Positions 1 through 64,000 of a stretch of 64,000 nucleotides of DNA are shown here, in pieces (position 1 is the first letter of the stretch; the number at the start of each line of letters is the position of its first letter). Where the stretch lies: assembly GCF_019654975.1 (NCBI RefSeq), contig NZ_BPEW01000022.1:1-64000 (forward strand), given 5' to 3'. The DNA comes from Shewanella sp. c952. Its GTDB lineage: Bacteria; Pseudomonadota; Gammaproteobacteria; Enterobacterales; Shewanellaceae. The position numbers and the translations under genes are program-made. The notes beneath the pieces were generated by a model, which worked only from the letters and a program-made list of their open reading frames with translations, was not told the origin of the DNA and did no database searches.

Positions 1-3
1 TAT

Positions 4-486
4 ATGAAATTCATTGTGGTTTTAAGCTTATTACTTTTATTAAATGCCTGTTCAAGTGCACCCAATGGTGATGAAACTCTGCAAACTGCAGCGAGAGATA
101 AGATTGCATTAGAGAATAGTGATGCAGTAAAAAGTCAATTAATGCAATTACATAAAGAATGGAAAGGCACGCCTTACCGCTTCGGTGGTATGAGTAAGCG
201 GGGTGTTGACTGCTCTGGTTTTGTGCTGCTGGGATTTGAGCAAAAATTTGGCTTATCATTACCGCGTACTACTGATGAACAAAGTGCTGTGGGTAAAAGT
301 GTCAGTAAAAGTAATTTGAGGCCAGGTGATCTGGTTTTTTTCAAAACAGGTTGGAGTACACGTCACGTTGGGATCTACATAGGTAACCATCAGTTCTTAC
401 ATGCTTCAACGAGCCAAGGAGTGATGATCTCCAGTTTGGACAATAGCTACTGGAAACAAAAGTACTGGCAGTCACGAAGGCTATAG
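4..486 (+). CDS. NlpC/P60 family lipoprotein (peptidoglycan endopeptidase-like)
   Basis: 160-aa lipoprotein hydrolase, probably cleaving peptide cross-links in peptidoglycan from the outer-membrane periplasmic face. A short hydrophobic leader ends in the lipobox LNAC, with Cys16 as the lipidation site. The NlpC/P60 domain follows (about 45-158), with the catalytic Cys70 in DCSGF, His121 in RHVGIY and a third polar residue at His133. Length and layout match the MepS/Spr and NlpC group. The gene begins three bases into the window, so its upstream region and promoter are not visible. The next gene is 264 bp away and unrelated. Family assignment is secure; the exact bond cut is inferred from the family. 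Confidence 0.9.
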   Translation: MKFIVVLSLLLLLNACSSAPNGDETLQTAARDKIALENSDAVKSQLMQLHKEWKGTPYRFGGMSKRGVDCSGFVLLGFEQKFGLSLPRTTDEQSAVGKSVSKSNLRPGDLVFFKTGWSTRHVGIYIGNHQFLHASTSQGVMISSLDNSYWKQKYWQSRRL

Positions 487-750
487 CTGTGTGGCTTTAG
501 CCTTTGCTCTAACGCATATTCTGATTACTCTCAAAGCTGCATCTTTAAGTTGGATCGGTAACTATTAGATATTTATCAAATCTCGCTAGTTAACTTTATG
601 CTACTTTATAGCCATTCTTGCTGGCAGGTTTTTAGTCAGAGCTTATGCACACTCAGTAAGAGCTGGTATTATAGCCTCAACAGATTTTGACATTCGATGG
701 CAGATAGCCGCGGGTGGTTTCGCAACAGATTAAAGTGAAAGGATTAAGCA

Positions 751-1284
751 ATGAGCAAAGCAAAAATAGGTATTGTGACTGTCAGTGATCGCGCTAGTGC
801 CGGTATATACGAAGATCTTTCAGGCAAGGCGATTATTGACGTACTTAATGAGTACCTTACTTCTGACTGGGAGCCTGTTTATAAGGTTATTCCTGATGAA
901 ACCGATGCGATTGAAGCAACACTTATTGATATGGCAGATGTGCAAAACTGTAGCCTGATTGTCACCACTGGTGGTACCGGTCCTGCTAAGCGTGATGTTA
1001 CCCCTGAAGCAACTGAAGCGGTATGCGATCGTATGATGCCAGGTTTTGGCGAGTTGATGCGTGCAGAGTCATTGAAGTTTGTACCGACTGCGATTTTATC
1101 TCGTCAAACAGCAGGTCTTCGTGGTGATTCTTTAATTGTTAACCTACCGGGCAAGCCTAAATCTATTCGTGAATGTTTAGATGCTGTATTCCCTGCAATA
1201 CCTTACTGCATCGACCTTATGGATGGCCCATTTTTAGAGTGTGATGAAGCAGTCATCAAGCCTTTTAGACCCAAAGCAAAGTAG
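751..1284 (+). CDS. mog: molybdopterin adenylyltransferase Mog
   Basis: 177-aa cytoplasmic enzyme of the MoaB/Mog fold. Mog adenylates molybdopterin before molybdate insertion by MoeA, the penultimate step of molybdenum cofactor synthesis. Visible signatures are the N-terminal IGIVTVSDRAS strand-loop, TTGGTGP at about 72-78 and the following DVTPEAT, all typical of the molybdopterin-binding domain. It is slightly shorter than E. coli MogA (about 195 aa). An AAAGGA ribosome-binding site lies about 8 nt before ATG. The gene stands alone and ends at a strong terminator. moeA and moeB lie about 42 kb further along the window, so the pathway is split here. Confidence 0.93.
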   Translation: MSKAKIGIVTVSDRASAGIYEDLSGKAIIDVLNEYLTSDWEPVYKVIPDETDAIEATLIDMADVQNCSLIVTTGGTGPAKRDVTPEATEAVCDRMMPGFGELMRAESLKFVPTAILSRQTAGLRGDSLIVNLPGKPKSIRECLDAVFPAIPYCIDLMDGPFLECDEAVIKPFRPKAK

Positions 1285-1312
1285 TTCGCTTAAGCTGGAT
1301 TAAAATGCTCAC

Positions 1313-1338
1313 AAGCCCGAATCAATTCGGGCTTTTTT
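1313..1338 (+). terminator. Rho-independent terminator after mog
   Basis: The inverted repeat AAGCCCGAAT / ATTCGGGCTT with a 2-nt loop is followed by a T tract. It lies 29 bp downstream of the mog stop and reads in the same direction. Confidence 0.9.
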
Positions 1339-1497
1339 GTGTCAGGCCATAAATGTTCCATACATTTATTGGCATTCCCTCCGTCCTTGGAGGTCAGAAC
1401 ACTTATGCCAAAACCCATGGATGGGATAGTTTTGGTATTTGTGTCAGGCCATAAATGTTCCATACATTTATTGGCATTCCCTCCGTCCTTGGAGGTC
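1338..1497. repeat. two copies of a 58-bp direct repeat, period 102 bp
   Basis: Copy 1 is 1338-1395 and copy 2 is 1440-1497, identical over 58 bp. Each contains CCATAAATGTTCCATACATTTATTG-type inverted halves and CCTCCGTCCTTGGAGG, so each copy can fold into small hairpins. A 44-bp unique spacer separates them. A reading frame passes through both copies on the minus strand but looks like a repeat artefact. This resembles a short dispersed intergenic repeat placed just after a terminator. Confidence 0.9.
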
Positions 1498-1562
1498 CGC
1501 ACATAAATGTTCATTCGGTAACTGCATCCAGCGTTACTTTATTTGCTGAGTTCACAACGCTG

Positions 1563-1742
1563 CTAGCATTTGTTGTTGCATAAGCTGGCGGCGTTAAGCC
1601 CAGTGATGAGTAGCAAAGCAGGGATCATTACGAAGTGCACCATTGCATTGGGCTCGATACTAAAATTGAGCCAGACCAACAATGCCCAGCTCAATAACCA
1701 ATAACTGACGCTGAATAGATGTTTAGTAGAGAATGACTTCAT
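1563..1742 (-). CDS. small two-TM membrane protein, unknown function
   Basis: 59-aa hydrophobic protein. The start was chosen at the internal ATG (MKSFST) because AAGGAG lies 8 nt upstream; the longer frame has no such site. Two predicted membrane segments lie at about residues 10-27 and 34-52, joined by a short loop, with a Cys-containing tail at the C-terminus. I do not recognise a family. It is transcribed divergently from the GlxA-type regulator, whose start is about 137 bp away, so the two may share a regulatory region. That link is inference only. Confidence 0.55.
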   Translation of the reverse strand: MKSFSTKHLFSVSYWLLSWALLVWLNFSIEPNAMVHFVMIPALLLITGLNAASLCNNKC

Positions 1743-1878
1743 AACGAACTCCTTGTTTTGTCGCTGGTGCCTGTTTGGCTGGACTAATAACAACTTGGAT
1801 ATAGTTTAAATTCTGGACAATTAACAGATAAGTGGCATTATTGACAAAATAAAGGTGATTAGTGACAGGTGGGTTTCT

Positions 1879-2892
1879 GTGAAAAGAATCGTAGTGTTAG
1901 CTGCAGATAATGCAGTTGCTGGTGGCATCATCAGTTTTATGGATGTATTTAGCTTCTGTAATACTTACTGGAAGGTGACACAAGCCAATGCTGAAGAGGA
2001 TCTGTTTGAGTGTAAAATTCTGTCACCTGACGGAGAACCAATTAGCAGTGACTATGGCTTATCATTGCCTGTCGTGCCTCACTCAGATGCCGAACATTAT
2101 TTATCACACGCCGATGCGGTAGTCGTTGCTTCATCCACCATCACCAACCGCACAGAGCTAGAAAGTTACTTAAAAGCATTTCACCCACATATGTCGAGCC
2201 TGCATCAGTTCGCCGAAACGGGTAAGCCGATAGCTGCCTACTGCTCAGGTACGTTGGTGTTAGCGGCAAGCGGTTTACTCGACGGTAAAACCGCTACTTG
2301 CGTCTGGTGGTTGGCCGAGCTATTTAAACGTCGATTCCCAAAGGTCAATTTATGCATGGATCACTTAGTCATCAACGATGGTCAGCTGCATACCGCAGGT
2401 GCCACTACGGCTAACTTAAGCTTGGCGTTGCAACTGGTTAAACAACTGGTTGGTGAGCAGATTGCCACGCAAATGGCTAAGGTCTTGCTTATCGACCCCA
2501 ACCGTATCTCGCAGCAACCTTTTATGACACTAGATGCAGATCCGCAGCATAAGGATCAGCTCGTCAGCCGTATTCAAGATTGGATGCAGCTGCATTTAGC
2601 CGAGAGTTTTTTATTGGATGATATTGCCGATAAGTTTGCCGTAGGTAAGCGTACTTTAATCCGCCGCTTTAAAAGGGCACTCAATGAAACGCCAGCAAGC
2701 TACATGCAAAGGCTTAGAGTGGATGAAGCCAAACGCTTACTGGAAACCACTGAGTTAGCATTAGAGCAGATAGTGATTAAGGTCGGCTATGAAGATGTAA
2801 GTTCTTTTAGAAAGTTATTTATCCAGTTAACCAGTGTGTCGCCCAGAGCCTATCGGCAAAAGTTTAATACTCACAGTTGCTGTGAGTATTAA
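1879..2892 (+). CDS. GlxA-family transcriptional regulator (DJ-1/PfpI-like + AraC HTH)
   Basis: 337-aa cytoplasmic regulator. The N-terminal half (about 3-195) is a class-I glutamine-amidotransferase/DJ-1-like sensor domain with an AAYCSGT nucleophile-elbow-like motif near residue 122. The C-terminal 100 residues are an AraC-type double helix-turn-helix (LDDIADKFAVGKRTLIRRFK, then the second helix ending near SPRAYR). The GTG at 1879 is chosen because AGGTGG lies about 6 nt upstream; an upstream in-frame GTG at 1855 is less well placed. Relatives control catabolic or stress genes, but the ligand cannot be inferred. The divergent small membrane protein is the nearest possible target. Confidence 0.85.
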   Translation: MKRIVVLAADNAVAGGIISFMDVFSFCNTYWKVTQANAEEDLFECKILSPDGEPISSDYGLSLPVVPHSDAEHYLSHADAVVVASSTITNRTELESYLKAFHPHMSSLHQFAETGKPIAAYCSGTLVLAASGLLDGKTATCVWWLAELFKRRFPKVNLCMDHLVINDGQLHTAGATTANLSLALQLVKQLVGEQIATQMAKVLLIDPNRISQQPFMTLDADPQHKDQLVSRIQDWMQLHLAESFLLDDIADKFAVGKRTLIRRFKRALNETPASYMQRLRVDEAKRLLETTELALEQIVIKVGYEDVSSFRKLFIQLTSVSPRAYRQKFNTHSCCEY

Positions 2893-2906
2893 ATTCATTC
2901 ATATTA

Positions 2907-2930
2907 AGCCTCTTAAATCGCTAAGAGGCT
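2907..2930. terminator. convergent terminator hairpin
   Basis: A 9-bp stem, AGCCTCTTA / TAAGAGGCT with a 6-nt loop, sits between the ends of the convergent regulator gene and ABC permease gene. The T tracts are weak. Confidence 0.6.
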
Positions 2931-2941
2931 AATTGTTCTAC

Positions 2942-4078
2942 TTATAAACCAAAGACAATTTTTTCGCTTTTCAGTGACTTTTGCATACCCATTGCTAAGC
3001 CTGCGGAAATCACCAGCGTGGTAATGGATGATATAGCGAGTTGCACTACAGGCAGCTCTCTACCTTTAATAAACTCCATCAATGCTTGAAGCTGACCTGA
3101 TACTGGTAACCACTGTAAAGTATCAGGGGCTATGTTGTAACTAGCAGCCATCGCTAACATCATGGGTAAAATGAGCACTATGGTGAGGTACGACTGGGCT
3201 TCCTTAAAGCTCTTAGCCATAAACGATACAAACAGCTGTAGGCAGGCAGCCATAATGGCGACGGGTAGGCCAACTAGCATCATCATGCCGATGAAACTAC
3301 TGTTAACGCTGACGCTAAAGCCTAGCTCCTGCCAAGGGACAAAGCTGTAAGCAAACTTCGAGACGATTAAGGTCAATAGCAGACCTATCATCGCAAAGAT
3401 GGTCACGGCGAGAATTTTAGATAATACAATTTGCCCTGTTGATACTGGATGGCTCAGCAATAACGCTAACGAGTTACGTTCGCGCTCACCGGCACTGGTA
3501 TCAATCGCGAGGTTCATTCCTGAAATAAACACCGCGTAGATCATCGTCATAGTGGCAATACCTAAGATCATGCCTGCTTTTGAATCTGGTGTAGCTTGGT
3601 CTTCTACGTTTAGCTTAATAGGTTGCATGACTCTCGGGTCAATACCGCGAGCAATTAGACGTAAACTGCCCATCTCTGCGCTGTATTCTTGCAAGCGTTT
3701 TTCGAGGCGGCGAATCGATTTTTGTAGCTTTTCATTGGATGCATCGGCAATAAGAGTAACGTCAGCGCTGATCCCTTTAGCCATATTGCTGGCGTAATCA
3801 TCACTGATGACCAGCAAAATATCCTTGGTATTCTCACCATCGGTTTGATTAATCCCTTTGCTAGATAGGTACTTCACTAGATCAGGAGCGCCTTGCGGGT
3901 TGTCGATGTTGATATTCAAATCTTCTGGGCTAGTTAACTGGCCGATCAACATAAAGAACATGCCGCACATCAGCAGTGGTGCACCCATTGCATAGTAAAG
4001 CCCAGCCATTACCGAGCGTTTGTCTCGTGCGGCATCAATAAGCTCTTTGCGGAGCATGGTGATTATTTTATTACTCAT
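2942..4078 (-). CDS. ABC-2 type transporter permease (NatB-like)
   Basis: 378-aa inner-membrane permease of the NatB/COG1668 type. The first membrane helix (about 20-43) is followed by a large extracytoplasmic domain, then five further hydrophobic helices from about residue 170 to the end. This is the classic layout of exporters for sodium, peptides or drugs. The start was moved to MSNKII because AAGGAT sits 8-9 nt before it; the longer frame runs into the upstream gene. The ATPase gene lies 61 bp upstream on the same strand, so the two should form one exporter. Substrate is unknown; sodium efflux is only a family analogy. Confidence 0.85.
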   Translation of the reverse strand: MSNKIITMLRKELIDAARDKRSVMAGLYYAMGAPLLMCGMFFMLIGQLTSPEDLNINIDNPQGAPDLVKYLSSKGINQTDGENTKDILLVISDDYASNMAKGISADVTLIADASNEKLQKSIRRLEKRLQEYSAEMGSLRLIARGIDPRVMQPIKLNVEDQATPDSKAGMILGIATMTMIYAVFISGMNLAIDTSAGERERNSLALLLSHPVSTGQIVLSKILAVTIFAMIGLLLTLIVSKFAYSFVPWQELGFSVSVNSSFIGMMMLVGLPVAIMAACLQLFVSFMAKSFKEAQSYLTIVLILPMMLAMAASYNIAPDTLQWLPVSGQLQALMEFIKGRELPVVQLAISSITTLVISAGLAMGMQKSLKSEKIVFGL

Positions 4079-4139
4079 TTCAATATCCTTTTGTTGCCGT
4101 TGTGCTGGGCTGCATTGCGTGTTTTTATTATTGAATGCA

Positions 4140-4874
4140 TCATGCGGCAATCCCTTCATCGGTGCCGATAAGCTGAATAAAGGCATCCTCCAGTGAGGCT
4201 TTGCCCGTTTGTTGGCACAAGGCTTCAGGGCTACCAACGGCAACAACTTTACCCTCAGCCATCACAATCACTTGGTCGCACAGTGCGGCAACTTCCTGCA
4301 TCACGTGGCTGGAAAACAGTACACAGTGACCTTGGTTTTTAAGGTCTCGCAATATGTCACGCAGTACCCGAGTGCTCATTACATCTAGCCCTCGCGTCGG
4401 CTCATCGAGAATAATATTGGTTGGCTGATGAACAATGGCTTGTGCCAGCGCTGTTTTCATTCGTTGACCTTGAGAAAAGCCTTTGCACTGCCTGTCTGCA
4501 ATATCAGCTAGGTGCAGTTTCTCAATTACATTGCTGGTGGCTTGTTTGGCATCTTTACGCGATAAACCATTGAGCTCGGCAAAGTAACTGATGTATTCCC
4601 GTGGGGTTAAACGTTCGTACAGTCCAAATGGGTCGGGAAATAATCCCAGCTGCTGCTTGGCTGCAACCGGTGATTTGGCAATGTTAATTCCGTCGATTTC
4701 AGCGATACCATTGTCGGGCTTGAGTAGGCCAAACACTGTGCGTAAACAGGTTGTTTTACCCGCGCCATTAGGGCCTAGTAACCCTGTAATTTGACCGTCG
4801 AGAGCTGAGAAGCTTAAATCATTCAGCGCCTGCACATCTCCGATGCGTTTTGACAAGTTTGATACTTTAATCAT
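4140..4874 (-). CDS. ABC transporter ATP-binding protein (NatA-like)
   Basis: 244-aa ATPase. Walker A is GPNGAGKT (34-41), the signature loop is FSQGQ (133-137) instead of canonical LSGGQ, and Walker B/D-loop is ILDEPTRGLD (155-164). An H-loop His is in SSHVMQE. It should power the permease encoded just downstream. It lies 10 bp after the secreted hydrolase gene, making a three-gene minus-strand operon: hydrolase, ATPase, permease. The variant signature motif occurs in some ABC-2 exporters and is not obviously inactivating. Confidence 0.9.
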   Translation of the reverse strand: MIKVSNLSKRIGDVQALNDLSFSALDGQITGLLGPNGAGKTTCLRTVFGLLKPDNGIAEIDGINIAKSPVAAKQQLGLFPDPFGLYERLTPREYISYFAELNGLSRKDAKQATSNVIEKLHLADIADRQCKGFSQGQRMKTALAQAIVHQPTNIILDEPTRGLDVMSTRVLRDILRDLKNQGHCVLFSSHVMQEVAALCDQVIVMAEGKVVAVGSPEALCQQTGKASLEDAFIQLIGTDEGIAA

Positions 4875-4884
4875 CAGTGTTTCC

Positions 4885-6492
4885 TTACTTATTCAGGGCT
4901 TGTTGTGGGCTCAAAGCTTTATCAGCATCGGCGCTTAACGTGGTTTTTTGCTCATTAGCATTGGCTGGAATGGCTTCTACGGTACTCGCATTCAAATAGA
5001 AATTACGGCGAGTATCTTTGCTTAAACATTCAGCATCTATGTCGGTTACCGCGCCTTTTTCGACCAGTTCGGCAATTAAGTTATTGCCACAAGATTGGTA
5101 GGCAACCCCATGAGTCGCATAAGGGGCGATAAAGTGTTTGGCATTGGTTAATTTCTCCATCGCCATCTCTCCCCAACTTGGCGGCGTGGCAGGATCTAAT
5201 TCTCCAGATAACAACAGAGTCGGAATGTCACTGGCGATGGCTTGGCTGAAACTGTCGTCAACAGCTGGCATGTTCCATACGGCACATGACTGCTCAAAGG
5301 TCTTGAGCATCTCTTTACCGAAATAGTTTGCAGCTGTAGTGGCACGTAATTCAGGTGTTAATCGCTGCCAATCTTCGCCACATACCACCGAGGCATGCAT
5401 GCCCATAGCGATGCCTGTGCTGTCCATTGACATGGCATAGAGACCGGTAATGGGTTGGAAATTACCTTTAGCGGCTTGATGAATGGCGTGGGGGATCAGC
5501 GCTCGGACGCTTGGTGAGTAAAGTGCCATGCGCAGCGCACCTTTAAACTTACTGCGAGTCATGGTGAGCTGGGTTGCTTCGCCAGTGGTTGGATCTGCAA
5601 TAGTGCTTATTTTCGGCGCTTCAGCCAGTTCGCCATCAACCTTTTCCAGATCGGCAGCGAGCTGCGGAAACTGCTTATGACATAAAGCATTGTTGCTACA
5701 GTCTTGGATCACCAGCTCAAAAGCACGGGCAATCGCATCACCAATCGCCAATACACTTTGCTGCATCGGAACGACACCATCTAAGGTAACCGTGGCTAAA
5801 TGTTCAGGGTAGTGACGCATATAAAGTTGTGCCATGCGAGTCCCATAAGAGACTCCATAAAGGTGCAACTTTTGATAGCCTAGATGGGCTCTTACCGCTT
5901 CAAAATCTTTCAGTGCGGGTAGGCTGCCATATTGGGTAACATCGGCGTCTAATTCAGCTAAACACTTTTGAGTTTCGACGCGAGTATCAAAGTCGCTTTC
6001 GTTAATCGCTAGTGCATTGTCAAAGCCATCACCGATACATTGCAGTTGGTTTGATTGGCCAGTACCACGCTGATCGATCAAGATAACGTCTCGAGTTTGG
6101 CGCACCTTAGTGAGCATCTTATCGAAGCCTTGGGCATTCTCTATCGCTGATTGCCCTGGGCCTCCAGCAATCGCTAACAAGGCTTCACTTTTGCCACTGC
6201 TCTTAATTGCTGGCATCACCACGTAATGTATTTGAATCTGTTTGCCGTCTGGTTTGGCGTAGTTTTCAGGTACGCTGACCGCGCCGCAGTTCATCTGCTC
6301 TGATAGCCCGTCAACATAACAGCTGCTGGCAGTGCTTGATGCTGACGTTGTCGTTGAAAGCGTAAGTGGCTGCGAATGAACAGAAGGAAGCAGTAAAGCT
6401 GCCCAAATGGCAACTGCGATGGCAACTTTCTTACGGCGCGTCAGAGTTGGACAAACTCCTGCTCGTAATTGCGAATACATTCCGTGGTGCAT
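4885..6492 (-). CDS. secreted alpha/beta hydrolase, tripeptidyl aminopeptidase-like (S33/TAP)
   Basis: 535-aa exported hydrolase. A basic N-terminus (RRKK) and hydrophobic stretch form a signal peptide ending near HSQ. The alpha/beta-hydrolase fold shows the oxyanion GGPGQS, the RGTGQS segment and nucleophile Ser215 in GVSYG. Near the C-terminus the acid lies in SGELDPATP and the His in YATHGVAY, in the TAP-like C-terminal domain. The ATG of MHHGMY is preferred because AAAGGA precedes it by about 10 nt; the longer frame would use TTG. It heads the ABC operon, suggesting peptide or amide turnover linked to export. Substrate unknown. Confidence 0.87.
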   Translation of the reverse strand: MHHGMYSQLRAGVCPTLTRRKKVAIAVAIWAALLLPSVHSQPLTLSTTTSASSTASSCYVDGLSEQMNCGAVSVPENYAKPDGKQIQIHYVVMPAIKSSGKSEALLAIAGGPGQSAIENAQGFDKMLTKVRQTRDVILIDQRGTGQSNQLQCIGDGFDNALAINESDFDTRVETQKCLAELDADVTQYGSLPALKDFEAVRAHLGYQKLHLYGVSYGTRMAQLYMRHYPEHLATVTLDGVVPMQQSVLAIGDAIARAFELVIQDCSNNALCHKQFPQLAADLEKVDGELAEAPKISTIADPTTGEATQLTMTRSKFKGALRMALYSPSVRALIPHAIHQAAKGNFQPITGLYAMSMDSTGIAMGMHASVVCGEDWQRLTPELRATTAANYFGKEMLKTFEQSCAVWNMPAVDDSFSQAIASDIPTLLLSGELDPATPPSWGEMAMEKLTNAKHFIAPYATHGVAYQSCGNNLIAELVEKGAVTDIDAECLSKDTRRNFYLNASTVEAIPANANEQKTTLSADADKALSPQQALNK

Positions 6493-6538
6493 GATACTGA
6501 TTCCTTTTTGCAATTTAGCGGGTATATGTTAACTTGTT

Positions 6539-6570
6539 ACTGTATCGGTGTATCAATGTATTAATACAGT
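6539..6570. promoter_or_regulatory. candidate operator for the GntR/YtrA-type regulator
   Basis: Inverted half-sites ACTGTAT (6539-6545) and ATACAGT (6564-6570) flank a region that also holds the perfect palindrome GTATTAATAC (6558-6567). The site lies between the divergent hydrolase and GntR genes, just before the regulator's ATG. That is where autoregulatory YtrA operators sit. Binding is inferred. Confidence 0.5.
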
Positions 6571-6582
6571 GACTAAAGGCTA

Positions 6583-6954
6583 ATGTTAGAACAACTAAAT
6601 GTCAACCCTAGTAGTGGTGAACCAATTTATAAACAATTGAGCGAGCAGATCGTGCGCTTGATTGTGGGCGGCCAGCTACAAAGTGAGCAAGTATTGCCGT
6701 CAGTACGGCAGATGGCTGAGCATTTAACGGTAAATCCAATGACGGTGAGCCGTGCGGTGCAACAGCTGGTGGAGCAAGGTTGGCTTGAGCGGCGCCGTGG
6801 CCAACCTACTCGCGTGGCACAACGTGAGCAGAGTGATATCACCTCCAATGAACAATTATTACACCCGCAGATTGACGCGGTTGTTGAGCAGGCCAAACAA
6901 CTCGGCATCAGCTTAGATGCTTTAAAAACACTGCTTGGTGATCGCTGGAAGTAA
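6583..6954 (+). CDS. GntR-family regulator, YtrA subfamily
   Basis: 123-aa DNA-binding protein. The N-terminal winged helix-turn-helix (about 10-78) contains LPSVRQMAEHLTVNPMTVSR and the wing. Only a short helical tail of about 35 residues follows, diagnostic of the YtrA subfamily, which lacks a large effector domain. Such repressors usually control the adjacent ABC genes and often respond to cell-wall-active compounds. It lies 20 bp upstream of an ABC ATPase gene on the same strand. The paired half-sites immediately upstream of its start suggest autorepression, and the divergent hydrolase/ABC operon could share this control. Confidence 0.88.
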   Translation: MLEQLNVNPSSGEPIYKQLSEQIVRLIVGGQLQSEQVLPSVRQMAEHLTVNPMTVSRAVQQLVEQGWLERRRGQPTRVAQREQSDITSNEQLLHPQIDAVVEQAKQLGISLDALKTLLGDRWK

Positions 6955-6974
6955 CATTTAAAGGATTTTTTTCG

Positions 6975-7820
6975 ATGGATATGAATGAAACACCAATTTT
7001 AGTCTGCAAGCAGCTGACAAAAAGCTTTGATGATAAAGTGGCGCTTAATGGATTAGATATGGCGCTGTACCCTGGAATGGTTGTGGGTTTACTGGGGCAA
7101 AATGGCGCGGGAAAATCGACCTTAATGCGCTGCGCTTTGGGGATTATACAAGCCAGTTCTGGCAGTATTGAGGTGCTAGCAACGCCCGTTGAGCAGATGA
7201 CGTCAGAGATAAAAACGCAAATAGGTTATGTGCCGCAGCAACCTTTTGGTTATGAGGGCTTTAGTGTATCTAAAGCACTGGATCTGCATCGGAGTTTTTA
7301 TCCTGAGTGGGACAGATCATTAGAGGCTGAGTGGCTACAACGATTCGATCTTGATCCTAAGCAGCAGGTGCAGCGTCTATCGGTTGGACAACGTCAGTCG
7401 TTAGCACTCATTATGGCAATGGCTTACCGACCCAAACTGCTGATCCTTGATGAACCCGTGGCCAGCTTGGATCCCATCGCCAGACGTAAATTTATGGCCG
7501 ATCTGTTTGAATTAGCAGTCGAGTCAGGCTCTTGTGTGCTGTTCTCTTCTCATATCACTTCCGATCTTGAACGGGTTGCTAGCCATCTCGCGCTGATTAA
7601 GCATGGCGAGCTGGTGATATTTAAAGAGATAGATGAGCTAAGAGAACAAGTGAGGCTATTAAAACTGAGTGAGTCTGCCACGCTGCCTGTCGAGCTAAAT
7701 GAATTGCATCGAAATGGCAATAATGTGCTGGTTGATAACTATCAACAGCAACAGTTTGCTGGGCTTATCAGTGCTAATGCACTTAATCTAGAGCAGCTGT
7801 TTATGGAGTTGCACTCATGA
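6975..7820 (+). CDS. ABC transporter ATP-binding protein (YtrB-like)
   Basis: 281-aa ATPase with Walker A GQNGAGKS (41-48), Q-loop at YVPQQP, signature LSVGQRQ (135-141) and Walker B LLILDEP (155-161) with D-loop SLDP. The C-terminal ~60 residues form the extra domain common in YtrB/CcmA-type exporters. An AAGGA site lies about 10 nt before ATG. The gene overlaps the next permease gene by 4 nt, indicating translational coupling, and follows the GntR regulator by 20 bp. The unit is therefore regulator-ATPase-permease, like the antibiotic-responsive Ytr systems of other bacteria. Substrate unknown. Confidence 0.9.
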   Translation: MDMNETPILVCKQLTKSFDDKVALNGLDMALYPGMVVGLLGQNGAGKSTLMRCALGIIQASSGSIEVLATPVEQMTSEIKTQIGYVPQQPFGYEGFSVSKALDLHRSFYPEWDRSLEAEWLQRFDLDPKQQVQRLSVGQRQSLALIMAMAYRPKLLILDEPVASLDPIARRKFMADLFELAVESGSCVLFSSHITSDLERVASHLALIKHGELVIFKEIDELREQVRLLKLSESATLPVELNELHRNGNNVLVDNYQQQQFAGLISANALNLEQLFMELHS

Positions 7821-9121
7821 ATAGGGCCTTCATAACCTCGGGTAAGTGGTTAAAAGGTTCTGTTCGGCTGTGGTTATTTGATCTTGGTTGCGCCAGTTTT
7901 CTGGGTGTTGGCTTGCTGGGGTTAATTATGGCATTAGCTATGCCTTTTTTGCTTGCCGATGACGCCGAGCGCAAAGTCGACACACTAATGCTGTTGATGA
8001 ATATGTTTGTCGCTTCCACTTGTGTCGCTATCGGTTGGCAGATGAACCGCTTAGCCGCTACAGAGTGGGCCGCTATTGTGCCCCAATATCGACAAAGTGT
8101 GCTGCTTCAAGCGCTTACGTTATTGATAACAAGCCTTATCATCGCCACCATTTTTTTAGCCGCACATAACGCATTTGATAAGTTTGATGAGCTACTGCTG
8201 ACACTATTATTCGGGCTCGGTTTTCTCTATTTTAGCTTGAAGAATAGCAGTGCTTTTCATCTGTCATTTGTATTGTATATCTCTTTGCCGATGTTGCCCT
8301 ACTTGGTAGACCTTTTACCTGCTAGTGGCAGTGCTTTATTGCTGTTTGCGGATTTGATTTTGCTGGTGCTTCTATGGCGCAAGCTATCAAGGTTTGGTTG
8401 GAATAGTAAGGCTCGTATTGTTTACCTTAATGGTCTAGAGATGGGCTGGTTTTGGTTGCCATCACTTAAGTCTTCCAAGCTGCTTAACCGATTCGAGCGC
8501 TATCTGCATCCCGCTAACTATTTCATTGGCCCTATGCTGACAATGATGTTGCTAGCAATGCCGCTAGTCACACTGTTTTTAGCACTTGGGGCGTATTTAC
8601 TTGATGTGCAGTTGCCTGTGCTATTTCTGTTGATTCAGTTTAGTAGTATCGCTTGCGCCATGTTGCACTGGAGCCGTATTCAACGTTGGCGCGCGGTAGA
8701 AAGTCTATTCGTATTGCCGGGCTTTGATGGCAAACAGGGCATGATTAATGCCTTCATGTTAGCCCAATACCGTTTACTGGCCATATTAACGGTTAGCATG
8801 ATGGTGACTGCTGCATTAGTCAGCTTGCTATCACCACTGATGAGTTTGTCGGTTTGGTGCCACATCGTTTTGAGTAATGTGATTGGCTGCGCGGCGATAT
8901 TAGGTTTAGGCTCGATGTGTCGTACTTCAATGCAGATCTCCGCCACAATCTTTTTTGTCGCACTGCAATCTGGCTGGGTATCTTCCTCACTTTCTACGGT
9001 GCAAAGTGGCGGTGATATTTGGCACTGGGTAGCTTGGGACGTTCCGTTGCTAATATTAGCGTTTTTCTGCCTTTGGTACGGCAAATATCGCCTATGGCGT
9101 GGTGACCTATTGTCTAGCTAA
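7817..9121 (+). CDS. ABC transporter membrane protein paired with YtrB-like ATPase
   Basis: 434-aa polytopic protein with about 10-12 hydrophobic segments. Pairs of helices lie at about 22-45 and 55-75, then clusters near 95-190, 240-290 and 315-415. No recognised catalytic domain is visible. The ATGA overlap with the ATPase gene argues strongly that it is that protein's membrane partner. Sequence conservation in this class is low, so assignment rests on topology and context. No gene follows within 330 bp, so it ends the operon. Confidence 0.75.
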   Translation: MNRAFITSGKWLKGSVRLWLFDLGCASFLGVGLLGLIMALAMPFLLADDAERKVDTLMLLMNMFVASTCVAIGWQMNRLAATEWAAIVPQYRQSVLLQALTLLITSLIIATIFLAAHNAFDKFDELLLTLLFGLGFLYFSLKNSSAFHLSFVLYISLPMLPYLVDLLPASGSALLLFADLILLVLLWRKLSRFGWNSKARIVYLNGLEMGWFWLPSLKSSKLLNRFERYLHPANYFIGPMLTMMLLAMPLVTLFLALGAYLLDVQLPVLFLLIQFSSIACAMLHWSRIQRWRAVESLFVLPGFDGKQGMINAFMLAQYRLLAILTVSMMVTAALVSLLSPLMSLSVWCHIVLSNVIGCAAILGLGSMCRTSMQISATIFFVALQSGWVSSSLSTVQSGGDIWHWVAWDVPLLILAFFCLWYGKYRLWRGDLLSS

Positions 9122-9458
9122 CTGTTTGAAACTGTTATCAACCGGCTGGTTTTGTTGTGTTGCGGATGACAGGTTTTTATTGCCGGGCACTAAACGGCTA
9201 TGTTTGAAATCAATATAGAATTAATTAGCCAGCCTTTTTGCGGCGTAATTACATACACTTGTTACTGAGGTGTTTCTGTTTTAATTGAGCTGGTTAGCTT
9301 AAGATATTTTTTGTTAATCGAAGGCCGTTCATCAGCATGAGCGGTCTTTTTTTGTGTTTGACTTAACACTAATAGAGCAAAAGCTCTTAGTTTTTGAGCG
9401 AACTTCGAGTAAACTTACTTTAAAGCGGAACACTTGTAAGCTAAAAGGTAGTTATTTT
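9122..9458. other. 337-bp intergenic region before the acyl-CoA synthetase gene
   Basis: It holds no convincing gene. It contains a hairpin with T tract at 9323-9353 and an AT-rich stretch that could carry the promoter of the downstream gene. The reading frame of the downstream gene extends back to 9354, but no ribosome-binding site supports that start. Confidence 0.6.
9323..9353 (+). terminator. likely Rho-independent terminator
   Basis: A 10-bp stem (GGCCGTTCAT / ATGAGCGGTC, two G-T pairs) with loop CAGC is followed by seven T. It lies about 200 bp past the ABC permease stop. Confidence 0.65.
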
Positions 9459-11255
9459 ATGTCACTCGAGTCATTTCACGTTATACGTCTTATACAGCAA
9501 CAGAGCCAAGCACTTGGCGATGCGATAGCACTCGAAGGATTCGAAATGGCCGCTCCTTGGCATCAAGTTAGCTGGGGCCAGTTTGATGTTGTCACCTCAA
9601 AAATTGCACGGGTGTTAATCCAGTTTGGCATAGAGTCGCAAGACCGTGCGGTGATCCTTTCACAGAACTGTCCGCAGTGGACCTGTGCTGATTTAGGCTT
9701 ATTAAAGGCTAAAGCGGTGGTGGTGCCTATCTACCCGACTAGCACTTTAGAACAAGCTGCTTACATAGTTAACGACGCACAGGCTAAACTTATTTTTGCT
9801 GGCGACGCAGAGCAATACGCTATGGCGTGTGATTTGATTGCCCAATGTGATTCAGTATCGCGCATTGTGGTTTTCGATAAGAGTGTGCCGCTGCAAGATA
9901 ACCATAATCACTTTTACTTAGATACACTGCTGGAGCGAGAGCTCGATAAGGCAGTCGATACAGAGTTGCAAAAGCGACTCGCCGATACCAGTCTTGACGA
10001 TCTACTCACGCTTATATACACCTCTGGTACCACGGGTGAGCCAAAAGGGGTGATGTTAGATCACCGTAATATTGCATCAACTGTGCGCCAACACGATCAG
10101 AAGATGAACTTCGAAACTGGCGATACTTCATTGGCATTTTTGCCATTAAGCCATGTATTTGAGCGTGGTTGGAGCTTCTATGTGCTTTGTCGTGGTGGTC
10201 ACAATGTTTATCTGCAGGATCCAATGACAGCAAAAGACGCCATTACTGCTGTGCGTCCGCATACATTATGTGTTGTGCCGCGTTTCCTAGAGAAAGTTTA
10301 TAGCGCAGTACAAGATAAGGTGAGTAAAGCCCCCAATGCACGACAGAAAATGTTTGCTTGGGCGATGTCAGTGGGTGAGCGCCAGTTTGAAGTCAGCCAA
10401 GGCCGAGCTAAAGGCTCTGCAATGTTGAATTTGCAGTGGGCAATAGCCAACAAGCTAGTTTATAGCAAGCTGCAACAGGTATTGGGTGGTCGTCTTAAAT
10501 TTATGCCCTGTGGCGGTGCTGCGCTAGACACTAAAGTGGCTAGCTTCTTCCATAGCATTAATGTACCTGTGCTGTGTGGTTACGGTATGACTGAAACCAC
10601 TGCAACAGTGACCTGTAATACGTTGGGTAACAGAGTGACTGGCTCAAATGGACAAGTATTACCTGAAACCGAGATTAAGCTTGGTAAAGACAACGAAATT
10701 CTTGTTCGTGGTGATACGGTTATGCGTGGTTACTATAACCGCCCACAAGAAACCGAAGAAACCTTTGAAGATGGCTGGCTTAAAACCGGTGATGCGGGCC
10801 ACATTGACGAAAACGGCAATCTGTTTATCACTGACCGTATTAAAGAGCTAATGAAAACCTCAAACGGAAAGTATATTGCCCCGCAGCGTGTTGAGGGCAA
10901 AGTCGGCTGTTGTCCATTCATCGAACAGGTAGCGATTATTGCTGATGCGCGTAACTACGTTACCGCATTGATTGTGCCTGCATTCGAGTCTTTAGAAGTA
11001 TGGGCAAAAGAGAAGGGCGTGCATTATGAATCGCCACTTGAGTTGCTGCGTCATTCCCATGTTGTAGAGCACTTTGAAGAGCGCTTAAAGACCTTACAAA
11101 CAGAGCTCGCAGGGTTTGAGAAGATTAAAAAATTCACTCTACTGCCTGATGCATTTTCAATGGAAGCGGGTTTAATCACTCCAACAATGAAGCTACGCCG
11201 TAAGGTTATTTACAATAAGTATGCGCGAGAAATCGATAAGATGTATGCGCGGTAA
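9459..11255 (+). CDS. long-chain acyl-CoA synthetase (AMP-forming)
   Basis: 598-aa adenylate-forming enzyme that activates fatty acids with ATP and CoA, probably at the cytoplasmic membrane face. The P-loop-like motif YTSGTTGEPKG lies near 186-196, the A5 motif YGMTETTATV near 370, and TGD plus ITDRIKEL(M)KTSNGKYIAP in the C-terminal subdomain. This is the bubblegum/FadD15-type layout of about 600 aa. ATG at 9459 is chosen because AAAGGT precedes it by about 10 nt; the upstream extension lacks conservation-like features. A strong terminator follows, separating it from a thioesterase gene that could act on its products. Confidence 0.92.
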   Translation: MSLESFHVIRLIQQQSQALGDAIALEGFEMAAPWHQVSWGQFDVVTSKIARVLIQFGIESQDRAVILSQNCPQWTCADLGLLKAKAVVVPIYPTSTLEQAAYIVNDAQAKLIFAGDAEQYAMACDLIAQCDSVSRIVVFDKSVPLQDNHNHFYLDTLLERELDKAVDTELQKRLADTSLDDLLTLIYTSGTTGEPKGVMLDHRNIASTVRQHDQKMNFETGDTSLAFLPLSHVFERGWSFYVLCRGGHNVYLQDPMTAKDAITAVRPHTLCVVPRFLEKVYSAVQDKVSKAPNARQKMFAWAMSVGERQFEVSQGRAKGSAMLNLQWAIANKLVYSKLQQVLGGRLKFMPCGGAALDTKVASFFHSINVPVLCGYGMTETTATVTCNTLGNRVTGSNGQVLPETEIKLGKDNEILVRGDTVMRGYYNRPQETEETFEDGWLKTGDAGHIDENGNLFITDRIKELMKTSNGKYIAPQRVEGKVGCCPFIEQVAIIADARNYVTALIVPAFESLEVWAKEKGVHYESPLELLRHSHVVEHFEERLKTLQTELAGFEKIKKFTLLPDAFSMEAGLITPTMKLRRKVIYNKYAREIDKMYAR

Positions 11256-11274
11256 AAGATTAACACAGCAATAG

Positions 11275-11300
11275 AAAAGGGATGCGATGCATCCCTTTTT
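11275..11300 (+). terminator. Rho-independent terminator after the acyl-CoA synthetase gene
   Basis: The stem AAAAGGGATGC / GCATCCCTTTT with a 3-nt loop ends in T's. It is 20 bp after the stop codon. Confidence 0.9.
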
Positions 11301-11428
11301 GCTATCTGGCTTAAAATAAGCAGAGCAGGTATAACTCGAGGTGAGCAAATACTGCGTTGAAAAAGAAATATCGGTAGAATGAATCGATAACATGCCAACA
11401 ATAATAACAAGCATAAGGAAGAGACAGC

Positions 11429-11833
11429 GTGCAGCAGAGTGAATTTAGCTTAACCATACAACCGCGTTTTTGTGAAACCGATGCGCTAGGTCATATCAAT
11501 AACACGGTGATCCCAGTTTGGTTTGAAGCGGGCAGAGAACCGATTTTTAAGATCTTTAATCCACAGCAAGACTTGTCGAAATGGAATCTCATTGTCGCAG
11601 GTTTTACCATCGCCTTTAACGCACCGACTTACTTTGCGAGTGACGTGACAGTCAAAACTTGGGTCAGTCGCATTGGCAATAGTAGTTTCGAGCTCACTCA
11701 GAGCTGTTGGCAAAACGGCAAAAAAACCGCAGAAGCGCAAACGGCGATGGTGCATTACGATTATGCCGCCGAAAAAAGTGTACCTTTGAGTGAAGAGGTA
11801 CGGCAGCAGCTGGCTTTGTTAACGGGTGAATAG
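11429..11833 (+). CDS. acyl-CoA thioesterase, 4HBT hot-dog family
   Basis: 134-aa single hot-dog domain protein that would hydrolyse acyl-CoA thioesters in the cytoplasm. The signature RFCETDALGHINNTVIPVWFE (about 13-33) is the YbgC/FcbC-type active-site segment, with Asp18 and the GHINN loop. The start is GTG with AAGGAAGAG upstream. It lies beyond a terminator from the acyl-CoA synthetase, so it probably has its own promoter. A second hot-dog gene of the same type lies 1 kb away on the other strand. Acyl chain preference is not predictable. Confidence 0.85.
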   Translation: MQQSEFSLTIQPRFCETDALGHINNTVIPVWFEAGREPIFKIFNPQQDLSKWNLIVAGFTIAFNAPTYFASDVTVKTWVSRIGNSSFELTQSCWQNGKKTAEAQTAMVHYDYAAEKSVPLSEEVRQQLALLTGE

Positions 11834-11844
11834 TGTCATCCACG

Positions 11845-12522
11845 TTATTCCATCTCAATAATGATGAAGCTGCAGTTTAGCGGGGCAAACTCGACTTCTT
11901 TTAATGGAGTGAAAAGTTGCGCGGGGCTATCGCCTCGCCATGTCTTTCTCATTACCTCTTTACGTATATAGTCCTGCTGGTGCTCCATGATGTGAATAGT
12001 GAGCGTCTCGCCATCAAATAACCACTGGCCTTGATAGCTATCTAGCTGCTCTAATTCTGTATCTAACACTTCATGTTCGAGGGTGACATTACCGCCTGGA
12101 TTTAATGCTAATAGCGTGTCGCCTGCTGTGCAGTTGTCACTTCTTAACCAGCTAGGAAGCGTGGCTGTAGACTGACTGCCGCGGATATAGAGACCGATAT
12201 TATCGATACTGTAAAAGTGTTTTCCCTCAGCAAATTTATAGGTTTGCGGCTGATTAAACCCAAGTTGTTGTAACAGGGTTATCAACTGCTCGATAGCATC
12301 TTGATTTTGTTGGGCGGGGTTCATGGCGATACTGGTATCTGACAATTCAGCGGGGATCTCCAGTTGCGTCAACGTTACCTGCCAGCCTTGCGCTTCAAGT
12401 TGCTGGCTTAATGCATTGAGTTTAGCTGGCTTAACGCCATTAGCGCTGATAAAAGCATGTTGCTGGGCACAGCCAATTAGCAATAAAACGCTGGCTAAAC
12501 TAATAAGTACCGCTTGCCTAAT
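11845..12522 (-). CDS. putative lipoprotein, unknown function
   Basis: About 225 aa if read from an ATT codon at 12522. That reading gives a typical lipoprotein signal with lipobox LIGC. The first conventional start in frame is TTG at 12483, which would leave only four residues before the Cys. The frame is continuous with the preceding acetyltransferase gene, whose TAG stop directly abuts this ATT. The body is polar, with no recognised domain; the C-terminal 30 residues look like a beta sandwich edge. I know no function. ATT initiation with coupling to the upstream gene, or a TTG start, are the alternatives. Confidence 0.6.
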   Translation of the reverse strand: MRQAVLISLASVLLLIGCAQQHAFISANGVKPAKLNALSQQLEAQGWQVTLTQLEIPAELSDTSIAMNPAQQNQDAIEQLITLLQQLGFNQPQTYKFAEGKHFYSIDNIGLYIRGSQSTATLPSWLRSDNCTAGDTLLALNPGGNVTLEHEVLDTELEQLDSYQGQWLFDGETLTIHIMEHQQDYIRKEVMRKTWRGDSPAQLFTPLKEVEFAPLNCSFIIIEME

Positions 12523-12789
12523 CTAAAGGAATTTTTGTACATACCAACAACTTGCTTCTAGCTGTAATCCTTGCGATTTTGCCCATGCTATACCATGTCT
12601 AACCAACTTCTCTGCTAAGCCTTTTCCGCGCAGTTCGTTGGGGACAAAGGTATGAGTGAAATTGCAAATACTATGGTTATTAAGCCGAGTATTACTCGGC
12701 AAAATCTCATAAGTGAGTAACGCTTGCGCTGCGCCTAGATTAATCACAAATTGGTGATTATCAGACTGATGGACAATCTTTTCACTCAT
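12523..12789 (-). CDS. GNAT-like N-acetyltransferase (YjdJ-type, short form)
   Basis: 88-aa mini-acetyltransferase of the Acetyltransf_CG type. The acetyl-CoA binding segment NELRGKGLAEKLVRHGI (about 51-67) is preceded by the THTFVP beta strand and followed by the conserved SCWYVQKFL C-terminus. Proteins of this size are widespread and their substrate is generally unknown. AAGGAT precedes ATG by about 8 nt. The stop codon is immediately followed, in the same frame, by the putative lipoprotein coding region, which suggests coupled translation. The family is clear; the acceptor substrate is not. Confidence 0.83.
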   Translation of the reverse strand: MSEKIVHQSDNHQFVINLGAAQALLTYEILPSNTRLNNHSICNFTHTFVPNELRGKGLAEKLVRHGIAWAKSQGLQLEASCWYVQKFL

Positions 12790-12852
12790 CTAAAATCCTT
12801 TGAATTTACTTAAACTTCAAAAGAAAACCATACAGATATATCTGGCTCAGAG

Positions 12853-13278
12853 CTACTGCAGATAGGTTTTTAACGCGTCCAATAGCTGTGGCGTTAATTG
12901 CGCTTTTTGTCCCGTTTTAAAGTTAAACATCACCACTTGAGATGAGCCAATAGTGGTTACAGCTTGCTGGGTTTGGCTAAAAACGTGGTAGTGCATCATG
13001 AATCGGTCATCATTAATGTCACTGATGCTGACACCAACGACTAAGGTGTCGGGGAAGGTCACTGGTCGTTTATAGCGCGCTTGGTTTTCGCTGATCACCG
13101 GACCTACCGCGGTTTTTTGTAGATCTTCGAGTAGATTGATTTGGTTAAAGAAGTCGATTCTGGCGGTTTCGAAATAGCGAAAATAAACCACATTATTGAC
13201 GTGTTGTAGGGCATCCATTTCGCCCCAGGCGACGTTTATTGAAGTATTTATCGGGTATTGCTCGAGAAACTTATCCAT
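12853..13278 (-). CDS. acyl-CoA thioesterase, 4HBT hot-dog family
   Basis: 141-aa hot-dog protein. The active-site segment WGEMDALQHVNNVVYFRYFE (about 18-37) matches the YbgC/FcbC pattern with catalytic-type Asp22 and HVNN. It differs clearly in sequence from the 134-aa paralogue encoded nearby on the plus strand, so this is not a recent duplication. It lies upstream of the small acetyltransferase gene on the same strand, separated by 63 bp, and may be co-transcribed with it. It probably hydrolyses acyl-CoA esters; chain preference unknown. Confidence 0.87.
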   Translation of the reverse strand: MDKFLEQYPINTSINVAWGEMDALQHVNNVVYFRYFETARIDFFNQINLLEDLQKTAVGPVISENQARYKRPVTFPDTLVVGVSISDINDDRFMMHYHVFSQTQQAVTTIGSSQVVMFNFKTGQKAQLTPQLLDALKTYLQ

Positions 13279-13382
13279 AATGATCTCTTATTATTAGTGT
13301 AAATCGATTTCAAACGGTTGTTTGATTTTTGTTCAGCATACCAGCATGCTGTTATCGCAACAAGGACTAGTGAGAGGTATCT

Positions 13383-14135
13383 GTGAGAGCAATTTATATC
13401 GGTGGATTAGCATGTTGCAGTTTATTCGCGGTTAGCCTGTGCCAAGCAAAAACAGTGAGCCAATTTGAGCCAGTTAAATCCTCGCAAGAGCAGCAAGCCT
13501 ACAAGCTAATTAAATCTGTTGAGCCACAACTACAATTGCTAGTTGATGAGTTACCGCTGCAGCAACCTGTACAGATCGTCTATGGTGCCGAAGACGGGCC
13601 TCTATTTGATCCTCAGTTAATGCAGATCCATATTCCTTATTCGTTTATTACTGAGGTCTTTAACCGCTTTAGCGCAGACAACTATCAAGAAACAGGCATT
13701 AGTGCTGCAACTGCAACTCAAGATGCGTTATTGCACACCATTGGTCACGAATATGGACATGCCTTTATATACGCGAATCAAGTGATGGTGTTGGGTAAGG
13801 AGGAAGATGCAGTTGATACTCTAGCGACCTTACTGCTAATCAATTCGTTTGATGATGGTGCAGATATCGCGCTCAGCGCTGCGGATCTGTTTGCTTTAGA
13901 AGATGAAAGTATTGAAGAATTTGAAGAGCAAGATTTTGCCGATGAGCACAGCCTAGATGCGCAGCGATATTTTGCTACTCTGTGTTTAATCTATGGCAGT
14001 GATCCACAGAAGTTTGTTGGGATGCTCGATAGGCCACAGTCATTGCTACAAAACGGCGAGTATTGCCAAGAGGAGTATTTCCGCCAGAGTGATAATTGGG
14101 ATAGGTTAAAGCAACAATATATCGTCGAAGAATAA
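13383..14135 (+). CDS. exported DUF4344-type putative metallopeptidase
   Basis: 250-aa protein with a signal peptide (hydrophobic 5-20, cleavage near CQA). A zinc motif HEYGH sits in LLHTIGHEYGHAF (about 117-129), followed by a run of Asp/Glu residues near 178-190. The layout (late HExxH with an EDAVDTLA helix after it) fits the DUF4344 family, in which that helix supplies the third ligand. The start is GTG, preceded by GAGAGGT. The gene stands alone between divergent and convergent neighbours and ends at a bidirectional terminator. It is presumably periplasmic; no substrate is known to me. Confidence 0.82.
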   Translation: MRAIYIGGLACCSLFAVSLCQAKTVSQFEPVKSSQEQQAYKLIKSVEPQLQLLVDELPLQQPVQIVYGAEDGPLFDPQLMQIHIPYSFITEVFNRFSADNYQETGISAATATQDALLHTIGHEYGHAFIYANQVMVLGKEEDAVDTLATLLLINSFDDGADIALSAADLFALEDESIEEFEEQDFADEHSLDAQRYFATLCLIYGSDPQKFVGMLDRPQSLLQNGEYCQEEYFRQSDNWDRLKQQYIVEE

Positions 14136-14149
14136 ACAGAAAAAACAAA

Positions 14150-14175
14150 AAAGGCATTCGGTTAAGAATGCCTTT
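14150..14175. terminator. bidirectional terminator
   Basis: AAAGGCATTC / GAATGCCTTT with a 6-nt loop, preceded by A's and followed by T's. It lies between the convergent metallopeptidase and mtnC genes. Confidence 0.9.
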
Positions 14176-14193
14176 AACAGTATGTGCTATAGC

Positions 14194-14871
14194 TTACAGT
14201 TCAATTTCAGCAAAGCTGCTTATCTGTTTAAAATCACCCGTGCGTTGATTGTCTTGGCGCACCATTTGTACCACATTTAAACCTGCTTCACTGGCTGCTT
14301 TTAGCTCTTCAAGCACATCAGAAACAAATAGAATCTGCTTCGGACTAAGGCTTATCGTATTGAGGATATTGCAGTAAGCTTGCTTAAAGCGTTTGTTACC
14401 CGTGCGGGTGTCAAAGTGGCCGTTAAACTTATCAGTTAAATCGCCAGCATCGCTATTACCAAATAGTAATTTCTGTGCATCAACAGAACCGGATGAGAAG
14501 CTATACACTCGCAGGCCTTGCTGCTTGTAACCGTCTAGTGCTTCGATAAAGTCTGGGAAGATATGCCCTTTAAACTCACCGTTAGCGTAACCTTGCTTCC
14601 AAATTAAACCTTGAATGGTTTTAAGTGGTGTCGCTTTGCGGTCTTCTTCAATCCACTGCAACAATATTTCAGTTACTCGAGCAAGATCAGCGTCAGGTTC
14701 TAGTGCGATATCTTGTACATCACAAATGCAGTTTTCGACTAAAACATTGTGTTGATTTTCTGCAAGAAAAGCGGGTAATACCTTAGCTGAATAAGGAAAA
14801 AGTACATCCTCAATAAAGTTAAGATCGGTAGTTGTACCGGCTGTATCTACGACAATGGCTCTGATACCCAT
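14194..14871 (-). CDS. mtnC: enolase-phosphatase E1 (acireductone synthase)
   Basis: 225-aa HAD-superfamily enzyme of methionine salvage. It enolises and dephosphorylates 2,3-diketo-5-methylthiopentyl-1-phosphate to acireductone. Motif I reads DTAGTTTD (9-16); most family members have DIEGTT, so Glu11 is replaced by Ala here. Motif II is YSFSSGS (about 122-128) and motif III/IV contains [12 protein letters not shown] with the paired acidic residues. Length equals the family norm. No other salvage genes (mtnA, mtnB, mtnD, mtnK) are adjacent. From memory, other Shewanella sequences share the DTAG form, so it is probably lineage-specific rather than a lesion. Confidence 0.92.
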
Positions 14872-15327
14872 GATGTTTGGTTACTCCGCAATGTGCTATT
14901 GATCTGTTTATTGCTCAGATCCTAAGCTGAAACGGCCTGTTTGGCTAGTTTATTCGGACCGCAAATCGTAGTTAATTTTCAGTCATGTAGGTTTGGTAAA
15001 ACTTTCTAGGAATTGCTATCGAATTCTTAAGCTAACGAAGGAGCTAATACTGAGTAAGTTTGTTGTTCACTAACATGTAGTAAACTTAAACGAACTGCTT
15101 TTGTTACATTGTGCAAGTATGGTCATGCTCGTCTATTTAATGGCGGATCTTTTCGGTATGGGATAGTTGCGTGTAATTAAAGTATCTGTACATATAGTTA
15201 TTGCAGGTAATTGGAACCTCGGGTGCCTGAAGCCACTCCAAGGTTCCTGAAATAATAAAAGACTAACAGCCACCCCCAAAACGATGAGTACCCTCATCGC
15301 TCAGGTGTCCCCGATTTTTATAGAAAA
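14872..15327. other. 456-bp intergenic region between mtnC and hutI
   Basis: No gene was found. It contains an inverted repeat GGAACCT (15213-15219) / AGGTTCC (15241-15247) and, nearer hutI, a hairpin that reads as the hutI terminator. The rest is AT-rich sequence that could include the mtnC promoter. Confidence 0.6.
15278..15299 (-). terminator. terminator of hutI
   Basis: The stem CGATGAG (15282-15288) / CTCATCG (15293-15299), 4-nt loop, is followed on the minus strand by TTTT (15278-15281). It is 29 bp after the hutI stop. Confidence 0.75.
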
Positions 15328-16554
15328 TTACTGATGTACTAAACGGCCATTCTTAACCACTTCGATACAAGAGCCAACACCGTAGGTGTAGGAAAGCTCT
15401 GCGGGGGTGCTAATATTCCATAAACAGAAATCGGCGGTCATTCCAGCTTCTAACACGCCGACTTCAGCTTCAATCCCTAAGGCTTTGGCAGCGTTGCGAG
15501 TCATACCTGCGAGTGCTTCTTCTGGGGTTATGCGCATTAAGGTACAAGCCATGTTCAGCATCAAAAGGCTAGAACACATTGGCGATGAGCCTGGGTTATA
15601 GTCACTGGCAACCACCATAGGGACTTGGTATTGGCGTAGCAGCTCAATAGGAGGTAGCTGGGTTTCCCGTAGGAAGTAAAAAGCACCGGGCAGTAAGGTG
15701 GCACAGGTGCCGCTTTCGCTCAGGGCTTTGACGCCGGCTTCATCAAGGTATTCGATATGGTCTACAGACTTGGCGCCTAGCTTGGCTGCCATGGCTGAAC
15801 CGCCTAAATTTGATAGCTGCTCAGCGTGGAGCTTGATATCCAGTCCTGCATCTTTGGCTGCGGTCAGCACTCGCTCAGTTTGCTCTAAGCTAAAGGCGAT
15901 ATTCTCACAGAATACATCGACGGCATCGGCAAGACCTTCGGCAATCACTTGAGGCAGCATCTCGTTGATCACTAAATCGACATAGGCGTCGCTATCATTT
16001 TTGTATTCTGGCGGGATTGCATGCGCACCTAAAAAGGTAGTTTTTACATCCACGTGATGATGCTTACCTAGCTCGCGTGCTACCCGCAGCAGTTTTAACT
16101 CGGTTTCAATATCTAAGCCGTAACCCGATTTGATTTCAACTGTGGTGACACCTTCTTTTGCCAGTGCATTAAGGCGCTGACGGCCTAGCTCAAACAGTTC
16201 GGCTTCGTCGGCTTCACGGCAGGCTTTAACGGTTGAGATGATACCGCCGCCACTACGAGCAATCTCTTCGTAGCTAGCACCTTGCAGTCGTAGTTCAAAT
16301 TCATTGGCACGGTTGCCTGCAAATACTAAATGGGTGTGAGCATCAATCAGCCCCGGAGTAATCCAGCCACCTTTACCTTTGTAAATTGGCGTGGCAAGTA
16401 CATCAAATTCTGGCAGCTCGCTACGTTTCCCTACCCAGGCAATTTTGCCATCTTTAACCGCTAATGCAGCATCTTTGATTGCACCGTAAGGCTCTGAAAT
16501 GGTTGGTGACATGGTAGCGATATTGATATCAATCCAGACTTGATCCCACGACAT
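15328..16554 (-). CDS. hutI: imidazolonepropionase
   Basis: 408-aa amidohydrolase that opens 4-imidazolone-5-propionate to N-formimino-L-glutamate, the third step of histidine breakdown. The metal-binding [10 protein letters not shown] follows GWITPGLI near residue 70. A KSGYGLD segment, [11 protein letters not shown] and VDHIEYLD carry further ligands, and SDYNPGS is the late conserved Asp. The start MSWDQV is chosen for an AGAGAG ribosome-binding site; a 20-residue extension is not supported. It is divergent from hutC, with the HutC palindrome between them, so it should be induced by urocanate together with hutUH. Confidence 0.96.
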
Positions 16555-16645
16555 ACTGCACTCTCTTTTTGTTGTTTTAGCTAGTGGTTGAATACTAACA
16601 CTAAGCATCGTCACGAAAAATAATTTGTGAGCTAGCTTGTATTTA

Positions 16646-16659
16646 CTTGTATATACAAG
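16646..16659. promoter_or_regulatory. HutC operator
   Basis: The perfect 14-bp palindrome CTTGTATATACAAG lies between the divergent hutI and hutC genes. It matches the TGTAnnTACA-type core bound by HutC repressors of the GntR family. Control by urocanate is known for the family and inferred here. Confidence 0.8.
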
Positions 16660-16729
16660 CTAGGATTGTAGCCGAGTTTTTGATCATTATAAATAGCAGA
16701 CAACTGTTAATTGACCGCTAACACCCAGC

Positions 16730-17503
16730 ATGGTGTATCGGTCATCAAAAATTAAAACCGTGATAGCAAAGCAACCGATAAAGGTAATCAAACCTGATAT
16801 GGCAATGCCGAAGTTTGAAGAGATTAAGCAATATATTTTAGCCCAAATAGAATCTGGCGAGTGGGCCGAAGACAGCCGTGTGCCGTCGGAAAACCAGCTG
16901 GCTGAACTGTTTGGCTGTAGTCGAATGACCGCAAGGCGTGGCTTAACGGAGCTTACCGAATCTGGTGTGTTAGAGCGTTCTCAAGGATTGGGCACTTTTG
17001 TTGCGGGGCTTAAAAGCCAATCTTCGATGATGGCAATCCGCAATATTGCTGATGAGATCAAAGACCGTGGCCATGGTTATAGCGTGCAGCAAGTGTCTTT
17101 GAGCCAAGCTAGCGCCACAGGTGCCATAGCGATTGCATTAGGGCTAGAAGAGGGCAGCGCTGTTTATCAGTCGGTGCTAGTGCACTGCGAGCAGGGTACG
17201 CCGCTGCAATTAGAGGAGCGTTTTGTTAACCCTAAACTCGTGCCTGAGTATTTAGCGCAAGATTTTATTAAACAAACGCCGCACGAATATTTATCTATGG
17301 TGGCACCGCTAACGGAAGCCAAGCACACCATTGAAGCCAAAATGGCCGATGATGCGCAGCTAGCACTGCTCAACATCGAGGCCTCAGAGCCCTGTTTACA
17401 GATTACTCGCCGCACTTGGTCACGCCAAGGTGTGGTGAGTTTTGCACGTTTAGTGCATCCAGGAAGTCGATTTAGATTAGGTGGCCATCTGACCTTTAAC
17501 TAG
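16730..17503 (+). CDS. hutC: histidine utilisation repressor
   Basis: 257-aa GntR-family regulator. The winged HTH (about 27-95) includes VPSENQLAELFGCSRMTARRGL, and the UTRA effector domain occupies about 115-250. HutC binds urocanate and releases hut promoters. The frame starts at MVYRSS, but an internal ATG at MAMPKF (residue 24) would give the length usual for HutC, so the first 23 residues are uncertain. It precedes hutU by 122 bp on the same strand and faces hutI across the palindromic operator, consistent with autoregulation and control of both arms. Confidence 0.92.
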   Translation: MVYRSSKIKTVIAKQPIKVIKPDMAMPKFEEIKQYILAQIESGEWAEDSRVPSENQLAELFGCSRMTARRGLTELTESGVLERSQGLGTFVAGLKSQSSMMAIRNIADEIKDRGHGYSVQQVSLSQASATGAIAIALGLEEGSAVYQSVLVHCEQGTPLQLEERFVNPKLVPEYLAQDFIKQTPHEYLSMVAPLTEAKHTIEAKMADDAQLALLNIEASEPCLQITRRTWSRQGVVSFARLVHPGSRFRLGGHLTFN

Positions 17504-17625
17504 AGGTTGGTTTGCTACAGATCCACAAGTAAAACGCTCAAAAAAATGAGCTGAAAATGATTTAAAAAACAAAAAGACAGTTATAAAAACAAGCATATAA
17601 AAACAAATTGAACGAGGTAGTACCG

Positions 17626-19314
17626 ATGGATAAGAGACACGATCCAAGCCGCCGCATCATTGCGCCGACAGGAACAAAGCTAAGCTGTAAGAGTTGGTTA
17701 ACCGAAGCGCCAATGCGTATGTTAATGAACAACTTACACCCAGATGTTGCTGAGCGTCCTGAAGACTTAGTGGTTTATGGCGGTATCGGCCGCGCCGCAC
17801 GTGACTGGGAATGCTACGACAAAATCGTTGAAGTACTGCAGCGTCTTGAAGAAGACGAAACCTTAATGGTGCAATCGGGTAAACCTGTCGGGGTATTCAA
17901 AACCCACAATAATGCGCCACGAGTGATTATTGCCAACTCTAACCTAGTACCTCATTGGGCCAACTGGGAACACTTTAACGAGTTAGATAAGAAAGGTTTG
18001 GCGATGTACGGCCAGATGACAGCAGGTTCTTGGATCTACATCGGTTCGCAAGGCATTGTGCAAGGGACTTACGAGACCTTCGTCGCAATGGCTAAGCAAC
18101 ACTTCGGCGGTTCGTCAAAGGGTAAGTGGATTTTAACCGGTGGTCTTGGTGGCATGGGTGGCGCGCAGCCTCTAGCTGGCACCATGGCGGGTTATTCGGT
18201 ACTGACCTGTGAAGTTGATGAAACGCGTATCGATTTCCGTATGCGTACTCGCTACGTCGATAAAAAGGCGACGACCTTAGATGAAGCGCTGGCGATGATT
18301 GATGAAGCAAACGCCAGTGGCAAGCCTGTATCAGTTGGTCTACTTGGTAATGCTGCTGATGTTTTCGCTGAGCTCGTTGAGCGTGGTATTACACCAGATG
18401 TGGTTACCGACCAAACTTCAGCACACGATCCGCTAAACGGTTACCTGCCACAAGGCTGGACGCTAGAGCAAGCGATTGAGATGCGTAAAACTGACGAAGC
18501 GGCTGTCGTGAAAGCGGCTAAACAGTCTATGGCAGTTCAAGTTAAAGCGATGCTAGCACTGCAAGCTGCCGGTTCTGCGACGACCGATTATGGTAATAAC
18601 ATTCGCCAAATGGCATTTGAAGAGGGGGTTGAAAACGCATTCGACTTCCCTGGATTTGTGCCTGCTTACGTGCGCCCATTATTTTGTGAAGGTATTGGTC
18701 CATTCCGTTGGGTAGCGCTATCTGGCGACCCAGAAGATATCTATAAGACCGACGCTAAAGTTAAAGAGCTTATTCCTGATAACCCACATCTGCACAACTG
18801 GTTAGATATGGCGCGTGAGCGTATTGCGTTCCAGGGTCTGCCATCTCGTATCTGTTGGGTAGGTCTTAAAGACCGTGCCCGTCTGGCGTTAGCCTTTAAC
18901 GAAATGGTTAAAAATGGCGAGCTTTCTGCACCCATTGTTATCGGGCGTGATCACTTAGATTCAGGCTCTGTAGCCAGCCCTAACCGTGAAACTGAATCTA
19001 TGCTTGATGGTTCAGATGCAGTATCTGATTGGCCGCTAATGAACGCACTATTGAACACTGCAAGTGGTGCAACTTGGGTGTCGTTGCATCACGGTGGTGG
19101 TGTCGGTATGGGCTTTAGCCAGCACTCAGGTGTAGTGATTGTGGCGGACGGAACCGATGATGCTGCAGCGCGTTTAGGCCGAGTACTGTGGAATGACCCC
19201 GCAACAGGCGTGATGCGTCATGCTGATGCTGGATATGATATCGCCAAAGATTGTGCAAAAGAGCAGGGTCTAGACCTGCCGATGCTTGATACCGCCAACA
19301 CAGAGGGTAAGTAA
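17626..19314 (+). CDS. hutU: urocanate hydratase
   Basis: 562-aa cytoplasmic enzyme converting urocanate to 4-imidazolone-5-propionate with tightly bound NAD+. Family landmarks include the N-terminal AALRMLMNN-like block (here [16 protein letters not shown]), the nucleotide-binding glycine run [11 protein letters not shown] near 177-187, and [17 protein letters not shown] near 490. Length agrees with the usual 555-565. ATG at 17626 has GAGGT about 10 nt upstream, better than the preceding in-frame start. It is followed after 2 bp by hutH, a tight operon. Codon use and length show no sign of damage. Confidence 0.97.
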
Positions 19315-19316
19315 AC

Positions 19317-20849
19317 ATGAGCCATTTAGTATTAACGCCGGGTAGCCTTACCCTTAAGCAAGTTCGTGAAATTAGCCGCGGAAAAGTCACCCTTGAGCTG
19401 GCTGAGAGCGCTATTAGCGACATCAATACCAGTGCCGGTCTTGTACAACAAGTATTGGATGAAGGCCGTACAGTTTATGGTATCAACACCGGTTTTGGCT
19501 TATTAGCTAACACTAAGATTGCTGCTGAAGATCTGCAACTGCTACAACGCTCTATTGTGCTGTCGCACGCTGCGGGTACTGGGCAATACATGCAAGACGC
19601 TACAGTGCGTTTGATGATGGTATTGAAGATCAACTCGTTAAGCCGTGGTTTCTCAGGTATTCGTTTAGAGGTGATTAACTTCCTTATCGCATTGGTAAAT
19701 GCTGAAGTTTACCCCTGTGTGCCAGAAAAAGGCTCAGTAGGTGCATCTGGTGATTTAGCTCCGCTATCTCACATGTGTTTACCACTACTTGCTGAAGGTG
19801 AGATGAGCTACAAAGGTCAGCTGATCACGGCTGCTGAAGGTCTTGAGATTGCAGGCCTTAAACCGCTTGAATTAGCGGCTAAAGAGGGCTTAGCATTACT
19901 GAACGGTACCCAAGCTTCAACCGCATTAGCGCTAGAAGGTTTATTTAACGCAGAAGACCTGTTTGCGGCAAGTTCTGTTATTGGCGCCATGAGCGTTGAA
20001 GCTGCGATGGGTAGCCGTAGTCCGTTTGATCCGCGTATTCACGCTGCTCGTGGCCAAAAAGGCCAAATTGATTCAGCAGCTGTATTCCGTCATCTACTAG
20101 GTGAAGAGTCTGAGATCAGCCTTGATCATGTTAACTGTGAGAAGGTGCAAGATCCTTACTCACTGCGTTGTCAGCCACAAGTATTGGGTGCTTGTTTAAC
20201 CCAAATTCGTCATGCGGCTGAGGTGCTAGGCACTGAAGCTAATGGTGTTACCGATAACCCATTAGTATTCCAAGATACTGGCGACATTATCTCTGGTGGT
20301 AACTTCCACGCTGAGCCTGTGGCAATGGCTGCCGATAACCTAGCGATTGCGATTGCAGAACTGGGCTCTATCGCCGAGCGTCGTATCGCACTGCTTATCG
20401 ATTCAAACCTGTCAAAACTGCCACCGTTTCTTGTCGAAAATGGTGGGGTAAACTCAGGCTTTATGATCGCCCAAGTTACGGCTGCGGCATTGGCATCTGA
20501 AAACAAGACTTACGCGCACCCAGCGTCAGTTGATAGCTTGCCAACTTCTGCTAACCAAGAAGATCACGTGTCTATGGCTACGTTTGCGGCGCGCCGCTTG
20601 CGTGATATGTCTGAAAACACTCGTGGCGTGTTAGCGGTTGAGTTACTAGCTGCGGCGCAAGGCTTGGATTTCCGTCGTCCACTGCAACCAGCTGTTGCTG
20701 TGGCGAAGGCTAAAGCTGAGTTGCGTGAATTGGTGACTTACTACGATAAGGACCGTTTCTTCGGCCCAGATATTGAAGCCGCAACTGACTTATTGATCAC
20801 TGCCAGCTACAACGCTTACTTGCCAGCAGATATTCTGCCAAGCTTGTAA
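19317..20849 (+). CDS. hutH: histidine ammonia-lyase
   Basis: 510-aa homotetrameric lyase removing ammonia from L-histidine to give urocanate, the first and committed step. The self-forming MIO electrophile arises from Ala143-Ser144-Gly145 in [22 protein letters not shown] (about 53-60) carries the catalytic Tyr, and [10 protein letters not shown] is the C-terminal signature. It begins 2 bp after the hutU stop, so the pair is translated together. A terminator lies 23 bp downstream, so no transporter gene is part of this operon. Confidence 0.97.
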
Positions 20850-20871
20850 TCCAAAGTGATAGTGGATTGAC

Positions 20872-20895
20872 AAAAGGGCCTAACGGCCCTTTTTT
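20872..20895 (+). terminator. Rho-independent terminator after hutH
   Basis: AAAAGGGCC / GGCCCTTTT with loop TAAC and a T tail. Confidence 0.93.
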
Positions 20896-21243
20896 ATGCG
20901 TGTAAAGCAGCCCGGATTAACACTGGATAATCTCATTTTCTATACGTATGCTCCGCCTCTAACGCACAAATGACTCGCTGTGAATACATCCTTGTAAGCT
21001 CTACGACAACATCCATGTTGTCGAAGGTCATTTGGTGCATCAGAGAGCGCTGTTTAGGCACTAACAGCCGTGGAAATATTAACTGTTTGCAAATGCGAAG
21101 CTGCAATTGTTTAGAGCCTGGAAGGGCTGAATATCAGGAAGCTAATCATTAGTCTTAAGCCTAATGTCTGCATTGTCGAAACGGTTAATGTGTAATAGCG
21201 TAGTTTGGAGTTGATGGTCGTTGAAGCGAATTAAGGTGCGGTA
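20896..21243. other. 348-bp intergenic region with an inverted repeat
   Basis: No credible gene. The stretch holds a perfect 9-bp inverted repeat, CGACAACAT / ATGTTGTCG, at 21004-21023 with a 2-nt loop. It is followed by sequence resembling short intergenic repeats of gammaproteobacteria. The remainder probably includes the promoter of the next thioesterase gene. Confidence 0.6.
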
Positions 21244-21699
21244 ATGCAAGCATTTCAAGATTTATACCCCGAAGATCTCTGCCATTGTTATGGTTGCGGT
21301 AAAAATAATCCCCATGGGCATCAACTCAAAAGTTACTGGGACGATGATGAAACCATCGCGTTGTTTACCCCTAAGCCATTTCATACCGCCATTCCTGGTT
21401 TTGTTTACGGTGGATTAATAGCTTCACTTATCGATTGCCATGGTACTGGCAGTGCTAGCGCCGCTGCTGGTCGGGCATTTGGTGATGGTACGCAGCAGCC
21501 GCCAAGGTTTGTCACCGCCGCGCTCAACATTGATTACTTAGCGCCAACTCCAATGGGTGTAGAGCTGGAGCTACGTGGCGTTATTCGAGAGATTAAGCCT
21601 AAAAAAGTGGTATTGGATATCAGCCTTATTGCTGCAGGCGTGACTTGCGCCAAAGGACATATGGTAGCGGTTAAAATGCCAGAAAACATGCTGATTTAA
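21244..21699 (+). CDS. PaaI-family hot-dog thioesterase
   Basis: 151-aa hot-dog protein. The N-terminal CYGCGKNNPHGHQL motif (about 15-28) is a hallmark of one PaaI-like subgroup, and GFVYGGLIASLIDCHGTG (about 52-69) is the helix that carries the active-site residues. Likely substrate is an acyl-CoA, in the cytoplasm. Start ATG has a modest AAGG site. It stands alone, with 120 bp on the downstream side containing a 15-bp direct repeat. It is the third hot-dog protein in the window and belongs to a different subfamily from the other two. Confidence 0.83.
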   Translation: MQAFQDLYPEDLCHCYGCGKNNPHGHQLKSYWDDDETIALFTPKPFHTAIPGFVYGGLIASLIDCHGTGSASAAAGRAFGDGTQQPPRFVTAALNIDYLAPTPMGVELELRGVIREIKPKKVVLDISLIAAGVTCAKGHMVAVKMPENMLI

Positions 21700-21703
21700 C
21701 TTA

Positions 21704-21775
21704 TTTTTTATAAGGCAATTTTTAGTTAATGATTATCGCTGTTTCAAGCGGGTTTAGTTCTTTTTTATAAGGCAA
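21704..21775. repeat. 15-bp direct repeat
   Basis: TTTTTTATAAGGCAA occurs at 21704-21718 and again at 21761-21775 in the same orientation, between the thioesterase gene and the next small gene. Confidence 0.7.
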
Positions 21776-21821
21776 GTGATAGTGTTAAGCTATTACTTCT
21801 TTTCTTTCGCTTGGGATTTTA

Positions 21822-22268
21822 ATGATCTGTTGTAAGCTAAGTCGACAGGGCTTTTTTATTCAAGTTTTCTTTATTTTATTTTTGGTCGCGATAGGTACGG
21901 ATTTTTATATAAATATAGATACGCTTCGCTCTAGTGAGACCTTTGGAAAAGTCTTAATAGTTATAACTATGGTGCCTTTTTTCGTTTTATATTTACTGGT
22001 TCTTATCGTAAGATTCATAGATAGCCCAAAAACAATAAGGTTAGACTTTGTTTCAGAAATGCTCTTTATTGATGATAAGAAACTGGAACTAAGTGAGCTA
22101 GAAAGCCTTTCTTTTAGCTATAAAAAAGAGCGAATTTATATTGAGGTAATTTTTCCCAAGGATAATATATTGTTTAAAAGCAAAATAAATTATCTATGCA
22201 ATATGTCTATTGATGAGATAGACGATAACACATCAGAAATCGAGAATGTTACTGTCTATCATTATTAA
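21822..22268 (+). CDS. hypothetical membrane protein with two TM segments
   Basis: 148-aa protein. Two hydrophobic helices (about 10-28 and 43-65) are followed by a roughly 80-residue polar domain rich in alternating strands, which could be a small PH-like or YcxB-like cytoplasmic domain. No family is recognised. The coding region is clearly richer in A+T than its neighbours and uses AAA/ATA codons freely, which may indicate acquisition. The ATG lacks a strong ribosome-binding site. It lies between unrelated genes. Confidence 0.6.
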   Translation: MICCKLSRQGFFIQVFFILFLVAIGTDFYINIDTLRSSETFGKVLIVITMVPFFVLYLLVLIVRFIDSPKTIRLDFVSEMLFIDDKKLELSELESLSFSYKKERIYIEVIFPKDNILFKSKINYLCNMSIDEIDDNTSEIENVTVYHY

Positions 22269-22351
22269 CAAGGTCTAGTTAAAAGAGGTGTTGTTACTTT
22301 GTGCAGCTAGGCTTTAATAGCTAGGTATTCTAGTCATTAAAGCGCTTACTT

Positions 22352-23527
22352 TTAAATTTTTTGCAACACAAACAGATGGTAGCCAAACTCTGCCGCAAAC
22401 TGGCTGCAGATATTCACTTCATGTTTGATATCGTTCAGCGCTGCAGAAGCTGCCATTTCTGATTCAAGCTCTTTCGCTCGCTCACCTAACGGGCCGTAAT
22501 AATCTAACCAAGCCTGTTTGCTCTGAGAGAAATGCTCGACAACACGGTAGCCCGCGTGCTTCATTTGCTCGATTCGGGTTGCGATAGGCTGCATATCTGG
22601 ATAGTTTTGACTCCAAAACTCAACGGATTTCTGACTTGGATTGTCAGTTTTCCAAACGAGATCGCTAATCACTAGATAGCCCTGCTGATGCAATAGTGGC
22701 AGCCACTGCGCGAGCGCTTTTTCTACACCCATTATGTAGGCACTGCCTTCAGCCCAAATAAGATCAAAGCTTTCATCAGTAAACGGCAGTTCGGTCATGC
22801 TAGCGCAAACGGTTTTGAGTCGATTAGAAAAACCGAGCTGCTCAAAGCGTTGCACTAGCCTATCTAGTGCGGACTGCTCATTATCGACGGCGGTAATGTT
22901 TGCTTTGCTATGTGCGGCTAACACTTTAGTTGCTAGCCCTTTTCCACAGCCTATCTCTAAGATATTGTCAGGTGCTTTGGCTACCAGTGATAAAGCTTTT
23001 TGTGTATCACTTTCACTGCCTGGCCCCCAGCGCTCAAATGGTTCAAAAACCGTCATAAAGTCAGCCATATATACATCGTGTTCGTTCATATCTTTTGATA
23101 ACCATTTTAGTCGTAAGGCCTCTTTCTCACTAAAGCCTTGCTTTGTTAACCAGTCTAGATGAGCATCTGGGGCCAGTTTATCTAAACTCGTGTGCCATGC
23201 TTTGAGGTCGCCCTCACCAAGCATGGCTGCAAGTAAATATCGTGACTGTTGCTTTTGCTCTATCTCTTCGTCTAGCGCTTTGAGGCGGTTTTGCAGTAAT
23301 TGTCTGTCAACTTTTGCTTCTAGACATACTTTGCACTCTTTCATTGTTAAACCGCCAGCCAGTAATTGTTGAATCAAACGGAGGCGTTGCAGATCTTTAT
23401 CGCTGTAGGCGCGATAGCCATTTTCAAGCCTACTAGCACTGATAAGCTTTTGCTTTTCATAATAAAGTATCGCGGTTCGAGAGAGCCCGACTGCTGCCGC
23501 AAGCTCAGAGATCTTATACATGATCAT
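22352..23527 (-). CDS. MerR-type HTH regulator fused to a SAM-dependent methyltransferase
   Basis: 391-aa two-domain protein. Residues 1-100 form a MerR-like DNA-binding domain (YKISELAAAVGLSRTAILYY, then the GYRAYS wing and a coiled helix). After a linker to about 165, a class-I methyltransferase follows, with motif I NILEIGCGKG (188-197), acidic ITAVDNE and the FDLIWAEGSAY post-motif. MerR proteins sense ligands through their C-terminal domain; here that position is taken by an enzyme. The substrate is unknown. The upstream region contains repeated CTACAGCTTT near TTGACC, a possible autoregulated promoter. Confidence 0.85.
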   Translation of the reverse strand: MIMYKISELAAAVGLSRTAILYYEKQKLISASRLENGYRAYSDKDLQRLRLIQQLLAGGLTMKECKVCLEAKVDRQLLQNRLKALDEEIEQKQQSRYLLAAMLGEGDLKAWHTSLDKLAPDAHLDWLTKQGFSEKEALRLKWLSKDMNEHDVYMADFMTVFEPFERWGPGSESDTQKALSLVAKAPDNILEIGCGKGLATKVLAAHSKANITAVDNEQSALDRLVQRFEQLGFSNRLKTVCASMTELPFTDESFDLIWAEGSAYIMGVEKALAQWLPLLHQQGYLVISDLVWKTDNPSQKSVEFWSQNYPDMQPIATRIEQMKHAGYRVVEHFSQSKQAWLDYYGPLGERAKELESEMAASAALNDIKHEVNICSQFAAEFGYHLFVLQKI

Positions 23528-23681
23528 CAGCCTTGTATCCGTTGATGGTTAAGCACTTTAAACTATAAAGCTGTAGACGGGTCAATAGAAAGCTGTAGCT
23601 ATTTTTATGGGGCTACAGGATGGTTTAAAGCAGATAGGTATTTATAGCCATTTAAAAATAGCTATATTTGTCAGTAGTTGA

Positions 23682-24224
23682 CTACACTGATTTCTCATAT
23701 GCTTGCGACACCCAACTAATGACTTCGTCATCAATATCATCGAGGGTTTTCAATTGAATCCGGTGAGTGCACATGGTGCCAAATGGCCCCGAATCTTCTA
23801 GCCGCCCTTGCAGCTCAACTCCGTTGAGTTTTAGTCCTAGATCTATTCTTGTTTTGGTTGCGGGTTTTATGAGTGCAAATTGATGCTTTCTGATCAGACT
23901 GACACTGGCCTTTTTCGGCGTGAAATTAATGTCCTCACCGAACGTTTCAATAATTGAAATAAGCTTTTCATAGAGGGGTTTGAGGTTTTCTTTACCGCTG
24001 TATTGAGTGATAACAAGATCTTCTACTGGCTGATTACTCTCTCGAGATAAGGTAACAATAGTATTGGCAAAACCATGAGTGACACCGTGTTCCGTTTTTA
24101 GATACTTTACTGCTGCAGTGTGTTTGTCGAAACTCTCTTTTGCCAATATTTTATACCACTCATCGAGTGTCTTGCCTGTTTTTTCAGGCATGTTGTTAAT
24201 CATGGTCTGCAGTGCTTTATCCAT
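23682..24224 (-). CDS. DUF4287/DUF5655 domain protein
   Basis: 180 aa. The N-terminal ~65 residues (PEKTGKTLDEWYKIL and GVTHGFANTIV) match the DUF4287 pattern. The C-terminal ~110 residues (LISIIETFGEDINFTPKKASVSLIRKHQF and VISWVSQAYEKS) match DUF5655, a domain also found in some restriction- or transport-associated proteins. No enzymatic motif is evident. Start at MDKALQ is supported by AAAGG 9 nt upstream; the longer form is less likely. Single gene, cytoplasmic, function unknown. Confidence 0.78.
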   Translation of the reverse strand: MDKALQTMINNMPEKTGKTLDEWYKILAKESFDKHTAAVKYLKTEHGVTHGFANTIVTLSRESNQPVEDLVITQYSGKENLKPLYEKLISIIETFGEDINFTPKKASVSLIRKHQFALIKPATKTRIDLGLKLNGVELQGRLEDSGPFGTMCTHRIQLKTLDDIDDEVISWVSQAYEKSV

Positions 24225-24393
24225 ATTGTTCAACCTTTGATCCATAGCAATTGGTATGAATGTTCATTTATGCATTAGTTTAGCAAAGAAGTAATCTACT
24301 ATTGTTTTGCAGAGCACAGAGTCGCTGGCATATTTTGAATGGTTATAGGATTAAAGGAGGGGAATGGCTTTGGTTTTACGGCTAGTAAAACAA

Positions 24394-24420
24394 AAAGACC
24401 TAGCGCAATGCTAGGTCTCA
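24394..24420 (-). terminator. terminator of the DUF3157-like gene
   Basis: AGACCTAGC (24396-24404) / GCTAGGTCT (24410-24418) with a 5-nt loop, followed on the minus strand by a T tract. Confidence 0.85.
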
Positions 24421-24445
24421 AAAATAGTTGGCTCAACGACTGAGA

Positions 24446-25087
24446 CTACATGCGTGAGTCCATCTCTTTCATCTTCAAGCTCATTAACTGCTTAGTCCAC
24501 TGGGCTTTATCGATGTCCTCTATCCATAATACGCGGCTCTCACGGGTTTGTCCTTTGCGTAAGTATGTATCAGGCATTCTGAAAACAGCTTGCCAAACTT
24601 TAACGGTTTCTCTTTTGATTAATGCCCCAGAGTCAGCAAACAAACTCACTTCAAGTTCGATCATGACATAGTGTTCAGAGCTATTACTTGATAGCTCGAA
24701 CGTTAGACCCAAACGGCCATCATCATCCCACTGGCTATCTAAAAAGCTGACTTTAACACCACTTTTGGCGGTTGATTTTAATAGTGCAGACTGAGCGATA
24801 GCACTTGAGGTGAGTGCTTCGGTATTTGCTATAGGCGCTGTTGGGGTGACGGCTGGAGTCGTATTCTCGGTGACGGCAACAGCTGCGGCTGCTGCCGGCA
24901 GTGTTACTGGAGTAGCTGTGTCTGCTTTAGCCTGGCTTTCTAGGATGACATATTCCCAAGTGAAGTCATCGTTGAGCTTGACGGTTGCACCATTTTCTAA
25001 GGTGACTCGTGCCACTTCATCGGCATAAGCGGGAATTGATAGTGAGAATAAGGCAATACAGGCATAGGCCATTAGCGTTTTGTACAT
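24446..25087 (-). CDS. DUF3157-like exported protein
   Basis: 213-aa protein with a signal peptide ending at AYA (about residue 21). EVARVTLENGATVKLNDDFTWEYV follows (quoted in part; about 23-46), a segment characteristic of the DUF3157 group in Vibrio and Shewanella. An Ala/Thr/Pro-rich linker covers about 55-100, and the C-terminal ~100 residues form a beta-rich domain. The start at MYKTLM is chosen over an upstream frame because AAGG lies about 9 nt before it and it gives a clean signal peptide. Function unknown; probably periplasmic. Confidence 0.72.
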   Translation of the reverse strand: MYKTLMAYACIALFSLSIPAYADEVARVTLENGATVKLNDDFTWEYVILESQAKADTATPVTLPAAAAAVAVTENTTPAVTPTAPIANTEALTSSAIAQSALLKSTAKSGVKVSFLDSQWDDDGRLGLTFELSSNSSEHYVMIELEVSLFADSGALIKRETVKVWQAVFRMPDTYLRKGQTRESRVLWIEDIDKAQWTKQLMSLKMKEMDSRM

Positions 25088-25184
25088 GATTGTTAACCTT
25101 GTAAAGGAGATTGCCCTAGCATAGACAAACTCCCGCCATAATAACACTGACAAGATCAAATTTAGTGTACATGTAGTCGCGGAT

Positions 25185-25721
25185 TTACATGGTGTAACCG
25201 ATACTAAATACCGCTGATTCAGTTGCGCTGTTATAACCTGCGGCCATAGTGAAGTGCGGACCTAGCACATATCTAAGGCCGGCTTCTGCCCCCCAAGTGG
25301 TGTCTTTGTCGGTTTCCCATACAGGCTCGCCACCAACAATAAGCGGAGTGATGTTATTGGTCGAAGATAGTTCGTGCGTATAAGCTGCGGCTCCGCCATA
25401 AAAGCTTAAGCCTGCAGCAATAGGGTAGCTCAAACCAAAGCGCCATAATGAGCTCTGCGAATAGGCTTCGCCAGGTTCTTCTACAGTTATGTCATCTTTT
25501 TTGCTTTGAGCATAGCCGATGTAGTAACCCCAGTTAGCATAGTCAGTATCGTAGTGACTAGGAGCAATGGTGATGCCGTAGAGATCGTCGATTGCCGGAA
25601 TATAGTCTACGGTTATACCAATTGTAGGTTTTGGTAAAACAGGTGCATCTTTGCTGTAATCATTGGCGAGAGCGCTAAAGCTACAGAGGGTGATAACACA
25701 GGTAAGTAAGTATTTGGTCAT
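25185..25721 (-). CDS. small outer-membrane beta-barrel-like protein
   Basis: 178 aa, with a signal peptide (cleavage near SALA-ND) followed by alternating amphipathic strands rich in Gly, Tyr and aromatic girdle residues. The last residues (AVFSIGYTM) resemble a terminal barrel strand. It is about the size of eight-strand barrels such as OmpX/OmpW relatives, but no named family is recognised. It lies 97 bp upstream of the DUF3157-like gene on the same strand, so the two exported proteins may be co-transcribed. Function not inferred. Confidence 0.65.
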   Translation of the reverse strand: MTKYLLTCVITLCSFSALANDYSKDAPVLPKPTIGITVDYIPAIDDLYGITIAPSHYDTDYANWGYYIGYAQSKKDDITVEEPGEAYSQSSLWRFGLSYPIAAGLSFYGGAAAYTHELSSTNNITPLIVGGEPVWETDKDTTWGAEAGLRYVLGPHFTMAAGYNSATESAVFSIGYTM

Positions 25722-25918
25722 TTTGATCTCGATGAACTTCAGGCAATAGAAAATGGATTGTTGTGAATCTTTAGATTACAGTCAACTGTGATAGCTCAAA
25801 TTGCTGTTAAACTTGATGATTGTGATTGATTTGTTCGCCACTTGATTGTGGCTTGTTAACCCTATTTTGCAAGCTTGAATAGATTGTTTATGTCTGTTCA
25901 CTATCGGAGATATCTATT

Positions 25919-27175
25919 TTGGATCAGGAATTACGTGCAAGTATCACTCAATGGTTGGCTACCGTCGGGATCGACAGCCAACCGGCAGACGGTGTTTCAA
26001 CCAGTATTCTTGTCATAGCCTGTTTCATTGTCGCTTTTATAGGCTACGTCTTTGTGAAACGTGGTGTTGTCAGCACCATGAATATTGTCATCACTCGCTC
26101 GCGCGTCCATTGGGACGATATCTTCATGCGCTATCGTGTATTGGAGAAGTTGGCCAAGTTGGTTCCGGCTCTTATTCTCAACATCATTCTGCCCTTGGCG
26201 CTAACCGAGCATGAAGTATTAGCGAGTTTGGCTGATAGGCTACTTGATGTCACCATTGTGATTTTATTTGTGCGAGCGGTTTATAGTGCATTAGATGCCG
26301 CCAACGAAGTTGCTGATGTTAATTTAGTTAGCCGTCGGCTGCCGATTAAGAGCTTTGTACAACTGTTTAAGTTGTTTATGTTTTTTGTCGCTATCATCAT
26401 CTCGATTTCGGTACTGGCTGACCAATCGCCGGTATACTTCTTAAGCGGTTTAGGTGTTGCGACCGGTTTGGTGATGTTGGTCTTCAGGGATACTATTTTG
26501 GGCTTTGTGGCTGGTATTCAGCTAGCGGCTAACAGAATGGTCAGCCCAACAGATTGGATCCAAATGGATAAATACGGCGCCGATGGTGCGGTTGAAGAGG
26601 TGTCGCTGACAACGGTTAAAGTGCGTAACTGGGATCAGACCATTACCATGATCCCCGCCTATGCTTTAGTGTCGGATGCCTTTAAAAACTGGCGTGGAAT
26701 GTCTGAATCCGGTGGCCGTAGAATTAAGCGCTCGGTACAGATTGATATCAGTTCTATCGGTTTTTTAACTGAACAAGATAAGCAACGATTGTCGAAGATC
26801 AATCTTCTTAAGTCCTATTTCGCTGCAAAGTCGCAGGAGATCAGTACATTTAACGCACAGGTAGAAGATGCCGATATGCCTGTGAATAGTCGTCACTTGA
26901 CTAACGTGGGGACCTTTAGAGCCTACATGTTGGCTTATTTAAATCAGCATGAGAAAGTTCATAAAGATATGACCTTGTTAGTACGTCAGCTTGCACCTAC
27001 ATCGAGCGGTGTACCGATTGAGCTGTATATCTTCACCAATGACATAAGGTGGGCGGCTTATGAAGATATTCAAGCGGATATCTTTGATCATGTGTTTGCA
27101 ATATTGCCAGAATTTGGCTTAAGGGTGTATCAAGGGCCAACCGGTGCGGATGTGCGTAGTTTGCAAAGCCATTAG
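25919..27175 (+). CDS. mechanosensitive ion channel, MscS family (YbdG-like)
   Basis: 418-aa inner-membrane channel. Five hydrophobic segments occupy roughly 25-200. The pore-lining helix and beta domain follow: FLSGLGVATGLVMLVFRDTILGF (about 174-196, quoted in part) and the conserved NRMVSPTDWIQM and VEEVSLTTVKVRNWD of the MscS core. The C-terminal alpha/beta vestibule ends near residue 405. Length and architecture match YbdG/MscM-type rather than small MscS. The start is TTG with GGAGA about 9 nt upstream. It would release solutes on hypo-osmotic shock. Single gene with its own terminator. Confidence 0.9.
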   Translation: MDQELRASITQWLATVGIDSQPADGVSTSILVIACFIVAFIGYVFVKRGVVSTMNIVITRSRVHWDDIFMRYRVLEKLAKLVPALILNIILPLALTEHEVLASLADRLLDVTIVILFVRAVYSALDAANEVADVNLVSRRLPIKSFVQLFKLFMFFVAIIISISVLADQSPVYFLSGLGVATGLVMLVFRDTILGFVAGIQLAANRMVSPTDWIQMDKYGADGAVEEVSLTTVKVRNWDQTITMIPAYALVSDAFKNWRGMSESGGRRIKRSVQIDISSIGFLTEQDKQRLSKINLLKSYFAAKSQEISTFNAQVEDADMPVNSRHLTNVGTFRAYMLAYLNQHEKVHKDMTLLVRQLAPTSSGVPIELYIFTNDIRWAAYEDIQADIFDHVFAILPEFGLRVYQGPTGADVRSLQSH

Positions 27176-27195
27176 TCACAGTCGCTGAAACTAGG

Positions 27196-27221
27196 AAGGC
27201 ACCTTATTAGGTGCCTTTTTT
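27196..27221 (+). terminator. Rho-independent terminator after the MscS-family gene
   Basis: AAGGCACC / GGTGCCTT with a 6-nt loop and T6 tail, 20 bp downstream of the stop. Confidence 0.92.
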
Positions 27222-27228
27222 AATATGA

Positions 27229-27933
27229 TTAAACCAAGTGGCGGCCGCCATCAATTTTCAAGGTTTGCCCGGTAACATAGTGACTCTGCAACAGGTAGTT
27301 GACCGCATTTAAGATCTCTATCTCACCCCCCTCTTTGGCCATCAGTGCCTTTTTGAGTGCCTTTTGTTTGTATTGCTCGTCATCATCGGGGTTAAACATG
27401 AGCAATGCAGGGGCAATACTGTTGACCTTAACCTCAGGCGCATACTTCGCGGCAAAAGATAGCGTCAGATTTTGTAACGCTGCTTTACTGGCAGCATAAG
27501 CTGCATGTTTTTTACTGCCTTTTTCTGCTACATAATCGGTGATGTGGATAATGTCAGCCATGCCGTTATTGGCTTTGAGCTGCTCCGCAAGTGCCAAGTT
27601 GATGGTATAAGGCACACTCACATGAATGCGCATCATTTTGTCCATAGTCGATAGGGCTGATGCGGTATTGCCGTCTGGCAACCAGTCAGATGCATTATGG
27701 ATTAGTGCTTTAAAGGCTGACTGTTGAGCAAGCTTTTGCAGTAGTTCATCGAGCTGAGCATCGTGGTAAAAATCACACTGATGTAGCTCAACACCTAAGG
27801 CTTCGAGTTCTTGCAGTTGCGGATATTGGCTACGGTAAGTGCCAATGACTTTATGGCCTTGTTGGGCTAAATGCTTGGCAAGGTAGAAGCCGACACGCTT
27901 GCCGACTCCGGTTATTAAAATAGCGGCTGTCAT
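27229..27933 (-). CDS. folM: dihydromonapterin reductase (FolM-type SDR)
   Basis: 234-aa short-chain dehydrogenase. The N-terminal ITGVGKRVG replaces the usual TGxxxGxG NADPH loop, as in FolM/pteridine reductases. The catalytic YAASKAA lies near 148, and NSIAPALL follows. FolM reduces dihydromonapterin to tetrahydromonapterin and can also reduce dihydrofolate. ATG at 27933 is used (the preceding codon is TTG) with AAGGAA upstream. It is the last gene of a folX-folE-folM minus-strand cluster, 19 bp after folE, which makes the pterin role much more likely than a generic SDR role. Confidence 0.9.
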   Translation of the reverse strand: MTAAILITGVGKRVGFYLAKHLAQQGHKVIGTYRSQYPQLQELEALGVELHQCDFYHDAQLDELLQKLAQQSAFKALIHNASDWLPDGNTASALSTMDKMMRIHVSVPYTINLALAEQLKANNGMADIIHITDYVAEKGSKKHAAYAASKAALQNLTLSFAAKYAPEVKVNSIAPALLMFNPDDDEQYKQKALKKALMAKEGGEIEILNAVNYLLQSHYVTGQTLKIDGGRHLV

Positions 27934-27952
27934 CAAATTCCTTAATAGCTGA

Positions 27953-28591
27953 CTAGCGGAAAAACTCTGCTCGAGTTGCGGCGCTGGTTTTAAACTCGCC
28001 TCCGAGGGCTGTGGTTTGCGTTTGCGATTGGGTATCCATTACCCCTCTGGATTTTACGCAGTAGTGGGTGGCATCAATACTGACCGCGACATTATCGGTT
28101 GCCAGTAATGTTTGCAGGGCAACTAAGATCTGCTTGGTTAAACGTTCCTGCACTTGCGGGCGCTGGGCAAAAAAGCGCACGATACGATTGATTTTAGACA
28201 GACCAATAATGGTGCTGCTGGGGATATAAGCCACTTTGGCTAAGCCATCGATGGTAACGAAGTGATGCTCACAGGTGCTGACGACGCTGATATCAGAGAT
28301 CCGCACCATCTCATCGACCGCCATTTTATTTTCAATCTGGGCGATTTTAGGAAAGTTGTCGTAGTCTAGGCCGGCAAATATCTCGTTGACATACATCTTA
28401 GCGATACGGTGCGGCGTCTCTTGTAAGCTGTCATCGCTGAGGTCGAGGCCTAAGGTTGACACGACTTCCGTCATTAAGCCTCTGATACGCTCATACTTCT
28501 GTTCGGCGGTCATATCCGAAGGAATTAAAGGGGTCTCGAGTCCTTGTTTGATGAGTGCTTCTCTCACTCGTTGAGCCTGTGATACATCCAT
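27953..28591 (-). CDS. folE: GTP cyclohydrolase I
   Basis: 212-aa enzyme converting GTP to 7,8-dihydroneopterin triphosphate. Zinc ligands lie in STCEHHF (about 105-111) and in THYCVKSRG (about 175-183). The signature VGLSK-type block reads [21 protein letters not shown]. Length is close to the E. coli enzyme (222 aa). Placed between folX and folM with short gaps (41 and 19 bp), it probably supplies the monapterin branch specifically, perhaps in addition to another copy elsewhere in the genome. Standard ATG start. Confidence 0.96.
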
Positions 28592-28632
28592 AGGTGACTC
28601 CTGCTGTGAATGATTAGTTTGGCAATTTTGTA

Positions 28633-28998
28633 TTAAGATTTTCGGTACTCTAAAGACAGTGAAACGGAGTCTGCGAATCTTAATGCATGGGGCTTATCAA
28701 TAGTCACTCGGGCATATTGAACCCATGGATGCTGGCTACTGATATCGAGTACATCAGAGACTAATTTTTCTAACAGTAGAAAGCGCCCCTCCTCGACGTG
28801 CTGAATGACGGCTTTAGTTACCTTCTTATAATTGAGCGCTTCATCGACGTTGTCTTCGCGAATAGCATTACTAGCAGGGTAGTGGATCTCAATATTTATC
28901 ACTACATCCTGCATTTTCTCGCGCTCTTCAATATTGAAACCAATGAAAGTGCGCAGGCGCAAATTGGTGACTTTGATAATGGCGTTGCTTGTTGTCAT
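28633..28998 (-). CDS. folX: dihydroneopterin triphosphate 2'-epimerase
   Basis: 121-aa member of the FolB/FolX tunnelling fold. FolX epimerises 7,8-dihydroneopterin triphosphate to dihydromonapterin triphosphate. The N-terminal [11 protein letters not shown]-like block reads [13 protein letters not shown], followed by the [19 protein letters not shown] helix with the conserved Glu. FolB (aldolase) would be the alternative, but the FolX-like IGFNxEE start and the neighbouring folM favour FolX. First gene of the minus-strand cluster; AGGACT lies upstream of ATG. Confidence 0.88.
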
Positions 28999-29158
28999 TT
29001 ATAGTCCTTTATCGTTCTTTTAACTAACTATAGGCAAAGATACGGATAATTCAGCAATTTAGATCATCCCTTTAATACCAATTTACACCAAGCAGAGATC
29101 TAAATGTCAACTGACATCGTACAGGTTGATAATGTTTATTGGCTGAGTTGAGTGAACT

Positions 29159-29605
29159 ATGGAGCGAAATGAACGTATTTGGCAAGGTCTAGGTTATGCC
29201 GGGCTGTTGCCTTTTATTATAGCAACAACAATGGCTTGGGTAGGATTGCAGTTAACTTGGTTAAATGCTGAGTTTGCCTTTATTAGTTACAGCGCGGTCA
29301 TTCTTAGCTTTATATCAGGCACTTTGTGGGGGCGTGCTATTGCGCTATCAACCAGCAGCACGACTGGGCGTTTGCTTATACAGAGTAATCTGTTTTCAAT
29401 CTTAGCTTGGTTAGCTTTATTGCTAAATCAACAGCTGATCAGTCTAACGATATTGGCAGTAGGCTACTTAAGCCTGCTTGCGATTGAAAGGAAAGCTAAA
29501 GAGTTATGCCTTAACCAAGATTATATATCAATGAGGCTCAGATTAACGCTGGTAGCGGTAACTTTGCATCTACTGATGTTATTCCATCAATTATTCGGAG
29601 GTTAG
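29159..29605 (+). CDS. DUF3429 family membrane protein
   Basis: 148-aa integral membrane protein with four hydrophobic helices (about 12-30, 38-55, 70-88 and 92-108) and a fifth at the C-terminus (about 128-144). The segment YSAVILSFISGTLWG is typical of DUF3429. Function unknown. It is followed after 2 bp by the DCC-family gene, a pairing suggestive of a membrane partner for a thiol protein. Start ATG at 29159 has only a weak ribosome-binding site. Confidence 0.82.
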   Translation: MERNERIWQGLGYAGLLPFIIATTMAWVGLQLTWLNAEFAFISYSAVILSFISGTLWGRAIALSTSSTTGRLLIQSNLFSILAWLALLLNQQLISLTILAVGYLSLLAIERKAKELCLNQDYISMRLRLTLVAVTLHLLMLFHQLFGG

Positions 29606-29607
29606 CA

Positions 29608-29994
29608 ATGAAACTACGTATCTTTTATGACTCACTTTGTCCGCTATGTGACGCAGAAATGCAGCACATTAAATCATTAGACAGTCACGATAACATTGAA
29701 CTGCAAGATCTAAATCAAGCTGATTTTAGCGTTAAGTTTCCTGAGATAGATTTCGCGTTAGCGAATAAAATTTTACATGCTCAACGCGCAGATGGTTCGT
29801 TGATCTCTGGACTCGATGTGACCTACGAGGCTTGGGCTGCAGTGGGTAAAGAGAAGTGGGTTTCACTACTACGTTGCTCGTTAGTTAAGCCATTTGCTGA
29901 CAAAGGCTACCTGTTCTTTGCTAAGCACCGATACCGCATATCTTACTTACTAACCGGCAAGAAGCGCTGCGAAACAGGCACTTGCTACCGCTAA
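29608..29994 (+). CDS. DCC-family thiol-disulfide oxidoreductase-like protein
   Basis: 128-aa DUF393 protein. The N-terminal FYDSLCPLCDAEM carries the CxxC motif (Cys12, Cys15) that names the DCC family and resembles a thioredoxin-like active site. A second Cys pair occurs at the C-terminus (KRCETGTC). It follows the DUF3429 gene by 2 bp and has a GGAGG site inside that gene's end. The bufferin operon starts about 120 bp downstream on the same strand, so read-through is possible. Function in redox handling is a family-level inference. Confidence 0.87.
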   Translation: MKLRIFYDSLCPLCDAEMQHIKSLDSHDNIELQDLNQADFSVKFPEIDFALANKILHAQRADGSLISGLDVTYEAWAAVGKEKWVSLLRCSLVKPFADKGYLFFAKHRYRISYLLTGKKRCETGTCYR

Positions 29995-30048
29995 GAGCGG
30001 TAATTAAATGATTATTTCTAATTCGACTAAAATTAGTTTTGTACATAA

Positions 30049-30077
30049 TGCAATCAAACCTCCAGCTAACTCGTTAT
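30049..30077 (+). promoter_or_regulatory. candidate ECF-type promoter of the buf operon
   Basis: GCAATC and CGTTAT elements are spaced 16 bp apart, about 40 bp before bufA. The spacing and the CGT-containing -10 resemble ECF sigma promoters, and an ECF sigma gene ends the operon. Only a weak pattern match. Confidence 0.25.
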
Positions 30078-30115
30078 AGGGTTGAATGTGTTATTTATCA
30101 AAAGGAATAATCGAT

Positions 30116-30400
30116 ATGAAATCTTCAACAACAGCACTGGGTGTAACGGTGGCAGGTATTTTAGCTGCGAGTTTATCTTTAGGTGCACAAGCGGTGCCCG
30201 ATCAACCGAAAGAGTGGGAGAAATGTGCCGGTATTGCTAAAGCGGGTGCTAACGATTGCGGCGCATTAGATGGCAGTCATGGCTGCGCCGGACAAGCCAA
30301 AGCTGACAACCTTCCTACAGAATGGGTTTATGTTCCTGCAGGCACTTGCGACAAAATTGCTGGCGGCGAAGTTAAAGCGGTTAAACCGGCGAAAAGCTAA
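30116..30400 (+). CDS. bufA: bufferin-type RiPP precursor (BufA, DUF2282)
   Basis: 94-aa exported peptide precursor. A Sec-type signal runs to AQA (about residue 26). A small core with four Cys follows, Cys37, Cys48, Cys57 and Cys78, in the DUF2282 pattern [20 protein letters not shown] and [10 protein letters not shown]. Bufferins are ribosomally made peptides whose Cys residues are oxidised by a multinuclear iron oxygenase (BufB) and which protect cells against copper. ATG at 30116 has AAGGAA 9-10 nt upstream; a longer upstream frame is rejected. Its stop overlaps the bufB start by 1 nt. Confidence 0.9.
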
Positions 30401-31254
30401 TGCCTAATACTGGCATAGCAGGCGCAGGCATTGGCCTGCGCACTCCTCATGTGCAGCAAATATTGGCTGACGAAAGTATTGAAATCCCTTGGCTAGAAGT
30501 GTTGGCTGATAATTGGCTAGTGGAAGGCGGGCTAAACCAACATCTGCTGATGCGTATTAGTGAGCGATTTCCGCTGGTATTTCATAGTGTAGGCTTGTCT
30601 CTTGGTGGCGCCAATAGGCTAGATGTTGATTACCTCAATAAGATCAAATCTCTCAAGCAAGCCTGTGGCGGCCATTGGTATTCCGAACATGCAAGCTTTT
30701 CCGGTAATAACGACTTTAAAGTCGCAGATCTGTTGCCGTTGCCCTACACAGACGAAGCGGTCATGCATATCAGCAATAGGATCAAGCAAACTCAAGATCT
30801 ACTGGGTGAAAGAATGTTGCTGGAGAATGTGTCTACCTATATGAGTTGCCAGTACAACGAATTGAGTGAGGGGGAGTTTATTGCTGCTATTGCTGAAGAA
30901 GCTGATTGTTACCTGTTGCTGGATATCAATAATGCTTTTGTCACTAGTGTGAATCTAGACCAGCAGTTACAAGCCTTTTTGGATGCCGTACCTGCCAAGC
31001 GGGTAAAGCAGATCCATTTGGCGGGCTTTCATCAAAAAGATGATTATCTGCTGGACGCCCATAACCATCCTGTTGATCCGCAAGTTTGGCAGGCTTATCA
31101 AAATTACATTCAGCTCAATGGCAATATTCCCACCATGATTGAGTGGGACAGTGAAATACCTACACTGGATCGGCTGTTACAGGAGCGACAGATTGCCGCC
31201 GATATGATGCAGTTTAATGCTAAGCCCGTTGCTGGAGTTGATCGATGCGCTTAG
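30400..31254 (+). CDS. bufB: MNIO-family maturation oxygenase (BufB, DUF692)
   Basis: 284-aa TIM-barrel enzyme of the multinuclear non-heme iron oxygenase family. Likely metal ligands and family blocks are FHSVGLSLGG (His62), YSEHASF (Glu96, His97), LLENVST (Glu142), LLDINNAF (Asp175), HLAGFH (His206, His211), HNHPVD and IEWDSEIP (Glu248). These enzymes modify Cys residues of the adjacent precursor peptide. The gene overlaps bufA by 1 nt and bufC by 10 nt, so stoichiometric coupled translation is likely. The precise modification made here is inferred from characterised bufferin systems. Confidence 0.93.
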   Translation: MPNTGIAGAGIGLRTPHVQQILADESIEIPWLEVLADNWLVEGGLNQHLLMRISERFPLVFHSVGLSLGGANRLDVDYLNKIKSLKQACGGHWYSEHASFSGNNDFKVADLLPLPYTDEAVMHISNRIKQTQDLLGERMLLENVSTYMSCQYNELSEGEFIAAIAEEADCYLLLDINNAFVTSVNLDQQLQAFLDAVPAKRVKQIHLAGFHQKDDYLLDAHNHPVDPQVWQAYQNYIQLNGNIPTMIEWDSEIPTLDRLLQERQIAADMMQFNAKPVAGVDRCA

Positions 31255-32036
31255 CGGACTGGCAGGGAGCATTTATTCAAGCGTTGCAAGCGAATGGCGA
31301 TGAGCGTGCATTATTGGCTATGGTCAATCAGCGCGAGCATTCTCGGTTAAAAATTTACCAAAACAACGCCTTTCAAGCGCTGCTAAGTAGTCTACAAAGT
31401 AGCTTTCCTGTATGCCAGACGGTAGTGGGAGAGCGCTGCTTTGAGCAACTAGCGCAGCAATATTGCAACCGTTACCCTTTGAAAGATGCCAACTTAAACC
31501 ATTATGGTGCCCAGTATCCAAGGTTGCTTGCCGATGAGGTTAAGCAACATCAAGGATTTATCGGGCTTGAGTACCTACCTGAGCTGGCAATGCTTGAATG
31601 GGCGCTAAAGCAGGGCTATTACGCCCAAGATCGCAGTGCCTATGTGCAACTGCCACAAGTACATGAGCTGGACCAACTAGCGCTACTTAGTGAAGCGCAG
31701 CAGCAACAAGCAGTGCTACTTCTGCAACCTGATATTGAGCTGCTTAGTTGTCACTATCCGGTGCAACAAGTCTGGGTAAAACACCAAGCCACAGCAGAGC
31801 AAAGCCACACAACTAGTTGCGATAGCGCAGCAAACTATCTGCTGATCTTTCGGGACCGCTTTAAGGTGAACTTTAAGCAAATATCAGCGCCTCAAGCTCA
31901 GTTAATAATGGCTATAAAGCAGAGTATGTCGCTCGGACAGTTAACTAGCACTGATGTGGATTTGAGTGAATTAACTCAACTGATTCAGCAGGGCTGGATT
32001 GCGGGCTATAAATTGGTGGTAACAGCCGATGGATAG
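31245..32036 (+). CDS. bufC: DUF2063-domain partner protein (BufC)
   Basis: 263-aa cytoplasmic protein. The N-terminal DUF2063 domain (about 5-97) has the family blocks RLKIYQNNAFQALLSSLQSS and LNHYGAQYP. The C-terminal half is a helical and strand-rich domain ending near residue 260. In bufferin and related MNIO systems this protein delivers or positions the precursor for the oxygenase. It overlaps bufB by 10 nt and the sigma factor gene by 8 nt. No catalytic residues are evident, consistent with a recognition role. Confidence 0.9.
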   Translation: MRLADWQGAFIQALQANGDERALLAMVNQREHSRLKIYQNNAFQALLSSLQSSFPVCQTVVGERCFEQLAQQYCNRYPLKDANLNHYGAQYPRLLADEVKQHQGFIGLEYLPELAMLEWALKQGYYAQDRSAYVQLPQVHELDQLALLSEAQQQQAVLLLQPDIELLSCHYPVQQVWVKHQATAEQSHTTSCDSAANYLLIFRDRFKVNFKQISAPQAQLIMAIKQSMSLGQLTSTDVDLSELTQLIQQGWIAGYKLVVTADG

Positions 32037-32520
32037 AGCGCTATTGCAGAGTCTATATCGCTACTGTTTATGTCTGACTCGGCATAGCGCAGCAGCGGAA
32101 GACTTATTGCAAACAGCGATCGAACGTTGGTTAAGCAGCGCGGCTAAGCCTCAATATCCAAAAGCCTACCTACGCACAATTATTCGCAATCAATTTATTG
32201 ATGACTGCAGACGCCTAAAGCGGATCGACTTTGAGCCTATAGATGAGCACGCCCCAGCATTGTTAGACGAGACCTGTATGGAGCAGGTCGCGTTGCAGCA
32301 TGACTTAATTGAGTATCTGTTCTCTCAGCTCAATGCCGCCGAAAGGGAGGTATTGTATCTGTGGGCGGTTGAAGGGTTTAGCGCTGCAGAGATCGCCAAT
32401 GACTTGGGTCAACCTAGAGGTACGATTTTGTCGAGGCTACACCGGATAAAAATTAAGGCGGTTGAGCTTATGCCAAATGAAACTGCCACCACACAAAGTA
32501 ACGGTCAGGGGAGCGAGTAA
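32029..32520 (+). CDS. ECF sigma-70 family RNA polymerase sigma factor
   Basis: 163-aa extracytoplasmic-function sigma factor. Region 2 spans about 5-65 (AAEDLLQTAIERWL, YLRTIIRNQFIDDCRR) and region 4 about 105-150 (LNAAEREVLYLWAVEGFSAAEIANDLGQ, quoted in part, with the recognition helix GTILSRLHR). It overlaps the bufC end by 8 nt and precedes the probable anti-sigma gene by 4 bp. By context it should activate the buf operon when released, probably in response to copper or another envelope stress. The signal is inferred. Confidence 0.92.
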   Translation: MDRALLQSLYRYCLCLTRHSAAAEDLLQTAIERWLSSAAKPQYPKAYLRTIIRNQFIDDCRRLKRIDFEPIDEHAPALLDETCMEQVALQHDLIEYLFSQLNAAEREVLYLWAVEGFSAAEIANDLGQPRGTILSRLHRIKIKAVELMPNETATTQSNGQGSE

Positions 32521-32524
32521 TACT

Positions 32525-33331
32525 ATGAGTAATAAGCACGATGCCACTGACAACAGTTTTAGACAATCAGTGAAGCAATATATTGAATCTCAGCAACTGT
32601 CAGATGAGGCTTTAGCACGCATGGAGGCATTGTATTCTGCTGCAGCGCAGGCAGATGAGGGAGTTAGTGCTGATAGCTTGTTGAACAAAGAGTTACAGCT
32701 TGAAAGTGACGCTATTGAAAAGCCGTCTGCTCAAGATTATATAGACGAAACTGAGTTTATACTTGCCAGCCTGCCTGCGGCTTCCAGTAAGGGGCGAAAA
32801 CCTTTAGTTAAATTAGTTTATGCGCTTGCAGCCAGTGTTTTTGTGCTGGTGGCAGCATTTCAGCTGTATTCATATACCCAGATTCAGCAGCTATTTAATG
32901 GTGCATCAAATAGTGTTGTTATGACGAGTATGAGCTGGAAAATTGCCGATGAAGTGGCTCGAAATCATGTAAAGATGAAACCACTTGAAGTGAAAACTGA
33001 GCAACTAAGCCAGCTTAGAGGTTACTTTACTCAGCTTGATTTCACCCCCGTTAATTCAAGCTTTCTCGCCAAAGCCAACGATACTGATAGTAAAATGCTT
33101 GGCGGCCGTTATTGCTCTATTCAGGGTTTAACAGCCGCACAGATTAGATTTAGTCAAAAAGATAAACAACCTCTTACTCTATACGAAGTGCAATATGACC
33201 CAAGTCTCTATGGTGAGCAGCCAATATTGGAGCAGGGAGATAAGCCCACAGAGTTGATAGTTCGCGGCGTGGCCGTATCTATATGGGTCGAGAAAGGGCT
33301 GCTAATGGCAACAGCCCGCTCAGTTGATTAA
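32525..33331 (+). CDS. probable transmembrane anti-sigma factor
   Basis: 268 aa. A cytoplasmic N-terminal part of about 95 residues precedes one membrane helix (about 97-118, VYALAASVFVLVAAFQLYSY). A periplasmic domain of about 145 residues follows, with GGRYCSIQGLTAAQIRF in its middle. There is no zinc-binding anti-sigma HxxxCxxC motif, so identity rests on topology and position 4 bp after the ECF sigma gene. The start MSNKHD is preceded by GGGAGCGAG; a longer frame inside the sigma gene is rejected. It may sense the periplasmic signal controlling bufferin production. Confidence 0.75.
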   Translation: MSNKHDATDNSFRQSVKQYIESQQLSDEALARMEALYSAAAQADEGVSADSLLNKELQLESDAIEKPSAQDYIDETEFILASLPAASSKGRKPLVKLVYALAASVFVLVAAFQLYSYTQIQQLFNGASNSVVMTSMSWKIADEVARNHVKMKPLEVKTEQLSQLRGYFTQLDFTPVNSSFLAKANDTDSKMLGGRYCSIQGLTAAQIRFSQKDKQPLTLYEVQYDPSLYGEQPILEQGDKPTELIVRGVAVSIWVEKGLLMATARSVD

Positions 33332-33351
33332 CGCCGCGCACTGGTAACGGT

Positions 33352-33933
33352 CTAGATAGACATGAGCTGATGCTTTTTATAAAGCTTCCATTGGTCGACT
33401 TTGTCTCCATTCGGCAGCGTGCAACTGCCATCTGATAGATCAACGCTACCACCAACCTCAATGCAATATTGGGTGGCAGGGTTGGGCATTTTTTGCATCT
33501 CAGTCACTTCAGTCTCTTGCTTGTGGTCACGCTTAAACAATTGCCACTGATCTATCACCTCACCGCTAGGTAGCGTACATTGTCCACTCGTTAAGTCGAG
33601 TTTACCGTTCATAGATATGCAATATTTGGAAGCTGGATTGGCTTTACCGACTTGTTCGGTTTTATCTTGGGTGCTGTCTTGCTGACTATTTTGCTGCGAC
33701 TGCCGATATAGCTGCCACTCCTCTATGCGTTCGCCACTGGCTAGGGTGCAATAACCAACTTGCCCCTCTGCTTGATTTTCAATTTTAACTGTACCGCCTT
33801 GTTCAATACAGTAAGTTGAGGCAGGGTTGGCTAAGTTTACTTTACTTGCTGCTGGCTCATTTGACTGACTGTCACAAGCTGTTAGTAGCAAGGCGCTACA
33901 AGTTAATAGGCTAACTAGCAATGGACTTTTCAT
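33352..33933 (-). CDS. lipoprotein with three DUF333 repeats
   Basis: 193-aa lipoprotein with lipobox LTAC (Cys20). Three DUF333 units follow, each with NPA(S/T)xYC, a Gly-rich turn and CTLxxGxxxxxWxLY: at about 35-75, 96-130 and 145-182, joined by Gln/Lys-rich linkers. DUF333 also occurs in heat-shock and putative hemolysin-type lipoproteins; each unit likely has one disulfide. GGAGAG precedes ATG by about 6 nt. It converges on the anti-sigma gene with a 20-bp gap, so its placement next to the buf operon may be incidental. Function unknown. Confidence 0.82.
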   Translation of the reverse strand: MKSPLLVSLLTCSALLLTACDSQSNEPAASKVNLANPASTYCIEQGGTVKIENQAEGQVGYCTLASGERIEEWQLYRQSQQNSQQDSTQDKTEQVGKANPASKYCISMNGKLDLTSGQCTLPSGEVIDQWQLFKRDHKQETEVTEMQKMPNPATQYCIEVGGSVDLSDGSCTLPNGDKVDQWKLYKKHQLMSI

Positions 33934-34064
33934 GAATCGCTCTCCTTTGGCGTTATATGGATTACTAACGGCCATTACACCGAAAAGGGTTATTCAATCA
34001 CTATAGCTAAATAAAAGTATTTCTGTTAAGAAATGGCTTTGAGACTGTTAAGGTCTCTCGTTGT

Positions 34065-35264
34065 TTAGACACACACCTGATTACGGCCTTTTTTCTTGGC
34101 TCGATACAGAGCTTGATCCGCTTTTTTCAATGTTTGCTCGAAAGTCTCACCATGTTGATGTTCTGACACTCCAATGGAGATGGTGACATTAACGGTTTTA
34201 CTCTGGCTTTGTGCTTTGCCTCGTTTAGCCTTGGTTTGCTGCTTACGCTGTTCATTGCGCAGTGCTATGTCATAGTCCTCTATTATCTCTCGTACCTCCT
34301 CAAGAAAGTGCAAAATCGATGAGGTATCTTTGCGAGCAAATACGATGGTGAACTCTTCGCCGCCATAACGGAAGGCTTTGCCACCTCCTCTTACTTGAGA
34401 GATTTTACTAGCGACTAATTTAAGTACTTGGTCACCAACATCGTGGCCATAGGTATCATTAAACTTTTTAAAGTGATCGATATCGAGCATGGCCACGCTG
34501 TACTTTCGTCCTAATGACAGCACTAAGTTATAAAGTGCGCGGCGAGAAGCAAGACCTGTTAGTTCATCTCGGTAGGCAAGAAAATAGGAGTCAGTAAGTA
34601 CTGTCAGTATATACACAATTGCTAAGGCTGTTATCGACACTGAGATAGACAGTAATTCGGGCATTAGCGCCTGACTGCCCCAAAGTAATAACGTGATGAA
34701 GATAGAGGTGTTAACTAAGTTGGCTTGCCAGATCCCGCGTATAAAAACTAACATCGCCCCAAGGTAAAAGGGTGCAAGGGTGCGTATCTCCATGGTTATC
34801 ATGCTGGGTAGGTAACCATCGACAATGCTCTGGTATTGAGTATTAGCCCATATCCAGCCAAACGCAGCGGCAAAACAGAGTGTTATGCCTAAAACCCTAA
34901 TCACACCATGAGCGGAAAGCAGTCCTCTATCTTTAATAAATGCAAACCAAGTAATGGCAAAAACACCGCCAAGAAAGATCTGTTGTGAGTATTTGTCAAA
35001 TAAGATTGTAGGTGAGTCTTGGCCTAAAAGGTACCAATAGGCCAGTAGCAGTAGCGCAAGATATGCTAGGCGGCTGCGATTAAACTGCAGCGCAATAATA
35101 ACCACCACTGGTAGCAACCAGTAGGGCAACTGTTCTATCACGCTGTGCCAGGTTTGCAGCTGTGGTAGGGAATATTGAGTGACAGCTAAAAGTAAGCCTG
35201 TGAAAAAAAGAGGCAAGAAAAAATAGCGGCAGCGATGATAAAAAGCGGACAAGGTTAACCTCAA
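34065..35264 (-). CDS. membrane-bound diguanylate cyclase (GGDEF)
   Basis: 399 aa. The N-terminal ~215 residues contain about seven hydrophobic helices forming a membrane sensor of no recognised MASE class. A GGDEF domain follows (about 230-395) with the active motif RYGGEEF and the preceding SVAMLDIDHFKKFND metal and nucleotide block. An intact signature implies synthesis of c-di-GMP. The inhibitory I-site (RxxD five residues before GGEEF) is absent, since the position reads RGGG, so feedback inhibition may be lost. A Lys/Gln-rich insertion lies within the C-terminal third. Single gene. Confidence 0.88.
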   Translation of the reverse strand: MRLTLSAFYHRCRYFFLPLFFTGLLLAVTQYSLPQLQTWHSVIEQLPYWLLPVVVIIALQFNRSRLAYLALLLLAYWYLLGQDSPTILFDKYSQQIFLGGVFAITWFAFIKDRGLLSAHGVIRVLGITLCFAAAFGWIWANTQYQSIVDGYLPSMITMEIRTLAPFYLGAMLVFIRGIWQANLVNTSIFITLLLWGSQALMPELLSISVSITALAIVYILTVLTDSYFLAYRDELTGLASRRALYNLVLSLGRKYSVAMLDIDHFKKFNDTYGHDVGDQVLKLVASKISQVRGGGKAFRYGGEEFTIVFARKDTSSILHFLEEVREIIEDYDIALRNEQRKQQTKAKRGKAQSQSKTVNVTISIGVSEHQHGETFEQTLKKADQALYRAKKKGRNQVCV

Positions 35265-35699
35265 TATAAACGTATGTTTAACTACAACTCGGGTATTTAC
35301 CTTTTGTAAGTCGACATTTTTAACAAAATATTAAGCCTGTTGTCGTTGCCAGTTCGCAAAAGAGTTATTGAAGATAGTTTTGCGTATTACAAAGATAGAT
35401 AACGCATTAACTTGATGAGGATTTTACAGAACAAGCATTGAAGCTGTCACGATCATTTGATTGTTATTTCATGAGCTCGTGAGTGGAGTCAATATAGACC
35501 CAATGGGTTACTGGGCCTTTCTCGGTAATAAGCTAAGGTAATGCTGAGCACCACTATTGTGATGTTGTGGTCTTATACCAAGTCAGTATAAGAAGTCGAA
35601 CTACGCAGAAATGACAAGTTACGCAGAAATAGCAAGTCAAAAACACTTCACGCTGGCGGCTTTTAGCGGCTCTTATACCGCTAAACTATTACCGAGCGA
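35265..35699. other. 435-bp intergenic region with an 18-bp tandem repeat
   Basis: No gene seen. Two imperfect 18-bp tandem units (TACGCAGAAATGACAAGT, then TACGCAGAAATAGCAAGT) lie at 35602-35637. An AT-rich stretch near 35280-35340 could hold the diguanylate cyclase promoter. Confidence 0.6.
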
Positions 35700-37322
35700 T
35701 TAAACCTTTATACTGATTGCTACTGTTGCATTTTGTTGATGAGGTGCCGCCCAGATACTATCTGGTTCACCGAAATACGCTCTATGCTGTGCTTTTTTGG
35801 CTGCAATATAGAATAACAGTGCGAACAAGAGCGATACGGCTTCAATGGTTATTGATGCAAGATCTGTTGCTGTCCATATTGCGAGTTGAGGTAGTAGCAG
35901 AGCGATTACACTGGTTATCGGAATTAATAAGCAGCAAAGTGCTAGCAACCTAAGCAGTGAAATAGCAGCAAGAGCTGCTCCCTTAACAAAGCTGTAGGCT
36001 AATGCTGCAAAGAAGGCGACATAGTAGCAACTGAGGTAATAGTTGTTTATCTGTTCGCTTAGCAGATAGAGCCACTTTGTGGCTAGCATAGAGACAACGA
36101 CTCCTAACATCGAGCCCAAACATACCCCAATAGTGAGAGCGGCCATGACCTTAGTTGCTTTAGTTTGTTCAGCCTGTTTCTGTCTACGTTTTTCAAGCCA
36201 CAGTAAATTACCACTATAAAACAGAAATGCTCCGAGTAAGCCAAGGGAAAAGTATATCCAGCGGCCAAAGCTGCCCGCATAATTACCAAAATGCAGTGCG
36301 AATAAACTGTTCACTACAGGGCCGTATAACCCCTCTTCGACTTGATTAATCGTGTTGTATTGTACCGCCATGGTATAAGGGTGCATGTAGATGAAATCAC
36401 TGTAACCGCCACGCAGCATCCGCCCATTAGATTGCAGCTCCACAGCTAAAGAAGGGGAGGTTGAGTTGAGCTGACTAAACTCCATTGACGCGATTTGATA
36501 ACCTTCAGATATTGGCGTGACTGCAGCGATATAGCTATCGATGCTGCGCAATTGGTTGACGGAGTACTCAATGGTTGAACGTTCTCTGGGTTCAAATAAG
36601 GGCTTGTCACCATAAAGAATACTCAAACCGCCGTAGAACATGTCATGAAACGCAAATACCACTACGGTCCATGCGATAATCAAGTGGAAAGGTAGGCTCA
36701 TCACACCGACTAAATTATGGCTATCTAACCAAAAACGGCTCACGCCTTTGTGTTGCCTTAACGCAAATAGGTTTTTTACTAACGTCGGCAGTAAAACGAT
36801 AACGCCTGAAATCAGTGCGAGAAAATATAGTGTTGCGGCGAGCCCTAGAATTAACACACCGAGATCTTCATGGCCTATATTGCCAATGATTCCTGCGGTG
36901 CGGTGGAGTTGATCAATAAGCGTTCCTAATTCATTGGTACTGCTCGCTTGGCTGATCCAGTCACCTTCATCGTTGAAGCTGGCGTGACGTAAGTGATCAT
37001 CAAGGCGTAAACCTCTTCCGCCGCCCTTTTCATACCATTTAATTGGTGAGTCATTGCTATTAAAGCTAACGATAAAACCATCTTTTGCTTTTTCGCTTTG
37101 ACTTATTGCTGCTTGAATTAAGCTATCAAGTTGTGTGCTGGGTACCTGCTGCAGTGTTTGTGCTGGTGGTGTTGCCCACTGCTCGATTTGCGGTTTAAAC
37201 ATAGTGAGAGCGCCAGCAAAAAAGCCGATAAATAATAGTAGGCCAGCAGTGATTCCTGTCCAGGTGTGAATGGACTGATAAGTTCTTAAAATGTCTGGAC
37301 GTATTCTCACTTGAACCACCAT
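35700..37322 (-). CDS. PepSY-associated membrane protein (iron-uptake linked)
   Basis: 540-aa inner-membrane protein of the PepSY_TM/PiuB group. The first helix follows TYQSIHTWTGITAGLLLFIG (about 14-33). Two more conserved helices lie at about 150-180 and 205-225 with a His-containing HNLVGVMSLPFHL segment, and further helices at about 355-375, 395-415, 435-460, 465-485 and 495-515. Such proteins accompany siderophore receptors and are thought to reduce or import ferric siderophore iron. The gene overlaps the DUF3649 gene by 16 nt and is divergent from a TonB receptor behind a Fur-like box. Confidence 0.85.
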   Translation of the reverse strand: MVVQVRIRPDILRTYQSIHTWTGITAGLLLFIGFFAGALTMFKPQIEQWATPPAQTLQQVPSTQLDSLIQAAISQSEKAKDGFIVSFNSNDSPIKWYEKGGGRGLRLDDHLRHASFNDEGDWISQASSTNELGTLIDQLHRTAGIIGNIGHEDLGVLILGLAATLYFLALISGVIVLLPTLVKNLFALRQHKGVSRFWLDSHNLVGVMSLPFHLIIAWTVVVFAFHDMFYGGLSILYGDKPLFEPRERSTIEYSVNQLRSIDSYIAAVTPISEGYQIASMEFSQLNSTSPSLAVELQSNGRMLRGGYSDFIYMHPYTMAVQYNTINQVEEGLYGPVVNSLFALHFGNYAGSFGRWIYFSLGLLGAFLFYSGNLLWLEKRRQKQAEQTKATKVMAALTIGVCLGSMLGVVVSMLATKWLYLLSEQINNYYLSCYYVAFFAALAYSFVKGAALAAISLLRLLALCCLLIPITSVIALLLPQLAIWTATDLASITIEAVSLLFALLFYIAAKKAQHRAYFGEPDSIWAAPHQQNATVAISIKV

Positions 37323-37606
37323 AAAGCTGCAAATAAACTGTAGATAACGAGGTTCGCTGACATGAGATAACCAAATGCACTCGTCGCTGTTTTGAACAGA
37401 AAACTAAACGCTATAACGGGTAACCAGATAAAACTGATAAGCCACATGTTCATTTGCACTTTCATTGGTGCATCGATTCCTCCAGGCCCAAACCATGCAA
37501 ACACCGCAATGACACCATAAGATAAGCTCAGACCCAAAAGGCTTGCGGTGAGACTTTTTCGCCACCAATGTGGTTGAATTTTTTCCGCTTGGGTTAACCG
37601 TGGCAT
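37307..37606 (-). CDS. DUF3649-like small membrane protein
   Basis: 99-aa protein with three hydrophobic helices (about 20-40, 50-68 and 76-94) and the WWRKSLTASLLGLSLSYG start typical of the DUF3649 'iron transporter' group. Its ATG overlaps the stop of the upstream DUF3325 gene (TGATG), and its end overlaps the PepSY gene. This three-gene order recurs next to TonB receptors in proteobacteria. A role in ferric-siderophore iron handling is inferred from that context. Confidence 0.75.
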   Translation of the reverse strand: MPRLTQAEKIQPHWWRKSLTASLLGLSLSYGVIAVFAWFGPGGIDAPMKVQMNMWLISFIWLPVIAFSFLFKTATSAFGYLMSANLVIYSLFAALWWFK

Positions 37607-37866
37607 CAATGTGGTTCTCTTGATTTCAAAATCATACTAAAGGGGACGCATATCAATATTGCGATAATAGTGAATAGCCAGGTGAAAACAGCTGCTGTTG
37701 TTGTTAGCAGTTGTACCCAACTTAATAATGCGAATAACAATAGAGTCAGTCCGACTAGAATGATGGGCTTGGGTAGAGATTGTGGTAGCAATTTCTGATG
37801 CTTACTGGTGGCATATATCATAATGACTCCTACCAAAGTCAATACTAATCCTGTGACTTGAAACAT
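37606..37866 (-). CDS. DUF3325-like small membrane protein
   Basis: 86-aa hydrophobic protein with three helices (about 3-20, 33-50 and 57-76). It corresponds in size and position to DUF3325 proteins that precede DUF3649 and PepSY genes in iron-uptake operons. ATG at 37866 is chosen because GGAG lies 9 nt upstream; the earlier in-frame TTG has none. First gene of the minus-strand operon, divergent from the TonB receptor gene. Function is known only by association. Confidence 0.7.
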   Translation of the reverse strand: MFQVTGLVLTLVGVIMIYATSKHQKLLPQSLPKPIILVGLTLLLFALLSWVQLLTTTAAVFTWLFTIIAILICVPFSMILKSREPH

Positions 37867-37975
37867 GACTATCAACTCCGCCCTAAACGTCTAATTAACT
37901 GCTGTAAGCAACGAAACTAAATAACGTATTCGCTTTATTACATAGGTATTTAAATTGTGTAAATAGTAATGTAAA

Positions 37976-37990
37976 TGTGAATGATTCGCA
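37976..37990. promoter_or_regulatory. candidate Fur box
   Basis: TGTGAATGATTCGCA is a 7-1-7 near-palindrome with an AATnATT core resembling the Fur consensus. It lies between the divergent TonB receptor gene and the DUF3325/DUF3649/PepSY operon, suggesting shared iron repression. Confidence 0.55.
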
Positions 37991-38076
37991 ATTGTATGTG
38001 GGTATGGTTTAATGTAAATTGTTGCTGCTTTTAATCAGAACGATAAATTCTATTTACTGTGAACTTGAGGGATCCC

Positions 38077-40143
38077 ATGGAATACAGGGCGTTTAAGAAA
38101 AATCTCGTTGTGGCGGCAATATTATGTAGTCCTATATTTTCGATGGCTTATGCTGCTGTTGATGTTGAACCTACTGAATCGATAGAAAGGATCACTGTAT
38201 ATGGTGAAAAAGTTGAACGTAGCCTCAAAGATACCACCTCATCAGTGTCTGTTATCGATAAAGAGACGCTAGATAGTGGCCAATACCAATCGGTATCCAG
38301 TGCTTTATCTGAAGTGCCAAACGTTGTGGTAACAACCGGAGCTGTACCGGATATTCGAGGCGTTACTGGTAATGGCTCTGCTACTGGGTTTAACTCTTTC
38401 ACTGGCGGCGCCAAGGCACGAGTTTCGACCCTTGTTGATGGTGTTGCAGAGCCTTTCGTCGCTGACTTAACCGGTGATACAGGCCTCTGGGACATAGAGC
38501 AGATAGAAGTTTTCAGAGGACCACAGTCGACCATTAATGGTCGTAACAGTATTGGTGGTGCAGTATTTATTAAAACGGCAGATCCAAGCTTTGACTGGCA
38601 AGCGGCTGCACGTTTAGGTTATCGAGATCAGGATAGTTTTATCGACAGTGCTGTGATGCTATCGGGCCCAATTTTAGACGAGCAGCTTGCCTTTAGGATC
38701 ACGGGGCAAAATGTAAATGGCAACACCTACAATAATGGTTTGGTGTATGACACCAACCCAAAAACTTTTGACCAGAATGAGCTTATTACAAATCGGTGGC
38801 GCGGAAAGCTACTATGGCAACCTGCCGGATTAGAAGACTTATCAGTACTGTACAGTTTTTCATATAACGACGAGCAAGGTGATTCAGGGCGTAATTACTT
38901 CACAGGTGATGACCCTTGGGCATATAAACCGCTGTTTCAACGTTATATCACCACCAAGTCAACCACACATTCAGTGACATTTGATTACCAGCTTACTGAT
39001 GGTCAGTCACTCGATTTACAATTCTCCTTTATGGATTATGACTGGGGGTTTGAATCTTATGAGCCTTTGCCTGCAGCAGAAAGTACCGTCGACATGAATG
39101 ACAATAGTTACAACGTCGATGGTAAATATAGCTTTGGGCTTAATGACCGAGATCTAAATGGTTTTATTGGTTTAGCTTACTATAAGCGCACTCAAGACTT
39201 TGGCAGTATGGGGGGGTTCTCTTATGGCGGAGATGACAGCAGTACCTCTTCCTCTGTTTATGGAGAAATGACCTTTGCTATGGCCGAAAAGTGGTGGCTG
39301 ACTCTTGGTGGACGAGTGATGCGCGATGAGCAAACACGAAACTTTGCCATGCAATTTAGAGGTTCAGCGATTGATGAGCAACTCGATGAAGCTAAAACAG
39401 TGGCATTGCCTAAGCTTGTGGTGCAATACGCCGTTACTGGTAGTACGACTCTTGCGGTAAGTGGTCGACGAGGTTACAACGCCGGCGGTGGAGCCATGGC
39501 GTTAACGTCAGCTGGTGGCGATTACTATTACTATGATGATGAGTCTGTTGATACCTATGAAATGAGCTCTCGAAGTAGTTTTGATGGCGGCAACGTTAAC
39601 CTGAACGCCAACCTGTTTTATAACGATTATGACGGCTACCAAGCGTCTAATAGCTTACGTAGAATCACCAATATTGATAAAGCGGTAACCTATGGCTTAG
39701 AGCTTGAATTTACCAGTATGTTAGGTGAGAACTGGCAACTGTTTTCAGGTCTAGGCCTGCTTCAAAGTGAAATTAAAGCAGCAGATCCTAGTTATGGCGA
39801 TATTGTTGGCAATGAGCTTAACGCTGCACCGAACGTTACTGCTAATCTTGGTATTAAATATTGGCTGTCTGATGAGCTGACATTTGGGTTATCAGGAAAT
39901 TACGTTGATGAGTATTTTGCTGATATTGCCAATACTGAAGAGCGCGTGGCTGGTGATTACATCTTAAGTCGCTTTAATGTTGATTATCAAAATGATAACT
40001 GGCGAATCAGTGCTTTTGTTAACAACTTATTTGACGAGCAAGCGCTTACAGTGAATGAACCTCCTGGACGTGGTTATGAGCATGGTTATGCTGCAGTTGT
40101 TGACCCAAGAAATGTTGGAGTATCGGTTACGTACAATTTCTAG
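38077..40143 (+). CDS. TonB-dependent outer-membrane receptor
   Basis: 688-aa receptor. The signal peptide ends at AYA (about residue 26). A TonB-box-like ESIERITVYG precedes a plug domain (about 45-160) with VFRGPQSTINGRNSIGGAVFI. The rest is a 22-strand-type barrel ending in the terminal Phe of NVGVSVTYNF. Length is typical for a siderophore or heme receptor. ATG at 38077 has GAGGG just upstream; a longer start is rejected. Its divergent PepSY operon and shared Fur-like site favour ferric-siderophore uptake, but the ligand is not identifiable. Confidence 0.92.
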   Translation: MEYRAFKKNLVVAAILCSPIFSMAYAAVDVEPTESIERITVYGEKVERSLKDTTSSVSVIDKETLDSGQYQSVSSALSEVPNVVVTTGAVPDIRGVTGNGSATGFNSFTGGAKARVSTLVDGVAEPFVADLTGDTGLWDIEQIEVFRGPQSTINGRNSIGGAVFIKTADPSFDWQAAARLGYRDQDSFIDSAVMLSGPILDEQLAFRITGQNVNGNTYNNGLVYDTNPKTFDQNELITNRWRGKLLWQPAGLEDLSVLYSFSYNDEQGDSGRNYFTGDDPWAYKPLFQRYITTKSTTHSVTFDYQLTDGQSLDLQFSFMDYDWGFESYEPLPAAESTVDMNDNSYNVDGKYSFGLNDRDLNGFIGLAYYKRTQDFGSMGGFSYGGDDSSTSSSVYGEMTFAMAEKWWLTLGGRVMRDEQTRNFAMQFRGSAIDEQLDEAKTVALPKLVVQYAVTGSTTLAVSGRRGYNAGGGAMALTSAGGDYYYYDDESVDTYEMSSRSSFDGGNVNLNANLFYNDYDGYQASNSLRRITNIDKAVTYGLELEFTSMLGENWQLFSGLGLLQSEIKAADPSYGDIVGNELNAAPNVTANLGIKYWLSDELTFGLSGNYVDEYFADIANTEERVAGDYILSRFNVDYQNDNWRISAFVNNLFDEQALTVNEPPGRGYEHGYAAVVDPRNVGVSVTYNF

Positions 40144-40200
40144 TCTATAAAAGCTTGTGCGTGACAGCTTGTACTGTGTCACGCACACGAATCATCAGCC

Positions 40201-40347
40201 TTGATTGCAGACCTTACAATTTGGCTGCTTTGGCAGTTTCATCTCTCGAAACTCCATAGTCATGGCATCGATCATCAAAATTCGCCCAGCTAACGTGCGG
40301 CCCATATTGGCGATGACTTTGACCGCTTGCAGGCAACCGATCATACC
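40201..40347 (-). pseudogene. orphan 3'-terminal fragment of moeB
   Basis: About 147 bp matching the last ~50 codons of the intact moeB at 43086, including the closing CxxC motif (here CKVC, then Asn-Gln-Gly-stop). It is identical over 100 bp (40221-40320 versus 43109-43208), with a 9-bp deletion upstream and loss of similarity beyond about 40347. It has no start. It marks one edge of the block containing the bacteriocin genes and is best read as the original or duplicated end of moeB. Confidence 0.85.
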
Positions 40348-40364
40348 GAGTGCAGAGTCTAGAG

Positions 40365-40520
40365 CTATTTTCTATTCATTAAAAAAATGACTGCAAAGAA
40401 AGCTGTCATTAATATGGCCGATTGTAGCAAATGTGTTCCAGCGATACCTGTTAAGCCTGCTACCCAAATGCCAATTAGAGCACTTGCAGTATATCCAAAA
40501 AATAGAAATTTGTTACGCAT
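40365..40520 (-). CDS. 51-aa two-TM membrane protein, immunity-like
   Basis: A short gene. The 51-residue product starts MRNKFLFF and has two hydrophobic helices (about 5-24 and 31-47) with a positively charged end (MNRKstop). AAAGG lies 9 nt before ATG. It follows, 26 bp downstream, the stop of a glycine/alanine-rich bacteriocin-core remnant. Small basic two-helix proteins in this position commonly confer bacteriocin immunity. The role is inferred purely from size, topology and place. It ends next to the orphan moeB fragment. Confidence 0.6.
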   Translation of the reverse strand: MRNKFLFFGYTASALIGIWVAGLTGIAGTHLLQSAILMTAFFAVIFLMNRK

Positions 40521-40546
40521 AGACTGACCTTTACTACATTTGGCTA

Positions 40547-40686
40547 TTAGTTTTGTCCTGGTTCACCTTTTGCTCGGGCATTCTCTGCAGCTTGCTGCGC
40601 TGCATCTGCAAGTCCGTACCCAGCTAAGCCTGCTCCAGCCATACCTCTATAGCATGTCGAGCACCAGCACTTAAAGCATATCTGGG
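40547..40686 (-). pseudogene. leaderless, frameshifted bacteriocin core remnant
   Basis: In one frame 40686-40643 encodes PRYALSAGARHAIE; in the next frame 40642-40547 encodes MAGAGLAGYGLADAAQQAAE and 11 more residues. Joined by a frameshift, these make a Gly/Ala-rich peptide very like the cores of double-glycine class II bacteriocins. No leader or GG motif precedes it. A 31-aa open frame from the internal ATG remains but lacks a good ribosome-binding site. The intact immunity-like gene follows directly. Confidence 0.5.
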
Positions 40687-40825
40687 ATTAATAATGGGTG
40701 GCTATAGAACCTTTTCCTGACTTTTAAGTTAGACTTCGTCTAACAACTAAATCAATCTCAGCTTGATAAAGGTCGTGCCGCTTCGCCCACACCTTAATTT
40801 TTACACCTACAGCGCCGACAATGAA

Positions 40826-41020
40826 TTAGCTATGGGTGGCACTATTTGTCGTCAGCTTATAAATAGTCTTCAATGTACTTCGGCAACTTCGAGCTTTCCA
40901 ACCCAGTGTAGATATGACTTGTTTTTTGTTTTTCATGAAAGTATTAATAAGATTTAGGGATATGAATCCTAAGATATAAACAATAGAAATTGTAATGATT
41001 AACAATGATACATTGACCAT
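40826..41020 (-). CDS. 64-aa hydrophobic ORF, possibly a truncated membrane protein
   Basis: The frame begins with a strong hydrophobic helix (about 3-25) and a basic turn (MKNKKQ). Its last ~30 residues run through DNA that resembles an intergenic repeat also seen near 56750 (shared CTTCGGCAAC and GTTTTTTGTT). The tail is therefore probably not original, and the gene looks truncated. AAGG lies 4 nt before ATG. It could be another immunity-type remnant. Low certainty that it is expressed. Confidence 0.35.
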   Translation of the reverse strand: MVNVSLLIITISIVYILGFISLNLINTFMKNKKQVISTLGWKARSCRSTLKTIYKLTTNSATHS

Positions 41021-41172
41021 CAAGCCTTGCTTGTAGCAAATAGTGATTAATAATGGCTGGCTATAGTTTTTTTATGATCACACCTAAATGTGATCGTCAA
41101 ATTGGTCGTTAAATTGCCTGAAAAATGTTCGCGATCTCACCCTGCCTGATTGGGCTATGTGGCATTAATTAC

Positions 41173-41319
41173 CTATTGTAAATATGAGTAAGTAATAATG
41201 ACAGAAAAGTACAGTTCAAACATGGCGAAAAATGCTAGGAACTTACTTTTTTTTCGTAAGGAAATTGCAATGATAAACATATAAATCAATATTAAAGTAA
41301 TAGGGACTATTATTATCAT
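41173..41319 (-). CDS. 48-aa membrane protein coupled to the HExxH peptidase gene
   Basis: A short gene. The 48-residue product has two hydrophobic helices (about 2-20 and 27-46) separated by the basic turn RKKSK. Its ATG lies 2 nt after the peptidase stop codon (TAG CG ATG), so translation is very probably coupled. It may assist or anchor the peptidase, or act as an immunity protein for the bacteriocin encoded upstream. No family recognised; the role is inference from size, topology and coupling. Confidence 0.55.
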   Translation of the reverse strand: MIIIVPITLILIYMFIIAISLRKKSKFLAFFAMFELYFSVIITYSYLQ

Positions 41320-41321
41320 CG

Positions 41322-42044
41322 CTATTTCTTATCAGAGGGGCAATAGATTTCAGAAATCTTGGTTATAATGATATCTTCATTTTCTGGAAAGTGTAAATCA
41401 GTTTTTAATAAGTCGTCAAAACTAACACCTTTAACTTGTGACTGATAAGCTACCTTAGCCCAGGATTCAAAATAAAACTGCCTAGTATCATTTTCCTCAC
41501 CCCAATTGGCAAGTCCCTCGCAATATTCAATCGTAGGTTGCCCTCGAATATAATCAGCACTACCTTCAATTAGCCATTTAGGCGACAGTAAAAAACTAAC
41601 CTCTCCGAGCTCCTCTCTTTGGTTAACATGTTCTAACTCATGTTTAACAAGTTCATCCACGCTTTGGTTAGCATCCTCAGTGCCTTGCTGGTTTATAAAT
41701 ATGTTACTAAAAAAGCTATTAAAACCGAGTGAAGCCCCTGTAAAACTAAAACTGAGAAATCGATAGGTCAATTCATTGCTAACAATCTTTACTGTCACAT
41801 CTTCACAAGAGAAATTGGCTTCTCTAATCTCAAAGTACTCATTAGAACAAGCGTCATATGCTTTTGAATATGGTGTCCAGATAAATAAAGTACAGTAGAC
41901 GACAGCCAATACAGTAAACAAACTGTCAAAAATAGACTTAACATTATCTCCCTTTGTTTTTTTCTTTTTAAGTATAGGGAACAAAAAAAAGGGGGGGGGT
42001 AAATATGACAGAAGCTTATGAAGTTGTATAAACTTAAATTTCAT
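41322..42044 (-). CDS. membrane-anchored HExxH metallopeptidase-like protein
   Basis: 240 aa. A membrane helix (about 38-56) is followed by an extracytoplasmic domain with HELEH in VKHELEHVNQ (about 132-141). WLIEGSADY follows about 22 residues later, giving the gluzincin HExxH...E arrangement of zinc peptidases. AAGGA precedes ATG by about 7 nt. The N-terminal coding sequence contains CCCCCCCCC followed by TTTTTTTT, a slippage-prone tract. It lies 63 bp downstream of the bacteriocin gene. It could process, activate or neutralise the bacteriocin; none of these is demonstrated. Confidence 0.65.
   Translation of the reverse strand: MKFKFIQLHKLLSYLPPPFFLFPILKKKKTKGDNVKSIFDSLFTVLAVVYCTLFIWTPYSKAYDACSNEYFEIREANFSCEDVTVKIVSNELTYRFLSFSFTGASLGFNSFFSNIFINQQGTEDANQSVDELVKHELEHVNQREELGEVSFLLSPKWLIEGSADYIRGQPTIEYCEGLANWGEENDTRQFYFESWAKVAYQSQVKGVSFDDLLKTDLHFPENEDIIITKISEIYCPSDKK
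41984..41999 (-). repeat. homopolymer tract (C9-T8 in the coding strand)
   Basis: Nine C and eight T are adjacent within codons 16-21 of the peptidase gene (positions 41983-41999, plus strand A8 then G9). Loss or gain of one base would shift the frame, so this may be a phase-variation switch. Only one length is visible here. Confidence 0.6.
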
Positions 42045-42063
42045 TAATAGTCCTTAGTAAATG

Positions 42064-42090
42064 AAGGTAAGCGAAGTATCCGCTTACCTT
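42064..42090. terminator. hairpin between bacteriocin and peptidase genes
   Basis: The perfect 10-bp stem AAGGTAAGCG / CGCTTACCTT with a 7-nt loop lies 18 bp after the bacteriocin stop. The T tail is weak, so it could act as a partial terminator or an mRNA-stabilising hairpin. Confidence 0.6.
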
Positions 42091-42107
42091 TATCTTATTC
42101 AGCTAGC

Positions 42108-42248
42108 CTAATGAGCTTCGGCAGAGTATGCTAAAGCCCCAACTATTAGTGCTCGAACGCCCCAATATGCGATGATCGCTGGAAATCCACCACCATTTAC
42201 TTGCTCAATCTCGTTCATTGTTAACTCTTCTATTTTTGAAAATTGCAT
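42108..42248 (-). CDS. double-glycine-leader class II bacteriocin (microcin-like) precursor
   Basis: A short gene encoding 46 residues. The leader is MQFSKIEELTMNEIEQVNGG, with the textbook pattern of a double-glycine leader: hydrophobic residues spaced before Leu-x-x-x-Glu-(Ile/Leu)-x-x-Val-x-Gly-Gly. The 26-residue core starts GFPAIIAYWGV and is hydrophobic, with Gly and Ala spacing like class IIb/lactobin-type bacteriocins and a charged C-terminal end (SAEAH). AAGGAAG lies 5 nt before ATG. It overlaps the 3' end of the broken hlyD-like gene by 19 nt. Export and cleavage would need a peptidase-containing ABC transporter encoded elsewhere. Confidence 0.8.
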   Translation of the reverse strand: MQFSKIEELTMNEIEQVNGGGFPAIIAYWGVRALIVGALAYSAEAH

Positions 42249-42625
42249 AATATCTTCCTTAATTTAAACTGTTTAACGTTATGTTTGCTTAGGTGTTTCG
42301 TTGCTCGATGAGAGCTACTAAACCTTAAGCGACTGACTAAGGGCGCGCCGCTTTTAACAATGTCACCTTCTGAAACATGCAGTTTGTCAATGTTTCCGCT
42401 GCGGTTGGCGTAGGTTTTAATCAAACCTTTGTCAGGAACTAAATATCCGCGAACAGTTTCTTTGCGGGCGTAATGAGAAAAGGATAGGAAAAGTATTATT
42501 GCGGAAACAATAAAGACTAAGGTGAACGATGTTGTATATATAGAGATAGGTTGTGCTAAGGAAATGTCACCGTGCAACTTTTGCTTTTGAGCGTCAATGG
42601 CCTGTCGACGAAATAACCCTGACAT
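42230..42625 (-). pseudogene. truncated HlyD/CvaA-type bacteriocin export accessory gene
   Basis: The first ~97 codons are a convincing HlyD-family N-terminus. A cytoplasmic start (MSGLFRRQAID) is followed by a membrane helix (about 34-52), then YLVPDKGLIKTYANRSG and KLHVSEGDIVKSGAPLV, the beginning of the lipoyl-like domain. After this the family match ends abruptly, and about 34 unrelated residues lead into the bacteriocin start region. Full-length relatives have about 400 aa. GGAAG precedes ATG, so a fragment could still be made. Deletion of the rest of the exporter is the simplest reading. Confidence 0.75.
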
Positions 42626-43085
42626 AAAACTTCCGTATTAATAAAATAGTTTCCAAAACATTAAGGGTGACTTCGTGCCCTTTGGATTGGAATCTAAACT
42701 AGTACTAATCGTCGAATACATCAAATTTTTTGTTGTGGATTATTTCACCGAGTTGTTACAGTTATGGTACTAAAGGTTGAAGGTTGGAATTATGTCATTA
42801 TCGAGGTTCTTCACTTTTATTCGCTGGAATTACTTTTATTGCATTACTCATTGCGAAGCACGTGTAGATATTTTGTGTTAACTCAAAGCAAGGCTTGAAT
42901 CGGAGGCGTTAATCTTTAAGATCACTGTGTGCTCAAATGTTAAGGTGCATAAATCATTGAGGGAGTTGCTTTGGCACCCAAGAGTCACACTCTAAAGTAT
43001 TATTGGAAAAATGAAGGTGGGAAGGAGAGGTAGCCATTTGCAGTGGGTACCTCAAATTTGTGGGTTAATTTATAATACTTATGTG
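42626..43085. other. 460-bp AT-rich region between moeB and the hlyD-like fragment
   Basis: No gene over 30 codons is convincing. A hairpin-like GGGTGACTTCGTGCCC lies near 42665. TTGATG and TAGTTT spaced 17 bp on the minus strand, about 80-110 bp before the hlyD-like start, could be a promoter. Base composition matches the bacteriocin block rather than moeB. Confidence 0.5.
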
Positions 43086-43859
43086 TTAATTATTGCAAAT
43101 CTTACAACTTGGCTGCTTTGGCAGTTTCATCTCTCGAAACTCCATAGTCATGGCATCGATCATCAAAATTCGCCCAGCTAACGTGCGGCCCATATTGGCG
43201 ATGACTTTAACGGCCTCTACGGCTTGCAGGCAACCTATCATGCCAACCACGGGTGCGAGAATTCCTGACTCGACGCAGCTGAGCTGTTGTTCACCAAACA
43301 GTTGGCTAAAGCAGCGATAGCATGGTGTTGCTGCTTGATAGTCAAATACTGTAACCATGCCCTCCATACGGATAGCTGCAGCAGAGATAAGCGGGATTTT
43401 GTGCTTAAAGCAGCTTTGATTGAGTTGCTCACGCACCATCACGTTGTCGGTACAGTCCATCACAATCGAGTGCTGTGCAACCAGTGCTTCAATCTCGTGG
43501 TCATCTAATACAGCATTGATGGTATCGATTTTAATATGTGGGTTTAAGGCTGTTAGTGTCTCTTTAGCGGAGTCAACTTTAGCTTGGCCGACATTGGCAT
43601 CTTGATGCAGGACTTGACGTTGTAAGTTAGACACTTCAACGGTATCAAAGTCGACTAAAGTGATTGCTCCCGCGCCTGCTACTGCCAAATATTGGCTGGC
43701 AGCGCAGCCCAAACCGCCCGCACCTATGATTAGTACCTTGGCTTGTTTGAGCTTCTCTTGTCCCTCAAAGTCCATCGCTTTAATGGAGATTTGGCGGCTA
43801 TAACGCAATATTTCCGCGTCAGTTAAAATCTCATCTGTGTCAGTCAGTTCACTCGACAT
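43086..43859 (-). CDS. moeB: molybdopterin-synthase adenylyltransferase
   Basis: 257-aa E1-like enzyme that adenylates the C-terminus of MoaD so it can be thiolated. The nucleotide-binding GAGGLG lies at 46-51, the ATP-contacting DFDTVEVSNLQRQ near 70-82, and DCTDN near 136. Zinc Cys pairs are CYRC (about 180) and CKIC (252-255). Length is normal. It follows moeA by 14 bp, as in the E. coli moeAB operon. Its last 150 bp are duplicated 2.9 kb downstream, so the present 3' end may have been supplied by an inserted cassette; the reading frame is intact. Confidence 0.93.
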   Translation of the reverse strand: MSSELTDTDEILTDAEILRYSRQISIKAMDFEGQEKLKQAKVLIIGAGGLGCAASQYLAVAGAGAITLVDFDTVEVSNLQRQVLHQDANVGQAKVDSAKETLTALNPHIKIDTINAVLDDHEIEALVAQHSIVMDCTDNVMVREQLNQSCFKHKIPLISAAAIRMEGMVTVFDYQAATPCYRCFSQLFGEQQLSCVESGILAPVVGMIGCLQAVEAVKVIANMGRTLAGRILMIDAMTMEFREMKLPKQPSCKICNN

Positions 43860-43873
43860 TGCTCTATGTTCTC

Positions 43874-45118
43874 TTAAGCCAGTACGCTATTGAAAGGTTC
43901 GACGGTAACTTTCTCGCCAGCACTGATGCCATCGCAATCTTGTTCTAAGATGATAAAGCAGTTAGCGAGTGTCATTGAGGTCAGCATGCCTGAACCTTGG
44001 CCACCAGTGACGGCTACTTGTGCTTCACCTTGCTCGTTATAGCTCAGTACCGCACGTTGGTATTCGACGCGTCCCGGGAACTTGCGAATATCTTGGGTCA
44101 AGGTGGCTGATAGCGTTACTGGTTTCACTTGCGGTAAGCCTTGCATTTTTTGTATTAGCGGCCAAACAAGCTTGTAGAATGTGACCATAGAGGAAACTGG
44201 ATTACCGGGTAAACCGCAGAAAACCGCATCACCTAAGTGACCAAAGGCAAAAGGCTTACCTGGTTTAATGGCAAGCTTCCAGAAAGTGATTTCACCCTCT
44301 TCATCGAGGATCTGCTTGGTGTAATCGGCGTCACCAACTGATACGCCACCAGAGGTCAGCACCATATCAGCTTGAGCTGCTGCCGTTTTAAAAGCTTGGC
44401 GAATGGCTTCTTTATCATCTTCAATAACACCAAGATCAAGCCACTCTACGTTTGCTCGGCTCAGTAGCCCTTGAATACTGTAGCGGTTTGAATCGTAAAT
44501 TTGTCCAGGGCCAAGCTCGCTGCCAACAGGGCGCAGCTCATCACCTGTTGAGAAAAAAGCAACTTTGAGCGGGCGATACACTCTTAACTGGCTTGCACCT
44601 ATGGTTGCTAGTACGCCCATCTCGGCGGCGCCAATGAGGGTACCTGCTGAGAGTACCTTAGTACCGGTGGTAAGCTCTTCGGCGCGATAGCGCACATTAG
44701 CGCCTTTGGCTTTTGGGGCTTCGATGGTGATGTTGTTACCATCAGCCGTTACCTTTTCTTGCATCTGTACGGTGTCGTAACCTGCAGGTACTGGTGCACC
44801 AGTCATGATGCGGATACAGCCGCCTTTAACGCATTGTCCGCTAAAAGGGTGTCCGGCAAAAGAATCACCAATAAGAGTTAGCGGAGTGCCGGTATCTAAA
44901 TCATCAAAATTAAAGGCGTAACCGTCCATTGCTGAGTTGTCGAAAGGAGGTAGATCGACATGAGAAGCAAGGTCTTCAGCTAAGACGCGTCCTAGTGCTT
45001 GTGTCAGCGTTACGACTTCAGAATCTGTGATTGGCTGCACTTGTTCTAGTAATTTTACAATCGCTAGCGAGGGATGCATTAGGCTAGGTTGTTTACACGG
45101 GTCTGCATGAGTCTGCAT
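43874..45118 (-). CDS. moeA: molybdopterin molybdenumtransferase
   Basis: 414-aa enzyme inserting molybdate into adenylated molybdopterin. Landmarks are LPPFDNSAMDGYAF (substrate loop), IMTGAPVPAGYDTVQMQE, TGDEL and the MPT-binding MVLTSGGVSVGD near 250. The C-terminal domain with LPGNPVSSMVTF is complete. Length matches E. coli MoeA (411). AAGGATAG precedes the ATG. It is first of the moeA-moeB pair, with 378 bp of upstream region that should contain the promoter. Confidence 0.95.
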   Translation of the reverse strand: MQTHADPCKQPSLMHPSLAIVKLLEQVQPITDSEVVTLTQALGRVLAEDLASHVDLPPFDNSAMDGYAFNFDDLDTGTPLTLIGDSFAGHPFSGQCVKGGCIRIMTGAPVPAGYDTVQMQEKVTADGNNITIEAPKAKGANVRYRAEELTTGTKVLSAGTLIGAAEMGVLATIGASQLRVYRPLKVAFFSTGDELRPVGSELGPGQIYDSNRYSIQGLLSRANVEWLDLGVIEDDKEAIRQAFKTAAAQADMVLTSGGVSVGDADYTKQILDEEGEITFWKLAIKPGKPFAFGHLGDAVFCGLPGNPVSSMVTFYKLVWPLIQKMQGLPQVKPVTLSATLTQDIRKFPGRVEYQRAVLSYNEQGEAQVAVTGGQGSGMLTSMTLANCFIILEQDCDGISAGEKVTVEPFNSVLA

Positions 45119-45496
45119 CTATCTATCCTTGAGGCTAAATTAGCGTACGTTAATTAAAAACGAATATAAGGCATTATGCCACGGTGATTGCAGATGACTA
45201 TGATCTGCTCGGCAGTTTTAACAGCTGATAGTGGCTTTATTATTATTTTTATCGAAATTAGCCTTGGTTAGCCGCTGGATTTAGTCATGTTTTAATCTCT
45301 TTTTCTCTATCTATAGGCTAGTTAAAGACTGATTCCTTTGATATTTCTTTGAGTTTACCGCTAAACATTAGCGTTTGCTTTTATGTAAATGAAAACCATT
45401 ATTATTTATTAAACAGTAACTTAAGTAAATTTTATTGCAATTCTAAGCTAGCTTGATAACAATAGCGGCCATATACAGATACCCAGAGGAATTAAG
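45119..45496. other. 378-bp divergent regulatory region between moeA and ferritin
   Basis: No gene. It carries a Fur-like site near the ferritin gene and should hold both divergent promoters. Confidence 0.6.
45390..45404. promoter_or_regulatory. candidate Fur box upstream of ferritin
   Basis: TGAAAACCATTATTA matches the 7-1-7 Fur consensus at most positions and lies about 93 bp before the ferritin start. Confidence 0.5.
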
Positions 45497-46024
45497 ATGT
45501 TGGCCCAGAAGATGATTGACCAATTAAATGACCAGATCAACATGGAGTTTTTCTCCTCTAACTTGTACCTGCAGATGAGTGCATGGTGTGAAGATAAAGG
45601 CTTTGAAGGCGCAGCTAAGTTCATGCGTGCCCATGCTGATGAAGAGATGGGGCATATGCACCGTTTGTTCACTTACGTGAGTGAAACGGGTGGCATGCCA
45701 CTGCTTGGTACTATTGAAGCACCACAAGCTGACTTCCCATCGCTGTTAGCATTATTCGAATACACCTATGAGCATGAGCAGCTAATCACTAAAAAGATTA
45801 ATGAACTTGCTCACGCTGCATTCACTAATCAAGATTACTCAACGTTTAACTTCTTGCAGTGGTATGTTTCTGAGCAGCACGAAGAAGAGAAGCTATTCAA
45901 ATCAATCGTCGATAAGATCCGTTTAGTCGGTGAAGATGGTAAAGCCTTGTTCTTCGTTGATAAAGACCTGGCGCAAATGGCAATTGAAGAGTCTGCCAGT
46001 GTGATGACTAGCACCGCTGAATAA
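45497..46024 (+). CDS. ftnA: non-heme bacterial ferritin
   Basis: 175-aa iron-storage protein forming a 24-mer that oxidises Fe(II) and stores Fe(III). Ferroxidase ligands visible are Glu17 and Tyr24, Glu49/Glu50 and His53 in ADEEMGH, Glu94 in EHEQ, and the EQHEEEKLF segment with Glu127-Glu130. No heme-binding Met typical of bacterioferritin is seen. AGAGGAA lies 8 nt before ATG. It has its own terminator. The Fur-like site upstream suggests iron-dependent expression; whether activation or repression cannot be read from sequence. Confidence 0.94.
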
Positions 46025-46042
46025 CTGATTATTTGGTGTGAT

Positions 46043-46073
46043 AAAAAAAGAGCAGCCTAGCTGCTCTTTTTTT
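46043..46073. terminator. bidirectional terminator
   Basis: AAAAAAAGAGCAGC / GCTGCTCTTTTTTT with a 3-nt loop, between the convergent ferritin and GGDEF-EAL genes. Confidence 0.93.
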
Positions 46074-46077
46074 ATGC

Positions 46078-49000
46078 CTAATTAACCGACACCAGTGCTT
46101 TACGATTTACGATGCGGTTGATTGCGGTTTCATTTTCAAGAAAGGTCAGTAGATCCTCGTTGGATAAGGGTTTTGACATTAGGTAACCCTGGGCGTAATT
46201 GCAGCCTAATGATTGTAAGAAGTCCCACTGCTCTTCAGTTTCAATTCCCTCAGCGACCAGTGGCATCTCTAAACTTTGCCCCATCATCACAATGGCTTTA
46301 ACGAGCTTAGCGTCGGACTGACTGACCGTAGCATTGTCGATAAAGCTCTTATCAATCTTAATCACAGAAATAGGGAACTGGTTGAGGTAGCTTAATGCGG
46401 AATAGCCAGTACCGAAATCATCAAGATAGATATCAACGCCTAAGTTTCTAATTGATTGCAGGATCTCTAGACTATAGGGCTTGTCTTCAATGAGCATGCT
46501 CTCAGTGATCTCTATATGTACATAATGCGCTGCTATTGCATGGCTCTGCAGTGCAGCCTTTAATACTTGGAAAAAGCTTAAACCGTTGGAGTTAATACAC
46601 TGCCGACCAGATACATTAATGGCAATTTTTAGCATATGCCCTTGGGCATGCCAGCTAGACAGATCAGCTAGCGCTTGATTTAACACCCATTCGCCCAGTG
46701 GTTCTATAAGCCCTGTTTCTTCAGCGATGGGAATAAATAGCGCGGGAGAGATAATGCCAAACTCAGGATCTCGCCAGCGGATAAGTGCTTCTACACTGGA
46801 TACTGTGCCGTGAGTCATATCAACCACAGGTTGATACTCCAAATAAAACTCAGACTTTTTAACTGCCTTTCTTAGTCTCTGCTCAAGCTGCATTCGCTCT
46901 AGCATCTCAACATTCATCTCAGGCGAGAAATATTGGAAGTGGGCGCGACCATCACGTTTAGCTTGGTACATCGCCGTTTCTGAATTTCGCAGTAGCATCT
47001 CAATATCTTGGCCATCTTCAGGGTAGAAAGCGATACCGACGCTGGCGGAAATGTTACTTTCAATGGCACCCAGTTTTAACGGTTGAACTAATACATCTAC
47101 CAATTTGTGTGCCAGCTGTTCTGCGGTTTCAATGGCATTATGTAGCGGTGAGATAATGACAAATTCATCACCACCAAAACGAGCAATAGAGTCTTCTGGC
47201 CCGAGTACGGTCTCAAGCCGAGTGGCTGATTGCTTTAAAATCTCATTGCCAGCTGCGTGACCATGTAATTCATTGATGAACTTGAAACGATCTAAATCGA
47301 TAAAGAACACTGCCACCTGAGAATTTGTTTGGTTTGCACCGTCAATAGCGTGCTGCAGTCTAGATGAAAACTGATGTCTGTTGGGAAGCTTAGTTAACGA
47401 GTCATAATTACTCTTGTACCAGAGATCTTGTTCATACTGTTTGTGGTTGCTCACATCCAAAAATAGGCCTATGTATTGGCTTATTTGGCCTTGGGCATTT
47501 TCAACCGCGGTTATTGAAAGGTATTCAGGGTAAACATTACCATCTTTACGCTTATTCCAGATCTCGCCTTCCCAATGATGGGTGGTTGTAATCGACTGCC
47601 ATAATTCGCGGTAGAACTCTGGCTGATGGTGGTTAGAACTGAGTATGCTAGGCTTTTGGCCTTTGACTTCCTCAAGTGTATAACCTGTGATTTTGGTAAA
47701 AGCGGGATTCACCAATTCAATAAGGTTGTCAGCATTGGTGACCATAATCGCTTCGGATGAATGCTCAAATACCGCAGATGCTTGTTGTAATGATGTTCTC
47801 GCTAACATGCGCTCACTTAGCATCTGGTTCAACGCGGTAGATATCTGGGTTAATTCATCATTACCCTTAATCTCAATGTTCAGCTGTAGATTAGGATCTT
47901 TTGCCATCTCCTCCACATCATTGACTATGGTCGTAATCGAGCTGATAAGGCTGTTGGCAATATATTTACCTAAAATAAACACTATGTAGAAAACCAAAAT
48001 ACCACTAAGAAAACTGATATAGAGTGACGACAAAATTAGCTGTTTTTGAACATCACTTTGACGGGCTATCTTATGGGTCAACTGGATATTCATTTGGTGC
48101 AATAGGTCGATTCGAGCACTGGCGGTAACCCACCATTTTTGACTGTTAATTAATGGTGTTTGGTATTGCAACTGCTGCAATGCTTGGTGCATATCTGCAT
48201 ATTGCCCAGCTAGAGAACTCATAGGAGCTGGCAGTTGCTGGTTCTTGCTAGCTTGTAGTAAATGTAGGTAGTAAGTATTGGTAGTGCGCTTAATCGTTGC
48301 TACCTGAGCCGATTGTTGGCTGGTTAGATTATCTCGGCGAGCAATGTTTTCGAGAGCGATATTTAGTTCAAAATGATGTTGTTCGAAATTGATTTGATAT
48401 TGAGGCTTAGCTGTCATTAAGTAGCGATTATAGTCATAGGTTAATCCTTCATATCCCATTAGCACACTGAGGCCATGGGCTTGCTCTATGAGTTCGATTT
48501 GCTGTTTTAAATTATCTAATAATGCTGTGAGTTGCTGTTGTTCTGGGCTTTCTATTATCTGATTTAGTTTGCTGCGATTTTCATCTGTCATCGCTAAGCT
48601 TGCATTCTTAAACGTGTTTTTCAGTCGATGAGTAATGTTGTTGATGGCTTCGTATGAGTCTGCGTCTAAGGTGGGGGCTGACAGTAATTGGTTGACCAAG
48701 CCGCGCTCTTGCCCCGCAAGTTCTTGAGCTTTTAAGATATTGACTAAATCAGCCTGTATCATTACTAGATAGGAGTCGTCACTCTTAAAACGTAGCTGGG
48801 AGATAAAGCTAATCAGCTTCTGATTTAGTTGAGAATAATAGTTAAAGTAATTATCACCAGTAAGCTTGAGTACTTGCTGGCGCATCTTGAGTAGTTGTTG
48901 ATGTTCATCACTGCTGCGGCTAAAGCGGCTTTGCAACAAGTGAAAAAGTTCACGATCTTCTTTAGTGGTATCAATAACCATTTGCAATGCTTTGTTCTGC

Positions 49001-49299
49001 AACAAGCTTTTTAGTGCTTGGTCTGTCGCTAGCCACTGCTGTTGCAGTTCATTGTTAAATTGTTTGCCGTGACTGCTGAGATAGCCTGCCGATAGGCCGC
49101 GCTCTTTTTGCAATTCGAAAATAATGTTTTCGATATCGAGAGTTACTTGAGTGGTAAACGAATTGGCAGAAGCATCTTGGTATTGCTGGTAGAGCGAAAT
49201 GGAATGTAGCCCAGCAAACACCACCAATATAAGCATTGGTAGAGAAGCGATAAGAAATAGTTTCTGTTTTAAGCTCAAGTGGCTTAATAGGCTTAACAT
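46078..49299 (-). CDS. NIT-HAMP-PAS-GGDEF-EAL signalling protein
   Basis: 1073-aa membrane protein. TM1 (about 15-32) is followed by a periplasmic NIT domain (about 50-340) with the hallmark FELQKERGLSAGYLSSH. TM2 (about 424-445), HAMP (about 446-500) and PAS (about 510-625, FEHSSEAIMVTNADN) follow. Then come GGDEF (about 635-795, RFGGDEFVI) and EAL (about 815-1060, SVEALIRW with IEITESML, DDFGTGYSAL and EGIETEEQ). Both catalytic signatures are intact, so it may make and degrade c-di-GMP, gated by a small-molecule signal such as nitrate or nitrite. That signal is only a family analogy. Confidence 0.92.
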   Translation of the reverse strand: MLSLLSHLSLKQKLFLIASLPMLILVVFAGLHSISLYQQYQDASANSFTTQVTLDIENIIFELQKERGLSAGYLSSHGKQFNNELQQQWLATDQALKSLLQNKALQMVIDTTKEDRELFHLLQSRFSRSSDEHQQLLKMRQQVLKLTGDNYFNYYSQLNQKLISFISQLRFKSDDSYLVMIQADLVNILKAQELAGQERGLVNQLLSAPTLDADSYEAINNITHRLKNTFKNASLAMTDENRSKLNQIIESPEQQQLTALLDNLKQQIELIEQAHGLSVLMGYEGLTYDYNRYLMTAKPQYQINFEQHHFELNIALENIARRDNLTSQQSAQVATIKRTTNTYYLHLLQASKNQQLPAPMSSLAGQYADMHQALQQLQYQTPLINSQKWWVTASARIDLLHQMNIQLTHKIARQSDVQKQLILSSLYISFLSGILVFYIVFILGKYIANSLISSITTIVNDVEEMAKDPNLQLNIEIKGNDELTQISTALNQMLSERMLARTSLQQASAVFEHSSEAIMVTNADNLIELVNPAFTKITGYTLEEVKGQKPSILSSNHHQPEFYRELWQSITTTHHWEGEIWNKRKDGNVYPEYLSITAVENAQGQISQYIGLFLDVSNHKQYEQDLWYKSNYDSLTKLPNRHQFSSRLQHAIDGANQTNSQVAVFFIDLDRFKFINELHGHAAGNEILKQSATRLETVLGPEDSIARFGGDEFVIISPLHNAIETAEQLAHKLVDVLVQPLKLGAIESNISASVGIAFYPEDGQDIEMLLRNSETAMYQAKRDGRAHFQYFSPEMNVEMLERMQLEQRLRKAVKKSEFYLEYQPVVDMTHGTVSSVEALIRWRDPEFGIISPALFIPIAEETGLIEPLGEWVLNQALADLSSWHAQGHMLKIAINVSGRQCINSNGLSFFQVLKAALQSHAIAAHYVHIEITESMLIEDKPYSLEILQSIRNLGVDIYLDDFGTGYSALSYLNQFPISVIKIDKSFIDNATVSQSDAKLVKAIVMMGQSLEMPLVAEGIETEEQWDFLQSLGCNYAQGYLMSKPLSNEDLLTFLENETAINRIVNRKALVSVN

Positions 49300-49703
49300 T
49301 CGGCGACAACCTTTTCACGTAACAGTCTGACTGTTAAATATGTTGTTTTAATCTTAAAAGTGAAGATAGGAGATTAAAAAATTGCGCTAAATAATAACCA
49401 TATTCAGAATGTGGAGTCTCAGTTAATTCATCAAAGTCTAATCTAGGTCACGAATTTAACTAATAGTGTCGAAATTGTGGCTAATCCTCTCTGCTAATCT
49501 GAAATTATTTTGCTGCTGTCAATCACCGGAAAAGGTGGTAAATGCGTGTTTACTAAATTATTTTTCCGTTAAGCCAAGACGAAATGTTGACTGATTTATA
49601 GCTTACTCGCATAAAAAAGGTCATGCAGTAGGCATGACCTTTTTTATATCATTGGCATAACAATAGACTCAAGTTACGCTGCGACTTAGATTGGTGATTC
49701 AGA
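49300..49703. other. 404-bp intergenic region
   Basis: No gene. It holds the ribB terminator at its far end and otherwise AT-rich sequence that should contain the promoter of the GGDEF-EAL gene. Confidence 0.6.
49613..49645 (-). terminator. terminator of ribB
   Basis: AAAAAAGGTCATGC / GCATGACCTTTTTT with a 5-nt loop, with A and T tracts on both sides, 59 bp after the ribB stop. Confidence 0.92.
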
Positions 49704-50342
49704 TTATTGCGAGTTACGGTAAGCCACAATATCTTCAATGGTGAGTACTGGCATATTGTGTTGCTGGCCAAAATCGATGATCTCTGGCAGGCGTGCCATA
49801 GTGCCGTCAGGTAGTGTGACTTCGCACAGAACACCAAAAGGCTTAAGTCCGGCAAGTTTCATCAAATCAACAGTACCTTCGGTATGACCACGGCGCTCTA
49901 GTACTCCACCTGGGCGAGCGCGCAGTGGGTAAACATGACCTGGACGGGCTAAGTCATCAGGTTTTGCACCATCAGCGATAGCGGCTTTTACCGTGGTAAC
50001 ACGGTCTGCGGCTGAGACACCTGTGGTGACTCCCGCTTTGGCTTCGATACTGACAGTAAAAGCAGTGCCATATTGACTGTTGTTATCAACAACCATTGGT
50101 GGCAACGCTAGCTGCGCGATGCGCTCATCGGTTAGGCATAAGCAAACAATGCCGCTACACTCACGAATAAGTAGCGCCATCTGTTCATTGGTTAGAGTTT
50201 CGGCGCTATAGATAAGATCGCCTTCGTTTTCTCTATCTTCATCATCAACTACTAACACCCCTTTCCCTTGTCGAAGGGCGGTAAGTGCTGCGTTGACGCG
50301 TTCGATAGCGTTGCCATAAGGCGCAAGTAAAGACTGATTCAT
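49704..50342 (-). CDS. ribB: 3,4-dihydroxy-2-butanone 4-phosphate synthase
   Basis: 212-aa enzyme making the four-carbon precursor of riboflavin from ribulose 5-phosphate. The acidic metal/phosphate loop [12 protein letters not shown] (31-42) and the [28 protein letters not shown] block (quoted in part; His-Thr-Glu) are intact. It is the single-domain RibB form, not the RibBA fusion. ATG at 50342 has AAGGAT 8 nt upstream; the longer frame is unlikely. An FMN riboswitch occupies the 5' leader, so flavin level controls expression. It has its own terminator. Confidence 0.96.
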
Positions 50343-50535
50343 GGTAAACATCCTTAAATAAACTACATTGGGTTGCCAGAATCAGGGCGTACAGAAAATG
50401 ACACCTGCATCATTGATAGATGCATGTGCTTAATAAGAGGTGAAGACAATTTTGTTCATACAGGCAGCATTAGTCGCTCTGCACCCGGCAAAACACACTG
50501 ACGCAGCTGCAAAAGCAAGCTTGCTCAATCTTATA

Positions 50536-50770
50536 TTCTCTTTCATCCGGACTCAGTACACGCAACGCACATAGTACGCAGCAGTATTCATTACCGTCGG
50601 CTCTGGAATAGGTACAACCTGTAAAAGGTCTGTTTACCAGATCTGCTTGACCCTACTAGTGGACATCTTGTCACTATCAGCAGGCGCTCGCGGGCTTTTA
50701 TGAAGTTGTATAACCACAACTTACATAACTTACCGCCGGTGGGGAGTTACACCCCGCCCTGAGAATTATG
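50536..50770 (-). promoter_or_regulatory. FMN riboswitch (RFN element)
   Basis: On the minus strand, 194-428 nt before ribB, the leader shows the conserved RFN blocks in order: TCAGGGCGGGGTG, CCCCACCGGCGGTAA, AGCCCGCGAGCG, GGTCAAGCAGATCTGG, CAGAGCCGACGGT and CCGGATGAAAGAGAAT. FMN binding is expected to lower ribB expression. Whether control is at termination or translation is not clear from this leader. Confidence 0.95.
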
Positions 50771-50918
50771 TTTATTTCTGTTTGGTAACAGATAAACGCC
50801 GCTATGTTGCGTCAATTTGATTAAAATGACAAGCTGGAGCACTGACAAATGTGGTGGGTGTAGTGAACTTGTTTACTGACTAACGCGCCATGACTTTATG
50901 CTGACAAGGACGCCGCGA

Positions 50919-53087
50919 ATGAAATTGATGTTAGCCCTCACACTAAGCACCTTTTTGCTATCTGGATGTAAAAACATGACCCCTAAGACTGAAATCGACG
51001 CCCCCATTGCGGAAAAAATCCCTCATACCATGACCTTACATGGTGAGACTCGCGTCGACGATTATTACTGGATGCGCGATGACGAGCGTAAAGATCCCAA
51101 AATCATCGCTCATCTTAATGCTGAAAATAACTACACCAAGGCGCAATTCAAACCTTATGACGGCCTTAAAAAGCAGTTGTTTGAAGAGTTAGTGGCGAGA
51201 CTTGATAAGGATGAATCAAGCGTGCCTTATTTTTGGCACAAGCATTGGTACTATCGTTACTACAAGGAGGGGTTTGAATACCCAATTGTCGCTAGAAAAA
51301 AGGCGCTCGATAGTAATGATGAATTGGTGTTGCTTGATGTGAATGAGCGAGCTGAAGGGCACGATTTCTATGGTTTAGGTGGTGTATCTGTTAGCCCCGA
51401 TGAAACCAAGCTAGTGTTTGGAGAAGACTTACTCAGTCGGCGTATTTATAGCCTCTATTTTAAAGATCTCGTCAGCGGTGAGTTAATAGCAGATAAGCTT
51501 GAAGGTACCGATGGACGAGTCGTGTGGGCCAATGACAACCAGCATCTATTTTACATCGCCAAAGATCCACAAACCTTATTAGGTTATCAAGTGTTTCGCC
51601 ATAAGCTCGGCACCGCACAAACTGAAGATGTACTGGTGTATGAAGAGCAAGATGACACCTTTTATATTGGCCTAAGTAAGTCGTTAGATGAAACCTCAAT
51701 CGCTTTGTACGCTGAGAGTACCATTACCAGCGAAGTGCTAATGCTTGATGCTAATGCGGCCTTAGCAGAGTTTAAAGCGGTATTGCCAAGAGAGGAGGGG
51801 CACGAGTATTCAGTCTCTAAGTTGGGTGATAGCTACTACATCTTAACCAATTGGCAAGCGAGTAATTTTAGACTGATGAAAGTCGCAGTCGATAAAGCGG
51901 CTGATAAACAGGCTTGGCAGGACGTGATTGGTCATGATCCACAGTCGAGAATTGAAGATGTCTTGCTGCTAACGCAGTACATGGTGGTGCAAACCCGTGA
52001 ACGCGGTATTAGCCGTATCCATGTTTACCCCTTAAAGGAGCAAGACTTTGATATGAGCGCGGGTGTCGAACTTGAGTTTAACGACCCAGCCTATGTCGTC
52101 GGCTTCGATGTTAATGCCAGCCAACAGAGCGATAAGCTTAGAGTGTATTACTCAAGCCCAACTACGCCTGAATCGGTTTATGAATATGACCTCACTCAGC
52201 CTAACCAGCGCCAATTGCTCAAGCAAGAAAAAGTGCTTGGTGGATTTGACGCTACGCTATATCAAGCAGAGCGATTATTTGTAAAAGCCCGTGATGGTCA
52301 AGAGGTACCAGTAACGCTGGTTTACCGTAAAGAGTTGTTTAATAAAGATGGTACTAACCCGTTATACCAATATGGCTATGGCTCCTACGGTTATACGGTC
52401 GAACCTGATTTTAGCTCCTCGATTTTGAGTCTACTGGATCGCGGCTTTGTCTACTCGATTGCCCATGTACGTGGCTCCGAGATGCTTGGCCGCGGTTGGT
52501 ATGACGATGGACGTATGCTCAACAAACAAAATAGCTTTAATGACTTTATTGATGTAACTCAAGCATTAACTGCACAAGGTTATGGCGACAAAAGTAAAGT
52601 CGTTGCTGCAGGTGGCAGTGCTGGTGGTCTGTTAATGGGTGGGGTTATCAACCAAGCAGCACAAAGTTACTTTGCGGTGGCAGCGCACGTGCCGTTTGTT
52701 GATATCGTTACCACTATGCTGGATGAGTCTATTCCACTGACCACAAACGAGTATGACGAATGGGGTAACCCCAATGAAAAGGTCTACTTTGACTATATGC
52801 TGAGTTACTCACCTTATGATCAAGCCAAGGCGCAGGATTATCCACATCTGTTAGTCACCACAGGTTTGCATGACTCACAAGTGCAGTACTTCGAACCCGC
52901 TAAATGGGTCGCTAAGCTGCGTGATATTAAAACCGACGACAACTTGCTACTGTTTGATACCGATATGGAAGCGGGCCACGGTGGCAAGAGTGGCCGCTAT
53001 CGCCAATATGAAGACAAAGCACAAGAGTATGCTTTCTTCATTGGTTTGCTCGGTTTAGATAAAGTAAATGCTACTAGTGGCAACTGA
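50919..53087 (+). CDS. ptrB: oligopeptidase B-type S9 serine peptidase with lipoprotein signal
   Basis: 722-aa prolyl-oligopeptidase-family enzyme cleaving after basic residues in short peptides. The N-terminus is a lipoprotein signal with lipobox LSGC (Cys17), unlike the cytosolic E. coli enzyme. The DDYYWMRDDERKDP segment starts the propeller domain. The catalytic domain carries Ser in GGSAGGLLMGG (near 568), Asp in TGLHDSQVQY and His in EAGHGGKSG. ATG at 50919 is chosen because AAGGA lies 8 nt upstream and it opens the lipoprotein signal. Likely periplasmic or outer-membrane anchored. It overlaps the next gene by 20 nt. Confidence 0.92.
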   Translation: MKLMLALTLSTFLLSGCKNMTPKTEIDAPIAEKIPHTMTLHGETRVDDYYWMRDDERKDPKIIAHLNAENNYTKAQFKPYDGLKKQLFEELVARLDKDESSVPYFWHKHWYYRYYKEGFEYPIVARKKALDSNDELVLLDVNERAEGHDFYGLGGVSVSPDETKLVFGEDLLSRRIYSLYFKDLVSGELIADKLEGTDGRVVWANDNQHLFYIAKDPQTLLGYQVFRHKLGTAQTEDVLVYEEQDDTFYIGLSKSLDETSIALYAESTITSEVLMLDANAALAEFKAVLPREEGHEYSVSKLGDSYYILTNWQASNFRLMKVAVDKAADKQAWQDVIGHDPQSRIEDVLLLTQYMVVQTRERGISRIHVYPLKEQDFDMSAGVELEFNDPAYVVGFDVNASQQSDKLRVYYSSPTTPESVYEYDLTQPNQRQLLKQEKVLGGFDATLYQAERLFVKARDGQEVPVTLVYRKELFNKDGTNPLYQYGYGSYGYTVEPDFSSSILSLLDRGFVYSIAHVRGSEMLGRGWYDDGRMLNKQNSFNDFIDVTQALTAQGYGDKSKVVAAGGSAGGLLMGGVINQAAQSYFAVAAHVPFVDIVTTMLDESIPLTTNEYDEWGNPNEKVYFDYMLSYSPYDQAKAQDYPHLLVTTGLHDSQVQYFEPAKWVAKLRDIKTDDNLLLFDTDMEAGHGGKSGRYRQYEDKAQEYAFFIGLLGLDKVNATSGN

Positions 53088-53349
53088 ATCCGTCTGGTAT
53101 CTGTATATGGTGCGCTGTGCTAACGGCCACCTATATACAGGAGTAACCACCGATGTCTTACGGCGTTTTAGCGAGCATCAAAGTGGCAGCGCTAAGTCTG
53201 CCAAGTTTTTGCGCGGTAAAGGCCCATTAACCTTAGCCTATTCGGAAACAATAGGCAGCCACAGTGATGCGCTAAAGCGAGAGATAGCGTTGAAGAAATG
53301 GCCTAGAGCAAAGAAGCTGGCGTTGATCGAAAGCCGCCAGCCAATCTAA
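53068..53349 (+). CDS. GIY-YIG domain protein (YhbQ/UPF0213-like)
   Basis: 93-aa small nuclease-fold protein. The GIY-YIG motif appears as WYLYMVRCANGHLYTGVT (about 10-27), followed by the conserved Arg in DVLRRFSEH and the Glu in KREIALKKWPRAKKLALIE. This matches the stand-alone YhbQ/YazA group, of unsettled function in DNA processing. It starts inside the 3' end of the oligopeptidase gene (20-nt overlap), so it is probably translated from the same mRNA. A downstream start would remove the first motif, so the ATG at 53068 or near it is needed. Confidence 0.88.
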   Translation: MLLVATESVWYLYMVRCANGHLYTGVTTDVLRRFSEHQSGSAKSAKFLRGKGPLTLAYSETIGSHSDALKREIALKKWPRAKKLALIESRQPI

Positions 53350-53357
53350 CGTCCCTG

Positions 53358-54167
53358 TTATTTTAGAATCATATTTGCAGCGACAACTAACAGTAACACG
53401 GCAAAAATTTTCTTTATAACTGAAACGGGTAAGCGGTGCGTCGATTTGGCGCCTAAAGGAGCGGTAAACCAGGAAGTGCAAACAATGCCGAATAAAGCGG
53501 GTAAATAAACAAAACCAGCAAAACCGTCTGCTAAAGCAAACTGCTGGCTACCAGAGCTGATGTAACCTATCGAGCCAAATAATGCGATAACAATTCCACA
53601 TGCAGAGGCACAGCCGATGGCTTTTTTCATGTCTAGTGAGAAAAATGTCAACAAGGGTACCAAGAGTGCACCGCCACCAATCCCTATCATGGCTGACAAG
53701 CTGCCAGTGATCGTCGTCAAAACAGTTAACAGACCCTTATTTGGCATTTCTCGCTCAGTGCTGGAGTGATTTTTATTACTGTAAAGCATCTTAAAAGCAA
53801 TCAGCACTACACTCGCTGCAAACACAATACGCACAATTTGTTCTGGTAATAGTGAGGCCATAAAGCCACTGATAAGAGCGCCAAGAGCAACCCCACCCAT
53901 TACCCAAGGCGTTAGGCTCCACGGCACATTACCATTCTTGTGATGAGCGATTGCCGACGATGTGGAGGTAAATAAAATCGATGCTAATGAGGTCGCAATT
54001 GCGGCTACCATCACTTGTTCTGCAGGTAGAACCTCAAAATGAAGTAAAATGCTGCTTAGTACCGGCACGATAACTAGCCCACCGCCAATGCCCAGCAGAC
54101 CTGCTAAAAAACCAACTCCACAACCTAGCAATGCGCAGTAAACAATCAACAACAGCAACTCACTCAT
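53358..54167 (-). CDS. TSUP/TauE-SafE family permease
   Basis: 269-aa inner-membrane protein with about eight hydrophobic helices in two repeats. Each repeat begins with a Gly-rich block (GFLAGLLGIGGGLVIVPVL near 18-36 and SLSAMIGIGGGALLVPLLTF near 155-174), the hallmark of the sulfite/sulfonate/taurine exporter superfamily. It converges on the GIY-YIG gene with an 8-bp gap and is divergent from mesX. A sulfur-compound substrate would fit the neighbouring methionine genes but is not shown. Confidence 0.88.
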   Translation of the reverse strand: MSELLLLIVYCALLGCGVGFLAGLLGIGGGLVIVPVLSSILLHFEVLPAEQVMVAAIATSLASILFTSTSSAIAHHKNGNVPWSLTPWVMGGVALGALISGFMASLLPEQIVRIVFAASVVLIAFKMLYSNKNHSSTEREMPNKGLLTVLTTITGSLSAMIGIGGGALLVPLLTFFSLDMKKAIGCASACGIVIALFGSIGYISSGSQQFALADGFAGFVYLPALFGIVCTSWFTAPLGAKSTHRLPVSVIKKIFAVLLLVVAANMILK

Positions 54168-54513
54168 TTTAGTTTATCTCTTTGTATAAGTAGGACTAGC
54201 GTGCCAAATAAATTAGATTGTGCTCGCTTCAAGCTAATTAATATAACTGACATTCGATTCACTTTTCAAACTTAATAGAACATGAATGTCACTCATGTTG
54301 AGTGTGAAATAAAAGCACTATTGTTAATGCATCGAAACAAGTATAAATAGATTCTAATATTTACGTTGTCATCATTACCGTTGTTATTTGGTTAAGTCAT
54401 CAGTAATAAATATTTAGAACTGAAGGGTGAGAATAGATCAACCAAGCAAGTAAAACCCATCAGAGTAAAAATTAATTCAACTTATATCTCAGTAAACAGG
54501 ATACCGAATAATA
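54168..54513. other. 346-bp divergent region between TSUP gene and mesX
   Basis: No gene. It contains CATGAATGTCACTCATG (54281-54297), an interrupted palindrome with the T-N11-A spacing of LysR-type sites, which could serve a regulator such as MetR. No clear tandem MetJ boxes are visible. Confidence 0.45.
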
Positions 54514-55488
54514 ATGAGCAATAACTTTAATTTTGCAATCAAGAGTATTCCTCTCGATGAGAATTATCACCCTGCAAACAGTACTCGCATCACGACCAAC
54601 TTTGCTAATTTGGCAAGAGGCGACAGCCGTCGTGAGAACCTGAGAAATGCATTAAAAATGATAGATAACAATTTTAATGCCTTAGCGGGTTGGGATAATC
54701 CTAAAGGTGACCGCTATGCTGTAGAACTTGAAATTGTCTCTGTTGATATGGATATCGAAAGAGATGGGCAGGCCTTCCCGTCAATTGAAGTGTTGAAAAC
54801 AAATATTATTGATCATAAAAATAATCAGCGTATTGAAGGTATAGTTGGAAATAACTTTTCTTCTTATGTGCGAGATTATGATTTCAGCGTGTTACTGCTG
54901 GAACACAATAAAGGTAAATCAAATTTTAGTATTCCAAGCGGCTTTGGTGAATTACATGGTAATTTATTTAAATGCTTTATCAACTCTGAAATATATAAAC
55001 AGAGTTTTAATAAGTTGCCTGTTATTTGTCTCAGCGTCTCGGATAATAAAATATATACGTGCACTGAGAACCAACATCCAATACTAGGCCTTGAATACTT
55101 ACCAAATGAATCCTCTTTGACAGAACAGTATTTCAAAAAAATGGGACTGCAGGTTCGCTATTTTATGCCAGCTAATAGCGTAGCCCCTTTAGCGTTCTAT
55201 TTCTTTGGTGATCTGCTTAGTGATTACAGCAATCTTGAGCTCATCAGTACTATCAGCACTATGGGAGCTTTTCAAAAAATCTACCGACCTGAGATCTACA
55301 ATGCTAATGCTGTGGCGGGAAAATGTTATCAACCAAACTTGAAGAACCTAGATCATTCATTAACTCAAATTGTTTATGACCGAGAAGAGCGCAGCCAGTT
55401 GGCTATTGAGCAAGGAAAGTTCGCAGAGGAGCATTTCATCAAACCATACCAAACTGTGCTTGAGCAGTGGTCTGCAAATTACGCTTAA
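54514..55488 (+). CDS. mesX: DUF1852 protein, MesX-type partner of methionine synthase MesD
   Basis: 324-aa cytoplasmic DUF1852 protein. It begins NNFNFAIKSIPLDENYHPA, which I recognise as the family start. The N-terminal part is rich in charged helices, and a strand-rich centre includes the RYFMPANSVAPLAFYFFGD block near 212-230. No classical cofactor motif is seen. DUF1852 genes lie next to core MetE-like genes in aerobic bacteria and are required, as MesX, for the folate-independent synthase MesD. The gene precedes mesD by 31 bp. Chemical role is unknown to me; an oxygen-dependent methyl donor step has been proposed for this family. Confidence 0.85.
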   Translation: MSNNFNFAIKSIPLDENYHPANSTRITTNFANLARGDSRRENLRNALKMIDNNFNALAGWDNPKGDRYAVELEIVSVDMDIERDGQAFPSIEVLKTNIIDHKNNQRIEGIVGNNFSSYVRDYDFSVLLLEHNKGKSNFSIPSGFGELHGNLFKCFINSEIYKQSFNKLPVICLSVSDNKIYTCTENQHPILGLEYLPNESSLTEQYFKKMGLQVRYFMPANSVAPLAFYFFGDLLSDYSNLELISTISTMGAFQKIYRPEIYNANAVAGKCYQPNLKNLDHSLTQIVYDREERSQLAIEQGKFAEEHFIKPYQTVLEQWSANYA

Positions 55489-55519
55489 TAACAACCTTAA
55501 ATAGGCAGTAGCAATTATT

Positions 55520-56548
55520 ATGAAAAAATTATTACCGACTTCAACTGCAGGCAGTTTACCTAAACCCGCTTGGCTCGCGCAGCCAGAAACGCTTTGGTCA
55601 CCTTGGAAATTGCAAGATGAGGAGTTGCTTGAGGGTAAACACGACGCATTGCGTGTGTCACTGCAAGATCAACAGCAAGCAGGTATCGATATTGTTAGTG
55701 ATGGCGAGCAAACGCGGCAGCACTTTGTGACGACCTTTATCGAGCACTTAAACGGCGTGGATTTTGAAAAGCGTCAAACAGTAAAAATTCGCGATCGTTA
55801 TGATGCCAGCGTGCCGACCGTGGTTGGCGCGGTTTCTCGTCAAAAGCCTGTTTTTGTAGAAGATGCCAAGTTCTTACGCCAGCAGACCAAGCAACCTATC
55901 AAATGGGCGCTGCCTGGCCCTATGACCATGATCGACACGCTGTATGATGATCGTTATAAAAGTCGTGAAAAACTCGCTTGGGAATTTGCCAAAATTCTCA
56001 ATCAAGAAGCCAAAGAGCTAGAGGCTGCAGGGGTTGATATCATCCAGTTTGATGAGCCAGCATTTAATGTGTTCTTTGACGAGGTAAATGATTGGGGGAT
56101 TGCCTGTTTAGAAAGAGCAATCGAGGGGCTTAAATGCGAAACGGCAGTACACATCTGCTATGGCTATGGCATTAAAGCGAATACCGATTGGAAACAGACC
56201 TTGGGCACAGAGTGGAGGCAATACGAACAAGCTTTTCCTAAGTTGCAAAAATCGAATATCGATATAATCTCATTAGAATGTCATAACTCTCATGTTCCAC
56301 TCGAGTTGCTTGAGCTTATTCGAGGTAAAAAAGTGATGGTTGGGGCTATCGATGTAGCGACTAACACTATTGAAACGCCAGAAGAGGTGGCTAATACCCT
56401 ACGAAAAGCACTCGAGTTTGTTGATGCCGAGAATCTCTTTCCGTGTACCAACTGCGGCATGGCACCTTTGCCTCGCCAAATAGCAACCGCCAAACTAAAC
56501 GCTTTAACAGCTGGAGCCGACATCGTTAGACGGGAGCTGTCAGCCTAG
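55520..56548 (+). CDS. mesD: folate-independent methionine synthase (core MetE-like), MesD type
   Basis: 342-aa protein corresponding only to the C-terminal catalytic barrel of MetE (E. coli MetE is about 750 aa), so the folate-binding N-terminal half is absent. STAGSLPKPAWL opens the barrel. WALPGPMTM and QFDEPAFN bind homocysteine, and zinc ligands are His and Cys in VHICYGYG, the Glu in SLECHNS and Cys in PCTNCGMAPL. Coupled to the DUF1852 gene, it fits MesD. It should methylate homocysteine without methyl-tetrahydrofolate. An AATAGGCAG-like weak ribosome-binding site precedes ATG. Confidence 0.88.
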   Translation: MKKLLPTSTAGSLPKPAWLAQPETLWSPWKLQDEELLEGKHDALRVSLQDQQQAGIDIVSDGEQTRQHFVTTFIEHLNGVDFEKRQTVKIRDRYDASVPTVVGAVSRQKPVFVEDAKFLRQQTKQPIKWALPGPMTMIDTLYDDRYKSREKLAWEFAKILNQEAKELEAAGVDIIQFDEPAFNVFFDEVNDWGIACLERAIEGLKCETAVHICYGYGIKANTDWKQTLGTEWRQYEQAFPKLQKSNIDIISLECHNSHVPLELLELIRGKKVMVGAIDVATNTIETPEEVANTLRKALEFVDAENLFPCTNCGMAPLPRQIATAKLNALTAGADIVRRELSA

Positions 56549-57214
56549 CTACTGCTGACTAGAGTCTGTCTGATATTTGTAAATAGAGCGCAGCCCCTAG
56601 TCAGTCAAGTTGCTACTCAGTAAAGACCTACTGACTTTTAGTTGATTCTGAAACGGTAGGCTGAAGCGGAGTCGGTTTTACTGTGGGTTTAGCTCAGTGC
56701 TACAGCATAAAGCTACGCTTGAGAAAGGTCCTGGCGCTATTACGACTCTTTTCAGTGCACTTCGGCAACGCCGATGGTGGATCTGTGTTTTTTGTTAATT
56801 TTGCGAAATGGTGGCTTGGTATTTTTTAATTGAAAAGCACACATGCTGAACACTTACGCTTTGATAAATCGGTGTAAATACGGCTGAGGTCTTCGAAACT
56901 GAGCCACATAGCTATTGGAACCAATGATGCTAGAAGTTGAGTTGACGATTCAGAATAACGAGCTAGATGGCTTGAAATTGTCGAAGCTCAGCTGATAATT
57001 CAGCTGAGCTCCTCAAAGGGTGGGCTGGGCGCTGTTGTACTTAAATACGCTCTTGGTCGACATAACCGACCACTAAGCACATTAATCGACAATAGCACCC
57101 ACGCCGGGAAGGAATACTCCTTCACTAAGCTAATTTTAGCTCAGTTTTTCAGAGTTGCTATAAAGAGCAAGTTTGAACTGCTCCTGTTGAAGCTTAATTA
57201 GACTTGGTATTGGC
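56549..57214. other. 666-bp gene-free region with strong hairpin and intergenic repeat
   Basis: No reading frame here looks coding on either strand. It contains a perfect 11-bp inverted repeat, AGCTCAGCTGA / TCAGCTGAGCT with a TAAT loop, at 56985-57010. A segment around 56750-56806 (CACTTCGGCAACGCCGATGG and a T-rich run) partly recurs near 40867. Possible unrecognised RNA gene or repeat graveyard. Confidence 0.55.
56985..57010. repeat. perfect 11-bp hairpin
   Basis: AGCTCAGCTGA / TCAGCTGAGCT with a 4-nt loop TAAT. There is no T tract after it on either strand, so it is not a standard terminator. Confidence 0.75.
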
Positions 57215-57970
57215 TTAGTTCATACTCACTGAACCGTTGATATTATCGATGCTTAAATCGCCACTACCAGCTTCAACAATGCTAAGGCCTTTGGTGTTGT
57301 CGACTTCAATATCACCTGAACCGTCATCAATAACAACGTGACCATTGACGTTGGTTACCGTCATATCGCCAGAGCCATCATCGATGTTAGTGTCGCCACC
57401 AATGCCATTTAGGTTGATTGAGCCTGAACCATCTTCCAATGTTAGCTTGCCGGTGGTGTTAGTAATCGATACTGAGCCAGAACCGTCGGTGATACTAAGG
57501 TTATGGCCACCTTGAATTGAAAGGTCACCAGAGCCATCTTCAAGCTCAATATTGGCTGAGACATTTTTAATTTCAATGTCACCAGAACCATCGTCAATTT
57601 TCAGTACCATATCTGCAGGTACTTGAATGGTGAGGTCGATATATGGCGAGCGACTAAAATTGATATTACTGTCAAACTCGGCAACCAACTTTGCATTGCT
57701 GCCGCTCTTTTCTAGTGTTAAGTCTGCTTTGATATCACCATAAGTGTAGATGTCAGCTACCACGGTGATTTGAGTTAACCCGGTAACGCCTTGGATTTTT
57801 AAGTCACCTGCGCCTGTATTGGCGACAAATGTATCGATACCTGCTGCTTCAATCTGGATCTGCTTTTTCTGATGATCAAGCGGCCCGGCACTGGCGCCAT
57901 TTACATTGATGATGCAACCCGATAGCGCTAGCGTTATGACTGCCGCAAAAAGACTAGAGGCTAATTTCAT
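57215..57970 (-). CDS. DUF4097/DUF2807-like beta-solenoid lipoprotein
   Basis: 251-aa lipoprotein with lipobox LSGC (Cys19). From about residue 120 to the end, a repeating unit of about 17-18 residues built on (D/E)DGSGD(I/L/M) recurs eight to nine times, alternating with N-x-x-G turns. This predicts a right-handed beta-helix of stacked strands, as in the 'head GIN' adhesin-like families. The Asp-Gly-Ser-Gly-Asp turns could bind calcium. The gene is isolated between two long intergenic spaces. Function unknown; surface or periplasmic location is inferred from the signal. Confidence 0.85.
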   Translation of the reverse strand: MKLASSLFAAVITLALSGCIINVNGASAGPLDHQKKQIQIEAAGIDTFVANTGAGDLKIQGVTGLTQITVVADIYTYGDIKADLTLEKSGSNAKLVAEFDSNINFSRSPYIDLTIQVPADMVLKIDDGSGDIEIKNVSANIELEDGSGDLSIQGGHNLSITDGSGSVSITNTTGKLTLEDGSGSINLNGIGGDTNIDDGSGDMTVTNVNGHVVIDDGSGDIEVDNTKGLSIVEAGSGDLSIDNINGSVSMN

Positions 57971-58221
57971 AAGATGATGTCCTTGTTATATTTTTTAGAA
58001 TCAATTTTGTATTTAAAGCTATGACCTATCTAAGCAGGTAGCATGCCAACCTGTTATCTATTTGTTTTAATTATGATGTTTTATTGTTATCTTGACTACT
58101 GGTGGTGAATTAACTCATAAAATTGGCCAAAATCGACATTGTTAGTGATTTTACTTAATCGTTTATTACTGCTGAATTTTTCGGTTATAGCCTAGTTCAG
58201 TCATAGGGGATGGAAGCAAGA

Positions 58222-59025
58222 ATGGATTATTTATCTGTAAATCAACAAGGTTGGGATCGCCGAGTACAAACTCATGTTACTTCCGACTTTTACGATGTCG
58301 CTGGTTTTTTAGCGGGTAACAGCTCATTGCAAGAGATAGAGCTGGCTGCACTGAATGTAGAGGGTAAAAGCCTGCTACATCTGCAATGTCACTTTGGTTT
58401 AGACACCCTGTCATGGGCACGCTTAGGCGCAAAAGTAACTGGTGTTGACCTTTCTGGTGCAGCTATTGAACAAGCTAAATTATTAGCAACTCAAGCTAAA
58501 CTAGATGCCGATTTTATTTGCACCGATGTTTATCAAGTGACTAAGCAGGTCGCGGGTCAGTTCGATATCGTATTTACCTCCTACGGCGCCATTGTCTGGT
58601 TGCCAGATCTAAATAAGTGGGCGCAAACCATAGCCAGTAAGCTTAAAACGGGTGGTCAGTTCTATATGGTGGAGTTTCACCCCGCACAAGCGGTGTTTGA
58701 CGGTTATAGCTATTTTCATCAAGATGAGCCTGATGTGGATGATGAGCCTACCTACACAGAAAATGCAGGTGATGAAACCGAGACCTTTATGAGTTGGCCG
58801 CACTCTCTAGCTGATGTTATTAATGCACTGATCCGTGCCGGTATCGAAATCGACTCATTCAATGAATTCGATTTTAGCCCATACAACTGTTTCGATGGAC
58901 TGACAGAGGAGACGGTTGAGGTCACTTTAGCGCAAGGCACTGCGCCACGGTCACGTTATTTTGTCGAGCAGCAAGGGCAACGCTTGCCGCTGACTTATGC
59001 TATTTCAGGTTATAAGAAAGCCTAA
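58222..59025 (+). CDS. class-I SAM-dependent methyltransferase
   Basis: 267-aa methyltransferase. The NQQGWDRRVQTH start is shared with a common bacterial family. Motif I reads SLLHLQCHFGLDT (about 46-58) with Cys-His-Phe in place of the usual GxGxG, followed by the acidic VTGVDLSGAAIEQA and the FDIVFTSYGAIVWLPD block. The C-terminal part (YISGYKKA-like end) is complete. ATG at 58222 is preferred over 58210 because GGAAG lies 5 nt before it; 58210 has no spacing for a ribosome-binding site. Substrate unknown. Confidence 0.85.
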   Translation: MDYLSVNQQGWDRRVQTHVTSDFYDVAGFLAGNSSLQEIELAALNVEGKSLLHLQCHFGLDTLSWARLGAKVTGVDLSGAAIEQAKLLATQAKLDADFICTDVYQVTKQVAGQFDIVFTSYGAIVWLPDLNKWAQTIASKLKTGGQFYMVEFHPAQAVFDGYSYFHQDEPDVDDEPTYTENAGDETETFMSWPHSLADVINALIRAGIEIDSFNEFDFSPYNCFDGLTEETVEVTLAQGTAPRSRYFVEQQGQRLPLTYAISGYKKA

Positions 59026-59041
59026 GTTCGATTTTTAACAT

Positions 59042-59069
59042 AAAAACAGCGCCATTTGGCGCTGTTTTT
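59042..59069. terminator. bidirectional terminator
   Basis: AAAAACAGCGCC / GGCGCTGTTTTT with a 4-nt loop between the convergent methyltransferase and carboxypeptidase genes. Confidence 0.93.
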
Positions 59070-59108
59070 GTTTGAGCTAAGCTCGGATGTTTACCGATGA
59101 TTGCAAAT

Positions 59109-60953
59109 TTAGTTGCTTCTTAACACCGGGTATTTTTGGTACTCGTTATCATAATAAGGGCTGCGCTGGTAAAACCAACGCAAACGAGCTTTTGGATCGG
59201 CGGCAAACGCTTCATCCTTAAGTGCTTTATCGAATGCTGCTTGCAGTTTGGGATCTTGTTTTAACATCTGCGCTGCTAACGGCTCAACCGCATAGTTTTC
59301 GATATACTCTGTACGAGTGAAAATAGGATTGAAAAATCCCCACTGAAATAGTGAGTCAGGCGACTGCGGTTCAAGTAATAAGATTGCAAGATCGCCAAGC
59401 GGTTGCTCGGTGTCGATACGTACAGTGCCTGTAGGCAAAGTCGCCTCGATAGTTTGGCTGCTTACCTTAGCTTTAACGCGTTGATGACCTTCATAATCAG
59501 CACTGCCAAACTTGGCTTCGGTAAATTGGTATTGTTGCAATTTTTGCGAACTAGGTTTACTGATAGTGGTCATGCGTATGCCGTGCACGCTTAACCGTTC
59601 AATCACTTCTGTCCACTGTGGTGGCACATAGTAAGCCGTTGGGCGATTCACTTTGATATCGGCTTTGGTACCACCAATGACTGGTAGGTTAGGGTACAAC
59701 TTAGGCTCTCCATTCCAACGAACAATCTCATTGCCACTGATTACACTTTGCTCCATCGAGTAACCGATACCCTTAAAGTCCCAGCCTTTTGCTTGCTGCT
59801 CTCGTTTCCAAGTTAAAGTTAGACGAGGCGAGTAGCGGTATTTGTCTTGTTGGATAGCCGATTTGAGTTTGGTTGTTTGCTCACCGATGGTTTTCAGCGT
59901 TGCCTCAAGCATCACATAGGTGCCGAGCACTCGTTGCTTAAATGGCTTTAGGCTGTGGTTCTCAATCAAAATCGTCGGCAGGTGGCGCGCATCACCATAG
60001 CCATTGGAAAAACGTGGGCTAGCATTCCATAAAGACATACCCTTGCTGATGTCGGTATTGTCGATTGCGAAAACGAGTGGTCCAGGAACGTGACCCTCTT
60101 CGACAAGTGCTGACTCAATGGCTGGGCGGTAGCTGTTTTCTAACCACTTATAACTGGCAGGGCTCAAACCTTGGGCAAGGTTGTAACCGAAGGTGACATC
60201 GTACTGATAGTCGATACCGTCGGTAACATGTACGTCTATGTATAGGTCAGGTTGCCAGATATTAATGGCACGCAGCATATGCTGCATCTCTAGCGTGTCA
60301 GCTTTGGCGTAGTCACGATTAAGGTTGAGGTTGTTTGCCGTTGTGCGCCAGCCCATATTAACCGGGCCTCTTTGGTTGACGCGGTTATATTCGGTTGAAC
60401 GCTCATGGGCGTCAACACTAAAAATAGGCACAAATAATAGATTAGCGTTGTCGAGTAGCGCGGCTTTATCACCAATAACAATATCGCGTAGCAGCATCAT
60501 GCCAGCGTCTTTGCCATCAATCTCTCCAGAATGAATGCCAGCCTGAACTAACACGCTAGGTTTATTATTTTTAAGTAGAGTGGGGGCATCTTCAGCGCCC
60601 TCTTTAGAAGCGACTATCATCCAAATGTCACGTCCTTGCGGACTCTTGCCTATGCTGACTTTTTTGAGCATATCTGTCTGACTAATCAGCTTATCTAACC
60701 ATGCGAAGGTTTCATCATAATTTGGACTGGTTTTAAGGCCATGCAGTTCAAAAGGTGTAGCCCATTCGCTGTCTGGTGCTGCCAGTAGTGATTCACTCTT
60801 ACCATGCCATTCGATAATGGGAGGTAAAATGGCATCATTAACGTAAGTGGTTGCTAACTGAGGCGTGTCATTGTGTTCGACGGCAAGAGTGCAAAAGCTA
60901 GTGACAGCAACCGCAACGGCTGCGTAGCTTGTTAAAGGGGTCAAAAAGCGCAT
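59109..60953 (-). CDS. secreted M14-family zinc carboxypeptidase
   Basis: 614-aa exported metallopeptidase. A signal peptide (about 1-24) precedes the M14 domain. The first zinc ligands are in AGIHSGEIDGKD (His and Glu near 140-143), and the third is the His of YIDVHVTDG near 240. NLNRDYAKAD supplies the substrate-binding Asn-Arg. The C-terminal ~250 residues form an additional beta-rich part with no assigned family, so the protein is longer than digestive carboxypeptidases. It probably removes C-terminal residues from extracellular or periplasmic peptides. Single gene. Confidence 0.9.
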   Translation of the reverse strand: MRFLTPLTSYAAVAVAVTSFCTLAVEHNDTPQLATTYVNDAILPPIIEWHGKSESLLAAPDSEWATPFELHGLKTSPNYDETFAWLDKLISQTDMLKKVSIGKSPQGRDIWMIVASKEGAEDAPTLLKNNKPSVLVQAGIHSGEIDGKDAGMMLLRDIVIGDKAALLDNANLLFVPIFSVDAHERSTEYNRVNQRGPVNMGWRTTANNLNLNRDYAKADTLEMQHMLRAINIWQPDLYIDVHVTDGIDYQYDVTFGYNLAQGLSPASYKWLENSYRPAIESALVEEGHVPGPLVFAIDNTDISKGMSLWNASPRFSNGYGDARHLPTILIENHSLKPFKQRVLGTYVMLEATLKTIGEQTTKLKSAIQQDKYRYSPRLTLTWKREQQAKGWDFKGIGYSMEQSVISGNEIVRWNGEPKLYPNLPVIGGTKADIKVNRPTAYYVPPQWTEVIERLSVHGIRMTTISKPSSQKLQQYQFTEAKFGSADYEGHQRVKAKVSSQTIEATLPTGTVRIDTEQPLGDLAILLLEPQSPDSLFQWGFFNPIFTRTEYIENYAVEPLAAQMLKQDPKLQAAFDKALKDEAFAADPKARLRWFYQRSPYYDNEYQKYPVLRSN

Positions 60954-61249
60954 GGTAGGGCATCCATCTGTAAGATAAATTTGGAATTATTATAAGAGGC
61001 TTATATTTCACCAAAATGCTAACAAGTGCAACCGGATAACTGTATCGAAATATGCGACTTAGATTACTCATCAGGCAACATTCTTATTCAGTAAAAAACC
61101 ATCCTTTAAATTTGGGTAAGTTTGATTACAAAGTTGGTATAAACCCATTTTTACACTTTGCTTTGTTGTTATGGCTGCTTAGTTCTTGTTTAATACCTGG
61201 ATCTAGTGCAGGGTAATAGTTGAACACTTTGATTTACAAGGAACTTAAC

Positions 61250-61729
61250 TTGAAGAGTTTTATTATTTTTAGTGCATTTTTTTTTACCAGCTTAAGCTAC
61301 GGTTGTGATGATATAAAGACGGCGCATAGCAATTTATTGTCTTCTAACTTCATTATGAAGCAAATGTTTTTGCTGACAGTCGATGATGAAAAACAAGCGA
61401 CAGGAACAAACTTAATCCACTATGCGAATGGCCAGTCTAAATATGAGCAACTGGATCTATGGATGAGTGAAGGTACGTCATACGATGCTGACGGGTATGA
61501 ACCCTTTATGTATCAAAGCTTTAGTTGTGATGATATCGCTCAACAAGGGGATGATGTTTTCATCAACGAGGTAAAAGATGACAAGATCTATAATACTCGC
61601 TATCGCCGGCAAGAAAATATGCTAGTGCCTGTAGAGACCGTAATGGAAACAGAGGCTGGCATTTTATTTATGAGTTTTGCGATAAAAATGGTATTTGATT
61701 ATTCAAACTTTAGCTTGGTTAAAGATTGA
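61250..61729 (+). CDS. exported protein of unknown function
   Basis: About 159 aa from a TTG start, chosen because AAGGAACT lies 7 nt upstream. This reading opens directly into a signal peptide (MKSFIIFSAFFFTSLSYG, cleavage near residue 18). The mature part begins with Cys-Asp-Asp and contains one further Cys (SFSCDDIAQ), suggesting a disulfide or none. It reads like a small secreted beta protein, with LIHYANGQSKYEQLDLWMSE in the middle (quoted to 20). No family recognised. The preceding 296 bp are AT-rich with no gene. Confidence 0.6.
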   Translation: MKSFIIFSAFFFTSLSYGCDDIKTAHSNLLSSNFIMKQMFLLTVDDEKQATGTNLIHYANGQSKYEQLDLWMSEGTSYDADGYEPFMYQSFSCDDIAQQGDDVFINEVKDDKIYNTRYRRQENMLVPVETVMETEAGILFMSFAIKMVFDYSNFSLVKD

Positions 61730-61795
61730 AATTGGTGTCACAGTGACTATAGCTAAGCAGCTAAGCAGCTAAGTCACTGATAAAAATTTAAATAT

Positions 61796-62002
61796 CTATT
61801 CTTCGTGCGTCGTCTCTTCCTCAAAAATCTGCTCAATAGTTAGCTCAAATAGACGGGCGACTTTAAACGCTAACGGTAAACTGGGATCGTATTTCCCTTT
61901 CTCTATCGCATTGATCGTTTGCCGCGATACTTCCAGTTTGTCGGCGAGATCTGCTTGGGTCCAGTCTCGCTCAGCTCTGAGGATTTTTAAGCGATTTTTC
62001 AT
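61796..62002 (-). CDS. small XRE-family HTH regulator
   Basis: 68-aa DNA-binding protein consisting almost entirely of an HTH_3 domain (about 4-58: RAERDWTQADLADKLEVSRQ then TINAIEKGKYDPSLPLAFKV). This size, with an LxIEQIFE end, matches regulators such as YozG/PBSX-like short repressors. Its ATG overlaps the stop of the upstream membrane-protein gene by 4 nt, so the two form one coupled operon. A perfect 22-bp inverted repeat in the promoter region is the obvious candidate operator. Confidence 0.9.
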   Translation of the reverse strand: MKNRLKILRAERDWTQADLADKLEVSRQTINAIEKGKYDPSLPLAFKVARLFELTIEQIFEEETTHEE

Positions 62003-62424
62003 CGGTAGGCCAACCTTCCTTTAAAGATGCCAACAATATAGGTTAGCGCCATAAGTGCGATGAGATATGCGGTATTTAACGGTGGCAATGTGGTGGCTTC
62101 CTCAAGGATTGAATAGCTGGAGAAACTAATGATGGCTACCCCAACTGCCAGTGCGAGAGCGCCTAACTGTACCTTACGTTCCATCTCATCTAGCTGAGTG
62201 AGGAAATGTTTATAAGATAGCAGCATAGCGATACCGACAATGGCATGAATCGCAATGGCGATCGTTAGCGCTATTGGGCTTGTTAACATCCCTTCTCCGG
62301 CTAAGTAGGTACTGAGCATCAAAGTGACTACCCACAGCAATGTTAATAGGTTAACCCTATTGGCGTTTTTAATATCACGTTTTGGTAGCCCTTTAACGCA
62401 TATGGCATCTAGTGCTTTTTTCAT
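61999..62424 (-). CDS. four-TM membrane protein co-encoded with an XRE regulator
   Basis: 141-aa integral membrane protein with four hydrophobic helices at about 25-43, 48-68, 83-103 and 112-132, and a basic C-terminus (KGRLAYR). Proteins of this kind are often encoded with a short XRE regulator in gammaproteobacteria. The pair may form a membrane-sensing regulatory unit, but no function is established to my knowledge. GGGAACTG precedes ATG. The 3' end overlaps the regulator gene by ATGA. Confidence 0.75.
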   Translation of the reverse strand: MKKALDAICVKGLPKRDIKNANRVNLLTLLWVVTLMLSTYLAGEGMLTSPIALTIAIAIHAIVGIAMLLSYKHFLTQLDEMERKVQLGALALAVGVAIISFSSYSILEEATTLPPLNTAYLIALMALTYIVGIFKGRLAYR

Positions 62425-62445
62425 CAGTACAGTTCCCTTTGTATA

Positions 62446-62512
62446 TTTAGTAAAGCAAGCTTGACTTTAAGTTAGGCTTACTTGATACGTAAGTCAAGCT
62501 TGCTTTACTAAA
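62446..62512. promoter_or_regulatory. perfect 22-bp inverted repeat upstream of the XRE operon
   Basis: Left arm 62446-62467 and right arm 62491-62512 are exact reverse complements (core AAAGCAAGCTTGACTT) with a 23-bp spacer. The repeat lies 22-88 bp before the membrane-protein start. Each arm contains AAGCTT-centred symmetry, so it could hold two operator pairs for the XRE protein or form a cruciform. Confidence 0.8.
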
Positions 62513-62586
62513 AGTTTACTTGGCTTTACTTTAATTTCGGGCTGATAATATTGGTTAGAGGAGAATCAAAGATGCTTTTCACAAAA

Positions 62587-62621
62587 AAAATCCCAATTTA
62601 GCCGGGCTAAATTGGGATTTT
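62587..62621 (-). terminator. terminator of pckA
   Basis: A 17-bp stem (AAAATCCCAATTTAGCC and its complement) with a minimal loop, followed on the minus strand by eight T. It lies 26 bp past the pckA stop. Confidence 0.95.
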
Positions 62622-62646
62622 AAGCGTAAACACTTATGTTAGAGCA

Positions 62647-64000
62647 TTAAGCGTTTGGCCCTGCATTCTTGATTGAATCAGGCACTTGGTATTTTTCAAA
62701 GTTCTTCTGGAAGCTTTCTGCTAGATGCTGTGCGAACTCGGCATACTGCTGCTTATCTTCCCAAGTATTAACGGGGTTGAGTAAGTTGCTGTCTACGCCT
62801 GGAATCGTCACTGGAACATGCAGGTTTAACTTTTCAAGGTACTCCGTTTCAACATCTTTTAGCTCGCCGCTAACGATTGCATCGACAATCGCGCGGGTTG
62901 TTGGAATGTCAAAACGCTTACCAATACCGTGTGGTCCGCCAGTCCAGCCAGTATTGACCAAGTAAACTTGGCTACCAAAAGACTCGATACGCTTCATTAA
63001 TAGCTCAGCGTATACGCCTGCAGGGCGTGGGAAGAACGGTGCACCGAAACACGTTGAGAAGGTTGACTGAATAGCTGCTGTTGAGCCCATTTCAGTTGAA
63101 CCCACTTTAGCTGTGTAACCTGACAAGAAGTGGTAGGCCGCCTGCTCTTTGGTCAGCTTAGAAACTGGCGGTAATACACCTGAAACATCGCAAGTTAAGA
63201 ACACGACTGCATGAGGTTCTGCGCCGCAGTTTTCCTCTTTACGTTGAGCTATGTGCTCAAGTGGATAAGCGGCGCGAGTGTTTTCTGTTAGTGAAGAGTT
63301 AGTGTAGTCAGGTACACGGTTCTCATCGGTTACCACGTTTTCAAGTACGGTACCAAAACGGATAGCATCCCAGATCACAGGCTCGTTTTTCTGGCTAAGG
63401 TCGATACATTTTGCGTAGCAACCGCCTTCAATATTGAATACGCCACCGGGTGCCCAGCCGTGCTCATCATCACCAATAAGGAAGCGCTTAGGATCTGCAG
63501 AAAGCGTAGTTTTACCTGTGCCAGATAGGCCGAAAAACAGCGTAGTATCGCCGTCAGTGCCTACGTTAGCAGAACAGTGCATTGGTAATACACCTTTCGC
63601 TGGTAGCAGGAAGTTTTGTACTGAGAACATAGACTTCTTCATTTCGCCAGCATATTTAAGGCCAGCAAGCAGTACTTTACGTTCAGCGAAGTTTAAAATA
63701 ACTGTTGCATCAGAATGAGTACCATCACGCTCTGGATTACATACAAATCCTGGTGCATTGATGATCTGCCAAGTTGGCTTGTCTGCTGCATTAAACTCTT
63801 CTGGTACGATGAAAAGGTTACGAGCAAATAGCTGATGCCAAGCATATTCAGTTGTTACAGTGACGGGTTGGTAGTGCTCTTTGCTAGCACCAACTTCCAG
63901 CTGTGAAACAAACGTGTCTTTATCCGCTAAGTAAGCTTCAACACGATTCCAAAGCGCTGTAAAAGCTTCTGCTTCGAATGGCTTGTTAACTGGTCCCCAC
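62647..64000 (-). CDS. pckA: phosphoenolpyruvate carboxykinase (ATP), 5' end outside window
   Basis: About 451 C-terminal codons of a roughly 513-540-aa enzyme; the frame is open to the right edge and the start lies beyond it. It converts oxaloacetate and ATP to PEP and CO2, the first step of gluconeogenesis. Seen are the kinase-1a P-loop [14 protein letters not shown], the metal site [28 protein letters not shown] and [14 protein letters not shown]. Upstream of the internal Met often taken as start, the reading continues through [14 protein letters not shown] and [14 protein letters not shown], so that Met is not the true start. A strong terminator follows. Confidence 0.96.

Follow-up and report, generated by a model that had tools for sequence, protein, structure and literature searches.

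A probable class II bacteriocin cassette of Shewanella left without its exporter, and the family of exchangeable double-glycine peptide genes to which it belongs

The window analysed here, by which we mean the whole stretch of 64,000 nucleotides, comes from contig C22 of the Shewanella genome G000, and carries on its minus strand a 46-codon frame that a first-pass annotation read as a double-glycine bacteriocin precursor in a microcin/class II bacteriocin locus. Such peptides are generally the business of C39 exporters, in which a peptidase domain cleaves after GG and a pump releases the peptide. The locus raises the question of whether so short a frame is a genuine gene and, if it is, what becomes of its product beside a broken hlyD. 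The features that bear on this question are the following:

40204–40347, minus strand: partial duplicate of the moeB 3' end, delimiting the locus on this side, 89.5% identical to 43092–43244
40365–40520, minus strand: 51-aa hydrophobic ORF, 80% identical to an ORF downstream of a cassette in locus L101 of a relative
41173–41319, minus strand: 48-aa hydrophobic ORF directly after the 240-aa gene, from its position a second candidate for immunity
41322–42044, minus strand: gene whose 240-aa product contains HELEH and EGSADY motifs, zinc-peptidase-like by eye, and also a hydrophobic segment
42108–42248, minus strand: 46-aa double-glycine precursor gene (stop 42108–42110, core 42111–42188, leader 42189–42248), with 26.4 bits against TIGR03949 and a leader pN/pS of 0.14
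42249–42347, minus strand: retained 3' part of the cassette upstream element, comprising P3 and the near-invariant block GCAAACATAACGTTAAACAGTTTAAATTAAGGAAGATATT
42254–42260, minus strand: ribosome-binding site AAGGAAG, 5 nt 5' of the ATG and within the conserved block
42332–42625, minus strand: hlyD 5' fragment, codons 1–98 of about 415, still open, pN/pS 0.18
42334–42345, minus strand: probable deletion joint CGCCCTTAGTCA, from comparison of L090 hlyD, the L099 element and the window
43086–43859, minus strand: moeB, the upstream boundary, which is the neighbour also in L087, L091 and L097

Translation of 42108–42248 yields MQFSKIEELTMNEIEQVNGG followed by GFPAIIAYWGVRALIVGALAYSAEAH and a stop, the 46 residues that had been claimed for it, and the AAGGAAG that had been placed 5 nt upstream is read there. 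The leader carries L at −12, E at −8, I at −7, V at −4 and GG at −2/−1, which bears out its proposed fit to the double-glycine consensus of hydrophobic residues at −12, −7 and −4, E at −8 and a GG cleavage site. A strict search of the 64-kb window, combining the leader pattern with GG, a start codon and a ribosome-site score, returned this ORF as its sole match, and only 2 of 100 dinucleotide-preserving shuffles contained any match (mean 0.02). Against the NCBIfam model TIGR03949 the precursor scores 26.4 bits over residues 6–38, passing the cut-off of 21.5, as do four of the six sister peptides tested; its match to Pfam PF10439, Bacteriocin_IIc (17.2 bits, E 0.005), lies below the gathering score of 27.1. 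The shortness of the frame and this sub-cut-off match are what can be said for a chance ORF with a leader-like start, a reading that we reject as having practically no probability, given the rarity of such ORFs in the shuffled windows, the recurrence of element and leader in other genomes, and the mostly synonymous change in the leader. Over the last 13 codons of the leader frame, comparison of the window with 21 others gives pS 0.737 and pN 0.102, a ratio of 0.14, as against 0.84 and 2.03 in the two shifted frames. The leader frame is under purifying selection, and these ratios argue that the leader is translated and selected in its frame, at least family-wide. Conservation of the frame in relatives was one of two points on which the first-pass annotation had staked its reading, and for the leader it holds.

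Blastp (E ≤ 0.01) links the core to none of the 21 others with which it was compared, and the case for its function accordingly rests on the leader, the family model and the context, from which an antibacterial action may be supposed. Class II microcins, as characterized in PMC11494933, have 12–26% glycine, a signal of 15–18 aa and a gene near its exporter; the precursor departs from this description with 5 glycines in 46 residues (10.9%), a 20-aa leader and no exporter. A second GG-leader ORF, the potential partner of a two-peptide bacteriocin, was sought in the window with two leader patterns and not found. Taken together, these sequence features identify 42108–42248 as a real double-glycine precursor gene, of the microcin/class II bacteriocin type of locus.

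The gene is part of a Shewanella family that shares the leader and an upstream element of about 185 nt. Sought with up to three mismatches in 129 Shewanella genomes, the 46-nt block 5' of the ATG is present 25 times, in 16 of them including the window's own, and the reversed control has 0 matches in each row. A covariance model built from 21 element copies finds 28 places in 18 of the 129 genomes, again counting the window's, and with strict filters it finds just 5 genomes in a 394-genome sample of the order, all of this genus and one of them weak. Within the 18 regions compared and the window, a GG-leader ORF follows 22 of 25 elements and is missing after the other 3; one of these 22 ORFs, in L100, has just 4 residues after the GG. 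Thirteen of the 17 element-bearing genomes other than the window's have intact hlyD and a C39-peptidase ABC exporter ahead of the element, the family exporter being present in one piece in the same region (G021, G072, G075, G081, G087, G004, G092, G107, G010, G118, G125, G134 and G022). In G139 the exporter is broken near its C-end, in G090 it is found as three pieces in two frames, and G027 has only 3' pieces of it, along with another pump, 26% identical, whose C39-family domain is above the Pfam cut-off (56 bits). The elements of G133 lie at a contig end, and a 46%-identical C39 pump is encoded elsewhere in that genome. The window's genome has no family exporter. Of the microcin/class II bacteriocin locus originally proposed, what stands is the precursor type, the conserved leader, and the HlyD/C39 exporter beside the family in most relatives; what does not is a working locus in the window, where hlyD is truncated and the exporter deleted.

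The element sits between exporter and peptide, and its structure was derived from 24 aligned copies (23 distinct), with the window left out. The alignment supports three hairpins with 31 pairs, 19 of which show changes on both sides, and 93.3% of cells are paired; a near-invariant stretch with the ribosome site follows. On all five measures used, every one of 500 shuffles falls short of the alignment, in statistics that ignore the relatedness of the copies, and slid structures drop to 26–41% paired, in a control that leans toward the structure because the latter was derived from the same alignment. The AAGGAAG site is near-invariant across the 24 copies, its variants being AAGGAAA in both L087 copies and in L094, and AAGAAAG in L102. 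The window retains a remnant matched by the covariance model at 42246–42371 (E 4.1e-16), from which P1 and the P2 left arm have gone, P3 and the ribosome site being kept. P3 forms in the predicted fold of this remnant; the fold is no stabler than those of shuffles (z −0.17), on account of which a switch masking the ribosome site is offered as an idea only. A search of 3.9 kb of the window against Rfam (E ≤ 1) gave no known family for the element, nor did the elements of L087, L090, L091 and L101 reach any family's gathering score, Spot 42 and FMN being matched elsewhere. An integron attC site, suggested by GTTRRRY-like letters, was dropped because the element precedes the gene and forms three separate hairpins. 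The element might act as a regulatory RNA, as a recombination docking site, or in both capacities.

Beyond the leader, the family is highly variable. Blastp comparison of 22 cores (E ≤ 0.01) places 7 in three related groups and leaves 15 unmatched, including the window's and the L100 stub; with this 4-residue stub not counted, there are about 17 core types unlinked by blastp among the 22 precursors, a missing match being weak evidence for unrelatedness because the peptides are so short. In L090, whose peptides are those of L021 from S. gaetbuli, cassettes 1 and 2 do not differ along the 220 nt upstream of the ATG (20/20 per 20-nt bin), match at 19–20/20 through the 20-codon leader, and then fall to 5–9/20 right after the GG codons. 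Two other L090 pairs similarly keep the leader (18–20 per bin) and then drop to 3–11, and in the two L098 pairs examined identity falls already inside the leader. Between L091 and L097 identity is 94.7% along 4478 nt, from hlyD and the exporter to the first precursor codons, past which no blastn match is seen for about 1.1 kb before identity resumes at 90%. HlyD identity is decoupled from core identity: cores are unlinked where HlyD is 98% (L091–L097) or 99% identical (L093–L094, in one genome), yet they are 87.5% identical at a HlyD identity of 76% (L093–L095) and 64% identical at 65% (L090–L103). The genes after the precursor vary as well, and include an S26-type peptidase (L099), an M23 peptidase (L087), a 156-aa hydrophobic protein without a Pfam match (L097) and several small hydrophobic proteins. 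Five cassettes carry a second GG ORF (L088 at 9854, L089 at 11739, L092 at 8604, L100 at 11479 and L101 at 1385), whose position right after the first suggests two-peptide bacteriocins. Cores are swapped as cassettes in these relatives.

The history of such swaps appears to be written in remnants of the exporter. Pieces of its 3' end, recognized by tblastn, lie ahead of downstream cassettes in 5 of 18 regions, namely L087 (residues 653–683 of 719), L089 (634–707), L090 (677–716), L101 (628–719) and L098 (three pieces, 661–719, 661–716 and 661–717). The third L090 cassette has no piece detectable by tblastn, and in the window itself the upstream piece is the hlyD left by the deletion, with no exporter 3' piece. 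This pattern suggests that the exporter is the point of entry for new cassettes, older ones being left behind. L087 displays two further peculiarities: a transposase DNA-binding piece (PF14706) at 11184–11570 between two bacteriocin cassettes, and, at 9927–10340, directly after the exporter and without the conserved element, two more GG-leader ORFs with proline/glycine-rich tails.

The hypervariable cores, the exchange of whole cassettes with changing partners and the TIGR03949 match resemble toxin-immunity diversification, and in this they argue against the view that these peptides serve for signalling or self-lysis and are not weapons. That view, which would in the case of a signal also require a matching receptor, takes the gonococcal Nap peptides as its model, double-glycine peptides that are described in PMC11798529 as acting in autolysis with no detectable killing of competitors; we regard it as rather unlikely for the present family.

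The second point on which the first-pass annotation had staked its reading was a C39-peptidase ABC exporter, a gene expected in the genome of a class II precursor, whose absence it had named as a refutation. None was found in the assembly (168 contigs, completeness 100%), so that it had singled out the right gene and yet met the very outcome that it had set against itself; an exporter might still lie in an assembly gap or on a lost plasmid, given the 168 contigs. Only one protein in the genome is matched by PF03412, a 725-aa pump adjoining a large repeat protein, whose LssB model score of 923 exceeds the cut-off of 693 and which lacks all of the Q, C, H and D site residues seen in the exporters of seven relatives. 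The C39-like domains of LssB-type pumps are generally without protease function (PMC8277102), and export with this protein as the peptidase was rejected. With the L017 exporter as query the assembly returned only ABC proteins at 20–33% identity, and with HlyD as query only the fragment and two weak matches, with no second full HlyD of the family; a second, distant copy of the exporter was rejected in the light of both searches.

The LssB-type pump is found on contig C26 of the same genome (L003, 24–4460 and 4556–9555), where it comes after the large repeat protein, adhesin-like by eye, and is itself followed by a membrane fusion protein and a TolC-like gene, both named by eye.

If the locus were nevertheless a working one, its peptide would have to be exported in trans by another pump. 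The intact precursor, ribosome site and 3' part of the element, the undecayed hlyD fragment, and the presence of other ABC and HlyD-like genes in the genome are in keeping with this. Against it stand the low identity of those other ABC matches and the position of the sole C39-family domain, devoid of its four site residues, in an LssB-type type I pump; moreover, we know of no other protease that performs the GG cleavage for the double-glycine class. Export in trans is thus quite improbable.

How the exporter was lost can be read with some precision from the hlyD neighbour, which is truly the fragment that it had been called. Its frame continues to 42230, across the first precursor codons, and a species-representative collection contains 14 related loci, 9 under the name Shewanella and the other 5 weakly matching ones from Prevotella. 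In the blastn comparison with L017, hlyD homology stops at 42355 and element homology begins at 42347, as it does in most blastn rows; hlyD homology extends to 42337 (L019), 42334 (L021) and 42337 (L022), overlapping the element. The 12 nt of CGCCCTTAGTCA are common to L090 hlyD at the same codons, and the L099 element has GCCCTTAGTCA, with 11 nt shared. These alignments suggest that hlyD, at codon ~98, was probably joined to the cassette element across an 11–12-nt microhomology, a short direct repeat that would account for a deletion of the exporter and of hlyD past that codon, some 3.2 kb as estimated from L091 coordinates. The deletion looks recent because the hlyD fragment is still open and its pN/pS against relatives, 0.18 over 96 codons, is the same as among the relatives; such undiminished constraint would fit a recent deletion and would also fit a retained function. 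As the deletion is seen in one genome, it could be strain-specific or a misassembly.

The same deletion is part of the reading that the locus is a pure relic, a neutral pseudo-locus drawing no benefit from the remaining cassette. The disappearance of the exporter and of P1 with half of P2 accords with this reading, as does the loss of exporters elsewhere in the family, that of G090 being in three pieces and two frames and G027 having 3' pieces only. Leader, ribosome site, 240-aa gene and hlyD fragment are, however, all open, which tells against it, though a recent deletion would look no different; we hold the pure relic to be possible but doubtful.

Whether the remaining cassette could confer anything turns on the genes beside the precursor. 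The 240-aa HELEH protein, by its position, may be the partner or immunity gene of the cassette. The first-pass annotation had listed it as a peptidase; its family matches are weak, local and below cut-off, that to NF033876 (E 2e-5) being local and reaching 24.2 bits of a cut-off of 205. Its relatives are limited to one 30% partial match, and no close one, in the 128 other Shewanella genomes, and to three weak matches among 384 genomes of the order sample; solved structures and PADLOC gave no match. The 48-aa ORF has no family match above a cut-off in Pfam or NCBIfam, and neither gene matches a known immunity family. A promoter scan found 6 against 3.1 expected.

In L087, L091 and L097 the moeB site is occupied by hlyD, the C39 exporter and a cassette. 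The moeB 3' end is duplicated on both sides of the window locus, and in the S. abyssi-type L087 a moeB piece likewise lies beyond the cassettes (13848–14084). The duplication may be a trace left by insertion or exchange of the locus.

Given the above observations, we consider it probable that the window gene is an exchangeable class II bacteriocin cassette stranded by loss of its exporter. The intact locus would consist of hlyD and the C39 ABC exporter, the structured intergenic element, and the leader with a variable core and a partner (immunity) gene, the peptidase domain of the exporter cutting after GG and its pump releasing the core. New cassettes would recombine in via the shared stretch formed by exporter 3' end, element and leader, and older ones would be pushed downstream as orphans. 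In the window's genome, the deletion of about 3.2 kb from hlyD codon ~98 to the cassette element would have removed the exporter; the precursor gene may still be transcribed and translated, its product probably being neither cut nor exported, and the remaining selectable benefit, if any, would be protection by neighbouring genes. The peptide is most likely an unsecreted orphan, perhaps kept beside its immunity gene in a manner analogous to the pneumococcal blp "cheaters". More tentatively, the family might represent a Shewanella cassette-exchange platform, in which the fixed HlyD/C39 exporter 3' end, the three-hairpin element and the leader dock core-plus-immunity cassettes, the element acts as an RNA switch that sets the exporter-to-peptide output, and exporter-less strains keep the last cassette for immunity alone. 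If so, producers, archives of old cassettes and cheaters would be found within one genus.

As a genus-wide family with a shared leader type, varied cores and changing partners, these loci offer a ready supply of both new peptides and candidate toxin/immunity pairs. They also allow exporter loss, as a transition from producer to possible cheater, to be dated and tested, and the element, with its covarying hairpins, is a candidate RNA not represented in Rfam whose place between exporter and peptide would suit a role in control.

Parts of this picture are already in print. According to PMC3223724, annotation often overlooks the C39-processed twin-glycine bacteriocins that lie near type I pumps, the Shewanella C39 pump SO_A0049 being an example, and class II bacteriocins near Shewanella C39 pumps are to that extent known; the passages of that paper on such pumps do not describe this cassette family, its element or the orphan state. 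In a limited literature search, likewise, neither a cassette family with a common leader nor the element nor orphans without an exporter were found described. Moraxella catarrhalis mcbABCI (PMC2761928), another Gram-negative system, has the same gene order, with an HlyD-family gene, a CvaB-kind ABC exporter, a short double-glycine ORF and a small immunity ORF in succession. As presented in that account, however, mcbABCI is a single cassette whose core hardly varies across the three sources compared, and is described there with neither a structured element nor exchange nor an orphan array; in the window, unlike in mcbABCI, the exporter is lost. The likeness to TIGR03949 (lactobin A/cerein 7B, class IIb) lies in the leader and the start of the core, which score above the curated cut-off. 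Class IIb comprises two-peptide bacteriocins, whereas the window has a single GG ORF, and the second is found in the cassettes of five relatives.

With the CDI/Rhs orphan modules (PMC3150448) the family shares exchangeable modules, here of putative toxin/immunity pairs, and the possibility of ordered arrays. Orphan cdiA-CT/cdiI modules often retain varying amounts of cdiA (PMC3150448), and in the Shewanella relatives the comparable retained upstream pieces are exporter 3' ends. The fixed part here is, in contrast, the exporter and the swapped part a secreted peptide, and no sequence relation is implied; the exchange-and-orphan pattern known from large CDI/Rhs toxins is thus seen in a peptide-export system. 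The pneumococcal blp locus (PMC4517551) offers a variable region of double-glycine bacteriocins and immunity genes beside an often-broken exporter gene, and breaks in blpA have been linked to immunity-only strains, the "cheaters" (PMC4517551). The blp breaks described there involve frameshift-causing repeats and deletions within blpA, whereas the window has lost the whole exporter gene and most of hlyD. By analogy, the pneumococcal blp cheater would be the nearest known state to that of the window locus.
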